In this document: piece after piece, positions 1 to 64,000 of the stretch | Position numbering within the stretch: position 1 is the stretch's first letter | Layout of the letters: each line of letters begins with the position of its first letter | Source: Protonemura montana | Lineage: Eukaryota; Arthropoda; Insecta; Plecoptera; Nemouridae | Direction of reading: 5' to 3' | NCBI GenBank assembly: GCA_947568835.1 | Contig: OX387609.1 | Location: 9,811,660-9,875,659 of the forward strand | DNA length: 64,000 bases | The notes under the pieces: generated by a model | What the model was told of the DNA's origin: nothing | Seen by the model: the letters and a program-made list of their open reading frames with translations, nothing else | Databases searched by the model: none | Position numbers and translations under genes: made by a program

Positions 1-1271
1 CTCGGCTGGTGTAGAAATAAAGCAGTAGTACCACAGATAGGTGGTATTATATCGTACCACCAGAGCGCTTATGTTTAACTGCTGTGTAACGGCTGCCAAA
101 TAAAGTCAATTATTCCGCAACAAAAATGAGGACGCTACCAGATGGAGTCACCGTCGTTCCATGTGTCACTGCATTTCATTTCGCTATTTCTCGCATTTGA
201 GACTGGTTTACACTTAATCAATCTTTATCAATGCTAACCTAAACGATTGATAAACATGTACACATTTTTTATGTCGCTAATTGTAGAGGTTTGTTAAAAA
301 GGACGGCTAGAAGTGCCATCGGGTGGTACCAACCGTTACCACGTGTTGCCGGCCCGTTTGCTCAGCGGAAAGTTTAAAATCAACGCTGACTCTCTAGTAC
401 TATCGCTTTAATAGATACAGAGGCGAATTATTCGTAGCCAAAAAGTGGCAAAATGTCAAGATCGTGCGACAATAAACCAAATAAAGCATTCCAACCAAAA
501 ATCTACTCGGTCAACATCTACAAGAACTAAGACCATTGAACCTACACAATCAACCCCATATACAAGGGTGTACACTCTTTAACCTCTGATAAAGCCCATC
601 AATCCAATAGTTATGACCTGCGACCTTAAAGCATGGCAATATGTACAAAATTTACATATGTAAATTCAGCAGTAAACTGACGCAATCCGCAAGGTTACAG
701 CAATCAATAATAAATATGCGCACTGTGTTGTGGATTATTGCCGTGCTCGTGGAGTTTGCTAATCAGTTTCATTTATTTGTTGGCTATCAACAGACAAAAT
801 TATTTGACATTCATAGCACTTTTGTTCGCTGGCTGCAGTGCGTCTAATGCTAGTTTTATTATCAGCTCACTTAGTTGTTCATATGGCAGAAATATTTTGA
901 GTCATATTAATAACACCACAAGCGATCATGACTAGCTTATGGCCGTAGTATCAGTAACTTTGCATTAAATACACAACTCCATGTTTTGAATACTGAAGGG
1001 CAATCTTTATAAAAGCTAACACTCCGGTCCCAGGTTGGCTCGTTTGTCAGGTTTGGCTATTTAGGTATTTCAATTATCTGGCAAGTTGTATGTGCTTTTT
1101 TAACCATTTCAATGAATCTGCCAGAGTTTTAGGGAGAGACTTGAGCCTCCCGGTATTGAGAAGCTGAGGTCACACGCTTTCGCCTTTCAGTGGCCGCTTG
1201 GGTCCAGCCCCCAACACCCAGTCCCAACCGCACGCCACTGTTTACACCCCGTGCTTTTTGTCCGCACGCAG
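1..1271. other. GPCR intron or upstream sequence
   Basis: Apart from the family C repeat (137-375), I see no exon. TM1-5 of the receptor are not encoded here. The last 100 bases before the exon become GC-rich. Confidence 0.5.
137..375 (+). repeat. Dispersed repeat family C, copy 1
   Basis: A segment of about 240 bp has agtcaccgtcgtt, tttcgctatttctcgc, cgattgataaacatgta, attgtagaggtttgtt and ttaccacgtgttgccgg. The same blocks in the same order recur at 60,985-61,215 and, partly, at 5.8, 31.8 and 46.8 kb. Confidence 0.65.
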
Positions 1272-1484
1272 AACGGCAGTGGTGGCATGATGGGCAACGG
1301 CAGCGGCGGCGCGGTCGAGGAACACCGACGCATGCGCAACTACCTGCAGCGCATGGAACGTGAAGGTGTCCAAAGGGTCAAGATGTTTCTGGTCATCACG
1401 GCCGCCTACGTCATGTTCTGGGGACCCTTGTTTTTCGTGACCTTGGTGCGACATCCGGTGCTCGGCAGTCCGAGGGGCTTTGAG
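1272..1484 (+). CDS. Class A (rhodopsin-like) GPCR, exon with third intracellular loop end and TM6
   Basis: This 71-codon exon runs from an AG acceptor at 1270-1271, after a T-rich tract, to a consensus gtgagt donor at 1485, and is phase 0 at both ends. It starts with a Gly/Ser/Asn-rich linker. A basic/acidic stretch (EEHRRMRNYLQRMEREG) typical of the end of intracellular loop 3 follows. Then comes a hydrophobic helix, KMFLVITAAYVMFWGPLFF, which is TM6: FWGP replaces the usual CWxP, keeping the Trp toggle and the Pro kink. The exon ends in the third extracellular loop (RHPVLGSPRGFE). It joins in frame to the TM7 exon at 4051. The receptor would sit in the plasma membrane and couple to G proteins. 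The ligand cannot be told from this part. Exons for TM1-5 are not seen and should lie upstream of the window. I am sure it is a GPCR, not which orthologue it is. Confidence 0.87.
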
Positions 1485-3039
1485 GTGAGTCGTATTTTGA
1501 CGCTTTGTTGACATTTTGTGGAAAATTGGTGATTTCTTTATTGTAATTATTCGTCCAAGCCCAGTCTACTCAATTAAATGCAATCGTTCATATCGCTTCA
1601 AGTAACTGCGGAACCCTTTTAAAAATTGTACGTTTGATTTTTTATTTTTAAACGATCTAAAATGTCGCATATTTCGTTCAAAAAAATACAAGTTTTAGAA
1701 AGTATCGAAACATTAGAGACGATTTTCTAAAGAATTTAAAAAGTTTTCTGAGCAATTTATTTTCAGATACTGGGATTAGTTTTTTGAATGGATTCTTGGT
1801 TCGGCTACGTTTGGGAGGTTTCTTCTGGTAACACACACGATTGTTTATAGATATGGGACAAAATTGTAGTCAACCCTCACAAAGTTGGTCAAACGAATCA
1901 AAATGTTACATAGGTACTTTTTTTTTTATTTTTTTATTAAACTCGTAGAATTTTCACCCCGACTAACAGCTATTAGATGTACACGAAACACAAAATCGAG
2001 TTCCAATTTCATAAGCAGCATCGAAAAGCTGTACCGTCTCGAGTTCTGTGTCAAATTAAATGCACCACCAACCAGGCGTGTGACACAAATCAACCAACAT
2101 TCGTTGAAACGTACCCCAAGAAATTCAAACCATTCAATTCACAAACATCAGTCAGTGAATCTCTCTCCATGTCGTCATCGACCGACAACTGAATACCAAC
2201 TCGAGAACGTCTCGAGCACAACAACTTTGTCCCGAAACCCGTTCCCTGTGCATCCAGACCTAGAGCGAATCGGGAATCAACTCGCCATTCAACCGACTGT
2301 CATGCTCGGAATGATTAAGTTGCGAGACTACATCATCGACGTAGATATCTAAACCAAGATACCTGTACACCCAACCACTACGACCATGAATAATGCATGC
2401 AACAAGATACTTTAGAGTGCCCCGCCGTTGAGTTTCTTTCTTTGATAAATTATCATTTTACTTTGTCGCTCTCTCCGTTTGATGCATATCCTCCTCGCGA
2501 AAGAGACATCTTAGAAACGTCTAAAACTGAGTTGTTAATTTTTTTCCCGAGTGACAGACACAATAAAAGAAGACTGCTACAAATCACTTCCAGCGTCCGT
2601 TAGACTGTCTTCATACAGAAACGTATCCACGTAGCGCAGTCTGTAATGTTGCGTTTAAATTTCTTTACACAAAGAAACAGCTTAAATTTTTATAATAAAG
2701 GCATTGCTATGGCTGCTGCAAATTTATTTTTCCGGGCGCCATTTTTCACAAAGGCGCATAAAATAGTTCGGTAAAAGCATAAAAAGGTTTTTGGGCGTTT
2801 TTTTTTTTTTTACCGCCATTCACGCTTGATTTGATATTCCGCAAAGGTGAACAGCAAAAAGAACAGAAAAAAAACACAATAAAGACCCCGGAGGACATGA
2901 AATAAGCAAATTCCAGACACGCCCATGCGTTTTTCAAAAGGACAGAAAGCGTCATGCGTGCCAACTCCCAGAGCGCGCCAGCATCCGGCTAACGATCGAG
3001 ACATGTTTTCCAATTCCACATACGACTCCGCGTTTTCAT

Positions 3040-3262
3040 AACCATACGTGACATCTCCGACAGCGCATGGTAATGTGGCACATACCAATAACCACCGCTC
3101 GGGTATCGAAGCGGTAGGAACGTGCCTGGGACGGGCCACGTGTCCGATGCCACTCGAAGGTCACTGCCAACTGCCCGTCACGTTTTACATTTCCCACGTG
3201 TCGAATCGAACCTGACACGTGCAAGTGCGGCATGCCTACGTGCGGCAATTACTGCTAAACGT
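3040..3262. promoter_or_regulatory. E-box / ACGTG cluster in GPCR intron
   Basis: Perfect CACGTG palindromes lie at 3137, 3195 and 3216, with further ACGTG cores at about 3047, 3119, 3237 and 3258. Such clusters suit bHLH or bHLH-PAS factors. The segment is more GC-rich than the rest of the intron. Function is inferred from motif density only. Confidence 0.35.
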
Positions 3263-3304
3263 GTTAAATTGGTTTCGCGTCGGTTTGTCAACATTAATTA
3301 TCTA

Positions 3305-3752
3305 CTTAGGTACCTTTTAGTTGAAGTGTTAGTTGAAACTGTTGCCATGACGACTTCCAATCACATGCAGTGAAATTCAGATGTTTCTGTGAGCTAGAGA
3401 TCCAACTTATAGTTTAAAATTTTGTTGAAACTATTGCCATGACGACTTCCAATCACTTGCAGTGAAATTCAGATGTTTCTGTTAGTTAGAGATCCAACTG
3501 ATAGTTGAACATTTTGTTGAAACTGTTGCCATGACGACTTCCAATCACATGCAGTGAAATTCAGATGTTTCTGTGAGCTAGAGATCCAACTTATAGTTGA
3601 CCATTTTGGTAAAACCCAACCTTAAGCCCGGTATTTCAATATTTTACAACTAAGTCTTAAGCTTCTAGCTCACAGAAACAGCTGACTTTCACAGCACCTG
3701 ATTGGTTGTTGCCATGCAAATAGTTTCAACATACACTTCATCTAGGAGTAAA
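3305..3752. mobile_element. MITE-like palindromic element (family A), 92-bp triplication
   Basis: The block gttgaaactgttgccatgac recurs at 3332, 3424 and 3516 (92-bp period). It is followed by a diverged inverted copy ending at 3752. Other copies of the family lie at 9505, 50,893, 60,733 and 63,143. It is in the GPCR intron. Confidence 0.7.
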
Positions 3753-4050
3753 GACAATTGTAATACCGGCTCGTACCAGATCGGATAATTCTAGGCAAAT
3801 AAACATTTTGTCAATTGATCTATTTAGGTAGACACATAGGGTATCATTGATGAAGTAATTGATATCAAAATGCATAGACCCCTACTTGTTACGGAGTATA
3901 AAGGCAAGGTCTTTCAAAGCTGAAGCTTCCTGCTAGCTTCATCATCAGCCTGCCAATCACCGACACCCAACAGACCAGTGCCACGCGGACAACGCCAACA
4001 AAGAGGCATTGTCTTGCACCTGCGCAAACTAAGCGAATGTCTCTGCGCAG

Positions 4051-4166
4051 ATAACGCTGCACGTGGCCTATGGTCACGCCATCGTGAACCCCACGCTGTT
4101 TCTCGTGTTACACCGGGGACTGCGCGCGGCGGTCGTTGACCTTTGCTGCGGCTGCTGCACCCAATG
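4051..4166 (+). CDS. Class A GPCR, TM7 and helix 8 exon
   Basis: This 116-nt exon lies between ...ctctgcgcag (ends 4050) and a gtaag donor at 4167. It is phase 0 at its start, matching the previous exon, and leaves two bases (tg) at its end. The translation ITLHVAYGHAIVNPTLFLV is a classic TM7 with NPTLF in place of NPxxY. It is followed by the helix-8 segment LHRGLRAAVVDLCCGCC, whose clustered cysteines are likely palmitoylation sites. The exon has no ATG and is short, so an ORF search misses it. The split codon tg|g gives Trp with the next exon at 4851 (CTQ-W-YEWF). Two independent phase matches plus two canonical GPCR helices in the right order make this join strong. The intron before it is about 2.6 kb and the one after about 0.7 kb. 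Confidence 0.87.
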
Positions 4167-4495
4167 GTAAGATTATCTCGACAACACCCAAGTATGTGAC
4201 CTTGACCTGGTGATGGGGTTCGAACGTGAAACAAACTTGGGGTGCATTAAAACCGCTGCAGTCTAACATTTAAATTGCTAACGTTCACCCTGTCAAAAAT
4301 GATTATTGGGGAAATTTTTAGAGACAGGAAATTATGATATTGAAATGAGAATTATTAAAAAACCGTATTTTTCTTGGTTATTTGGCCGTGCCTTTTCATA
4401 CCTGCATCAAATGTTTTTACCACTTCTCAAATATTTGGTTACCAAGCACGCACCCAGTATCATAGCAAAATACAATGTTGTTATTTAATCATTTC

Positions 4496-4572
4496 GGTGG
4501 AGGAGCCGTGTTTGCTCTGCGGGCTGCATCTAGGAGTCGTGATATGCGGGTTGCGTCTAGGGGCCGAGTAAT
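4496..4572 (+). repeat. Short dispersed repeat with doubled unit (family F)
   Basis: A unit around gctctgcgggctgcatctag is present about 1.5 times. Related doubled units occur at 35,872-35,964 (minus) and 57,386-57,478 (minus orientation relative to this copy). Confidence 0.45.
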
Positions 4573-4850
4573 AAATTCAAGTTGATAAAAACAGTAAAAT
4601 ATTTGAAAAAAAGCTGACATTTTGAAATCGTAACAATAAATGTATCTGTTGTAGATAATCATAAATCACCATGAAAATAAAACGTTAGACAATCAATGTC
4701 ATATTTTTCACGTTCAAAAATGATAAGATTAGTCTTTCAAAACAAAACAACTTTGATAAAATACAAAACTTGCAGCTTCGAACGATAGATGTTAGCGAAA
4801 AGCTAGGTGATGCTGACGATATCTAATTCCGATCTCTCCCAACGCCCCAG

Positions 4851-5691
4851 GTACGAATGGTTCCCGTCGGCGTCCGAGCGTCGCGCCGCCTGCTCGAGCG
4901 ACGACTCCGACAGCATGTTACCGCCCCCGCCCCAGCCCCCAGTGGTCACCTCCGTCAGCGACATCTCCCTGCTCAAGCCACCGCTACCTCCACTTCAAAC
5001 TGTCCCCGGTATGATGCAGCAAAACGCCGCGCTAATGCAAGCCAATCCGATGATGACAGCCAACACCGCAATGATGACAGCCAACAACGCGATGATGCAG
5101 AACAACCCAATGCTCCAGGCCAACAACGCCATGATGCAGAACAACCCGATGATCGGTCAGAATAATCAAATGATGCAAAATAACCCGATGATGGCATCGA
5201 ACCCACTAATGCAAGACAACAATCAAATGATGTACAATAATACCATCATGAACTCGTATCCGATGATCAACAATGAAATGATGCAGAACAACGCGATGAT
5301 GTCCAACAATGTGATGATGAATTCGTATCCAATGATGAACAACGAGATGATGCAGAATAACGCCATGATGTCCAACAACGCCATGATGAATCAAAACGCG
5401 ATTATCCAGGCCAACAATGCCATGATGCAAAACAATCAAATGATGAACGCGAACGCGATGCAACAGAACTCGATGATGCAACAGAACTCGATAATGCAAC
5501 AGAACGCCATGATGCAGGCGAACGCGTTGCATCAGTCCAATCCGATGCTGCAATCGAGCGCGCTCCACCAATCGAATCCGATGATGCAATCCAATCCTAT
5601 GATGCAATCCAATCCGATGATGCAATCGGCGCCAATGTTGCAGACGGCGCAGATGATGCAGTCGACGCCGATTATGCAGATGCACCCTTTG
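4851..5691 (+). CDS. GPCR cytoplasmic tail exon with Met/Asn/Gln-rich low-complexity repeat
   Basis: The 841-nt exon follows aacgccccag (AG at 4849-4850), starts with the third base of a split Trp codon, and ends at a gtaaat donor at 5692 in phase 0. The first ~65 residues hold a charged patch (SERRAACSSDDSDS) and two proline-rich stretches (LPPPPQPP, KPPLPPLQ), possible SH3/WW ligands. From about residue 65 it becomes a ~215-residue repeat of units such as MMQNNPM, MMSNN, MMNSYPM and MMQSNPM, made almost entirely of Met, Asn, Gln, Ser, Pro and Ala. Asn (aac/aat), Gln (cag/caa) and flanking codons vary between units, so the repeat looks maintained at protein level rather than freshly expanded DNA. 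GPCR tails of this composition are unusual. The antisense His/Arg/Leu-rich frame here is only its shadow. The alternative is that this exon belongs to a different gene, but the phase match and spacing argue against that. Confidence 0.78.
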
Positions 5692-5799
5692 GTAAATAGA
5701 ACATATATGTGAGTCTTGGTTGTTGTGTGCCTGATAGATGTATGCATTTGTTTTGTGCGTTTGAAGATTACAGCAGAGGGTTGGGTCTAGACCGGCGTT

Positions 5800-5935
5800 T
5801 GGCAGAAAATTAATTAAATTCCGTTATTTCTTGCAAATTACTTGCATTTAAGACTGGCTGACGCTTAAATAATCTTGATTTGTGCTTACCTTACCTTTTG
5901 TTAAAGGCATTTATCGATATTTTAAGTGGTGCAAT
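5800..5935 (+). repeat. Dispersed repeat family C, diverged copy in GPCR intron
   Basis: It carries ttatttcttgcaaattactt, gcatttaagactggctgacg and tttatcgatattttaagtgg, related to the copies at 0.1 and 61.0 kb but without the 3' block. Confidence 0.5.
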
Positions 5936-8794
5936 GGTAAATTGTTGTTATTTGGTTAGGCAGGAAGCGCCATCTAGTAGCAGCTGTCGGAACGCCGTGT
6001 AGCAGACTCGTTTGACATTAGCGCTGTGACTCAATACAAAATCTATTACTCAATGATAATTGCACAGATAATACCATAGTTATCACTGCATTGCACGGTA
6101 ATCAATATAACCCTATATCGCACTTGTGTATTCACTTAAAAGCAGCCGGCACTGTCTGTTACGTCATAACAAACAGTTGGTTTAATCCAGACGGCCAAGC
6201 TTAAATCACAGATGTCATTTATATTTTTCCCTACCGAATTGTCTATTTCGTTTTGAATATTACGCCCGATTGTTTTGTAGGATTTGAATATGTCTGGACG
6301 GCGACTGATTTATTAGTTTTTTTTTTTGTTTTTTTTTTTTGTTTTTATACAACAAAAAATATGGCATTCGCAGTTAAATTAAAGCTGTTGTCCGTTCAAA
6401 GCGTGCTGTTGGCTGAACAAGGTTGGTATCTAGAATCGTGCTAGCATCGCAGGGTCAGGAAAAGCCGGGAGGTGGAAATCAGTTCCTCCCGACGATTTTC
6501 CGTTGCGCCAGCATTTTCCTGCAGCTGGGAAACTCCGATACAGCATGGGGTTTGGGATGGGTTTGGGATGGGGGGGAGGGTTAGATGACCCTGCCGATGC
6601 CAGACGGTGGCCCCAAATTGGGGCAACCAAAGTTGCAGCGGCAAGCCAAAAAGTCCGTGCTCGAGTACATGGCGTGTAGACCGAATCGAGTGGTAGGAAT
6701 GTAGTAGAATGTCTGGCTAGATTATTGTCACAAGATTATTGGGGAAGTTTATTGGACACTGGGGTAATTTAGAGATCAAAAAAGGAAAATTAAATATGTT
6801 CTATCGTATCGAAAATACTTAATGCAAACCGAAATAACATGAAGCCACGAGACGAACTAGAGCGTAGGTCAAATAAAGTAGACATGAGTCCAAAAACTAT
6901 AAAAGCTTGAAGGTGTTCTATTTTGCTATGTAGACAAAAATTGAGATCTCTCTCTGGCTGATTTGGATATCAACGCTGGTCAGTGAAGTCATAAAAATCG
7001 AGTTTATAAGGTCGTAATGCCTCTATTGTTAGAAATCTGAAAATAAAAGAGCGATAGAGCTAATTATGCTCCAGAAATTGTGATTGAATGCATTTCATCG
7101 TGCAATTTTTTGCAATTTTTCGCTGTACAATCCCGGCTCACGGGACAAGTTTTAGAAAAGATTTCATCATACGTTACCACTAGAAAAGCGGGAAAAACCA
7201 AAACCAGGCTAAATTATGGAAAATTCACCTCTCCACACCGCAAGCATGCGAGAACCGTGAACGTAAATTTTTCAACAAAATACACAAAAAAAAACCATCC
7301 TCATACATTCTCACGTTAACGCAATCTTCTCACGAACAAAAGAAAAATAATCCAGAGTTATTTTTACCTCCAAAAATTTATGTTTCTACAAAACAAAACA
7401 ACAAAAATAACAACAAAAAAACCGCACACAGAATGAACATTTTCATCGTCGAAGAAAATCCCTTCTCCTCGTGCCTCCTTTCGTACCGTGACGTCGACCA
7501 TTGTCTCATTGTTAACCGCCTGGATAAACATTAGACAATCCTTTGTTACCGCCCTAGCTTCGCGACCAATCACAGCCAGTGCATACCTGCAATTACTTAT
7601 TTAAACGCTCGGGCGTAATGCATTAGAATGAATCTTCCTCGGTAGTCTATGTCAAGAATTAGGTACATACAGTTATCTCCGCGCAGCACCGTAATAACTG
7701 TACAAACCTCTGACGAGCTAAGTGTCTCGGGTTTCTGCAGCTAACGGTACGGACGGCAGCACAAAAGATATTCAATAGGAAAAGGCTTTTCGCAGCACAA
7801 AACCCAGAGCGGCGATTGTGAACGGAGCGTACAATAAATCTACAGTCTTATTATTTCAGCCGCCGTCTCTTTTGCTAGCACTTAATACCCGTTCGTTATC
7901 CCGTACTCGGTCGCTCACTCGGGAGGGTTTTTTTTCTCGAACGAAAAGAAAATCGTTCCTGCGAGTTGCTCTCTTTCGAAATCGTGAGTTCAATTTAAGA
8001 CTCGTTATGTACGCAGGCGTATTTTTATTGTTGATGATGTAATGGCTTAGCCGAGGGGTGAGATATTCGCGAGATTTTAACGAAAATTGATCGCGCTGGG
8101 AAAAGGGGGTTTTTTTTTCGGGCTAAGAAAACTGAGCCGGAGAGCGTTTTGTCGGCGTCGAATTTCCTCGACAAGCTCCGCACATAAAAGAAAAAGAAAA
8201 AAAAGCGGCCCAAGCATCAAGTACTCGTACAGTTAGTTGCATTAAAATGTTCCTTTGTTACTGAAACTTGACACCTGAACGCGTCAGAGAGAATCAATTA
8301 AAACGGATAGTCACGCATGCGTGCACCACTTTACTAGATTGACATTTAACGCCCCCCCATGTCAAGCTAAAATTAGCGCCCCCTTAGCACGTACTTCCGT
8401 CACTGACGGTGACATGCAAAAGTTCAGCCAACAGGTCGCGCTTTGTTCCAGAAATTCTTCAGTCGCACACTACCACCAACCCTCTCCCCCGTCACCGGCG
8501 AACGTGAGCCCCCCTCAAAATCACCCTCGCCGGTCCCTGACCTCGGCTAATGCAGAACATCCTGGCACAGGTCGCACACCGAACGCCTTCAATTGCTCGG
8601 GGTTTGAGTTGGAGAAACAGAGCATGAAATGGTGGCAGCATCTGAAACTGCTCTGGTGCTAGCATGCTGCATGTCAGGCCGTCATTTTGTCCCGTCACAA
8701 GCACTTGTTGGCATGTCAGCATGTAATTTAGGTGCAATATACTCAGAGTGATGCACAAACCCCCCTAGATTATGTGTTTAGTGGACCTATCAGG

Positions 8795-8905
8795 TATCTC
8801 AGTGGCACGTTAACTAATTAGCAGACCGTTAACAAAAATAAAACATATTCTGATTGGCTGTTGTTAAGCAAATTACAAATTAACGGACTGTTAGACCCTA
8901 ACTGG
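8795..8905. repeat. Dispersed repeat family G, copy 1
   Basis: It contains gttaacaaaaataaaacata, ctgattggctgttgttaagc and aacggactgttagacccta. A diverged relative lies at 49,335-49,465 (taacagtctgttaaaaatgt, gcttggcaacagccgatcag). Confidence 0.35.
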
Positions 8906-9053
8906 GGTTGTCAAACGGCATAAAAAAAGAGGATATTTCAATGCTTAGAAATGTGAACTAAATCATTGACAAAATCACACCCCGTTCAACCGTCTTTAAC
9001 CGCCACCCCTTTTAACCCAGCCCCATGACCAGTGGCGGCCCTCATGCCCGCAG

Positions 9054-9260
9054 GGAAACGAGCATCTGATGTTCGGCGACGACCCCTGGGGCCCATCGGC
9101 GGCGGCGGCAACGGCGACAACGCCCACAACAACGACGACCACAACAGCGTCGCAAGAGCCCAGCGTCGGCATCGACGTCGGCGTCGGTCGCTACTCGCCG
9201 ACATCCAGCGACGTCGGCACCCCGCCTGACTCGCCGCAACTGCAGGACGGCGCCGACTGA
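9054..9260 (+). CDS. GPCR gene, probable terminal coding exon
   Basis: This 68-codon exon plus TGA stop begins after ctcatgcccgcag (AG at 9052-9053) in phase 0, matching the phase-0 donor at 5692. The product starts GNEHLMFGDDPWGP. It continues through Ala and Thr runs (SAAAATATTPTTTTTTTA), then a Ser/Thr/Pro/Asp-rich end (RYSPTSSDVGTPPDSPQLQDGAD) with several SP/TP sites suitable for phosphorylation. GC-rich codon choice matches the earlier exons and differs from the surrounding intron. The fit to the model rests on phase, strand and composition. A small exon in the 3.4-kb intron before it could have been missed. The first AATAAA seen downstream is near 10,444, so the 3' UTR may exceed 1 kb. 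With the other exons, 458 residues of the receptor's C-terminal part lie in the window. Confidence 0.68.
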   Translation, partial: GNEHLMFGDDPWGPSAAAATATTPTTTTTTTASQEPSVGIDVGVGRYSPTSSDVGTPPDSPQLQDGAD

Positions 9261-11147
9261 CACGAGACTCTCGCGTCGAGCGACAACTTCGACGTGCGTT
9301 CGATCAACAAGAACACCATGCTATGAGCGGCTTGCTCTGGCGACGACGGTGCTTGTTGAGACGGCCACGTTGAGTTTGCTAGCGTGCTTTCTCTATCCCT
9401 TTCTCCCAACGTGTTCGGGTCTAGCGACGCGCTTTCGACGCGAGACGAATGGAATTTCTAAAAAGCGAACTTTACTCTTAAACCGGGTTTTTCAAATAAT
9501 TCTTGGCGGGAGTTGAAATTATTGTCACGGCGACTTCTAATCGATTGCAGTGACATTCAGATGTTTCTGTCAATTAGAAACAGTGAAAAAATGAAAAATA
9601 TTGTAAAACTGCAGCGTAATGAAGTGGAAAACACACTCAGTGTTTAAGCCCGATGGTGCTCTTGTATATAAAATAACTCTACAATGTGATTGCTTCAAAC
9701 CTATCGACATATGCACCTCTACCAGTATCTGCAATTCAAGTGTTTCACCATAAGGTTCGGACACTGCGTCATGCAATATTCTTCCCTAAAAGTCATCGCC
9801 CTCTGATACGACGTGTCCGGCCTTTATGGTGGTCGTTTTCACCCCCTTAGGAAAGCGTCCCCCCACACCCCTCCCCACGTGGGGGAAGAGCGTTTTACTG
9901 ATTGTCTTTCGAGTGTTCGCTGACCTAGTGGAGTGTTAGTGATTGTCCCAAATGGCTTCTAAAGCGAACACCTCGATTCTAAATCGACTCCACTTTCTCT
10001 GCAAGGTCGTCGATGTGTTTGAACGAACGTCTCACGTAGCGAATTGTCGCCTCAGAGACGTTTAACGACGTTCAACTTTCCAGAATCATTCGTTGGTGCT
10101 TTGTACAAAAAAAAATGGCAAGCACTCGAAGGCGTTTGATAAAACTCTTCGAACATTTCGGGATATAGAAGAATCAAACGGAAAGCTTGTATTTTCTTCA
10201 GAATGCATGGTTTCGTTAAAAATATTCTTGCGGCGTCTGGAAAGCTTGAAATAGCTTTCCAAGAAAATTCTAAAGCTAATTCAGCCCCAGCAAATGTTTC
10301 TAGCAACACGTTCTAAAAGCTTGCTGGCGAACGGAAATACTGCAGTGCTAATGCAGAATTTCTAAAAAGATCCACACATGAAATTGCGAGAATCACTGCA
10401 AAATAGCCATCGAACAATTGCCTGCTGTGCCAAACGAATATCAAATAAACTGCGAAGAAGTTTAAAATGGGACATGCATTTGTCGCACACTTACAAATTC
10501 AAATAGTAGCCCGTGTCATTGGTGTAACGAATAATAAGAAGCCTAAACTACGGAATATAAACTAGTGATTAATTGTTATTCTCCCTGATAAGGTGCCTAT
10601 TGTCAATTAAAGGCCAAGTGAACGATGTTTTAAAGGTGAACGGCCTTCCCAAAAATAAACTCTAGTGCCCTTCAGTGTTATCAACTCAACGAACTTTTAA
10701 AACCCCGAAAAAGTGTTTCTAAATTATAACACTTTTTGCGGGGGGAGAATAAATATCTTAACTTGTACGCACATGTATAATGCATACATATTCATATTCA
10801 TCAAAATATTCAAATCATTAATCTATGGGTGTTTATTAAATTGAAAATCTAATTGAATTCTGTTATGATTGAAACTAGCGTGTACGTGTAGTTAGTGGTT
10901 TATTAAATCTAGTTTATCTCTGATGTTCTTCCTCCTGTGGTCGGTCTTTGTAATTGAGTTACAAAAGTTGGTGATCGGTACTGGGTTTACGTTTCAACGA
11001 GAGGTCAACGACATTGCGCAATCGCAAGCAGATCAAACGCAAACATATACTTATAGTTTATCCAGGACACAAATCACCAGAACATAACGACTAAATATTT
11101 AAAAATCAAAAAGCTGACAGGCAAGCATCGGCCATTTGTTTCATTAA
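9261..11147. other. 3' flank of the GPCR gene
   Basis: Probable 3' UTR with a MITE fragment at 9505, then AT-rich sequence with AATAAA at 10,444 and a run tttttgcggggggagaataa near 10,732. No coding signal was seen. Confidence 0.4.
9505..9586 (+). mobile_element. MITE family A, fragment
   Basis: A diverged 82-bp piece (gttgaaattattgtcacggc, cattcagatgtttctgtcaa) lies 245 bp after the GPCR stop codon, in its likely 3' UTR. Confidence 0.55.
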
Positions 11148-11925
11148 TTTAAACGACGCACTGTTTTGACAACGGGCCATGTGGCACTGGTCTTATGGCC
11201 TCGGTGAATGATGATGAGGATGTTGATGAACCTAGAAGGGAGGAGAGGAAACCCGGTGCTGGCAAGTAGCCTACTCCTGTCAAAGAGCACTAGGGTAACC
11301 GCTGGCTTCACGTCCCTTCCGAAGGACGGTACAACGCGGACAACAGGATTCCTCCACAAATCCATGCTGTCGAGAGGTTGATAAGCAAGGCGAGTGAAAT
11401 TGCTGCACTAACTTTCATCCATCCAACCTCTCTCCCGAACAGAACTGGTCATGTGTATGATGGTCGCCCATCCAATACCTGACCCAGCGCAGTGTTGCTT
11501 AACTTTCATCCCTCCAACCTCTCTCCCGAACAGAACTGGTCATGTGTATGATGGTCACCCATTCAATACCTGACTCAGCGCGGTGTTGCTTAACTTTCAT
11601 CCCTCCAACCTCTCTCCCGAACAGAACTGGCCATGTGTATGATGGTCACCCATCCAATACCTGACTCAGCGCAGTGTTGCTTAACTTTCATCCCTCCAAC
11701 CTCTCTCCCGAACAGAACTGGCCATGTGTATGATGGTCACCCATCCAATACCTGACCCAGCGCAGTGTTGATTAACTTTCATCCCTCCAACCTCTCTCCC
11801 GAACAGAACTGGTCATGTGTATGATGGTCGCCCATCCAATACCTGACCCAGTGCGGTGTTGCTTAACTTCAGGGACCTAACGAGAACCGGTGTTTCTAAC
11901 ACGCCAAACCGTTTAGTATTCTTTT
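11148..11925 (-). mobile_element. 5S-derived SINE with tandemly expanded head
   Basis: On the minus strand it reads: 5S-like head (ggttctcgt... gttaagcaacactgc... ggatgggtgacc), a unique body (cgacagcatggatttgtgg, ccgtccttcggaagggacg) and a 3' end with gtgcgtcgttta. Head similarity to metazoan 5S rRNA covers the internal promoter region. In this copy a 91-bp head segment is repeated five times. Confidence 0.8.
11410..11868 (-). repeat. 91-bp tandem array of the SINE head, 5 units
   Basis: The phrase aactttcatcc recurs at about 11,410, 11,501, 11,592, 11,683 and 11,774, an exact 91-bp period. Each unit keeps the ggtattggatgggtgacca-like block (reverse strand) corresponding to the 5S internal control region. 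Units differ by a few substitutions. Confidence 0.85.
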
Positions 11926-14295
11926 TATGACCGCAAAAAATGTGTCTAATACAAAAGAATATGAACGAACCTATGACCTTTCTTCTGACACACAGCGAAT
12001 AGCGACCGTCGATGACAGTTGAAAAAAATCTGACAAACGACTGATTTGCGATTTGACAGCGCCTTCTAAATCATTTCGCTGTCAGAACCAGTGTCAAATA
12101 AACAACTCAAACCGAAGTCGCAAATCCTTTTATTTGAAGTCAGATTTGTGTTTGTGATTTTGTGGTGCCATGTTTAATTGAATTTGTAAAAGTCACAAAC
12201 AATGACCTGTAATTATATGTAAGTGCAATCACTAACCGTTTTGCTCAAACGACAAGTATTATTATCCAAATGTACTTGATGCATATTCTATGACCATGTA
12301 GAAAGCACAGAGACCAAAAAAACGAATAAAGAATCGTACAACCATTATTTTTCTTTTACTCTTGCCCGTTTACCTACGGGAGAAAAACCGGGGAATCTAA
12401 GCTTCAACTAAAACTTAAATTTCAATTAAGTAGTCTTTTTAACTCGCATGCAAATGCATACAAAATAATAATACCTGCAGGAATAATAATTGCATATATT
12501 ATTATTGTAATTTAAAATATGCGAAATTAAACCTGGATAAAATAAGTTTCTAAACGAGGGTAATTTAAATATTCATTCAGACGAAATAATGTATAAATAA
12601 CGGCATAAACACCTGGAAAACTTTTAACGAGAAGAAAATAAAGACTATTTTAAAACCTCCATCATTCATATTTTTCAATTTTAGTTACCATCAAACCCGG
12701 CCATCTCCTGACAGCGAATCATAAAATGCCAATCCACAAACTCCAAGTTAAGTCCGTCAATAAAACCGAGAGGCTTCTCTAAAAAAAAAAGGCGAACGAC
12801 CAAAGTATTTGTTTTATGCCCTCTTTAAAGTGCTAAATGAAGAGATAACACCCGGCCAGTTAAAACGCAGTAAAAACTTTATTTCAGATCTTTTCCCTCG
12901 TGAATGAGATGCGAGAATTGAACGGGAAAAGTTTCCACCCCGCCTTGGGTCTGGTCGCGTTCGGGAAAAACAAAAAGACTGAATTTTGAAGCTACCTTCA
13001 AGTGGATTCAGTCTCGGAGTCGTCGAACGAACGCCGAACTTAAATCGAGTACTTAATTTAGTTCTATGTATTTGAGTAAAGATTAGTTGCCCGGCAAAAA
13101 TATCAAATATTGATAAAAAAAAAAGTGTTTCCAGAACGTCGTGGGATCACCGCGGGACCTGGCAAAGATTGGTAAGCAAATGGTAAGTGAAGATGTGTTT
13201 AAATTTGTATTTTTACCTCAAAAAAGCTGCAAAAACTCTCGTTAGAAGAAGAGAAAAAGTAGTTCGATGTTCGATCTAGATATCCACGAACCTCCAGGCA
13301 TTACGAGCACACGGACACATCTAACCATCAAAGTACGACCAGCAGGTCACGTGAGCTGTCCAAGCAAGCCGCCCAAGAAGGACTTGAGACATTCCACGCA
13401 TCGGGTCAATCCTACCGTTCAGATAGGGAGACAGCACCCGTATGCGGGCCTGACCAGAGGTCAACGAAGGGCTGAGAAGGAATCCGCTTGTGCTACCCGC
13501 GTTGGTGAATAAAGTAGCTGCGCATCTTTCTGGCGCAGGTCGCGGCTGGCCAAGCAAGATTTGCAATGCAAAGTAAGGTCCGAAGTTGAAAACACCAAAA
13601 AGTGCTCTGCAAATTTGGTGAAAATCAGAGCATTGTACAAAAAAATAAAAAATAAAACAGGAGTGATTACCTGGGGCATGTCAAATTGAAGATTTCGCTT
13701 CGCTGATCAATTATTCATTCCCTTTGTACTGAATTGTAGGAAAAATGCTAAATTATATATTATAAGGAATCTAAACAAAGAAAATTCATATGAATATGAT
13801 ATGAAATAACATAACACTTGCATTGTTCCGAGCGCTACAGTGTACTCATACACGATAAATTTCTTGAAAACACTCGCATAAAAACTGTCTTGACGCATGT
13901 CACTACATTTCAGTAAGGGTTCTTTATGAAATCTGTCGCGATATATCAAATAAAAGAACGGAAATAAAGAACTAAAGGCGCGCTTCTGTGCCGAGAAAAA
14001 ACGCGGCGGATTCAGGAGAATCGTCGAGTGCTCGATGGCAAATCTCGTGTCCCTGATCGGATTTCAGCTCGGAAAATACAGGGATTGAAGAGGCTAAGAC
14101 GGCATCGCTCTGAGAGCACGGATCAAGGCTCGAAGCAGGCAATCGGGAGATCGAGGAAGAGGGGAAAAAACGTGACATGAACATGGATTTGTGGTTGTTA
14201 GTTGCGTAGCGTTCAACTATTATTTGATGACGTCTGAACGAATAGATCGTTAAAATAGGAATCCCGTTACACCGACCACCTTGTTAAGAGATCAG
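11926..14295. other. Gene-poor AT-rich stretch
   Basis: Only the 48-nt exon candidate (13,135) and a weak open segment after atttcag at 12,888 (frame SLVNEMRELNGKSFHP... to TGA) were noted. Confidence 0.4.
13135..13182 (+). CDS. Possible 48-nt symmetric microexon
   Basis: A short segment lies between aaaagtgtttccag and a perfect gtaagt donor (atg|gtaagt). It is phase 0 at both ends and encodes NVVGSPRDLAKIGKQM. Symmetric microexons of this size are common in nervous-system genes. No partner exon was found, and chance splice-like sites are frequent over 64 kb. Confidence 0.22.
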
Positions 14296-14700
14296 GTGAG
14301 GTCGAACACGTGAAAGTTGCACTAGGGTAGAGTCACATGCCCAGTCGAACACGTGAAAGTTCCACTGGGACAGAGTTACATGCCCAGTCGAACACGTGAA
14401 AGTTGCACTGGGGCAGAGTCACATGCTAAGTCGAATACGTGAAAGTTGCACTGGGGCAGAGTCACATGCTAAGTCGAATACGTGAAAGTTGCACTGGGAC
14501 AGAATTACATGCCCAGTCGAACATGTGAAAGTTGCACTGGGGCAGAGTCACATGCCCAGTCGAACACTTGAAAGTTGCACTGGGGCAGAGTCACATGCCC
14601 AGTCGAACATGTGAAAGTTGCACTGGGGTAGAGTCACATACCCAGGCGAACACGTGAAAGTTGCACTGGGACGGAGTCACATAGCCAGTCTAACACGTAT
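14296..14700 (+). repeat. 43-bp minisatellite, array 1 (about 9 units)
   Basis: The unit contains gtcgaacacgtgaaagttgc, actggggcagagtcacatgc and cca. Most units hold the palindrome cacgtg; others have cacttg, catgtg or tacgtg. The right flank (cggggcagccaagtcgaata) matches a sequence at 48,398. The same unit makes the array at 41,985. Confidence 0.9.
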
Positions 14701-15058
14701 ATTACCCGAGGCACACCCGGGGCAGCCAAGTCGAATACGCTATTAAAAATGTAGCCTGTTTCTTGACTAAAAAAATAATACTATTTAGCAATAAAACTTA
14801 CAATATGCATAGCATTTTCATATTCTAACTACAACCACCTGCAAAGAGCGAACACACATGTAATGGGTCTACGCATGAGCTTAAGACAGACTTGCAATCA
14901 ACAATGATAACAATGCAGACCTGGCGGTCTATTCGCGGTGGAGTAGTTGTGTTCTGTTATCTATCAGTGACCATTGTTGTATGGTTGATTAAGAGCTGTC
15001 TGTCCGTCTATACGGGTGCAGCAAGGAGGGAAATCAATAAAGGGCTGTCGTATTGCAG

Positions 15059-15139
15059 GGAACCCGTGACCGGAGAAGATTCCACTGATTTCCGCTGCAA
15101 GCAACGCGTCATCCTTCAGGACTCGCCTAGAGGAAACTT
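15059..15139 (+). CDS. Possible 81-nt exon
   Basis: It lies after gtcgtattgcag and before a tt|gtaagg donor. The frame reads EPVTGEDSTDFRCKQRVILQ and DSPRGN with split codons at both ends, so its length is a multiple of three. The pyrimidine tract is weak. The same frame extends upstream through a possible membrane helix to an ATG at 14892. Confidence 0.17.
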
Positions 15140-15374
15140 GTAAGGTGTCCTAGCAATGTCAAACCACGACACGCTTGTGCAAGTGGCCCGTTGTTCGACA
15201 GCTTTGTCTTTAAAATATCGGTGATTTTCAGTGTGAGGCACTTTCAGGACGATTCTAAAAATGATTATAGCTATCTTAGGTGAAGTATTCAACCAATTAC
15301 AAACATAAATCGCTTTTTAGTTACCATTTAAACACATGGAAAGTTAAAACAATTTTAAACACTTTTGACATTTT

Positions 15375-15515
15375 ATTATTATGAACACTAAAACCGTCTC
15401 AAAAATTGATGCCCAAACGGGGACTCGAACCCCGATCTCCACCTATCGCGGGTGTTGCTCTAAACCATTGAGCTACTTGGACACTGGCTTTTTGAGACGA
15501 TTCTAGTGTATTTGA
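15375..15515. mobile_element. Foldback element carrying the tRNA-like sequence
   Basis: The tRNA-like segment lies between inverted copies of a sequence containing gaacactaaaaccgtctc, with a more degenerate right arm (ttttgagacgattctagtg). Two related elements at 28,160-28,260 and 28,318-28,412 share the arms and the gatgcccaaac/gtttgggcatc block. Confidence 0.5.
15410..15482 (-). tRNA. tRNA-like sequence (probable pseudogene) inside an inverted-repeat element
   Basis: The 73-nt minus-strand sequence folds as a tRNA. The acceptor stem is GTCCAAG/TTTGGGC with wobble pairs. The D arm is GCTC-loop-GAGC. The anticodon stem is CACC/GGTG with loop CGCGATA. The T arm is CGGGG-TTCGAGT-CCCCG with a canonical B box. 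Position 33 would be G rather than the invariant U, and the formal anticodon CGA does not fit well, so it is probably inactive. It is bracketed by gtctcaaaaa and tttttgagac, part of a repeat whose other copies near 28.2 and 28.35 kb lack the tRNA body. Confidence 0.5.
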
Positions 15516-15904
15516 TGAGATTGATATATTGATGGCTCAATAGTTCTATCAAATATACAGAAATAACGTTCTTAACTTAACTTTACCAGAAGCCGTCTTG
15601 CAAGCATGTTCAGTCCCAGTCGCAGTCCTTTGTGCAGAGTGCATCGACCCGTGGGTCTTCACGTCGCGACCAATGATCGTTGAGCAATTATGCACTTGAC
15701 TGCGCTCAGGCCCAGAGTGTTTTAGAGAGAGAGTTCTAGTAACCGCCTTCTCGATATCAACGTCAAAATTACACCAAGAAGCGCTCCAATTATCTGTGTA
15801 TTGAACGTTTTGTTCTAAGTACCTACATTGTATTTGCTTAATGAATGCATTGATTATTGGTATCTAAAGACTCGCGTAGTAATTTAAGCAAAACCGTCAT
15901 CTAT

Positions 15905-16108
15905 ACCGAACAGAACTGGTCATAAGTATGTTGGTCACCCATCCAATACCGGACTCAGTGCAGTGTTGCTTAACTACGGTGATCTCACGAGAATCGGTGA
16001 TGCCAACACGCCAAACCGTTTGGTGGTCACCCATCTAATACCTGACTCAACGCAGTGTTGCTTAACTTCGGTTATCTCACGAGGACTGGTGTTACCCACG
16101 CGCCAAAA
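15905..16108 (-). mobile_element. 5S-derived SINE, double-headed partial copy
   Basis: Two successive 5S-like heads are present on the minus strand, each with the gttaagcaacactg and gggtgaccacc blocks. The body is missing. The same double-head arrangement occurs at 30,985-31,195. Confidence 0.7.
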
Positions 16109-16690
16109 GAATATTTGCTTTTAATATTTGCTTGCAGTAAAGAAAAAATAAATATGCTAACAATTGTATCAATTTTGAACCGTAGGGATTTAAGCCGGAT
16201 ACCAGGAAATCATCTGCGCTCGCATTCAAAACGAGATGCAAATAGTGATTAAATCGTTGGCACTTGTACGGGACGGTTCCAGCCTAGCAACTACTGCTTT
16301 GAGTCCATCACGCTCCAGTAATGAGGCTGAATCTTTCATCTCCCGTCCGCTTCGCGCAGGGCGCCTGCGTGGAGAACGACAGGCAAAGGGCAAAGGTCGA
16401 GTCCTTCGAGACTCGGTGATTAATAGCTAAGCAAAGGAAGTGGTCTTAGCGTCAGAGGGAGAAAGATGATTTGGAGTGAAACTTTCTTTGGCATTTCTAT
16501 TTATCGGTACTTTTTTTTTCGGATGAATACCAAGCAATCAAAGGGTGCTAGGAGGAAAGTAATCATTTTTTTCTCCGATTCGTTGGTGGATGATAAGTTA
16601 TTTGGTGGCTGGGAAATATTTCTTTCAGAACACGATTCATATTCTTGTAATCGCCTCAAAGCTACTACTCGTGCGAACTATTGCGTAAAT

Positions 16691-16996
16691 TACAAACGGT
16701 TTCGCGTGTTGGAAACACCGATTCTCGTGAGATAACCGAAGTTGAAGGTGAGAGGTTAAAGGAATTGAAGCTAGTACAGCTTCATTCGTCTCGCTTATCA
16801 ACCTCTCGACAGCATGGATTTGTGGAGGACTCCTGTTGTTCGCGTTGTACCGTCCTTCGGAAGGGACGTTAAGCCGATGGTCCCCTTGGTGCTCTTCGAC
16901 AGGATTGGGCTACGTGCCGGCATCGGGTTTTCCCTCCTTTCTTCTATGTGAGACCAGTGCCACATGGTCATATGTTAAAACAGTGCGTCGTTAAAC
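16691..16996 (+). mobile_element. 5S-derived SINE copy
   Basis: It starts with the aaacggtttcgcgtgttgga head, skips part of the 5S region, then carries the body (ctcgacagcatggatttgtg) and the 3' end (cagtgcgtcgttaaacacc). Confidence 0.75.
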
Positions 16997-17584
16997 ACCT
17001 CAAATCAGTTAGTTAATAAAAACGAATTTAAAAATGTACTTGCACAATTACCTGCTGATTCAAAGTTATTTCTCGTATTGATGACATTTTTAAACACCTT
17101 TGAAAGCTCCTAAATTAAGTTCAGTCTACTTTTGGCTGCAAAATATTGGTCCAATGGTAACTCAACCATTCAAAAGTTCCATATAAAAGCCAAACATTTT
17201 CCCCAGGCCTACACACCCCGTGCAAGTTGGTAATAGAATTCCACCAAACTTTGTAGAAATATGTTAAGCAACTTTTGAAATGTAGCATTGCTCAAGTTTT
17301 ACATATGCAGACGTTCTTTTATCATTTCGAAACTTGCATTCGGGTCTTATTTCGAGACCGCCTGGATACTTCAGACAAATTCAGAAAAAAGCGAACTAAT
17401 TTTGTTCTTTTTTCTCAAAGCAAAAAACAAAAAACGGGCGGAAAAAGAATACAAAATGAACACGCAACGAAAACAAATGAAATGTAGTCATAGAAAAAGT
17501 TTGCTGAGGTCTAATTTGCTATGTCTTTTAATCTTGAATTAGGCTTTTAGCCAGCGTAAAACACCTGAATGTTTGGTGCGTTTC

Positions 17585-17760
17585 AAAAACTTAGGGACCG
17601 GATCCACTTAGCCGAGTTCAAACCAAACCCCATAAATGTGGGGGTAAAGTTGTTATCACCATGGTAACAACCTATGACATTCTGGAAACACCGCTTGTGA
17701 TTGGCTAGTCATCTTTCAGCACCGAGATTAAACTTAAACTATCCTTTGTGGTTCGCGGCG
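17585..17760. repeat. Dispersed repeat family E, copy 1
   Basis: It shares taaagttgttatcaccatgg, a conserved order of blocks, and a C/G-rich stem (accccataaatgtggggg) with the copy at 50,645-50,815, where the C-rich block has grown to a 22-base poly-C. Confidence 0.55.
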
Positions 17761-17796
17761 CTAGTTGCACTTTGTTTTCAAGTTATCAAGTGACAG

Positions 17797-18395
17797 TCAG
17801 GAGGGTCTTTGTTCGATTCATGTCCATCTTGTCAGGTGTCAACATTTCAACCCGTCTCGACTCGACCATCTAAGCTGTGTTGCCAACTCACGTACCTACC
17901 CCACCACTTCCCATCAGGAGGGTCTTTGTTCGATTCATGTCCATCTTGTCAGGTGTCAACATTTCAACCCGTCTCGACTCGACCATCTAAGCTGTGTTAC
18001 CAACTCAAGTACCTACCCCCACCCTTTCACATCAGGAGGGTCTTTGTTCGATTCATGTCCATCTTGTCAGGTGTCAACATTTTCAACCCGTCTCGACTCG
18101 ACCATCTAAGCTGTGTTGCCAACCCACGTACCTACCACCACCCTTTCCCATCAGGAGGGTCTTTGTTCGATTCATGTCCATCTTGTCTGGTGTCAACATT
18201 TCAACCCGTCTCGACTCGACCATCTAAGCTGTGTTGCCAACTCACGTACCTACCCCCACCCCTTCCCATCAGAAGGGTCTTTGTTTGATACATGTCCATC
18301 TTGACAGGTGTCAACATTTCAACCCGTCTCGACTCGACCATCTAAGCTGTGTTGCCAACTCACTTACCTACCCCCACCCCTTCCCATCAGGTAAA
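17797..18395 (+). repeat. 117-119-bp tandem repeat, 5 units
   Basis: gaccatctaagctgtgttgc recurs at about 17,864, 17,981, 18,100, 18,218 and 18,335. Units contain caggagggtctttgttcgat and ggtgtcaacatttcaacccg. All three frames are mostly open, so the apparent ORFs here are repeat artefacts. Confidence 0.9.
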
Positions 18396-21300
18396 AACCA
18401 GAAATAAAATTGCAATGCATACCCTCTGTAAAAGATACATTCGATAACGCAGCCAAATCAATCAATTCTGACAGCTGACATGTTTTACAGGGAAATATTG
18501 ACTTCTATAAATGTCTGAACAAAGACCCATGGTTGCAAATCAATTAAACTAAGTTTCTGGGACACATTATAACTGCACGTGCATGTCCCATTTCATTCAG
18601 TTGAAAAAACCAACCCTAAGACAACTAAATCCAATGTTTTCCCATTTTCAATCCATCACGAATCACGGCCAAGTGGATTAAACTCGATCCCCTTGAAGTT
18701 AAACCTACTACACCCGATCCGGGCTTATTGTCTCCCAAATTATCGACATCTCGTCCACTGGATACGTATCTGGAATCCGATTCCCGAAAATCGAAGCGCA
18801 CGCAGCCAAAACAAAATCCAATCAACTCAGTTCAACAGCACAACACGCCGTACCGCACCAGAATCAAGCAGGCACAATCTCGTTATTATCCAACATGCCC
18901 GTTATATTGAAAATTCATCGCCGAAAATGATATTGGAAAAGCGCGAGCGATAAAAAAAGAAAAAACCGCGTGAAGAAAAGCGATCTGGAAAAACATGAAG
19001 CGCAATCTTCGGAAAATGTCTCGCGTGTTTTTCCGGCGGCGAAGTGAGGCTGGTGCTGCCGAGAAAATGTTTCAGGTGGCGGGGGAATATGTCCGGGAGC
19101 GGGACGGGACGGGGGCATTTCTTTTGGAAAAGCGCCACTTTAAGACGGCTCAAGACTATGGGAAGATTTAGTTGAGAATTAATGGCGTTCTTTTCAAGCG
19201 ATACATTTACAAGAGGATCGGTTTTAAGCGACTCGCAAACTTTCATTGAAGAAACAAAATAGTATTTACTGTTTTTGAATAAAAACCATTTCGGCATTTT
19301 GTTTAAAATTTGAAAAAATAGCCAGCAAAAGTCATCGGGAGAAGGGATCAATCAATTAAGGTCTACCTGAAGCGCTACCACACAAGTGTCGGTTACAACT
19401 CTCTCCTCGACAGAGCCTCTAGAGATGGAACGGTCTTACAAAAAACACAGTGGATAATTTTAAAAAAAAATGTGTGATTTAAACTTGTCTTTTAAATATT
19501 TTACCTCTACTTAGCAATCAAATCTGTACAAAACCTACAAACCCCTGTAGCAACTACTGGACATATAACCTGCATTGACCCTGGAATAGCAACCCAACGT
19601 GTACATGATCCCTTCCCAGTTCTGGATATAAGTTCCTCAGTTGACACCAAACAAAAATTTGACTATGATACGATATGAAAAATGAAAAGAGTATTCTCAA
19701 TACACAAAGGCAGTTCGATCTCATAGGGAATTATTTCTAGGCAATTGTAAAATGTTTCAAATTATAAAAGAATACAATTTCCCGGACAATTTTCACTGCT
19801 GTCAAGCGTAAGAAACTTTAAGAAAAAACTCTACAACATCGTCATTTTTTTATCGCCTACTTGTAATGGAAATCAATTTCAACGACAGCCGCGCGTATCG
19901 CTTCCTGCACCCTTTTCCCGCCCGGAAAAGCGCCACGGTTGACTTTTCCACTTAACCCTTTGCAAGGGGCTTTTCTTTATCGCTTTCCCACCACGCGAGT
20001 ACGTTAATAAAACATCAATTGTTATCTACCCACGTATCGTGTGTCGCCTCTTTGTTTCCTATTGGTCGCCTCGAGAGGGGCACAAGATAGCGCATGTCAC
20101 GGACCTAGAGTTAAGTGACCCTCTCAGAGTTAAGTCGCTGTCGTTTCTAAAACTACCCCCCTATGATCCTCGTGAATAAGGCAGTAAAAACGGCGATCGA
20201 AAGGTCTGAACTGTCAAATGTTTATGTGACATTATGGCAAAGTGTTATGCTTTCAACACGAGGGCAGGCAAGAAAGTGACTGCCACAGTCAAAACTTGAC
20301 ATGGTTTCGCAAGGAAATGGTAATTTAAGAGATAAATTTTAGGGCTAGTTTGACGATATCCAGTTAAATAAGCAAAGAGGTTAAGAATTAAGATAATAAA
20401 AGAAGAATCATAATTTAAGTATCAGTTTGGCTGTGACGATGTAGATCAATCTTTAACTGGCGGTTACCTTTTTAAAAGAACTTTTTAAAACTGACAGTTT
20501 ACTTTAAAATTTGTCTGCTAACCTGACGAGTATCAAAAAGTAAACGCAGTGTAGCAATTCGTAATGACAACAATTTGCGGTTCAATGTTTCAATGCTAAA
20601 AGTACTAGAATGTACTAGAATTTTACATAACTTCAACGCCCAACATATATAGTGTGCTGATGAAATTCCCATCCAGCCTTCAAGCCTGTGAAAGGAGCAG
20701 CACTAGGCATGAGACCTCTCAAGATGAAATGTAGTCAGAACCAGACACGGCCCTGAAGATGCTAGCTCGATACTCTGTGGCTTACCGTGTGCGATTGGTG
20801 TTGAGTGAATTCAAAACAAATGCATGTTTGTCTTACCTGGAACAGAGAAGAGAGAAATTTGTTAAAAACTGGTTCGAGGATTCAACTCGTCAGAATAAAT
20901 AAAGTCACATAAGTTCGATAAAAACAATGTAGATTGTAAATAAGTTGAGTTTATAACAACTATTATTTAAGAATTCTGTCAATGACACTGGAAAAGAAAC
21001 CCCAAGCATGGGCTTCCTTGATTGCAAGCTGCAAGAACGAAATGTGAGTGATTACAAGCTCTTATTAGGCTGCTGTAGAAAAACAAGCAAGTGAAGGTAG
21101 GACAAGTGAAGGTACGGCAGGAACGGTCCACAATCTTCAGCCAATCGTTAACCATACGGGCTTTCTTTGCTGAAAGCTACTTCGGTTTTCAGACATTAAT
21201 ATGCTGTATTTAATACCTAGTTTAAAAACATATACATATTTAGAACTAAGTTTTCAAACACTATGTAAATGTCAGCTAGCTTCACCCAAAATTAACTAAA

Positions 21301-22157
21301 GACCAATTTTACAACCTTTGGTTGCCTATTTAAAAGGTCACTTGCAAGAATATTGATATTTTTTGTTTATGCTTAGAGTATTTAAAGAAGGTAGTAAGGA
21401 AGGCAGTTTAGGAAGGTAGGAGGGTAGTATTTTAAGGAATTTGAAACTAAAATTCGAAAATTTCAAAGTTATTTTGATTTTAAAACGTCTTGAATTTGAA
21501 AAATACTGGAATTAAAAAAAAACTCCAGATCTTTACCATTACCTGATGAAAAATAAATTTATATCCAATCAAAGTTCTTGTTCAGCATTTAAAACCCTTG
21601 TTCGAATCGTCTTCCACCCAACAAGTGGCACGCAACGGCGGCAAGTTCATAACACGCTATGAAATTATATTCCCGCCCATACATTCCCAATTTACGCTTT
21701 GCATCCCCCCCCCCCCCCCCCGAAACCCCCCTTCACAGTCTAGCGATTAAAGCAAACTTTTCCAACGGGCCGAGAATCGCGGCTCGAAACATTGCCGCCA
21801 ACTTCACCCATTACACGTTGAGATATTTTCATCCTTGCGTTTCCATTGGGCTGTGAAGACGTTCTTTTTTTTTAATGTCGTACAATTTTGCTCGTCTAAT
21901 TACGAGGCGCAATTACAACACTGGTGCAGGAATTAAATTAAGATGAAACAAGTGCTATCAATCAATAGGTTGTAATGGAGAAACTTGCGCAGCGTTGTCT
22001 ACCAAAAAGAACTTGTGGTTAAATTAACCAGTTATTAAAAAATAATTTTCAGAAGTGGGATTTTTATGCTAAAAAAAGTCAAATTTTCCAAGCATGGTTT
22101 GTCTTCATTAAATTTGGGACTTAACAAAGCTGTTGACAGCTGGCTGGAAAGAGCGTA
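18396..22157. other. Gene-free AT-rich stretch
   Basis: I see no supportable gene. It contains a purine-rich GGAAAA/CpG patch (18.93-19.14 kb), a repeated gagttaagt motif at about 20,110, and a poly-C tract. Confidence 0.4.
21705..21721 (+). repeat. Poly-C tract (17)
   Basis: Seventeen consecutive C, followed after gaaa by a further C run. Confidence 0.9.
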
Positions 22158-22447
22158 CACTGCGCCGAGTCAGGTATTGGATGGTTGACCATCATACACA
22201 TGACGGGAGAGAAGTTGGAGTGATGAAAGTTAGTACAGCAACTTCACTCGCCTTGCGTATCAACCTCTCGACATCATGGATTTGTGGAGGAATCCTGTTG
22301 TTCGAGGTGTACCGTCCTTCGGAAGAGACGTTAAGCCAGTGGTCCCCTTGGTGCTATTCTACGAGAGAAGGCTACGTGCCGGCACCGGATAACCCTCTTC
22401 TTTTCTATGTGCAGCGCCCGTTGTTATAACAGTGCGTCGTTAAGCAC
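22158..22447 (+). mobile_element. 5S-derived SINE, 5'-truncated
   Basis: It begins within the head (gtcaggtattggatggttga), continues through the body with several substitutions, and ends at cagtgcgtcgttaagcac. Confidence 0.75.
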
Positions 22448-25079
22448 AAGGTTGGACTTACAAAACCGCGATTCATTGAAAACCGAATTTGAATATTTTT
22501 GTGAAAACTGGTGCTAAGAGAAAGTATTCAAAGCCAAAATCAGCTTTTCAAGTGGCATAAGACGAAAGTTTCTTAAATTACAGTTTCTTAAAAGCTGATT
22601 AAATAAATAACTTCATATTCTTGCACCATAAATAATGAAAAAGGAACCAAATCGATGAGATCCATCAATGATGTTTATCACCGGCTAAAGTTTGAGTACG
22701 CGATTCATAAAAATAACATGAGAGAAAAAGCGTAAATTTGATTGGTCAAGACATAAAATCGAGCGAACTTTTAAAATTCCGTTCGCCAACTTTCGGTCTC
22801 GTGAGATTTAGGGGGCCGTGCAATCTTGCCCGAGTGACGTAGGATAGTTTGAGGTGGTACGCATGCTCTGTGCAGCACGCCATGTTTGCCTAGCGACTCG
22901 GTAACTGTTGGTAAACATGGCTTTCTGCAGAGGAATGCGTGCAAGCTGGTTTCGAAAAGTAAACAACGCGACAAGCTTCCTGGAAGACACACGACTTGGC
23001 CGACTTTATGCAAGGCTGTAGTTTGGATCGTTGACATTTAGGGTCACACCTTTCTTTTTTCAAGTTCTATTTAAGTAACTTTGTTCACTTAATTGAACCT
23101 AAAAGTTTAACTCGTTGAAATTAAGATCTGAAATAACCAAAATAAGAACCAAGACTAAGATTGACCGGGAAACTGAACAAAAATATTTACTCACATGTTG
23201 CCAATTGTGTTTTTCCAGAGAATTTTCATTAATTTTGTCCCAAATTTTAGCCGATATATTAGTCGGTACCAAAAGGAAAACTTTAGAAAATTTGAAATCA
23301 ACGATTTATCAGAGTGACAAAGTTGCTTTAGAGAGTCTGGTTAAAATTTATTCATATTTCCCGGACAATTCTAAACAGTAATTGAGACACAGAGTCAGGA
23401 CGTAAGGGGGAAAGAAAAATTTGCATGAGACAGCGACCGTGTGTCTTCTGTGAAAACCCAATCAAAATTCCACCACCTTTTCACAATTCCCAATCGCGCA
23501 GCCAGCGTCAAAATCGCACAACTGTAATAGCCGGCCATTTTGCAAAAAGACAGATGAAAAAAAACTCATCAAGAAGTTTTGCTTCGGCGATCTGACGGGC
23601 CGAGACATCGCCAAAGGTTTCGCAAAATTGCTCAAGTTGTCCACGAATTTCGCTACGCCGCGTCACAACTTCCACACAGACAAATTTCGTGAAACTTTTC
23701 GAGCCCCGCAACGCTTGCGTTGTCGGAAAATTACAAAGTTATTCGAAGCGTTTTTTTTTCAACAGAAAACCCGCGGAAAAACGCCCTTGAATTTAACAAG
23801 TTTCGCAAAAAGGTTATTGCCGGTAAAACGTGGACAGTTTCTTCGGTGTCGTCGCCTGAGCGAATCCTCCAGAGGCGGGAATTAAAGGGCGACGCTATTG
23901 GAAAGACGAAGATGTATGCGGAAACTTTTTGAAACTGGACCAAGAACAGCAGTAATAACTTATTTAACCTTTAACCTTAACAGTTTCATATAATCATCAA
24001 GTCTTGTACTGGTCAAGTTAAATAGAAGACAAAAAAATCTTGACTGATCTTCGAATTCAAAATTATTTCTAAACAAGAATGCTTCCAAGCTTAGCTCTAC
24101 TAGTATCGATAAAATACCCAACAAGAGCTATACGCGAATTAATCTGAATTTCACTAATTTATTTGCCTGTATACAAAACGTTATTTTTCTTAAATCTTCC
24201 AAAATCTCCTCACATGATTTATCTACAATTGTAAATGATATCTTCGCCTACAGTGGTTCTAACTAAAAAAAAAAAACTTTACCATCAACATGCCTCCATA
24301 TCGCAAGCACCTGTCACCTTAACTCTACCACCAGCACTAGTGTAGAGAGCCTCAAGATTTGTATTCCACAGGCCTCAAGACCTAACACACCCCAGAGACG
24401 CTACGACTGCTCCTCCCAGTGAACCCTGGAGACTACTTGCTGGAATGGCCAGCCAACATCGAGGAACTGGGATACATACGTGGACCTCATACGAAGTTGT
24501 TAGTCTTAAGGAGCGATGACTTGACTCTAAGCCGTTAGTGTGAAGACGATAGGTAACTGTAGGGCTGTGACTAGAAAAACTTGGGTATTTCAGGTATAAA
24601 AGGAATTTTATCAGAAATCTACAGAAAAATAGTAAATAAAAATAGGTTAACAGTAATCATGTTGGCAAAAGAAATATTTTGAAGTGAACTTACAAATGAG
24701 AAATACTATCTGCAGTAGGCTAATTAGTCAAATAAACTAAACGCTTCAATAATTCCCAGTAAACAGCGACAATAGGTTGCAGTGCAGAGCAGTGTATTTT
24801 TGTGGTAACGGAATGGGTTCATTAAGATGTGTTTATCGGCCCAGTTGACCCAGAAGTTTTGAAAAGCAACAATTGTTTGATTCTGGGCACAGATAAACAA
24901 AACTCCCTCGTCATTATTAGCAACTTCTTCTTTTTTTTTAATTCTCTGTGGCTTCAGACATTTTAACCCTAACCACCCAGGAAAACGACCGGAAAACGTA
25001 ATACCAACGAGCGGAAAATTAAAACTCTCAAAACAATCCGAAACTAACAACAAAGACCTCCTGCACGTCTAGGATCTCA
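22448..25079. other. Gene-free stretch
   Basis: One AT-rich open frame (23,115-23,381) follows a tttttccag acceptor-like site and looks helical, but nothing else supports it. A TTTTCC/GGAAAA CpG patch lies at 23.46-23.93 kb. Confidence 0.35.
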
Positions 25080-25385
25080 CGCTCTCCGCAGTCTGGAATA
25101 TAATTTCTCTGCCTCCACGATCTGACGCACCCAGTGACGTCACCCGCCAGTCTAAGCTGTAATCAGCTTTATTCCACGGCATCTTGTAGCCCGGCGCGGT
25201 GCCTCGACGCGCCGCGAGCACGGATCATTTCCAACGTGAGGTGATTAGCATGCAGACAACGTGCTGACGTCACGCCCACAGACTACACGATCGCGAGCCG
25301 CATGACCTTGGAATGACCTTGGGACATGGCCTTGGGAATAGTGTGGTGTTTTCAGTGGCCGCCGCCGCGGCAGCACCGAAGCGTT
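25080..25385. promoter_or_regulatory. CpG-rich regulatory-like island with CREs and nuclear-receptor half-sites
   Basis: In an AT-rich setting this 300-bp stretch holds two perfect CREs (TGACGTCA at 25,135 and 25,265). It also has a CpG-dense core (cggcgcggtgcctcgacgcg) and three tandem ERR/FTZ-F1-type half-sites in catgaccttggaatgacctt then gggacatggccttggg. No coding exon is recognisable next to it. It could be a distal enhancer or an unannotated promoter. Confidence 0.42.
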
Positions 25386-26188
25386 TTACCTGAAATGCTT
25401 TTTGATTTTTGCAAGAAGCGTTGTTAGTATTCGGTTAATTTTCCAGCATTTTTTTTATGTATTCACATAAGAAACTGACAAAAATTCGTATGTTTATCTG
25501 TTCTAGCAAACTTCTTCTACTCCACAGACCTCTATAAAAAAAAAAAAAAAAAAACTAAAAGGCGGTCTGTAATTTCTGTCTGGTTCTAGACAGGGTGTTT
25601 CTTTTTCAATTTCAGTCAAATTATGCGAGCTTTTTTTAGAAAATTCACACAACAAAAAGCCAAAAATGCTCGTGATTGGCTTAATTTAGCCAAAGCACCA
25701 TTCAACGGTAATTAAAGCCCCAGTGTTCGACAGTAGTTCCAAGCAACGCCGCCATTGCACCGAACTAGAAACAGCGCAGCTTAAGAGGTGACGTCACGAT
25801 CAACGTAAGTCGGATGGAAACTTGATGTCGGCTTTTCAAAATGTCAACAAGCAGGCGCGGCCCGGTGGAAGTTTGTTGACGGATAAAGCGCACGGCAGTC
25901 GAGATCGCTGCCAGCGTTTCAAAACAAATAGATTGCATGAAACGCGCTGTTCTAAAGACAAAATAAATCTTAAATGTGTGTTTATTTATTTTAATGTCAC
26001 TTCGTGTGATTGTTTGACGAAACAACAAGAACTTTTAATCCCCTCTAAAATATGAGTCGAAGAAAGTTTTCAAATGCAATGTTTTGGGCTTTATTATTGA
26101 ACTAAATAAAAAATTATATTATTATTATTATTATTCTTATTCTAATCTTACACCAACTTGTCTTTAAGGTAGAGTAACAGACAATATG

Positions 26189-26475
26189 ACACCGCGGGCA
26201 CGTAGGGTACTCTTGTCGAAGAGCACCAAGGGGACCACCGGCTTGACGTCCCTTCCGAAGGACAGTACAGCGCGAACAACAGGATTCCTCTACAAATCCA
26301 TGCTGTCGAGAGGTTGATAAGCAAGGTGAATGAAGTTTATGTACTAACTTGCATCCCTCCGACCTCTCTCCTGAATAGAACTAGCCATCTAATACCCATC
26401 TAATACCTGAACCAGAGCTGTGTTGCTCAACTTCGGTGATATCACGAGGACCGGTGTTTTCAACATACCAAACCG
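26189..26475 (-). mobile_element. 5S-derived SINE, 3'-truncated
   Basis: The minus-strand copy has a head (aacaccggtcctcgtgatat on the minus strand) and body blocks. The head contains a short internal duplication (catctaatacc), and the 3' tail is missing. Confidence 0.75.
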
Positions 26476-27289
26476 TGGTTTGAAACATATCAAATGCTAA
26501 TAATATGATTTATATAAAATCAAACTTTGGAACCTTTTATGAAATCTGTTTGAACGTTAAAAAAATTTGCAATTAGCACCAAAATAAGGTCAACAATGTG
26601 GAAATATCAGAAATCTTTTATTTAGTATTGATTTATAAAAAAATTAAGTTTGACAACCCCTAAATGTGCCAAGCAACGTGTAGTATGGTAGTTAATCTTA
26701 AGTTCGCCATTCTGACGGTCTAGGTCTCTTTCAAGACTTCTACGACTCTGTGTCAACATCAACAAGGCCGTGGAGTATTTGTTTTTCCAAAAATATAATA
26801 TTAAACATCTCGGACTGCTTGGCGCTCGCAAAGATAAATAAACTCGCTGGGAGAAGTTTCCAGGTGCACTTTTGAAGCATGGAAAGCGACAGAGAAACAA
26901 ACTTCTTGAACATTTTAGAAAGCGGTGAAATTTCGAAGGATTCTTTAAAACCATCATAGAAAACTGATATAGGTAAACGACTAGTCCCTCGCTTTTTTTT
27001 TGGGCGCTGTCAACTTTCCAAAGTGCAAATTCCGAGCTCAAGGGACACACGTGTGTGGAAAACGTACTCTCGGGAAAAACCCTCGGAAAATCGGCGAAAA
27101 AGTGGGCAAATTTTTATGTTTTAAACCAGTCTCTGGTACCATCCAAACTAATTTGTTTTATATTCAAAGCTAAAATCTCTAAACAAACTTTTCAAAATTT
27201 CAAAAGTATAAAAAAGATTTATCCTCTACGCAAGCATATTTATGTCCAGCACAGCAATGTCCAGCTCAGAGGCGACTTTGAGTGTCCGC

Positions 27290-27490
27290 TCCCTTTCAAA
27301 GCGCCGTCCGACCGAGCGGAAGGGGTAGACGCGCGTAATACGTCACGCATCCACTATTTATGTGCGTGCGTTGTGCGTGAAGCCGTTAAGACGGCAGTGC
27401 GTGCATTAACGGGATGCGTAGCAAGAGAAGGGTGGGGATTTGGGGGCTATAAATCCCTCGGGAGATCTGTCTGCAGCTAACGTGTTGCGC
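27290..27490 (+). promoter_or_regulatory. Possible TATA-box promoter
   Basis: A CpG-rich segment (agacgcgcgtaatacgtcac, gtgcgtgcgttgtgcgtgaa) is followed by gggggctataaatccctcgg with TATAAAT at 27,448. A start site would be expected near 27,478-27,482. No ORF or exon follows that I can support. Confidence 0.28.
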
Positions 27491-28154
27491 CTTTCCCGCT
27501 TTTCTTCCCGACGTGGTCGTTAAGTGTTGGAATATAGGTGGCTTCTGTAGCCAGGCGCACGGGCAGATCTTCCTGCTTTAAGCCTGTGAAACGTCGGCAA
27601 GACTGGAAGGGAATGGATTGTGAAACTAGCTGGTAGCCAGTAAGATGTGATGCTAAATCGAAGCTGACATCCCATTTCACTGTTAGAAAGAATAGAGACG
27701 GTATTATAGATAAGGAAGATAGAGGAATGATAGGAATTACCGAGACTGAATTATTCTGTTAGTCTATTCATTATAACCATGGTCTTTTCTGTAATACACA
27801 TTGATTTTAAAAATCTGGCCGTTTATCACAAATGTTAAACCTTAAACCGTATTATTTTCTCTAAGGTTAAACTGTCTTTAAAAAGAAATAAAAGATAAAT
27901 GAATAAATAACCGTTTACTTTTGGTTTGTACCAACTGTTTTCTTGCGAAATTGATTTAGATCTACAGGGCCAGTAAAAAAAAAATCCCTGCTTACATTCA
28001 GTGCAGTAACTAGGTACTGTACCGACAGGTCGCTATAACGTTTACTAGGACCTACGTGGACCTAGTTAGTCCATAAGAGTTCACAGCACCCTGGAGCTAT
28101 TAAATCAACGATGTTTTAGAACTCAACCACTAGATGGATACTAAATTAGCGTAT

Positions 28155-28260
28155 TATTGTGAACACTACCATCGTCTCAAAAGTAGATGCCCTAACGTGG
28201 TGTCCGCGTTTGGGCATCCATTTTTGAGACGGTAGTAGCGTTCATTATAATAAAATACCC
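28155..28260. mobile_element. Foldback element, tRNA-deleted copy 1
   Basis: The arms gtgaacactaccatcgtctc and its near reverse complement (gagacggtagtagcgttcat) flank a core where gtgtcc is joined directly to gcgtttgggcatc. In the 15.4-kb copy the tRNA body lies between those two blocks. Confidence 0.5.
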
Positions 28261-28317
28261 TGCGCATTGCAAGCGTTCGCAATTTAAATAAGATTTTAAA
28301 AGATTTTAAAGGTTTTA

Positions 28318-28412
28318 GACTCAAAAATGGATGCCCAAACGGGGTGTCCGCGTTTGAGCATCAATTTTTGAGATGGTAGTATAGTGTTCATGATAATAAA
28401 ATACCCCGCGCA
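28318..28412. mobile_element. Foldback element, tRNA-deleted copy 2
   Basis: This second copy starts 58 bp after the first and has the same core (gatgcccaaacggggtgtcc then gcgtttgagcatc) and right arm (gagatggtagtatagtgttc). The left arm is truncated. Confidence 0.45.
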
Positions 28413-29147
28413 TGTATAACATTGTAGCGTTTTCTCTTTATATTATTTTTTTATTAATGACTTGTCAACTTTTAAAAAGATTGTCAGAGAAATTTCGAGC
28501 AATTTAACGCAAGAAATAAAATTTTAACGAAATTACTTATTAATAATTAATAGAATGATGAATTACAAGGATAAATTTATAAAAGAAATTTTTTTTAAGA
28601 AACTCGTCGCCTCCAGAGTCGATGAAAAGAAGAAAATCCAGCAAGCTTTAAAAACCACGGCCAGAGGGAAACTGCGGATGCTATTTCCTGTAAATCGTCA
28701 GGAAAGCCGTTGCCGATTTGCTTTGTGTCAATTCTCTTTGCGTAGCGCCGGCGCAGATGAGGCCAATTATTTCCACACCGGATTTTGCAATATTTGAGAT
28801 GGAATTTTCCTAGCGCGGTGCTTCAGGTCTCGTTGATAAGAAAATAGATGAGAAAACCCTGGAAAATCCTTTGAAGACGACGTGCTCGCGTCGACACCGG
28901 GGAATGAAACTGCAATTTGTTTGCTCACAAAAAGAAATAAGAGTTTGTTTGAATAAAGGGCAAGGAAATGATCTTGGAATTATTGAAGTTAATTACGAGA
29001 TGTTTCTTGTGTTTTAGAATCGAGTTCAATTAATTCTAACAGCTTATTTTCCGAGCTGGGTTTTGTTGAAGATATTATACCTACAGGAAGCAGATTGCTT
29101 TGAATTACAGATCAAATTATTATTTCCTAGCAACTTGAGATTAGGTG

Positions 29148-29580
29148 ACCACCGAACGGTTTGGCGTGTTGGAAACACCGGTTCTCGTTAGATCACCGAA
29201 GTTAAGCAACACTGCGCTGAGTCGGGTATTGAATGGGTGACCATCATACACATGACCAGTTGTGTTCGGGAGAGAGGTTGGAGGGATGAAAGTTAGTTCA
29301 GGTACTTCACTCGCCTTGCTTATCAACCTCTCGACAGCGTGGATTTGTGGAGGAATCCTGTTGTTCGCGTTGTACCGTCCTTCGGAAGGGACGTTAAGCC
29401 GGTGATCGCCTTGGTGCTCTTCGACAGGAGTAGGCTACGTGCCGGCACCGAGTTTCCCCTCCTCCCTTCTAGGCTAGGTTAGGTTCATCATCATCCTCAT
29501 CATCATCCACTCATTCACCGACGCCATTAGACCAGTGCCGCAGGGCCAGATGTCAAAACAGTGCGTCGTTAAACACCACA
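29148..29580 (+). mobile_element. 5S-derived SINE, near full length reference copy
   Basis: This is the best copy in the window. The head is tttggcgtgttggaaacacc, then ggttctcgttagatcaccga and agttaagcaacactgcgctg. Next come a linker (gttcgggagagaggttgga) and a body (ccgtccttcggaagggacg, gtgctcttcgacaggagtag). It continues with a (tcatcatcatcc)-rich segment and a conserved 3' end (cagtgcgtcgttaaacacca), followed by an (aataat) tail. The 5S-like block supplies a candidate type I Pol III promoter. Confidence 0.82.
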
Positions 29581-29999
29581 AATAATAATAAAATTAGGTT
29601 AACTTTTTGATACATAAAAAACAACAAAATAATATGAAATTTCGTTGAAAAATCATATCCAATCTTGATGTATTTGAAAATAATGTTTGAGTTTTTTGTT
29701 TATTTCTCATAAGATATCAACTAATAATTTCATACTCGATTTTTTTTAAAATAGTTTCTGTTGTTTTCAACTAAAAAATTAAAGGACTCTGCAATGAATG
29801 GTTTGTAAGAAAGCTGGTAAAAAGGTTGGCTACCATGCTCTAAAGGTACGTCAAATTAACGTTGTAAATTTGAATTTAAAGTTTAAAATTTTGAATCAGA
29901 GCGTATCAAAGCGCAAGCAAAAAGAAAAACGCAGGAGAAATTTTCAAGAGAGAAAAGCGACTGAAAAACTACCGAAGCTCGAATTTGTATCGCTTAACG

Positions 30000-30225
30000 T
30001 CAGAAGAAAAGCGATTTCCCGGCTCGAGGCGGCGGTGAGCGAGCGATTTGTATGCATTTACTACAAGGCGGTGGCGGGATTTTATTAGTGACGTCATCGG
30101 TGACGTAATGTCTGCGGAGATGAACGAAGATTGAGCGCGTCGAGAACGGAGACGAGATTGGTGTCATTTTTCGTCGTCACGGCAACCATGCGGGTAAACT
30201 GGTCGACCAATCAGAATAAAAATCT
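30000..30225. promoter_or_regulatory. CRE/CCAAT-containing GC-rich patch
   Basis: It contains TGACGTCA (30,089), TGACGTAA (30,101) and an inverted CCAAT box (gaccaatcag at about 30,208) in a GC-rich patch (ggctcgaggcggcggtgagc). It could be a promoter, but no transcript start or exon is evident. Confidence 0.3.
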
Positions 30226-30774
30226 CACAAGAAACTATAAAAAAAAAACTTGAGAAACTGCGGAAGTTTACCTTCAAAACTATTGGCAACTACCATGTGC
30301 TGCATGTATTGCACAAAAAGGTTTAAAAATGTCAAAGAATTGATCAAAATTTTTTGAAAATGAATATTTGAGCAATCTTCGCTTGAAAGTAGTAAATAAA
30401 AATGATTTTTATGAAACTCATCTTCGATAAATGGAATCAAATTTATGTGCGTTTGACAAAATTTAGTTAAACGCAACCCGCAGAGTGAACTCAATTCTTC
30501 CAAGAAAACTTCACAACAACACAACGTTGCGAATGGTTCTAGATTCCCGTGAAAAGTCGAGGAAAACTCGTGCGTTTTCAGTAACAAGATCGGGAAAACT
30601 TGACAGGGGTTTTCCGAGTGAACAGTCGCAAACGCCACACAGGTAAACACACCGGGCCGTGATATTCGCAGCCCGAGCACATAAAGCCGACAGCAGTTGT
30701 TTATTGGTGAAAACAGCGTTTAGAAGTGCGATAATTTACGACCGGATTTGCAAATGTGATGATTTAAAACCTAA

Positions 30775-31197
30775 CCTAGCCTAGAAGGGAGGGGGGGGGA
30801 AACCTGGCGCCGGCACGTAGCCTACTTCTGTCGAAGAGCTCCAAGGGGACCACCGGCTTTACGTCCCTTCCGAAGGACGGTACAACGTGAAAAGCAGGAT
30901 TCCTCCACAAATCCATGCTGTCGAGAGGTTGATAAGCAAGGCGAGTGAAGTTGCTGTACTAACTTTCATCCCTCTAACCTCTCTCCCAAACAGAACTGGT
31001 CATAAGTATGTTGGTCACCCATCCAATACCTGACTCAGCGCGGTGTTACTTAACTACGGTGATATCACGAGAATCGGTGTTGCCAACACGCCAAACCGTT
31101 CGGTGGTCACCCATCCAATACCTGACCCAGCGCAGTGTTGCTTAACTTCGGTGATCTAATAAGAATCGGTGTTTCCAACACGCCAAACCGTTCGATG
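30775..31197 (-). mobile_element. 5S-derived SINE, double-headed copy
   Basis: The minus-strand body with the cctagaagggag tail region is joined to two consecutive 5S-like heads (30,985-31,195). The head order matches the partial copy at 15.9 kb. Confidence 0.78.
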
Positions 31198-31304
31198 TGG
31201 TTTCAGGTTACATTTCAGAAAAAGGTCTTTACATTTGCAAAAACAAACTGCAAGGAGACAGAAATATTTCCATAACAATGAATTCGGCTGACGTAAAAAG
31301 CAGA

Positions 31305-31322
31305 CCCCCCCCCCCCCCCCCC
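31305..31322 (+). repeat. Poly-C tract (18)
   Basis: Eighteen consecutive C, about 110 bp after the end of the double-headed SINE. Confidence 0.9.
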
Positions 31323-31804
31323 TCTTCTTATAGTGCAGCAGGAAACTTTACCTCGCCACTTGATCTTGTTGCTGTGGAAAAAAAAAATTGTTTATCTAAG
31401 CATGCAGTTGTGCCACTCTTTGGCTCGGATAAGTTGGTAGCGCCGCCGGGGACTTTTCGCGGTGCAAAGTTTGCCGGCCTGCGGCGTCCGACCAATCAGC
31501 TGTCGGATGATGGTTAGAGGAAAAGTGTGTTGTGAAGGAAAACTCGGCGTGGAAAACCCAGCGGTGATGTGCATGCATGAGGGAAATGAGAAATGGGAAC
31601 CAGTGACCCGTGGCCGAGAGATAATATTTTTTAACGAGACTTTGCGACGAGGAAGGGAAATATTACTTGTTGCTGTTGGTATCATGCGATCAAGGAAAAT
31701 CTGCCGTTGCCTCATCACTACATTTTTACCAAAAAAACTCAGTCAGGAAGTTTGACCAAAATATCGGTTGTCTGTGTAATTTGGTTGTGTCAATGGGTTT
31801 GTTC

Positions 31805-31985
31805 GATTACGGTATTGTTACACTTTCTGCCGAGCAAACGAGCCGGCAACATGTGGTAACGGTAGGTGCCACCCGATGGCGCTTGCGACCGTTCTTTTTA
31901 ACAAACCTCTAAAATTAAATAATCATGACTCAAAATAACGATGCATGTTTAACAATCGGAAAAAAAAAATGAAAATGAACGTCTA
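31805..31985 (-). repeat. Dispersed repeat family C, minus-strand copy
   Basis: It is the reverse of family C: gagcaaacgagccggcaaca, ggtgccacccgatggcgctt, acaaacctctaaaatt. Confidence 0.55.
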
Positions 31986-32384
31986 AGAAGTGATAAAGAT
32001 TTTCGCAACCGGCAAATCACAACATCGCCATCAGATGTTTGTACTATATCCTCGTTTGGAACGAAATTTTCAAAAGTTTTCATCGCCGCCGAAAGGAAAG
32101 CGAAACTTTGGCTTCCGAGCTCGCCGAGCGAATGAAAGAGATTTCCCTTGTTATTATAAAAAAAAAAATAGGATTGCTTGGCGCTAAGAGCTTTATTTAG
32201 AATGCTGCTCATCAACTCGAGGAACTGAACTGAGGCCGGGCAAAGCAGTGGCAGACACAATAGCATTTTAATTAACTTTCAAATGTTCCGTGCCCCGGCG
32301 TTCTAGGTCGAGAATCCATCGACTTTAACTTCCCTGGCTAAAAGTAACAGATCGGTAAATACTTAACAAAGTACAGACATTTTG

Positions 32385-32715
32385 ATGGTTTTTAAACTCA
32401 TGTCTACTTTATCTAACTTTAGCACTAGTATTGATAAAAACTACTTGAACTGGGTTTTGAATGCTAGGTGAAGAAAAACTAAATATCCTAACGTTTCGTT
32501 ACTTGGACCTATTACTTTATCAAAGATTCAAGCAGCCCTGATAGTATTTTTCCGATAGCAAAAGAATTTTTCAAAATAACATTATTACTGTTATCGGAAA
32601 GTTGTCAGGACTGCTTTAACCCTTGACAAAGTAACAGGTACAAGTAACGAAACGTTGAGAAATTTAGTTATTCTTCACTTAGCATTCAAAACCCACTTTA
32701 ATATAGTTTTTGTCA
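32385..32715. mobile_element. Foldback element (family B)
   Basis: A long imperfect inverted repeat has arms containing tgaactgggttttgaatgct and aacgtttcgttacttgg on the left and their reverse complements on the right. The inner palindrome is cagccctgatag.../gtcaggactgc. Related copies are at 34.1, 40.2 and 51.9 kb. Confidence 0.65.
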
Positions 32716-32814
32716 GTACAGACATTAGTTTTCAGCGGAATCTATTTATTTTAATTATTGATTATTGAGAATGGAAGAAAAATTAACAGAAAAAGGTAAT
32801 AAAAGAAAAATTGG

Positions 32815-33020
32815 CGCAGGCACAAAAATGGCGGCCATTGCGTGGAGATAGCCACTCACCAGCCGACCGCTCTAGGTCACTGCAGCACGCATTTTGTGCG
32901 TGTAATTCAGTGTGCGTACTTCTGTGCGTATCGCCACCGAGGTTCGAACGCGGAAATCATTAAACGCGGCGTGGTCGTATTGCGGTTGGTGGAGGGTGGT
33001 GGTGGTGGGGTATTAGCGGG
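32815..33020. promoter_or_regulatory. YY1-like motif and CpG-rich patch
   Basis: aaaatggcggccattg resembles a YY1 site (core ATGGCGGC). It is followed by CpG-rich sequence with several gtgcgt repeats. A promoter is possible; no exon was found. Confidence 0.2.
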
Positions 33021-33866
33021 CAGATGATACCGCGGTGCTGACTCAAGGGGCTTTGCGATGCTGAGTTTATTCGAGTTTTATTGCCCAACAAGCGCGTTAA
33101 AATTCAAAACTGCCGCGTTCATTACACCGTTTTGGATGGACCACTTAATTCCGTCGATTCGTGATGATACCAACTTCCAGGCAATAAAACACAACACGTT
33201 TCGTGTTTTTCGGGGGGACTTTTTTTACACGTTTCCGAGTCAAAGCCCCGTGGTAATTTAACTGACACCAGAGCTAATGTAAAGAAATGTATTCAGGTGG
33301 CCTCGGCTAAGCAAAACGTTGTGAAAAATTTTAAGACGGTTGACTTTTCTTTTATTAACGCTCGTTTTTCAACGCCTGGTTACGAAACTGACACAACGTT
33401 TACTAAAAAGCATGGTTTTTAACGGGCCGTTAGTTGTTGAACCATTCAGTGAATAACAGAGGATTGCATTCGAGAAACATATTTTGACAAGTTTGATATC
33501 TTTCAAATATATGTATGATTCAAATCATATGATGATTTTTAATGCTTATCATCAAATATTTTAAGATAGACCACCAGCAAAAATGGCCAAAAAAGCATTT
33601 TACCACCATAAATATATTAAACAAGGCTGTGATAAGGCTGTGATTCGGCCATTATCACCGCTCTTTCTCATCTTGAAAATACCACAGGACCTTTTTGCCA
33701 GAAGATAGCTTACAAACATTGCACCGTATGCCGTCAAAACTTTTGTAATTTACAAAACGATACTCTAATGACAAATAAAACTATTTTATAAGGATAGGTT
33801 TATCAGTATGAAATGTAACGTCAATTCAAAGCATCCTCAATTTCAATGAGTATCAGCCTGGCCGTT

Positions 33867-33937
33867 CTACGCGCAAACCAACTGTCGACCCAAAACAACG
33901 TCCGCCTGTTTATAGATCACCATGGCAACCGGCAGCA
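33867..33937 (-). CDS. Possible minus-strand exon C (terminal) of an unrecognised gene
   Basis: The acceptor cttttacacgcattgcag is followed by tg, which would complete a Val codon with the single g left by exon B. The frame then reads LPVAMVIYKQADVVLGRQLV, CA and a TAG stop at 33867-33869. If A-B-C are one gene, introns are about 3.1 and 4.0 kb and the tail of the protein is about 66 residues. I see no AATAAA just downstream on the minus strand, which weakens the case. The chance of both phase matches arising randomly is roughly one in nine. Confidence 0.22.
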
Positions 33938-34134
33938 CTGCAATGCGTGTAAAAGACTAACAGGTAGCCTATCCATTAAGGGTTGCTAGGGGTGGTTGCT
34001 AGGGGGGGGTTGGGGGAGGGTTGAATCCAATTTGCAACCGGCCTGTTACCGTAAGATGCACGGATCTATGTTTCGGGGAGGAAGGCGGTGGGCAGGTAAT
34101 TTCGGTTCCTACTTACTGAACGAGATGAATATTT

Positions 34135-34225
34135 ATGATGGTTTTTAGAAACAATATGTCTGCTTTATCTAAACTTAGCACTAGTTTTCATGTAAGAAAT
34201 TTTGAAGTTGGGTTTTGAGTGCTAT
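34135..34225. mobile_element. Foldback family B, single-arm fragment
   Basis: A fragment of one arm (gatggtttttagaaacaata, tttatctaaacttagcacta, gttgggttttgagtgctat). Confidence 0.5.
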
Positions 34226-35429
34226 GTTACTTACTAGTATTTAGCTTTTAAAAAACTTATATTGAAATTATTAATTAGTGTTTATGTATTCATCTTGACT
34301 GCTTCGTTGCTAAGAGACTAAAAACTGCCAGCCCTTATCAAAAAATAACAAGAATAAAAGTTCAAAATTTGGTGAAAACGGACTCCATTTAGCATTCAAT
34401 CCCGTTTATTATTATTATTATTATTTCAGGAAAATGTGTGATCTTTAAAATATGACCTATAATTGCATGTTTTCTCAAATTTCTTCAATTGCAGCAATTT
34501 ACAAAACCTTTGAAACCTAGAAATTTTAATTCCTCCGCCTTTAACACATGTCATCAATTCACTAAAATCCTCTCAAAAAGCCAAAACGTTGTTCACAAAT
34601 CAGATACCAACAACCGCATTAAAACAAGTCTAAAACATCAAACAAACTCACGTGCATTTCACGTGTGAACGTACTTCAGAACGTGTTTCAACAATGCATT
34701 AGCCGGACAAGTGTTGGGCCAACTGGCAGATGTCTCGCCCAATTAGCGAGCACCACGTGAACACAGCTGTAACACGCGTCACGCACCAAGAAGTTTGCTG
34801 GGTTTTTTTTTTCCCAGAGCAACACAGCGCGTTGTTTTTTATTCCAAGAGGCTCGTGTTGCTGTTTTTGACATAGATCTCATGTCCGTGCCCAGAAGCGA
34901 TACTAAATTGGCTTCTTTTCCGTTTGGGAGATTTATTTTCAAAATGGGATTACGATAGGTTATAGTTATATCCGGGGAACTTAGCATATGTTTGTAGCGG
35001 TGCACATTGAAGTTCAGCTACGTTTTTGTAGAAAATAGACAACTCAACTGAGCTAAAAAATGAGTACTTTTCGCTTCCCTTGTTCGATTTTTTTTTTTAA
35101 TAAGAAAACAGTGTAATTTGAATTTAAATACCAAAAAGACAGACGAAAATTGCATAAAACTGTGAAATTCCCCTCATAAATTGCTCAAAAATTGTAAAAT
35201 TGTGTTATGAAAAATAATAAATAACTGATTAAGACCACTTGAAAGCGCATTTTGCCTGCCCGAAAAAAAAAATGGTTTTACTGATTTCGTCATATTTAAC
35301 GAGGTCGTTAATACATTTTCTAAATTTAACCATCCTCTCGTTCTCAAAACCAAAATGGAGCGTTGTTCAAAACATCTGGCACAACGTTCATGGAAAAAGA
35401 ATAACCTATATAATCAAGTAAACACATAT

Positions 35430-35700
35430 TATATCTCACGTGCCCGTGGACGCGTGTTCGAGTCCCGCAAAGTTAGGTCCGTGCTGTACCTACCTAGTCT
35501 CGGTATCACAGAGACGGTGTACGTGCTTGCACCGCCTGCTAATGACACAATTGCATTAGCAGGACACGGCCGGGAAGAGTGCACAAGAGTGTCCTGTCCC
35601 GAAAATGTCCCGCACGTGACCGAGGGGCAAGTCGGGATGACTGCAGGAAGGTGCGGGCGAGTCGGGAAAGGCGAAAATCGAGCCGAACTGCGATATAAAA
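35430..35700 (+). promoter_or_regulatory. TATA-box candidate with E-boxes and a homeobox-like palindrome
   Basis: CACGTG sites at about 35,437 and 35,611 and a perfect 10-bp inverted repeat (cctgctaatg / cattagcagg, 35,535-35,563) precede gatataaaag at 35,691. The segment is GC-rich. No exon follows that I can defend, although the possible exon at 36,109 is on the same strand. Confidence 0.28.
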
Positions 35701-35871
35701 GAAGCTACATGATATGAAAGATATGAAATATTTCATTAAGCTTGAAGTATATTTGTAACGTGGCCACAATCAAGTTGTTCTCTGAACAGTTTTTTTTTCT
35801 CGTGATAGCCTTAGGCATTCGGATTCATCACGTTTAATAAAAAAAAATAAAAAATAAATAAACACGGCACA

Positions 35872-35964
35872 CAATAACTCCTAGACGCAGCCCGCACAGC
35901 AAACTTGGCTCCTCCACTGTAACCCCTAAACGCAGTCCGCAGAGCAAACTCGGCTCCTCCAATT
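35872..35964 (-). repeat. Family F doubled repeat
   Basis: There are two tandem units of about 45 bp: cctagacgcagcccgcacag with ggctcctccactg, then cctaaacgcagtccgcagag with ggctcctccaatt. Confidence 0.5.
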
Positions 35965-36108
35965 AAAACACCAGAAAAAAGTAAGATTTACCTTTTGAAG
36001 TCAAGCGCAAAAAAATCGATATAAAGCCATAGATTTACAAGGAAAAATCTTATTCGAGCGTGAACATTGATTCAAAGAGAAAATGCACATACCTACTTTA
36101 TTGCATAG

Positions 36109-36203
36109 ATGAAAAATGGAATCTACATTTCCCAATGGAGTGTACCGACAAAGAGACATTCTCATACGTCCAGGTTAATGGAATCCACTGCTACCGCCGC
36201 CAG
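36109..36203 (+). CDS. Possible plus-strand exon with paired cysteines
   Basis: A 95-nt segment lies between tactttattgcatag and a cag|gtagag donor. It needs one base upstream, then reads EKWNLHFPMECTDKETFSYV and QVNGIHCYRRQ, ending in phase 0. The two cysteines and Trp/Tyr content look like an extracellular domain fragment. GC-rich codon ends (tac, gtc, cgc) differ from the AT-rich neighbourhood. No flanking exon could be joined with confidence. Confidence 0.27.
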
Positions 36204-37395
36204 GTAGAGTTACTGTCGCATCGCAGGATATATCAGAACCTTCAAAGGAGCAGCGTTTCGCCGGGCACGTGACCTAGCTACCTTGACACGCCCTGAAGGT
36301 ATGAAGTCGACCCGATGTTGACTCTGTCTGGCAGGACAAGACTTGTTAGAGGTCAAAGGAGCATCTTGCTAATCGTCTGACCTGGCTACTGTCTTGTACA
36401 AGCCACGACCTCGACTTAGCAGGCAAAGCCTAGGGACTGGGAGGTGTTAAGGCGGTGGGTTTATGTTGATTTTGGTGTAGACTAGACCAACGACGAGACG
36501 CCCCGCTCAAGGTTAGTGCAAATTGTGAGTTTAATACAATTATCTGGCGAGCTCATAGTCAGTTGATTGAATTTATAATTGTGTTGATGCTATGGTAAGG
36601 GTGAACCGGTGCGATGGAATGGATAGTTAAAAGTAGAGTGTAATTTTTTTTAACTTTTTTGAAGTGAAATAAAATTAAAAAAATCTGTTTTTTCAATGTT
36701 GGCAATAGAATAAACAAGGCGTCTACGCATCTTATTTCACTACAAAAAATTAACAGAATTAACTACGTTATTTTATTTAAATACATATTTATATAGTTGA
36801 AGAATCCTTTCTAATAACAATCTGCTGGATAAACATTCTCAGAGGTTCTAATCTGCTTTGAAAAAGTTAGATAATCGCACTCCTTGTCGCTGTAGCAAAA
36901 CAGTTTAAAAACTCTAAGACGTCTACGTGGCTACATGCAGCTGGACCGATCATTTAAGCCCCTTTTTTTTAACATAGAGCCTTCAGCTCAATTCAGAACA
37001 TGTTACCCAATCAAAAGTGATGAAAGAAAGTAAACCCTTAGCTGTACCCTTAGCAAAAAAACAGCTGCAAAGCTGGCTCTCGACATTTCCTTTTAATGAA
37101 CACTCAACACTTTTGTTTTAAATTAGGGTTAATTCTTAATACTACAAAACTATGCCCACACATGGCATCTTGTTGACCAATCCTTCCATATAGCGAGCAA
37201 AATTCAAGTCCACCGCGCCTAACTTGGACACGAGTAAACACCAACTACACGGCCGAATAACAAAAAAAAAAAGTCCACTTTTACGTGAAAAGTCCGAGCG
37301 TAGTTTTCTATTAGCACTTCGTCCACGGCATGATATTTACATGGAAGAAGCGAGCGTAAAACGTTATGCAAATTGTACAGCGTGTAATTCACGCG

Positions 37396-37417
37396 CCCCC
37401 CCCCCCCCCCCCCCCCC
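37396..37417 (+). repeat. Poly-C tract (22)
   Basis: Twenty-two consecutive C after ttcacgcg, followed by aacccc. Confidence 0.9.
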
Positions 37418-37940
37418 AACCCCAGAGGACCCGGAAAACGCGAGGTGTATTTGCAGCGTCGAGGGACAAGCGTGTATATGCTTCATGTTAGAATAGTCTA
37501 GGGGGTGGGGTTGTTCACTGAAAGGGATGTACTTGTGTAGAGAGAGGTACCCTGTAATAAAGCGAAGATGTGCGGAGCTCATGGAAGGCTCATGGAAGGC
37601 TCTCCGATTGTGGTCGCCTATAAGCTCTTTAAGCAACCACTTCATGTGGGCGATTGTCTAAAATGGTCGACCATTACCACTTCATTCACAAAAAGTTACA
37701 ATTGATACCATATTTTTGCTGTTAACATCAATTATTTCCCAATTTGTATCAATGATTGTCCAACAGTTAACACAAAAAGAACTAAAATGTTTCAAAAGTA
37801 AAAATATTGATATGGATTGATATTGATATTCGATCTTTACCATCTAGGCTACCCAACCGTCTACGGTCAGTCCGTTACGGTAACAGGACAAGACCACAAA
37901 ATCACAGTGGGAAAACACGGCTAAAAAATGGCCGTCTTAC

Positions 37941-38023
37941 CTCTCTCCTCATATCCAAGTAAGCCAATAGCGTTCATCGGAGCAAACTCCTGTGCTATTG
38001 TTAAATAGAGAAGCTTATCGCCT
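37941..38023 (-). CDS. Possible minus-strand exon B of an unrecognised gene
   Basis: This 83-nt minus-strand segment is preceded by ttaccttttccccccag and followed by the consensus donor gaggagagag|gtaaga. The open frame reads GDKLLYLTIAQEFAPMNAIG then LLGYEER, with one base at the start and one (g) at the end in split codons. It is the most protein-like of the isolated exon candidates: an amphipathic or buried helix without low complexity. It is phase-compatible with the candidates at 41150-41193 upstream and 33867-33937 downstream. I do not recognise the family. Confidence 0.32.
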
Positions 38024-38881
38024 CTGGGGGGGAAAAGGTAATTGCTTATTAACGAGTCCAACGGCAGCCTGGAGGGAATGTGTCTGGGATATGAGAGCTT
38101 ATCCACCTTACACTTTGTCTAACGGCTGCCAGGATGGAAGAAAGGTAGTCGCTATCGAGCACCGCGCGTATTTCATAGAGTCGAAGATTTGATCGGTAAA
38201 TTGCCTCGGGCGATAAAATGAAAATTGCTTGTTAAGGACTCCGCTTAAAAGATCTCGTTTAATGACTAGAAATTAAAAATCTTTTAGAGAAGAATTAGGT
38301 AAGGCAATATTTAAATGGGTATCTCTAACATCAAAGATAACGAACTTCTTCAACGAGAACGCTTTGGGTGTAACTTGGCTTACTTCCTCCGGGCCTAGGG
38401 TGTTGAAAACTCAACGAAGTACGTGTAAGGGTTAAATCTTCTTTCTCACCACGCGGTGAGAAAGAATTACCATCTTGCTGTTATCGAGCCGCCATTTTAA
38501 ATCGAGCCGGTAATCCGATTGGTACATCGCTCTCGGCGATAGAACAATGCTGAACAAAGGACACGAGCAAGTTTTGTAAATCCTTTGAAATTCTCGCGCC
38601 TGTCCTTAGCACGAGTGTAATGAACTACTTAACGCTTTCACTGCACACAGAAACTATTGTGATAACGATAATGGCGTCGTGTACAGGTGCCAACTTTAAA
38701 GAAAACATACTTCGGTCTCTCGAGCGACTCGGGCTGGCAAATTGTTTCTGCTCGTAATAATGATGTTCAAACATAAAAACTGCAAACATGACTCTTTTCA
38801 CAAGTCAAATATAAGTCAGCTTTGAATGTTTTCTTTTTTTAAGCGTTCCATCACGCTAAAAATACAACTTGGCGAAATCTA

Positions 38882-39284
38882 GAAACACCGGTTCTCGTGA
38901 GATCACTGAGGTTAAGCAACACTGCGCAGGGTCAGGTATTGGGTGGGTGACCATCATACACATAACCTGTCCTGTTCGGCAGAGGTTGGAGGGATGAAAG
39001 TTAGTAAAACAACTTCACTCTTCTTGCTTATCAACCTCTCGACAGCAAGGAATTTTAGAGGAATCTTGTTGTTCGCGTTGTACCGTCTTTCGGCAGGGAC
39101 GTTAAGCCGGTGGTCTCCTTGGTGCTCTTCGACAAGAGTAGACTACGTGCTGGCAACGAGTTAACCCTACTTCCATTTATGTAAGGTTAGGTTTACCATC
39201 ATCTTCATCACCATCCACTCATTCACCAACGCCCGCACCGAGTGCCGCAGGGCCCTTTATCAAAACAGTGCGTCGTAAAACCCC
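38882..39284 (+). mobile_element. 5S-derived SINE copy
   Basis: The head is aaacaccggttctcgtgaga, with all body blocks present; the (tcatc) segment and 3' end (cagtgcgtcgtaaaacccc) are slightly diverged. Confidence 0.8.
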
Positions 39285-40234
39285 AATAATCAGGCAATCA
39301 GCACAACTTCATTTCGTCGGCGTTTTCCCCTCTAGATAGGCAAGAACGTCGTCAATAACAAGTAAGGTCTGCGAAATTGTGCGCATGCAGAACAAGGCTT
39401 TGTTTGATCTAGCGACTGTTGCCAATTTGACGGAAATTTTCAAGGGTGTCCACGAAGAGGAAATGAGTTACCCCAGACTCTAAATAATGCAGTCAGCTTC
39501 CTGTTATATAGAAAAAAAAACTTTTCAACCTTAAGATAAGCACACCGTTGTACGGCGCTGTCCAAGTTTTTCAAGTCAATTATTTTGTATGAAAGAAATT
39601 TTCCTCTGTTTCCCATTGTGAAAACTTTCACATTTTCTTTAATTGGCAGCTCTATTTATAAAGCCACACTGGAACTTTTGCAGGTAGCACTGCAGTCAGA
39701 TTTAACTGTTTGAAAGGCAAGTTAAGTTTGCAAAGAAAACTCAGCCAACTGTTACGACTAGAATGCAGCTAGCTAGCGATTCGGAGAAGGACAAATATTT
39801 CGGAAAGGCTAACTTTTGTCGAGCTGTTTTAGAATGTTACACAATGGGCGTTATCCGCGAGAAAATCTTGCTAAGTAAAATAGAAAAAAAATTTCATTTA
39901 AAAGTTAGCATAACACAAAACACGTGATTTTTTTTACTCGACTTAACCTTGAGTCAAAAGTTTGAGTTGAAAATGCAGACCGCGAGTGGATAGCAACGCA
40001 AAACAAAGTGGTCAACCGAGAGAAAACTTGGGCAAAGATCGTAGAAGAACTCGAAGAGCTTTTGTCACCCCGTCAAATCTTTAATAACCACATGCTGAAG
40101 TAATTATAATACCAAGCATAATAAAAGTGAACTATTCACAAATCGATCGGCGAAAAGGTTGCCCTCTCGTAATTGCAATCAAGTGTGCATAAGTTTAGGA
40201 CCAGATTGAAATTCAAGATCAACAAAGAGTTTCA

Positions 40235-40580
40235 GGTTTATGAGGGTTTTTAGACTCATGTCTATTTAATTTATCCTTAGCACAAGTTTTTAGAAAAACT
40301 ATTTGAACTGGGTTTTGAATGCTAAGTAAAGGGCTACTAAATTTCCCGACGTTTCGCAACATATACTAGTTACTTCTTCAGAGGTTTGAGCTTTGAATGC
40401 TAAGTAAAGGGCTACTAAATTTCCCGACGTTTCGCAACATATACTAGTTACTTCTTCAGAGGTTTGAGCTAACCTAAGTAAGAAGTAACTAGTATATGTT
40501 GCGAAACGTCGGGAAATTTAGTAGCCCTTTACTTAGCATTCAAAACCCAGTTCAAATAGTTTTTCTAAAAAGTTTCAGGT
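40235..40580. mobile_element. Foldback family B, with near-perfect arms and a duplicated left arm
   Basis: A segment containing gggctactaaatttcccgac and gtttcgcaacatatactagt occurs twice in direct order (about 40,321-40,400 and 40,395-40,470). It is then nearly perfectly inverted at about 40,485-40,575, so the strand could fold into a long hairpin. High arm identity suggests recent formation or gene conversion. Confidence 0.75.
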
Positions 40581-41149
40581 TTGTTCAGTTCGTTATCAAA
40601 AATAACAAAATTGCTTTCAAAATATTTCCCCAGTCGTTTTAGTGTTAAAAAGATTGATAATACTTCAAAGCATGAAAATCTTTTTTTCTTAAATCTTCGA
40701 CAAAAAAAATGTATCCATATCTCACCGCAGGTATCTTAAAGTAATCGTCCCTGAAAAAAAAATGCCTACCCCTACATCGAGCAGAATTCAACTATGCGGC
40801 CAAATATCCCGTCTCGCAGCCCCTTTTAAAAACTTTCAGCGACCTGACCAGCTATACCAAGACCACCTCACCCTCCCCTTGCTAAAACCACCACCGAGCC
40901 TGGACACGAAACGGTCGCGTCGAGCTAAGTCGCTAATCCTCGGGTTAATTGTCTTTGCCGGTCACAGGGGGCTGCCCCCCTAACCACAATGCTGGGGTAA
41001 CAAACTTGTACGTACACTCAGCGTGCAATTGCGATAACGAGTTATTGTACGCCAAGAAATCACAGGCGTTAGACCAGAGTTCTAAGAAATTCCTTCATAG
41101 ACTTCAAACCCGAAGGACTTTGCAAGTCTTCGTCCGGCCAGAGACTTAC

Positions 41150-41193
41150 CTAGCGACAGCGAAAAGAACTAGATGTTCAAATGCCAAGCTTAC
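41150..41193 (-). CDS. Possible minus-strand exon A of an unrecognised gene
   Basis: On the minus strand a 44-nt segment lies between a good acceptor (gtacctttcttttgcag) and a consensus donor (ctag|gtaagt). Only one frame is open: VSLAFEHLVLFAVA plus two bases (ag). Those two bases and the first base of the candidate exon at 38023 form AGA (Arg). The segment itself starts with gtaagc, so cag|gtaagc could instead be the donor of an exon ending there. No family is recognised. Confidence 0.25.
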
Positions 41194-41984
41194 CTGCAAA
41201 AGAAAGGTACAGTTGTATTAGAATCGCACGTTTAGATTGAGAGTTACAACCTGAAATCCACTGTACTACATACAAGTTACCCCACAAGTCTACCTGAGTG
41301 CGTACATGTATATGTGGGGATAAAGGGCAAGCAATGCAAACCCCCTAATCCCGGGGTGTGTCAGGGACATTAATAAACTAGCAATAGATGTGCAAGGGAG
41401 TGAAACGGCCTGGCAAGCGTGGATTATCGAATGTGTTACGTCGTTTTCATTAAAACCAGACACAAGTGAACTCGAGAACAAAGAGTACCTCTTCGTCTCT
41501 TATTAAACTTACTTAACTACTTGGTCATGTAAGAAAGGTATGTAGTCTGTTAGCACAGAATGTGACGGAGTTGACCTAAAATTGCCTGGAATGGATGGGG
41601 CAATGATTGCCGTTGACCAGGAACAAACTAGGAACCTTTGGAATGCAATGAGGGTACGGCGACATCACAACGGGGTCAAACTACGGACCTCGCGAACGTG
41701 AGGACTCTATAGATATTCGGTATTAATACATTTTAGCGCATTGATATAAAAAAGAATTGCAATGAAATGGCATTTTATAGAGTTTCGACTGGCCTGCACT
41801 AGGGCGGGTATGAAACTTGCTCGATGACGTCATGCTCTCCACCGGGTGTGCACCAGCTCCGAGCGAGAGCGCTCCCACCCGAACACGTGATCACTAGCTG
41901 TCGGGACATTTATTTGTTTTCCAACAGTCAGAATTCTTGGAGTAATAAAAGTGCATCGGGAGTGACCCGAGAGCGAGCAACTCT

Positions 41985-42532
41985 GCCAGTCGAACCCGTG
42001 AAAGTTGCTATGGGGCAGTCACATGCCCAGTCAAACACGTGAAAGTTGCACTGGGACAGAGTCACATGCCCAGTCGAACCCGTGAAAGTTGCAGTGGGAC
42101 AGAGTCACATCCCCAGTCAAACACGTGAAAGTTGCTATGGGGCAGTCACATGCCCAGTCAAACACGTGAAAGTTGCACTGGGGCAGCGTCACATGCCCAG
42201 TCGAACACGTGAAAGTTGCAGTGGGACAGAGTCACATCCCCAGTCGAACCCGTGAAAGTTGCACTGGGGCAGAGTCACATGCCCAGTCGAACACGTGAAA
42301 GTTGCACTGGGACAGAGTCACATGCCCAGTCGAACACGTGAAAGTTGCAGTGGGACAGAGTCACATCCCCAGTCGAACCCGTGAAAGTTGCACTGGGACA
42401 GAGTCACATGCCCAGTCGAACACGTGAAAGTTGCACTGGGACAGAGTCACATGCCCAGTCGAACACGTGAAAGTTGCACTGGGGCAGAGTCACATGCCCA
42501 GTCGAACCCGTGAAAGTTGCAGTGGGACAGCC
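41985..42532 (+). repeat. 43-bp minisatellite, array 2 (about 13 units)
   Basis: This is the same unit as at 14.3 kb, in the same orientation, with variants cccgtg for cacgtg, catccccag for catgcccag, and a shortened 40-bp unit (gctatggggcagtcacatgc). Unit variants are interspersed in blocks, suggesting unequal exchange. Confidence 0.9.
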
Positions 42533-44995
42533 AGTCCAATAAGCAATTAGATTTGAAAGCTAACATAACGCTTTAAAATGGCTACAATACGGTAACCTAA
42601 TCCGTAAACACTGCCAGTTGATTTAAAACGTCATCGAACTGCCAGTTCCTGGTGGGACTGAGCTGCCCCGTTCAGTCCATTAATAACTCGCTAAAAGCAT
42701 CCGGAATTCCATTAAAGGGGGAATTATTTGCGAAACAGATGCCACGTCATCGTTGCTTGAAGCGTGTCAGAAAACACGTCACGCGCCACCGCCTCTATGA
42801 AAATCAATTCCGTTGCAAACGTGCAGCGACTTGTTTCAGAGATGGTCACTACTTGTACACTTTTAGGGAGCCTGAACATGGCGACCATTCCTCGGATTAG
42901 TCGATATTTACGACACGACTTGCACTTGAGCGCGTTCAGAAACTTTCACAATATCAAAAAAAAAACGACAAGATATTTCTTAACCAGGGTCCTGTAGTAT
43001 TTCGACAGAGACATTTCTTTTTCAACATTCAGAAAGTGTACATTTTTTGCGATTTTGCAATTGACAAGCGATTTTGCAAAAATCTAGATCCAAAATAACA
43101 AATTTTCATCAGAGAGCAAGTTTATTTTCCGTTATAATGTCTATCCTTCTATCCTCCAACGCGATTTCTTTGGAAACCAGGCCACCCCCCTTTCCTGTTC
43201 CTTGCAACTCGTCTAGCACATGCGGCCAAGTGTAGATTCGGCCGCCAAATTTGCATGTGAATTCGGCCGCTGGACGCCCGGCGCCGGCTTGGAAGCAAGC
43301 GGCATCTCAGTGAGCTTCTCAAGACAGATTTTGACATCTTAAGACGCCTTTGTTAATACTGGCTTTGTAGGGATTTACTGAGATGTACTGAGCTGTACTG
43401 AGGTGTACTGAGATGTACTGAGCTGTACTGAGCTGTACTGTAATGTACTTGCCTGTGCAGGAATGTCCTGGAACGAGGTACATGAAATGGAAAGTCCCTT
43501 CGCATTGGATGTAGGTTTAGAAGTTTTAGAAGAGGTTTAGTAGAGGTGTATGAGAGGTTTTAGGTTTCTCAGAAGTTTGGACGATGGTTAGGACATTTTC
43601 AGAAGAGGAGACTGCAACTGTCGAATATTTGTTAATTGCCTGAAGCAGAAAACCATCGCCACTAACTCGAAAACTAAAAAAAAATCGACGTTACGATTCT
43701 GTTACGAAAACACATTGTTTACATGTTCAGTCGTAACGTACAGCAATCCAAGGATTAAAAAAAAACCTTGTTTACAACTTGAAAGCCCCTCAATCCAGCC
43801 AATGAATCTTCTCCCATTTAATTAATTACGCCCGAGTCAATTATCGATTAGCTAGTTGTGTGTATAGACGGTACTCATTGGAACAAATGAACCAGGGCAC
43901 GGAGTGGATGCCACCGTCTAAAGGTGTCCGTGCCGCAGTCGACCACTTGCCGGTATTGGATGCATTGACCCCGGCCAATCGCATGACAGATGACGACCGG
44001 GAAAATCAATGTGACCATGCGAGTTTGACAAATGTGTCTCGTTTGTTTTTCTTTAATCTTTAAGCTTTACAGATTTTAAGTCGACTGTCAGTCGTTATTT
44101 AGAGGAAAATAAAATTAAAACATCAGTCGCATTCCAAAAAGTATAAAAATCTTTGTGGTTTTGTTCCTTTACCACAATAGCAGCCTGTCATGTGATTCGT
44201 TGTCATACCAAAAGAAAAAGGTCTACATTCTATTTCGTATGGTAGATTTTACTGGAAGAACCAGTGAATCCTGTGAGTTTCGGGACTCGACCATCATTAT
44301 CAATGCATCTACCCAGGAATCGAAAATGAATCCAGATTCCATGTTGCAATACAGAAGCGTCCCATTTGCCATTTGAGGCATAACTTCTGCTAAAAAAAAA
44401 AAAACTTAATCGATTTTGGTTCACGTAAAACATTTGCGAATCCGGTGAAAACTAACGAGGTCTTCGTATTTGAGCGACCAGGACGACGTCAAAGGGACGA
44501 GAGAATGCAGCGTGATAAACGCTCTGCCCACAGAAATGCCTGCATTTTAACGACGCCCGAGTGTACTAGGTGTTCGGATGGGAGGGCGTTTATAAAGATA
44601 GATGAATCGCTCTCGGTGGTGGTAATTGAACGTCAATATTGTTAGGACGGCGCCGTTGATGGAGTTTACACATGTACTTCGTGGACAGAACAAAGTGTGC
44701 CGAATCGATGTGTGCTGATTGCATCGTTCGGTGATTGCTAAGGATTAGTCGGGTTCTTCATCGTTTGGTCACGATTGGGGAGGATAAACGTTGAGTTTTT
44801 TACTTCGAATTTCAACGGTTTTTGTGCGCTTGTCAAAGAACCGTGCATAGGGTGATATGATTTTTTTTGCGGCGTATTTCTGGATTTAATTTTTAGTTTT
44901 TTCAAAAATTACGTTCGACCAGAATGTCACCCCAATACGACCGGTGGCGCTGTCGGGAAAAGTGTGTTCTCTCACTGGCGTATTCCAACTTAACT
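42533..44995. other. Gene-free stretch
   Basis: It holds the 10-bp repeat at 43.38 kb and a GC-richer open segment at 43,860-44,063 without clear splice sites. Nothing else was recognised. Confidence 0.35.
43377..43450 (+). repeat. 10-bp microsatellite-like repeat
   Basis: The unit tgtactgag(a/c/g) is repeated about seven times, then decays into tgtactgtaatgtacttg. Confidence 0.8.
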
Positions 44996-45241
44996 AGCCT
45001 TGCTTATCAACCTCTCGGATTTGTGGAGGAATCCTGTTGTTTGCGTTGCACCGTCCTTTGGCAGTGACGTTAAGCCGGTGGTCCTCTTGGTGCTCTTCGA
45101 CAGGAGTAGGCTACGTGCCGGCACTGAGTATCCCCTCCTCGCTTCTGGACTAGGTTAGGTTCATCATCAACATCACCCCACTCACCGACGCCATTAGACC
45201 AGTGGTACATAGCCAGTTGACAAAACAGCGCGTCGTTAAAA
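44996..45241 (+). mobile_element. 5S-derived SINE, headless
   Basis: It starts in the body (ccttgcttatcaacctctcg), lacks the 5S head, and keeps the 3' end (cagcgcgtcgttaaaatc). Confidence 0.75.
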
Positions 45242-47691
45242 TCAACAAATCAGGTGCAGATGACATATTTAGCTAACCCGAAACATGACGAAATCGTATA
45301 AGGTATAAGTTTAAGTCAAAAAAGAGAAAGGAAAAAAAAATAACACAATTTGCGTAATTGCTTGGTTAGGTAATTTTTAAAACAGTTTAAATACACAATT
45401 GTAAACGTCGATGACCGTTCCCGTCTTGCAAGATTGAGAATATATGTTTACCCTTCTCAGACCTTGGCCATCTCTGTGACAACGGCCAATGAGAAACGAG
45501 TCGTGCAAGAAAGTGAAGATGCTATTTTCGTCGCGACCAACGAATCGAAAGTAACTCTTATATTTAGAGTAAAACTTCTTCATTTTTTTTCTTCTCCACC
45601 CCCATTTTTACCCGCGGCATCGAGAGAAGTTATCTAGTTTGAAAATGTACGCGCAGAAAGTTGGCACATGAGTTATCGTGGTGGTGGTGCCCCTGCTTTT
45701 GTGTCGGCTAATTTAAGGCTAGTTCCATGGACTGACAGCTTATTTACTGGTTGCTAAGGAGAGGGCGAAGAAAAAAAAACGGCTAGCGAAGATGTGATGT
45801 AAAAATGTTCAGCATTTGTTTTTGGTCGTTGTACTGGCTGTTATTTGTCGAGCACATCTTTCTGCTTGGAAGGGTTTGTGTTAAACTCGATTACATAAGA
45901 CGCTATGTGTCTTAGCGAAGAAAGAAACACTGCTTTGAATATCAAATTGCAAATCAGGCAGCCATTTGTGTTGTAAATAAGGAAACGAAACGATAAGAAA
46001 GTGAAAAAATCATGTAAAAAATAAGAAATTTGCATCTCGAGTATAGAGTTCTTATCTTTTCCCTTTGCTTTTTTCGAGTGAATAACTTTGACAACTGACT
46101 TTGAATAAAGTACTTTGACAACGGCATAAAGATAAGTTTAAATACTATAGCATGGATACATGCAAAACGCAATATATCTTACATCCGTTATCGATTTAAA
46201 CCAATATCGACTGTCATTCACCGAATTCGAAAACAATATCTTCGGCTCACACTAAACATAGGACAAATTACTTTTCAATTCAACGTTAACGTGATCTCGC
46301 TCTCTTTGCTTTTCGGTGCCGAACCCAAATCTTCCAGAATTCGTAGCCATTAGTTGATCCCATCAAGCTAATCCATCAAATTCAGTCCGCGCCGAGCCAC
46401 GATTTTTCACCCCGGAATCTTCGTGGAACGAAAACCCGTCTAGACCCATTCACCAGAGCGCCCGTCAAACCATTCACACACACTGCAAAACGGCGTGCCT
46501 AACATTTCTATATCACGGCTAGCAGATTGGCATTAAAGGCGGCTGTCAAAAGGAAACAAATCAATCATCTTCGCCGCGGCGGAAGGTGCGATATCTTCCC
46601 ATCGTCTTCTCTGTGAACAAAACGGATATCGATGACGGACAGGTATTGAAAGTGGAGATTCTCTGCGTCAAGTTTTATCCTCTTCTCGCCAGAGTCGAGT
46701 GAAGGGCTCTGAATGATCGTGTTTGCTGAAATGGTTTGACGCAGGGAGGGCGCAGGGTCGGTGAACCAGTTTGGATTTATTTTTTTAATTTTGACTCAAC
46801 AGCGCGTTTTGCACCAAGCACTTGAGTGCCAACGCAAAACTTGTGTGCCGGAAACGCCACCCGATGGCGCTTGCGGCTTTTACTTAAAAAAAAAAACGCT
46901 AAAATTAAATAGTAATGACTCCAAATATCAATACATGTTCATCAATCGTTGGGGTTAGCATTAATTGAGCGTAAACCAGACTCAAATGCTAGTAATCTGC
47001 GAGAAATAACGAAACAAAATTTCTCAACACTCAAAACGACGGTGACTCCACCTAGACGTATCCTCCATTCTTGTCGGTTAAGTAGTAGTCTTTCTCGCTA
47101 AGAAAGTTTAACATTAGCGTTAAGGCTGTGAATAATTGAAACCCCGATGGTCAGACACCGCCAACCTTTGCAATATGCAAGACAGAGTTCGCCCCAAACG
47201 TTTTCCACGGCAGCGTGGAGATAAACGCGGACCTCGTCGAACGTGATATCGGTCACGGCACACCAAGTTTATAGATAGGTAAGAAGAGTTAAATAAGTCT
47301 CAAGATAACCAAGTTATCGATGGAATGTCAAACTCCACTTCTAGGATCGTGGTGCTAAATATTCTTACGTGCTTTCGCTTTAGTAAGAAACTCGGCTTTT
47401 CCGACTTTAACGCCTTGAACCGTCACAAATTATATTCAGAAAACACCACATCGGACCTCTTCTGTCTTCTCAATCTCTCTCTTTCTCAAAAACAAAAGCC
47501 CATCTCTTATCGTTTCATGTTGTTTCCACTGCCTCTTCGGTTATGGTTTGACTTAACAACTTCAGAATCAATAATTATCGCAAACACCTGCGTTATTGGA
47601 GCATTCCAGTAAAATGCATGTTTATATGTTTAATGGTATTGTAGCCAAACGCAATGTATAATGGGTCTGCGATCCTCTTTGATTTATGATG
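45242..47691. other. Gene-free stretch with one doubly open segment
   Basis: Apart from a family C copy, the segment 47,110-47,275 is open in both directions without repeat structure (see findings). Confidence 0.35.
46835..47015 (-). repeat. Dispersed repeat family C, minus-strand copy
   Basis: It shares ccacccgatggcgcttgcg and aatgactccaaatatcaa with the 31.8-kb copy and extends through gcgtaaaccagactcaaatg and tctgcgagaaataacgaaac, the reverse of the start of the 61.0-kb copy. Confidence 0.6.
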
Positions 47692-48016
47692 TTTAACGAC
47701 GCACTTTTTTTACATCTGGCCATGCGGCACTGGTCTAATAGCATCGGTTAATGAGTAGATGATAATGAGGATGATGATGAACCTAATTTAACCTAGAAGC
47801 GAGGAAGGTAAACCCGGTGCCTGCATGTAGCCTACTCCTGTCGAAGAGCACCAAGGGGATAACCGGCTTAACGTCCCTTCCGAAGGACGGTACAACGCGA
47901 ATAGCAGAATTCCTCCACAAATCCATGCTGTCGAGAGGTTGATAAGCGCGGCGAGAGAAGTTGTTGTACTAACTTTCATCCCTCCAACCTCTCTCCCGAA
48001 CAGAACTGGTCATGTG
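47692..48016 (-). mobile_element. 5S-derived SINE, head-truncated
   Basis: The minus-strand copy runs from the 3' end (gtttaacgacgcac on the plus strand) through the body to the linker gaacagaactggtcatgtgt. It stops before the 5S block. Confidence 0.77.
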
Positions 48017-48375
48017 TCCACGATCCTCTATATCTACCAGTGATAAAATAAGTGCTGAGCTTGCGAATTATTTAAAGCTAAAAGAACGCCTGTTGAGCGA
48101 GAGATTAGAGTTGTATGGGCTCATAAAATGCAATATCTACTTTAAAGCCAAATTATAAAAGTTTTCATTATAAAAAAAAGCATGTCATTAATTTTATATC
48201 GGTACCTAAAAACTATAAAAACCCTCGACGAGGTTAAGTTAAAAGACAGCTACGATAGAGGCACCATAACCTCAAATAATCCGGATATCGAAGTTGACAC
48301 ATCCATGCTTCATCTGTCAAATTTTACGTTGAATGGGAAAACAGGAACAACCTGGATTGTCTGTACCTGCGTTTT

Positions 48376-48422
48376 AAACCACACACCTGGAGCGCGCTGG
48401 GGCAGCCAATCGAATACGCCAT
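48376..48422 (+). repeat. Unexpanded relative of the 43-bp array flank
   Basis: The sequence cacacctggagcgcgctggg followed by gcagccaatcgaatacgcc matches the right flank of array 1 (gcacacccggggcagccaag, then tcgaatacgc). It looks like a dispersed repeat from which the arrays grew. Confidence 0.45.
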
Positions 48423-49118
48423 AAGCTATGCGAGATCATTTTGTCAAATAGTAAATTCGAACCTTGCAAGTAGATTTATAATCGTAGAAAACTTTTTGAC
48501 AGTATTTTGTTTTATAGTCTAACTGATTATAACGCTCACCGAGAACAAAGAGACCGTGGCGATGAAATAAACAGCAAAAAAATTGTCAGCTAATTCGATC
48601 CACAGCGAAAATGTCTACGACAACAACTTCAACGTTTCCATCTCGTCGGCAGTTTTCCCCGCGAGGAGCGCTAGCTGCAGCGAGAAAAGTCTCGCGAGGT
48701 TTGATACCAATAAAAGGAACAGTTTTACAACGTCGAAACAACAAAAAAGGTTTTTTTCTTTTTCAAAATGCGTGGCTCTACGCCCACCAGTATTTGACGC
48801 CTGAATATTTCATTCCACTGAGTTTATATACATCTTACATTCGCAATATTATGTGTTCTTTCATGAGATTGGTTGCGTGGTCGTTTTCAGAGCCGTGGTA
48901 TGATGTTCAGATATATGTTTTGCGGTTTTGCTCCGTGTTGAGGAGTTTTTTCATGAGATTATCAAATAAATTAAAAACTTTTCCACAATGAAGTGCCTTT
49001 AACAGCGCAATGTGTAGATAGCCTTCGCCGTTAGGTACTCGTGAGAGGTTTACAAGAGCTGTGAGATAAGATTTTTTTAATAACTTCAACTCCGCCTTTG
49101 AAATAATCTCTTGGAAGT

Positions 49119-49202
49119 GCAATGGTCACCCATCCACTACCTGGCCCAGCGCAGTGTTGCTTAACTTCAATGATCTAAACTAGATCCGATGTTTCCAGCA
49201 CG
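49119..49202 (-). mobile_element. 5S-derived SINE, head only
   Basis: An isolated minus-strand head of about 84 bp (ggtcacccatccactacctg, agtgttgcttaacttcaatg) without a body. Confidence 0.6.
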
Positions 49203-49683
49203 GCGGGGACTTAAAAAAGCTTTCACGCAAGTTTCGCTAGATCATCTCATACTCGAACGAGAGTGGCATAAAATCTCGAAACGGCAAAGTGTAACGTGCA
49301 CTACCCTTACGAGACCGCCTAAGTACCGGTTTTTCAGTGGTTCGTTAAGAACCTAACAGTCTGTTAAAAATGTTATATGCTTGGCAACAGCCGATCAGAT
49401 TATGTCTTTTGTTTGTGAACAAACTTGTTAATTCCGCTAAAAATCTGACCCTTAAAGTAACTTCACAAGGCTTATAAATCACCTTTCCCAGAGCTAAGTT
49501 ACCAACATCATATGATTACTAACTTTGTTATTCGTAGTCATGGCAACCACATTGCACTCTAGCAAAGTAGCGAATTGCGAGCAACCAAGGAATCGATTCG
49601 TTGCGATAACGGCCAGCTAGATATTGCTGTGACGATAATTAGCTTGCGCCAAAGTGTTTGTCTTAAGACTTCATCGAGTACCA

Positions 49684-49699
49684 CCCCCCCCCCCCCCCC
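49684..49699 (+). repeat. Poly-C tract (16)
   Basis: Sixteen C followed by tcccacccc. Confidence 0.9.
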
Positions 49700-49789
49700 T
49701 CCCACCCCATCACCAAGCAACGCCATGTTGAAATCCACTTTAGACCGTTGTTTCGATTTGCAGGTTAAATTCCGATTCTGATTTGTTTT

Positions 49790-49962
49790 GTTAAGCGGCG
49801 CACTGTTTCGGTGGCGGTTTTGACTAATGGCGTCGATGAATGAGTGGGTGATGGTGAGGATACTAATTGACCTAACCTAGCCTAGAAGGAAATAGAGGTC
49901 GGTGGTCACCTATCTAATATACCTACCGGACCTAGCGCAGTGTTGCTTACCTAAGGTGTTCG
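49790..49962 (-). mobile_element. 5S-derived SINE with internal deletion
   Basis: The 3' end (gcggcgcactgtttcgg) and the (gatg)-rich segment are joined at cctagaaggaaatagaggtc directly to the head; the body is missing. Confidence 0.65.
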
Positions 49963-50644
49963 ATCAAACTGTTCGATTCAGTGATTTGAACTTGGCTTGG
50001 CCTTCGCGTGGATTTTCATCAAGAAGCTCTCAAACGACAGAACATGAAGCATTACCCGACTCGTATTTTCTTCTCGGCGGTCGTTACCCGACTTTTGAAG
50101 TTAAAAAACCGAACATTTCAACGTCAGCTGCTTAACCCAGCAAAGAGATTAAAACATCTCTTGCTCGCAATCGTAAAAACGCGGCCCGTCTCGCTTGGCC
50201 GTCGATTCGATCCTTTATTTGTCCTGATCCTGAAGGCGCTGACGACGAGGATCGAAGCAAGGACCGAGCGCGTGGCGGCCGTCAAAAAGCTCTTGTCATT
50301 TTCTGCGCGCTCAAACGCGACGTCTGAACGAACAAAAACCCGGCCATCGAGAAAACGCGAATAAAAGTCAAAGGAAATGCGATTAATAAAAAAAAAACCC
50401 GTAGAGGCACTGGAATAACAGTCGAGAGAGTTAGCCAGAAAAATACCATTTTTTTTGACAGTGAATTCAGGCAAAAATGTTAAAGGTAGGTACTTAAAAA
50501 ACTGTATGAACTAGAATCTATTGAATAATTATTTCCGTTTAAAAAAGCCTGTAGATTTAATGGTATTCTTATATTGGAGTATTAACGCGTTAACTAGATG
50601 ACCTCTTTGGGCCTGGATAATTTTTAAGAAAGCATCAGGATCCA

Positions 50645-50815
50645 GATCTTTAAAGCTGAGTTTAAACTACACCCCCCCCCCCCCCCCCCCCCCACAAATG
50701 TTGGGGTTAAAGTTGTTATCACCATGGAAACGTCTACTGACACACGGTCTGTGATCGGCTGGTCTTCGTTAAGCTCTGCGATTACACTTACAACACTGCT
50801 TTGTGGATTACTTCA
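50645..50815. repeat. Dispersed repeat family E, copy 2 with poly-C expansion
   Basis: The same block order as at 17.6 kb (aaagttgttatcaccatgga, gctttgtggattacttc), but with 22 consecutive C at 50,672-50,693. Confidence 0.55.
50672..50693 (+). repeat. Poly-C tract (22) inside a dispersed repeat
   Basis: Twenty-two C where the related copy at 17.6 kb has only four, so the tract expanded after the repeat spread. Confidence 0.9.
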
Positions 50816-50892
50816 CTTTCAAAAGTTGTTGCCCAAACGGGGATTTGGCATATTTTGCAAGCATTTGAAATGTATTCACATTTCAGATTAAC

Positions 50893-51139
50893 TTAGGTCT
50901 GGTTTTACAAAAATGTTCAACTATAAGTTGGATCTCTGACTCACAGAAACATCTGAATTTCACTGCATGTGATTGGAAGTCGTCATGGCAACAGTTTCAA
51001 CAAAATGTTGAACTATAAGTTGGATCTCTAGCTCACAGAAACATCTGAATATCACTGCATGTGATTGGAAGTCGTCATGGCAACAGTTTCAACTAACACT
51101 TCAACTAGGAAGCGATATTTTGGTAATACCTGACCTAAA
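50893..51139 (-). mobile_element. MITE family A, nearly complete with 92-bp duplication
   Basis: Its ends ttaggtctggttttac and ggtaatacctgacctaa are imperfect terminal inverted repeats. Inside, tcacagaaacatctgaat recurs at 50,941 and 51,033, a 92-bp period. The duplication matches the one at 3.3 kb in the opposite orientation. Confidence 0.72.
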
Positions 51140-51255
51140 TTTCTGTAATATTGTTGTCAGGAAGATGCGTGGCAAATTGCAATCATAAATATTTCGAAGT
51201 TAGCACAAAGATTTCAATTTGAATCAAAACCAGCGAAGAAAGATTTTTGAAAGAG

Positions 51256-51735
51256 AACCACCTAGACAACCACCTAGACAACCACCTAGACAACCACCTA
51301 GACAACCACCTAGACAAGCACCTAGACAACCACCTAGACAACCACCTAGACCACCACCTAGACAACCACCTAGACAACCACCTAGACAACCACCTAGACA
51401 ACCACCTAGACAACCACCTAGACAACCACCTAGACAACCACCTAGACAACCACCTAGACAACCACCTAGACAACCACCTAGACAACCACATAGACAACCA
51501 CATAGACAACCACCTAGACAACCACATAGACAACCACATAGACAACCACCTAGACAACCACCTAGACAACCACCTAGACAACCACCTAGACAACCACCTA
51601 GACAACCACATAGACAACCACATAGACAACCACCTAGACAATCACATAGACAACCACATAGACAACCACCTAGACAACCACATAGACAACCACATAGACA
51701 ACCACATAGACAACCACATAGACTACCACCTAGGT
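51256..51735 (+). repeat. 12-bp minisatellite, about 40 units
   Basis: The unit is aaccacctagac, with a clustered variant aaccacatagac towards the right end. No frame has a stop on either strand, creating false ORFs of 150-176 codons (PPRQ, HLDN and RWLS repeats). Confidence 0.95.
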
Positions 51736-51879
51736 ATTACCTAGGCTAACAAGCCTAAAAGAATATCGCATGAACTCTTATGTGATTTCAAACCGACACG
51801 ACGCACTCTTTTAAGAAAATTTTGTCAATTTCTTGCCGTCAGCAAATGTCATCGGCGCTAAAAACAACATTAAGGCATT

Positions 51880-52001
51880 AATAAAAACTATTTGAACTGG
51901 GTTTTGAATGCTAAGTAAAAGGCTACTAAATTTCCCGACGTTTCGCAACATGTACTGGTTACTTCTTCAGAGGTTTGAGCAGTCCTGACAATTTTCCGAT
52001 A
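51880..52001. mobile_element. Foldback family B, partial copy
   Basis: The arm runs from aactatttgaactgggtttt through cgacgtttcgcaacatgtac to agcagtcctgacaattttcc. A possible remnant of the other end (gagtctaaaaaccatcat) is at about 52,183. Confidence 0.6.
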
Positions 52002-52870
52002 ACAAAAGAACCACATAAAATTATGACAATTACCTAGTTCAAGCATCCTAATTGCATCTAAATAAAATAATCAGGGTCAATAACTTAAAAACTAATGTAT
52101 TATGTATTTTCTGAAATAAGATCTCGAACACCTTGGCGTTTTTTAACTAACTAATTATGTGTAAGGATATATCAAGTAGACGTGAGTCTAAAAACCATCA
52201 TAACATGCGAAGCAACATGGCATCGCAACCGGCCTGGCGGAAACCTGCGGCTGTGCGCAGCAATCGAGGAGGCTGGGCACGCAGAGTAGCCGGCATTTGC
52301 CGGGTTTTGTTTGCCGACGTCCTCGACGCACCACAAGGACTGCAAGGGGTCGCCGTTTTGAAAGTGATAAGAACAGGAGTCGCGTCATTGCGTAATTACA
52401 CGAATGCTGGTTGTTTCTTGTCATCTGTCCACGCCCGTGCGTTGTTAGGGAACTTTATAACTAAAAAAAACTAGGAATTATACAGTTCCCTTTCGAAGTG
52501 AAGCTTGTCGAAACTTTTAAACCAGACAGATTTTCGTTCAAAGTCAATGAAAATCAAAAATCAGTGTGGATTATTAAGATAAAGACCTCAAGATCCAATT
52601 AAGGATATGGAAATTTCAAAGTTGAAAGCGGAATCAGATTTCTATAAGCACCCACAACGTATCTATGTCATAAATTCAAAATAAGACTTCAATTATAAAT
52701 TCATTTTACTTAGTGTAATCCATACACATATAACAGCTTATGCAAGGAAAAACGAGTGCGACCTATTTATCATGTAAATTCAATTACAGTTTTATATAGA
52801 TCAATGAGATGAATTTGTATGGTTTTAACCCCACCCTCCAGCCCCCACCCCCGTAACACTCCTCGCGCAG

Positions 52871-52969
52871 CAAAAACACTGTCCCATCGAACCAGGCGCC
52901 GAATCGACATACGACGTCGCGACGCCGCATGGCCTTGGGCGCCGCGACGCTGACCCGACGCCGCCGTAG
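52871..52969 (+). CDS. Possible terminal exon next to a minisatellite
   Basis: After a pyrimidine-rich run ending ctcctcgcgcag, a 32-codon frame (QKHCPIEPGAESTYDVATPH, then GLGRRDADPTPP) ends at a TAG. The segment is strikingly CpG- and GC-rich (to about 53,035) compared with its surroundings, as are the exons of the two recognised genes. Other frames are open in parts, so coding status is unproven. Confidence 0.2.
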   Translation, partial: QKHCPIEPGAESTYDVATPHGLGRRDADPTPP

Positions 52970-53032
52970 CAACCCGTCCACTCGGCATCTCATTGACCCG
53001 ACGCCGTCGCCCGACCAGCTGGCGTCGGCACG

Positions 53033-53925
53033 CAGCCTGCTCCTCTCCAACAGTACCAAGGACCGGCCACCGCTTAGCCTTGTCCCTTTGACACACTGTG
53101 TTGCCTGCTCCTCTCCAACAGTACCAAGGACCGGCCACCGCTTAGCCTTGTCCCTTTGACACACTGTGTTGGCTGCTCCTCTCCAACAGCACCAAGGACC
53201 GGCCACCGCTTAGTCTTATCCATTTGACACACTGTGTTGGCTGCTCCTGTCCAAGAGTACCAAGGACCGGCCACCGCCTAGCCTTGTCACTTTGACACAC
53301 TGTGTTGGCTGCTTCTGTACAACAGCACCAAGGACCGGCCACCGTTTAGCCCTGTCCCTTTGACACGCTGTGTTGGCTGCTTCTGTCCAAAAGCACCAAG
53401 GACCGGCCACCGCTTAGCCTTGTCACTTTGACACACTGTGTTGGCTGCTCCTGTCCTACAGCACCAAGGACCGGTCATCGCCTAGCCTTGTCACTTTGAC
53501 ACACTGTGTTGGCTGCTCCTGTCTAACAGCACCAAGAACTGGCCACCGCTTAGCCTTGTCCCTTTGACACACTGTGATGGCTGCTCCTGTCCAACAGCAC
53601 CAAGGACCGGCCACCGCTTAGCCTTGTCACTTTGACACACTGTGTTGGCTGCTCCTGTCCTACAGCACCAAGGACCGGTCATCGCCTAGCCTTGTCACTT
53701 TGACACACTGTGTTGGCTGCTCCTGTCTAACAGCACCAAGAACTGGCCACCGCTTAGCCTTGTCCCTTTGACACACTGTGATGGCTGCTCCTGTCCAACA
53801 GCACCAAGGACCGGCCACCGCTTAGCCTTGTCACTTTGACACACTGTGTTGGCTGCTCCTGTCCTACAGCACCAAGAACTGGCCACCGCTTAGCCTTGTC
53901 CCTTTGACACACTGTGTTGGCGCTG
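53033..53925 (+). repeat. 68-bp minisatellite with 204-bp higher-order period, about 13 units
   Basis: The unit carries caccaaggaccggccaccgc, ttagccttgtccctttgaca and cactgtgttggctgctcctg. The triplets at 53,491-53,694 and 53,695-53,898 repeat nearly exactly, giving a three-unit higher-order repeat. A small SINE-like scrap (gtcccttccgaaggact) follows at about 53,970. Confidence 0.93.
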
Positions 53926-54329
53926 TCCCTGCGTTGGCTGTCGGTGAATGACATGCCACCGCTATGCTACGTCCCTTCCGAAGGACTGCCCTAACCGATG
54001 AGCGTGTAAACAAGACATGGACGTTAGTTTAATAAACCCTTGTGTCCACATAATTTCGCAGTGGAGTTAACTCTGGTATTCTGTGCTCATTAATATCAAA
54101 GCACTGCGCTAATGCATGTATACCCCTTGGGTATAATCCGCATTTCACTGGACATGGTGCAGCCAGTGCCAAGGTAATTGCATAATTGCATAGTTGAATA
54201 ATATCCAAATAACAAGTGAGTGCATGCCACGACATAGTGTTTAAGCGATGCTCATCTTCTTTTAGCAACAAGTTTATTATTTATGAGTCACTTTACTGGA
54301 AGCTAAGATTGATTAATCTGTCTATAAAT

Positions 54330-54687
54330 AACCAGCGACACGCTGTTTTAACAACGGGCTCTCTGACTCTGGTATAATGGCGTCGGTGAATGAGTGGGTG
54401 ATGACGACAAATCATAAACTAGCCTAGAAGGGAAGAGAAACCCGGGATCGGCACATACTGTCGCAGAGCACCAAGGGGACCACCGGCTTTAAGTCCCTTC
54501 TGAAGTAGGGTACAACGCGAACAGAATTCCTCTACAAATCCATGCTGTCGAGAGGTTGATCAGCAAGGCGAATGAAGATGTTACACTAACTTTCATTTCT
54601 TCCAACCTCTCTCCCAAACAGAACTGGTCATGTGTTTGATGGTCACCCATCTAATACCTGACCCAACGTAGTGTTGCTTAACTTCAA
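54330..54687 (-). mobile_element. 5S-derived SINE copy
   Basis: The minus-strand copy has 3' end, body and about two thirds of the head. Its head supplies the end of a 164-codon chance ORF at 54,593-55,087. Confidence 0.77.
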
Positions 54688-55714
54688 TCCCCCCAAACAG
54701 ATCGTAAGTATAAGCGGAGACTAGCGCAGAGCCTTGAAGATGAACAAGAAAAACGTAACGACGGTCAATTATTTTTTGCCCGTGCGGGCTTGCAGCTAAT
54801 CTGTGTAACGACGCATCGCTAACGACTGGTGGTTTAACGACGCCCGTGGTTTGACGTAAGACGCAATGAGCGCGCGTCTTGGGATGGGGCCAAGAACGAG
54901 GCTGCAATTTACAAGAGAATAACTGCCAGGGTGGCAGCACTGCTAGACAGAGCTCGAGATAAATTCCGTCCATTGTAAGAAAGAAATTAGAATTCATAAG
55001 AATTACTTTTGTGGCTTTCTTGTAGAAACGTTGCTTGATTGAAAGGGTGGGTATTTTAAAACTTGTGCGAAATTTTCTAAATGTCACAGAATAATGACTT
55101 TAACCATCGCATTTTCTGATTACAATGGCATGCTTTAGACTAAAGTAGCAAGAAATGAGTGTTTTGGTAATGATAATGAGAAATACTGTCAAAAATGTAT
55201 TATAATGTATATAAATCTGAATATAATAAATTAATATATGTGTGGATTTAAATGCAAATGTGGCATTTTTCAGATCGCTTTCGATGAGTTTTAACATCAA
55301 CAGCTCAGTTGCTTCAACTCATCTTGATCTTCAAAATATTTCAAATACAGCCAAATTATTTAACTCCTGACAAGATTAGAACAAATATTTTTGTCGTTCT
55401 TTATTCGTGCCCTGAAGACCAAGAAATCCCTTTGCTGACACCGATTTCACTTCAAACTAACTACATGTTCATCCCCCACAGCGACATAAACTGCACTTCT
55501 CACCCCTCGCAAATGACCGCTGCCTTGCCAACGAACATCCCTCCATAACATAAAGCGAGCAGTTTGAGGCACCAGCTCAAGATTCAAACTGCGTTTGGCC
55601 GCCAGGCTCGCGTCTTAAATCTCAAACGTTTCGGCTTTGCAGGATGAAGAGAGAAGAAAACGAGCTCAGTTTTCGACTCTTGACTTAATATTCTAAGAGG
55701 AGGTTCGTCCATCG

Positions 55715-56457
55715 ATTTGAACACACTTGCGTGGATAGCACATCCCGTGGACCGGTTTCTAAGCCAGTGGGGTCCTCGATCTCCCCTATTATATCTGTGT
55801 AACCCACTGGTCCGTACACACTTGCGTGGATAGCGTATCCCGTGGACCGGTTTCCAAGCCAGTGGGGTCCTCGATCTCCCCTATTATATCTGTGCTACCC
55901 ACTGGTCTGTACACACTTGCGTGGATAGCGCATCCCGTGGACCGGTTTCTAAGGCAGTGGGGTCTTCGATCTCCCATATTCTAACTGTGTAACACTGGTC
56001 TGTAAACACTTGCGTAGATAGCGCATCCCGTGGACCGGTTTCCAAGCCAGTGGGGTCCTCGATCTCCCCTATTATATCTGTGTAACCCACTTGTCTGTAC
56101 ACCCTTGCGTGGATAGCGCATCCCGTGGACCGGTTTCTAAGCTAGTGGGGTCCTCGATCTCCCATATTATATCTGTGCTACCCACTGGTCTGTACACACT
56201 TGCGTGGATAGCGCATCCCGTGGACCGGTTTCCAAGCCAGTGGGGTCCTCGATCTCCCCTATTATATCTGTGTAACCCACTGGTCTGTACACACTTGCGT
56301 GGATAGCGCATCCCGTGGACCGGTTTCCAAGCCAGTGGGGTCCTCGATCTCCCCTATTATATCTGTGTAACCCACTGGTCTGTACACACTTGCATGGATA
56401 GCGCATCCCGTGGACCGGTTTCCAAGCCAGTGGGGTCCTCGATCTCCCCTATTATAA
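55715..56457 (+). repeat. 95-bp minisatellite, about 8 units
   Basis: Units start acacacttgcgtggatagcg, continue tcccgtggaccggtttcc and end with ctcccctattatatctgtg. The period is 95 bp, with one 93-bp unit. Open frames across the array are artefacts. Confidence 0.93.
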
Positions 56458-59400
56458 CTGAAAAACTGCCTCTAGTCGGGGCCATTGGTTTTTACAACAT
56501 GGCCCCCTTTAGGCTACACATTTGTCAAGCATGGCCGCTCTCTTTAAGCAATTCCCGCTAGCATAAGCATATCCATGTTTTTTTTTCACTGGCGGTGCCC
56601 AAGTCAATTTGTTTTACGACTTTCGTATGTTCTCGCGAATGCCTTGAGATGAGAGAGACGCCATTGCGGGAAATATGAGTGGAAATGCGGCCGTTTTTTT
56701 CCGACAAAAGTATCGCGCAGTTTTTCGAAGGAAAAACTACAGTCGTTTGAGGACTCTTACCCCGTCTGGTCTTGGCGTTTCAAATCAAGACGTCGACGAT
56801 ATTCCCAACTTTACCTGCTATCCGAAACGTAACTGGAAATCGAACAGTGAAACGGGTTTCAAAACACCGTTCCTGGCCTGTGGCAAAGCGTGGATAAACG
56901 GCTGAGTCAAATGATCCATTGCCCGAAATAACGCGTAAAAATTTCAATGATTATCATCATGCGAGTTAATATGCACGTGGCAAACGCCATTTATCTCCAT
57001 ACCCACGCACAACTGGATAACAAAAGCACTCGTTTCATTGCGTATCGTCCGACACGCGTGTCGCACGCGTAATAAAGTGCGATACGCACAGCTCGCCTGG
57101 CAGATGGCGAACGGGAGTTTTTTTTTTATGGACTTGTCAAACTGTCAATACACGACAAGCAAGTCCCAATGGGATGTTTTGATAAGCAATCAAGTTCGGC
57201 GTGTCACTTCACGGCAAAGCCATTCCGTGAAAAATGAAAAACGAAATACTGACAGGAGTAATTTTAGGAAAATGTGTTTGTTTGAAAAATGTCATCTAAA
57301 CGCGTTTTTTTAAGTGTCTGTTAGCAATTACCACCCTGAAAAACAGGGCTAAGCTAAAGTTATGCAATTGCAATGTTCTATTTTTTGGACATGCCCCTGA
57401 ATGCAGTCCGCATAGCAGATAACGCCTTCTCCATCACAAAACGCAACCCGCAGAGCAAACGCGGCTTCTCCACGGTGAAAATCGTAGAAACTCAATTATG
57501 TCCAAGTAACGCAGCTTTTGCACGGCGTATTATCAAAGTTGGTATGCGCTACACGTGAAAAGAATGCTTGTGCGGCAAGCAAGCCGTGAACTATATTAAC
57601 AAAATTATAATTTCAAAACAAAAACTCGTTATCGGTTACTTAAACTCGCGAGTACAGCTCGGGAGTGGAATATCTTTGGCACCGAATCTGTTTGCCAACT
57701 ACAAAGACTGCGGCTCATATCAAAAGCACGCTTCCCGTTTGTAAAATAATATCCAACCGTAACATCCGGCAATATCGTCAAAACGAGTATGAGTCATCGC
57801 TAAAAATTTTTCTTTGGAAACCATTTGTGAGCTTATCGGCTGAAAACCCCGTTTCGAATGACAGGCGAAAAAAAAAAAAAGCGTCCTTATTTATATTTGA
57901 TAATATTCCACCTTCGAGCTGGAAAGCGCGCGAGTTTTTGTTTAATTTGCAACGCGAAACCGAATGTGATTATTAATTATGCAGTCCAATTAATCCAGGA
58001 GTCTGTTAATTAGTGTGGGGAAATGCCGTCGGGACTACGAACGGGAAATTACAAGCCATTTTCAAAGCGCGCGCGGAAAATGAAAATGCACACGGCAAAA
58101 AAAAACGCGAATATCACATTAGAGCGACCTTGAAAGGTTACATGCCTGCCTGGATAGATATTTGACGTTTTCATTGGTGATGACATACTAAGCTAGCTAG
58201 GGTGACATCCGCCATCATTCGAATATATCAAAGGAAATGACGTCACAAAAACAAGAGTACCTGTCTCTTTAACTACTAACTTTTGAGCCTGCAATTCCAA
58301 CATTTCAATGTTATTACGGACCTTAATCCCGTTGCAATGCGGTTCATTGCAATGGTACGAGTAGGTATATTCTATAGAAAACCCAGTTGAGTTGGATTTA
58401 CGAATCAGGTTCTCATAATCCAGGATAATAACGCTATCACCTAACTGGCAGTCAATGATTTAATTAAAAAAATAATAATAATAAAATACCGTTTCGCAAA
58501 TCTCTGCCCTACGGACCGTGATTGAGCGCAGAAAACAAAACAACCCCCGGACACGACATTCCAATGACAGCCGATACGTTCATTATTTAACAACCGATTA
58601 ATTATGAATGACAGCAGAGTGTGGTTTGTTTCCTCGTTTAGCGCGGACCTTTTTGCGGCGACTCTAGCGCTCACGGCGGCGGCTTGTGTGAATTCAGGAT
58701 GGATTTGTATGCTTTTCACCCGTTTTTTTGTTTTGTTTTAAACTCGGCTAGTGATGTATTGTCCGGGCAAACGTAGATCGGTGTAACACGACCGCAAGCG
58801 AGGCCGTGGCGTGCATTCGTTTTGCGAATTATCAAAATGGAATAACGTCCCGTGAAATTAAATTCAGATTGTTTGGTTTCATCAGGTTTTTGTTGTGGTC
58901 GTGGCCGCCTCCCCCCTGCCCTGCCATCCCTAGCCACGTGTGTACCTATGGCTGATTAAATTGCGAGTGACACGGGTGGCAGAGTCGTTGGTGTGTAGGG
59001 GGTGACATAAATTAACTGCTGAAGCCTGATTAAAGTCAGGTGAATTGTGCAAGAGATGAAAGCGGGCGAATAGCAGGGCAGGTCAGCGTTTTGTGACGCT
59101 AATCAAAATGACCGCGTGACTCGTTGTGTTTTTAATTTAATTGTTTTCAGCAATCAATTTGTAGAAGAGAAATGGAAAATTTATTTATGGACACACTTTC
59201 TTTGTCCTTATTGAAAAACCGATTAGTTACAGTGTGGGGTTTTAACTGTAATTAGTTCGTTCCTTCATTGACAGCCAATAAGATGTTCAATGAAGTTCCA
59301 CATAACTTACAGAGAGTACATTTATAAATCAACCGTTTAAAAGTCATCTGTTGACTTGGCCTGTGTTGCCTAAAACATAAATCATCATTGTTACCCAAAT

Positions 59401-59839
59401 AAACAAATGACAACGTCTCAGGAAAGACTTAATGTCAGACTCTGAGTTCCAGAAATATTTTCAAATTCCAATAACTCCGCCTGTCTTTTAAATTTAAATC
59501 TAGCGTGAAAGCCAAAGACCAGAAAAAAATGTGTCGATATCCTTCAAGAGCAGGATACACAAGGAATAGTTCAGGTTTAGCCTCAAAGCTAAAAGGTGAT
59601 CACCATATTTGCAGTGTTTTCGGTTTTTCTGGTGTTTCCACTAGGAAGCTGAAACCAGCAAGCGAAGAATGGGAACGGAGCTAGACTGTAAAAATGTGCG
59701 ACCGAACCGGGTTACGAATCCGAGTATATTGTTGATTGTGGATGATGTGCATATTGTTGAAGAGATAGTGCAGTAAAGAAGAGTAACCCCAGAAACAACG
59801 CGCCGGAACGAATGCTGGTGGTTGACAGCCACAGTCGAG
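56458..59839. other. Upstream region of the NDUFA11-like gene
   Basis: No coding exon can be supported. It contains a family F repeat (57.4 kb), purine-rich CpG patches (56.65-56.9, 57.8-58.1 kb) and a CRE at 58,238. The first exon and promoter of the NDUFA11-like gene may be here. Confidence 0.35.
57386..57478 (-). repeat. Family F doubled repeat, diverged
   Basis: The units are cctgaatgcagtccgcatag with cttctccatcac and acgcaacccgcagagcaaac with gcttctccacgg. A further single unit is near 30,472. Confidence 0.4.
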
Positions 59840-59956
59840 ATGGTCTTCGTTTGGGTCCAAGGGGTGTCAAACTACAAGAGTCCTTGTCCTCGACGCATCG
59901 GGGAGACAACCATCCATGCCCTTTTCTTCGGCCTCATCGTCGGAGCAGTCTACGAG
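59840..59956 (+). CDS. NDUFA11-like four-helix mitochondrial protein, N-terminal exon (5' boundary uncertain)
   Basis: An open frame runs from an ATG at 59840 to a gtgggc donor at 59957 and is phase 0 at the donor. Its last part, RRIGETTIHALFFGLIVGAVYE, resembles the first membrane helix of NDUFA11/Tim17-family proteins (small residues G/A, helix preceded by T/S). It joins in phase to the exon at 60520. The first ~20 codons are doubtful: the frame is open further upstream, and an upstream coding exon joined near 59875-59895 is as likely as initiation at this ATG. No mitochondrial presequence is obvious, as expected for this carrier-like family. A 5S-derived SINE (60096-60324) sits in the following intron. 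Another reading frame is also open here, so I rely on the helix and the phase match. Confidence 0.48.
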
Positions 59957-60095
59957 GTGGGCGATTAGCACTCTCTGAAGGAGATACCGGCAATATGAAG
60001 CGGAGAAGCGTGTCTACTTGATCCTGTCAATATTGCATAAAAATGCTTTCAAAATGTTTACAAACTATGTTTCTTCGTGCCAACGGTCTAGAACC

Positions 60096-60324
60096 GAACG
60101 GTTTGGCGGGTTGGAAATACCGGTTCTTGTGAGATCACCGAAGCTAAGCAACATTGCACTGGGTCAGGTATTGGATGGCTGACTATCATACACATGACCA
60201 GTTGTGTTCGGGAGAGAGGTTGGAGGGACCCAAGTTAATACTAAATCTCCTTGCTTATCAACCTCTCGACAGCATGGATTTGTGAAGGAATCCTGTTGTT
60301 CGCGCTTTACCATCCTTCGGAAGA
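60096..60324 (+). mobile_element. 5S-derived SINE in intron 1 of the NDUFA11-like gene
   Basis: The head (tttggcgggttggaaatacc, gatcaccgaagctaagcaac) and linker are well kept. The copy stops inside the body at catccttcggaag, so the 3' third is missing. Confidence 0.77.
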
Positions 60325-60519
60325 AATATTTACTAATTAGGGCATGCGCTCTTATGGTAAACAGCGTAACACATTAGCAACAACGATTTCATTTTAGTTA
60401 AAAACCGTAAAAAGGTTAATTTTAGTTCATTTGTCTTACTGATTTAAGGAGTGGACATTTTCCCAGTTAACATTCGCAAGCTTGAACACTTGAAAGTGTT
60501 AAAACAAACATTGTTTCAG

Positions 60520-60718
60520 TTGTTTAGCAAGATTGAGAATGGCAGGAGTCTGGGCGAGGCGATCCAGAATGCCTTGCGCCAGGCGCCGGTCGTTGCCATC
60601 GCGACCGGCATCTTGATGGCGGTGTACACAACCTTCGAATGCACGGTGGAGTTCGCTCGAAACCGCGAAGACGCGATCAACTGTTTCATCGCCGGCGGAC
60701 TCACGGGAGCAGTCTTGG
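60520..60718 (+). CDS. NDUFA11-like / Tim17-family protein, central exon (TM2-TM3)
   Basis: The 199-nt exon follows cattgtttcag (AG at 60518-60519), starts in phase 0 and leaves one base (g) at a gtacgg donor at 60719. An alternative acceptor at 60531 would drop four residues (LFSK). The translation has SLGEAIQNALRQAPVVAIAT followed by a helix (GILMAVYTTFECTV). After that comes FARNREDAINCFIAGGLTGA, which strongly recalls the complex I accessory subunit NDUFA11 (B14.7): basic/acidic R/K-x-(E/D)-D, then x-(I/L)-N-x-(F/L)-(I/L)-(A/G)-G-G and a Gly-rich helix. In that role it would sit in the inner mitochondrial membrane and stabilise the membrane arm of complex I. Other Tim17/Tim22/Tim23/PMP24-type proteins share this fold and cannot be excluded. 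A palindromic MITE starts within 20 bp of the donor. Confidence 0.8.
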
Positions 60719-60736
60719 GTACGGCATACTAAGATC

Positions 60737-60868
60737 CGGTTTCACCAAAATCTCGCCTCCTAGTTGAAGTGTTGGTTGAAACTATTGCCATGACGACTTC
60801 CAATCACATGCGAATCCAATCACATTAGAGGTCCAACTTATAGGTGAACATTTTGAAGAAACCCAACC
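60737..60868 (+). mobile_element. MITE family A, short copy in intron 2 of the NDUFA11-like gene
   Basis: The ends are cggtttcaccaaaat and attttgaagaaaccc. The flanking 7-mers taagatc at 60,730 and 60,869 could be a target-site duplication, though ctaag also occurs at other ends of this family. It starts 18 bp after the splice donor. Confidence 0.65.
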
Positions 60869-60984
60869 TAAGATCGTTAAGTGTATAGGTTAAAATTATA
60901 GAGAAAACGCAAATGCTCAGATTTCTGCGCGAAAGATGGCCGCCAAATGACTACTTTACCGACAAAAATGGAGGTTGCCGGAAA

Positions 60985-61215
60985 ACGCCGTCTTGCAAGA
61001 TTTCATTTCGTTATTTCTCGCAGATTACTCGCATTTGAGTCTGGTTTACGCTCAAATTATATTTATTGATGCTAACCTCAACGATTGATAAACATGTATC
61101 GATATTTTGAGTCGTGATTATATATATTGAGTCGTGTTTAATTGTAGAGGTTTGCCAAAACGGAACGGCTGCCAACGCCATCGTTACCACGTGTTGCCGG
61201 CTCGTTTGCTCCGCA
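60985..61215 (+). repeat. Dispersed repeat family C in intron 2 of the NDUFA11-like gene
   Basis: It closely matches the copy at 137-375 (gcatttgagtctggtttacg, acgattgataaacatgtatc, gttaccacgtgttgccggct). Confidence 0.65.
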
Positions 61216-61605
61216 GATAGCTGAACACTTACGTTCTTCTCTTTCGCTATAATCTGATAACTCAGCGCTAAGACCCACTCTTTGAAATGGTTGTCCAACC
61301 AGCGCCGTCCAGCAGCATTAACCACCAGAACAGAACTATCGTTGCGATAGTAGGGGAGGAGGGGTCTAGTCGTCTCAAAATCCTTATATGTGTGCATATC
61401 TTCTAGAAAAATGAATTTATTCTTATGTTATATTTTTTTTATTGATAAATACACATTTGGTTAGAATGTGCATTTTTCTACGATTTATTAGACCGTCAGT
61501 TGAATTGCTATGTCTTTTAGTTGACCTACTGTAGTTGCTACTAGATAGAGTCACCGTCGTTTTGAGAGATAAGATATTTTGTGTTATTCGCGTTTACCTT
61601 TGCAG

Positions 61606-61688
61606 GTGCCAAGGGCAGTGCGGAGGATATCATATGTGGCGCCCTCCTCTTCGGGTTCCTGTTCGGGATCATGGATGTCGTGCTTTAA
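61606..61688 (+). CDS. NDUFA11-like / Tim17-family protein, C-terminal exon (TM4)
   Basis: This 83-nt exon after cgtttacctttgcag (AG at 61604-61605) begins with gt, completing the glycine codon g|gt from the previous exon, and ends at a TAA (61686-61688). It encodes AKGSAEDIICGALLFGFLFG followed by IMDVVL: a short polar loop and the fourth membrane helix. The full three-exon model gives about 132 residues with four helices, slightly shorter than typical NDUFA11 proteins (about 140-180), mainly because it stops soon after TM4. The frame-restoring phase-1 junction, the strong polypyrimidine tract and the AATAAA only 47 bp after the stop make this a confident last exon. The exon is too short to stand out as an ORF. 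Confidence 0.8.
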
Positions 61689-61734
61689 GAAAAGTCGCGG
61701 GCATTCGTAAAATATCGACTTGTTTTTGGTACTT

Positions 61735-61740
61735 AATAAA
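61735..61740 (+). terminator. Poly(A) signal of the NDUFA11-like gene
   Basis: An AATAAA hexamer lies 47 bp after the stop codon at 61686-61688, in tacttaataaatgtac. Cleavage would be expected about 15-30 bp downstream, giving a 3' UTR of under 100 nt. Confidence 0.6.
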
Positions 61741-62669
61741 TGTACATGTTTGGATAAACGCATCGTCCACAATCAGATTATCAAAACCTATTGTTCGACT
61801 CCAGGTCTCGTCGCATAAGCCCTAACTTAAAAAAAAAAAAAAAAAAATGGTTTTTATAATAATAGCACATATTTTTGTTCGTTCGTTCATTCAATTGCTT
61901 TTATTTCTATTTTTTCATAATTTTGTTTTTTTCATTCCTTAACCCACAGCTGCATGTTTCGAAATCATATGTTCGGCGCAAATAGCCAAGCAGCCAATCA
62001 CAAACGGTGTTACCAGATTTTCAGGGGTTGTTTCCATAAGCCCATCTGGCCCCAGGTAGGTTATACAAAAACGCGAAGTACATCTTCGTAGATGGATTCA
62101 ACAAAAACAATAGCAAAAACAAGTGTAGAAAATTACTCAAATTGGCGCAGTAGTTTCCAGAGCGCTGTGTTCATTTGTGTTACTCGAAAAAGATAAAGGC
62201 AGAGAGTATGCTATCTGGCACGTGGAAGAAAGAGACGGTAGCAAAAAGAAGATGGAATACGTCAGAGTAGCTACAGCACAAGCAAACAAACAACAAATAA
62301 CGCTCACGAAATGTTTCCTTTCCATATTGTTCTTTGATAAATAAATAGAGCTGTTCTAAATTGCAACTGTATCTGTCTCGAGTGCATTTAATTGAAATTG
62401 TACCTATCCACCTAGCTGTAGCTTGGAATTTGGGTGCATATGATAAACAAAAAATTGCGTTCAAATTCCCGGGCGTTTCGCGAGTTGCACAAAAGGCAGT
62501 TGAAATTAAATTCCTTGTTCTCTCATTTCGCTACGTGGCTGGCTAATTGAGAACTTGTTCGGTTTGGTATTTCCTCGTTCTCGAAGGTTCATTTCATAAG
62601 ACAATGTATGACAGCAAACTCGTGTCTTAGCAACCTTACCTTTCAACCATTCCATGAGTCATACCAACT
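61741..62669. other. Intergenic AT-rich sequence
   Basis: A poly-A tract of about 18 (61,830) follows the gene end. No gene was seen. Confidence 0.4.
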
Positions 62670-63252
62670 CTTAGGTTAGGTTTTACCAAAACCTCCAAGG
62701 GCCGATTTCACTAACGCTCTTTAAAACGCCCTAAAACGCCGTTTATGGGTGCTAAATTACAAACCAAGAAAGTAAGACAACACACGATGAACAAGAAAGA
62801 ATAGTGTGTTAGCTTCGAAAGGGAATATTTGGTGACTTGGAATTACGATTAAAGTATCAACGGGACTTCTTACTTTGACCTCCAAATGATAGTTTAAAAG
62901 TTAAGCCCTCATCCTTCCAAGTTCAAATATTAAACGGTGATTAGGGTAAGAGAAATTAGTGACGGCTGCTAAATAAAATTTCTTTTATAAGACAGGACAA
63001 AGCCTTCCTGAATCATCAATAAATTCAATTTCAAATTTACATATTTTTTGTGTGTGCTAAACGGGGAAAATCAGTTTTACCTCTAAACCTCCCTTTAACG
63101 CCGATTAAGCAAGATTTAAACGGCATTGGTGAAATCGGCCCTAACTCACAGAAACATCTGAATTTCACTGCATGTGATTGGAAATCGCCACGGCAATAGT
63201 TTCAACTAACACTTTAACTAGAAGGCGAGATTTTGATAAGCACAGGCCTAAG
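62670..63252 (-). mobile_element. MITE family A split by another element
   Basis: The left end (ttaggttaggttttaccaaa) lies at about 62,670-62,697. The remainder (aactcacagaaacatctgaa to gcgagattttgataagc) resumes at 63,143. A second MITE occupies the space between. Confidence 0.65.
62698..63142. mobile_element. 445-bp MITE with agggccgatttcac termini
   Basis: Perfect 14-bp terminal inverted repeats (agggccgatttcac at 62,698 and gtgaaatcggccct at 63,129) extend imperfectly to about 19 bp. There is no ORF. It is inserted within a family A MITE, so it is the younger of the two. Confidence 0.72.
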
Positions 63253-64000
63253 ATGTTCTCCATACGCCTAGCAAGTGACGTGTCTCTTTTCAAACAAGTA
63301 AACCACAGTCTCTCCCAAGGTTATATATATTATTATAAGTATAAACAAACGCACATCTTTTATCCTGAGTCAAAACAACGAGTTGCGATTGTTTCTTGCA
63401 ATGTCGCTCCAAACAGGTAGCGAAATTAATTACCCATTGAAATTAATTTCCAATTAACGCCATGTCTGTTTGCTGCTCGCGAGTGGAAACTAGGTTAAAA
63501 GACGTAGCGAGCAGTGTAGTAATTGTGTGTTGCTCTTGTGATACAACTCGAATGCTTCGGGCAGCAAAAGTTTGCAAGTAAAACGGGATATAATTCCTGG
63601 GAAATGCTAGTTGCCGGTCGACTAATGAATTGCTCGGGTCTTGTCAAAACTTCCCGACTTTCAAATGTTTGTTTTGCCATTTAGAGTTGCCGTGTTCGAG
63701 CGCAGCGGTGAAATGTGAAAACATCCGATGAATACGTTTAGACAAATAACTGTCATGCAGTTAAATAATAAAGAGCAACATTTTGCAATAACCAGAGTTA
63801 AATTACATCACATAAGAGTAAATATATCTAACAAGAATTTTGCTGTCGTCTGCAAATTTCCTAAGCGCATCAGAATAAAAGAACTGTCAATAGAAAAACA
63901 AATCCGGCAAATTAGTGTGAAGCCTAGACCCATTTTGAAACGTGTTCTCATTGGGGTCATTCCCTGTCAAATCAACCGACCAAAAAACCGTCACCGCTTA

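Follow-up and report, generated by a model that had tools for sequence, protein, structure and literature searches.

The methionine-rich prion-like domains treated in the parts of Aledo 2022 drawn on here (PMC9312190) belong to soluble proteins. The human census given there comprises 51 methionine-rich prion-like proteins, membrane proteins having been filtered out, and the highest methionine content of a whole protein in the human proteome is 13.8%. According to other work quoted in the same parts of that source, droplets of yeast ataxin-2 (Pbp1) melt reversibly on methionine oxidation, and TDP-43 behaves alike. Long cytoplasmic tails, of 300+ to 500+ residues, are found in the Drosophila receptors Rickets, moody and CG32547 and, with the exception of one moody isoform, carry two to four conserved sites that are candidates for arrestin binding (PMC9624432, in the portion of its text used here).

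The window (the whole stretch of 64,000 nucleotides that was analysed, C12:9811660-9875659 in a source genome of 258,480,905 bases in 34 contigs) includes the last four exons of a predicted seven-transmembrane (7TM) receptor whose cytoplasmic tail is comparable with both groups. Like the domains of yeast ataxin-2 and TDP-43, the tail is of low complexity, has Met clustered with Gln and Asn, contains more than five Met residues and shows, in its core, a Q/N density typical of prion-like segments. It differs from them in its location on a 7TM receptor and in its strict short period. With Rickets, moody and CG32547 it shares the length, whereas a Met/Asn/Gln array is not mentioned for these receptors in the portion of PMC9624432 used, as judged by the text and not by the sequences; the words 'asparagine', 'glutamine' and 'low complexity' are absent from that text. 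A Met-rich or prion-like GPCR tail was not found among the open-licence PubMed Central matches listed, as judged by titles and the starts of abstracts. Methionine-rich prion-like domains as such are known already. If one is maintained on a 7TM receptor, the protein would be a simple case of clustering, and perhaps of redox control, built into a receptor, and the core of the tail would represent a sticker-and-spacer polymer that occurs in nature and relies mainly on Met for its stickers.

Receptor gene and receptor class

The predicted receptor consists of 723 amino acid residues. Two of its exons lie upstream of the window, where TM1-TM5 are encoded, and the position of its start is uncertain owing to an extra in-frame ATG farther upstream. 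GC content of the window is 42%, and the CpG observed/expected ratio is 1.05. The features of the gene model are given below in window coordinates.

-6088 to -5901, + strand: receptor exon A, upstream of the window
-2114 to -1508, + strand: receptor exon B, upstream of the window, which holds the end of TM3
1272 to 1484, + strand: exon C, with ICL3 and TM6 (FWGP, a CWxP variant); based on the open reading frame, splice sites, 7tm_1 match and GC3
4051 to 4166, + strand: exon D, with TM7 (NPTLF), helix 8 and the DLCCGCC cysteine cluster (TM and motif labels assigned by eye); based on splice sites, phase and 7tm_1 match
4851 to 5691, + strand: exon E, 280 aa of the cytoplasmic tail; open frame, phase-matched
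4852 to 5010, + strand: part 1 of exon E, the juxtamembrane tail with an acidic serine cluster (ACSSDDSDS) and a proline-rich stretch; based on translation and GC3
5011 to 5691, + strand: part 2 of exon E, the Met/Asn/Gln repeat core of 227 aa, with 38 parsed units and a period of 6
5227 to 5391, + strand: internal duplication within the core with a 69-bp period (TRF), the basis of the synonymous/non-synonymous count
9054 to 9260, + strand: last exon F, GNEHLMFGDDPW...QLQDGAD-stop; based on the acceptor, phase 0, stop TGA and GC3

The predicted junctions have GT/AG ends and matching phases, exon E being in phase with both exon D and exon F. With the junction marked by a slash, the splice sites of exon C read cacgcag/AAC and GAG/gtgagt, and the donor of exon D at 4166 reads ..CACCCAATG/gtaaga. 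Exon E has the acceptor ..ccccag/G at 4851 and the donor ..CCTTTG/gtaaat at 5691, and the acceptor of exon F at 9054 is ..cccgcag/GGA. Read in the proposed frame, exon C has a GC3 of 0.77, exon D of 0.76, the juxtamembrane and repeat parts of exon E of 0.77 and 0.76, respectively, and exon F of 0.78. The openness of exon E alone is weak evidence, since other frames in this region are open as well (112 aa twice on the + strand and 205 aa antisense). Removal of exon E from the model leads to a stop after W-E-T-S-I; hence, the exon is not a frame-neutral cassette.

The receptor matches the Pfam 7tm_1 profile (PF00001) for class A at 36 bits, the curated cut-off being 30.5, and TM6-TM7 alone reach 20 bits, which is under the cut-off. 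In the PDB, the sequences that match best belong to class A receptors (with TM1-TM7, E is 6e-4 at best, and with TM6-TM7 2e-4). The TM6/TM7/helix 8 layout is common to the protein and the rhodopsin-family (class A) receptors. As judged by eye, it differs from them in the absence of the DRY arginine at the end of TM3, which reads ..TTVLNDSPVF, in FWGP in place of CWxP, and in the variant NPTLF (from residue 349) in place of the canonical NPxxY, which is absent from TM7. Since many class A members depart from the DRY motif, the 7tm_1 profile score was taken to decide the class. Judged from its sequence, the gene is a divergent rhodopsin-type receptor, and a protein that lacks the DRY arginine and carries NPTLF may show unusual G-protein coupling. 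The first-pass annotation had placed a Met/Asn/Gln-rich tail on a GPCR, which is borne out by the 7tm_1 match above the cut-off and by the phase match of exon E after TM7 and helix 8. A search of the source genome with TM2-TM5 (E up to 10) revealed no second match, and one with TM6-TM7 gave four other weak matches with E 0.005 to 0.8.

Composition, period and maintenance of the repeat core

The cytoplasmic tail comprises 351 aa, starting at residue 373. In it, the acidic serine cluster is followed by the proline-rich stretch, then by the core at residues 429-655, and last by a part rich in Thr, Ser and Pro. A repeat of about 215 residues had been reported initially; the repeat is present, and its core measures 227 aa, slightly longer, within the 280-aa exon. 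The core includes Met 58, Asn 50, Gln 34, Ala 24, Ser 15 and Pro 14. Lys, Arg, Cys, Phe and Trp are all absent from it, and there are three acidic residues and three His.

At least 30 Q+N per 80 aa is used as a threshold for prion-like composition. In the core, 135 of the 148 windows of 80 residues reach this value, with 17-24 Met per window. The designation prion-like applies in this respect, its support being limited to composition. Of the 75 Met residues of the receptor, 58 lie in the core, which makes up 227 of its 723 residues (binomial P 7e-11, calculated with the score formula of Aledo 2022), and 58 exceeds the minimum of 5 Met in a stretch stated in the parts of that paper used (PMC9312190). 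Met accounts for 25.6% of the residues in the core and for 10.4% over all 723 aa of the model; therefore, the receptor as a whole is no methionine record when compared with the human maximum of 13.8%.

Parsing of the core gave 38 units, of which 26 have six residues, seven have seven, three have five and two have three. MM occurs 23 times. The units had been described as of the Met-Met-x-Asn-Asn type, and a regular period-6 array is indeed present, with MMxNN found exactly at 9 places and MMxxN at 19. At period 6, the hydrophobic power is 5.7; in 2000 shuffles, each scored at whichever of six periods was strongest, the 99.9% point is 2.2. The hydrophobic doublets are spaced by about six residues with a CV of 0.15 (mean 0.56 and minimum 0.33 in 2000 shuffles). 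The 72 parsed doublet slots are occupied by Met 58, Leu 7 and Ile 7, a purity that is circular, as the slots were defined as M/I/L. When up to three ambiguous slot positions with A or H, which were placed by eye, are counted, 14 of the 17 departures from Met are Leu or Ile (P 0.006 at p 0.5). Seven kinds of codon are used for Leu and Ile in the core, and hence these substitutions are not copies of one change.

A 96-nt internal repeat shows 16 base differences, 12 of them at third codon positions. In an ungapped self-comparison, four similar diagonals were observed, all in frame, with mismatches at codon positions 1/2/3 of 1/3/12, 18/10/26, 4/0/7 and 0/0/2, altogether 23/13/47 of 83; the values 18, 10 and 26 belong to the 3' half of the array, which is looser. 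The excess at position 3 across the four diagonals corresponds to a binomial P of 1e-5, which assumes independent sites and is rough because the repeat copies are not independent. In the 69-bp duplication (23 codons), 8 differences are synonymous and 3 are not (pS 0.89, pN 0.05). Comparison of all pairs of 24 hexads gave pS 0.74 and pN 0.30. With the frame shifted by 1, the same hexads contain 26 stops, and the two hexads left give pS 0.92 and pN 0.37; with a shift of 2, there are 3 stops, and the 21 hexads left give pS 0.26 and pN 0.41.

As the differences between the copies are biased to silent sites, the protein pattern appears to be maintained, without free slippage. This agrees with the maintenance at the protein level postulated in the first-pass annotation, and the frame-breaking repeat expansion that it had named as contrary evidence was not seen in any of the four diagonals. 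The sequence data support the resemblance of the core to an old, translated and selected repeat. Its codon choice is looser than that in exons A-D, as follows from the lower GC3 with Met and Trp codons excluded (0.67 versus 0.75) and from the weaker bias to AAC among the Asn codons (AAC/AAT 32/18 versus 17/2). The Gln codons CAG and CAA occur 17 times each in the core.

A pattern that requires one Met doublet, a second at a distance of six codons and one fixed Asn has 12 matches in the genome, including 8 in exon E. The 4 matches outside exon E are all single, and a reversed-pattern control likewise gave 4. A looser doublet pattern gave 2295 + 931 genome matches, which, among the matches listed, are mostly plain ATG repeats. 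At least 210 matches were found when the genome was searched with the core protein, 150 of 623 candidates being scored; among the matches listed, the best one outside the gene has 50.9 bits as compared with 389.9 for the gene itself. Met doublets were absent from the 9 outside loci inspected, in one frame each, out of 19 retrieved, and other repeats were found there instead.

Predicted structure and possible role of the tail

Prediction with AlphaFold2 for the product of exon E alone, as a single sequence, gave a mean pLDDT of 53.1 and a pTM of 0.26, with helices only and no strands; block means of pLDDT are 73-76 at residues 191-220 of the product. An amphipathic helix or strand was considered and rejected, the hydrophobic moments at 100, 120, 160 and 180 degrees being 0.45, 0.57, 0.34 and 0.37, as compared with shuffled means of 0.56, 0.56, 0.56 and 0.51, respectively.

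The core array is nearly uncharged, with Met doublets set at intervals of about six residues and polar spacers separating them. The tentative explanation that is preferred, with a probability of about 0.42, is that the tail may serve as an uncharged, self-associating sticker-and-spacer polymer that clusters receptors at the membrane. The core would be largely unfolded or weakly helical and would self-associate weakly via Met and Asn/Gln contacts. Such weak multivalent contacts would hold receptors, or the receptor and a partner, in membrane clusters or condensates, and the acidic serine cluster and proline-rich stretch beside helix 8 would stay free for binding of a kinase, arrestin or adaptor. 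A further step in this explanation is that Met oxidation would loosen these contacts, as it reportedly does in yeast ataxin-2 and TDP-43. A full redox gate seems unlikely; in this case, regularly spaced pairs of Met stickers would keep the receptor condensed at the membrane until sulfoxide formation dispersed it, with no adaptor involved, and signalling would track the oxidative state of the cell.

A folded core was considered as well. The six-residue period with an aliphatic position is a feature of left-handed β-helix hexapeptide proteins, and the Pfam family that the core matches best is LbH_EIF2B (PF25084; 25.1 bits, E 1.8e-5), against which the longer exon product scores 23.6 bits. Comparison with PDB sequences gave three matches with E of 10 or less, headed by an LpxA-type acyltransferase (E 0.1) and CA3 (E 0.46), both of them β-helix proteins. 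The match depends on residue order: LbH_EIF2B was matched by one of six spacer-shuffled, none of two fully shuffled and not by the single reversed control, and by one of nine column-permuted versions (out of 23 possible permutations), at 13.3 bits as compared with 19.4 for the real 142-aa part. However, the score of 25.1 bits is far under the Pfam cut-off of 54, and control sequences reach 15.5 bits by chance to any family. One spacer-shuffled control hit LbH_EIF2B at 13.1 bits and Hexapep_GlmU at 14.9 bits, and, since shuffled controls match hexapeptide families and others, the margin of the core over the controls is modest. Furthermore, the hexad register is broken by the irregular units (seven of 7, three of 5 and two of 3 residues), and AlphaFold2, though with low confidence, gives helices and no strands. 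A left-handed β-helix of hexapeptides (M-x-x-N-[A/P/S]-M) with Met inside the core of the fold is thus very unlikely. Even less is to be expected of a tail that binds Cu(I) and confers copper sensitivity on the receptor. The many closely spaced Met side chains would speak for it; against it, the doublets are about four residues apart, and the core has no Cys and three His. The known Cu(I) 'Mets' motifs, which come from transporters, are MxM or MxxM.

It is also rather improbable that exon E is normally outside the receptor, either being limited to a rare isoform or lying beyond an early end of the receptor. For an early end, the open frame continues past 5691 to VNRTYM-stop and terminates at 5712. 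Exclusion of the exon is opposed by the phase, which fits both sides, by GC3 like that of the flanking exons, by the early stop on skipping and by the silent-site-biased divergence, which indicates translation in the proposed frame; these points bear on exclusion of the exon and not on an early end. A plain spacer comes close to a clustering device in likelihood; the tail would then be a tolerated old tandem expansion of low complexity in a disordered region, kept open and uncharged by selection on composition, without self-assembly, and a maintained composition can equally serve as such a spacer. The plain tandem structure (TRF), the looser 3' half of the array, the lack of a confident AlphaFold2 fold and the long tails of Rickets, moody and CG32547 are all in keeping with it. 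Against it, the residues are kept closer than a pure spacer needs (pN 0.05 versus pS 0.89 in the 23 codons), and the doublet spacing is regular.

Other repeats and gene copies

A 92-bp tandem unit is located in a receptor intron at 3314-3615 and, as judged by eye, seemingly recurs inverted at 50910-51107, 47 kb off. A 43-bp minisatellite unit, apparently the same by eye, is present at 14301-14698 (9.3 copies) and 41986-42530 (12.8 copies). The region 51252-51733 consists of about 40 copies of a 12-bp unit with 96% matches, several frames being open. The window includes a single tRNA-Ser (CGA) gene at 15408-15483 on the - strand. Four 5S-rRNA-like copies score above the Rfam cut-off, at 29151-29271 (+), 11798-11916 (-), 60093-60213 (+) and 31090-31183 (-). 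Two of the 5S-rRNA-like copies overlap 91-92-bp minisatellites (11409-11869 and 31012-31194), which suggests a 5S-derived repeat turned tandem. Elsewhere in the genome, contig C34 of 15,885 bases carries COX1. Of five genetic codes applied to 1,201 bases of this contig, codes 5, 9, 13 and 14 give no stops and code 2 gives two; as judged by eye, the protein resembles that of an arthropod, which is the probable source of the receptor. COX1-like stretches at C4:5761471, C4:5777357 and C12:1429616 score equal to the COX1 of C34 and are perhaps recent nuclear copies.
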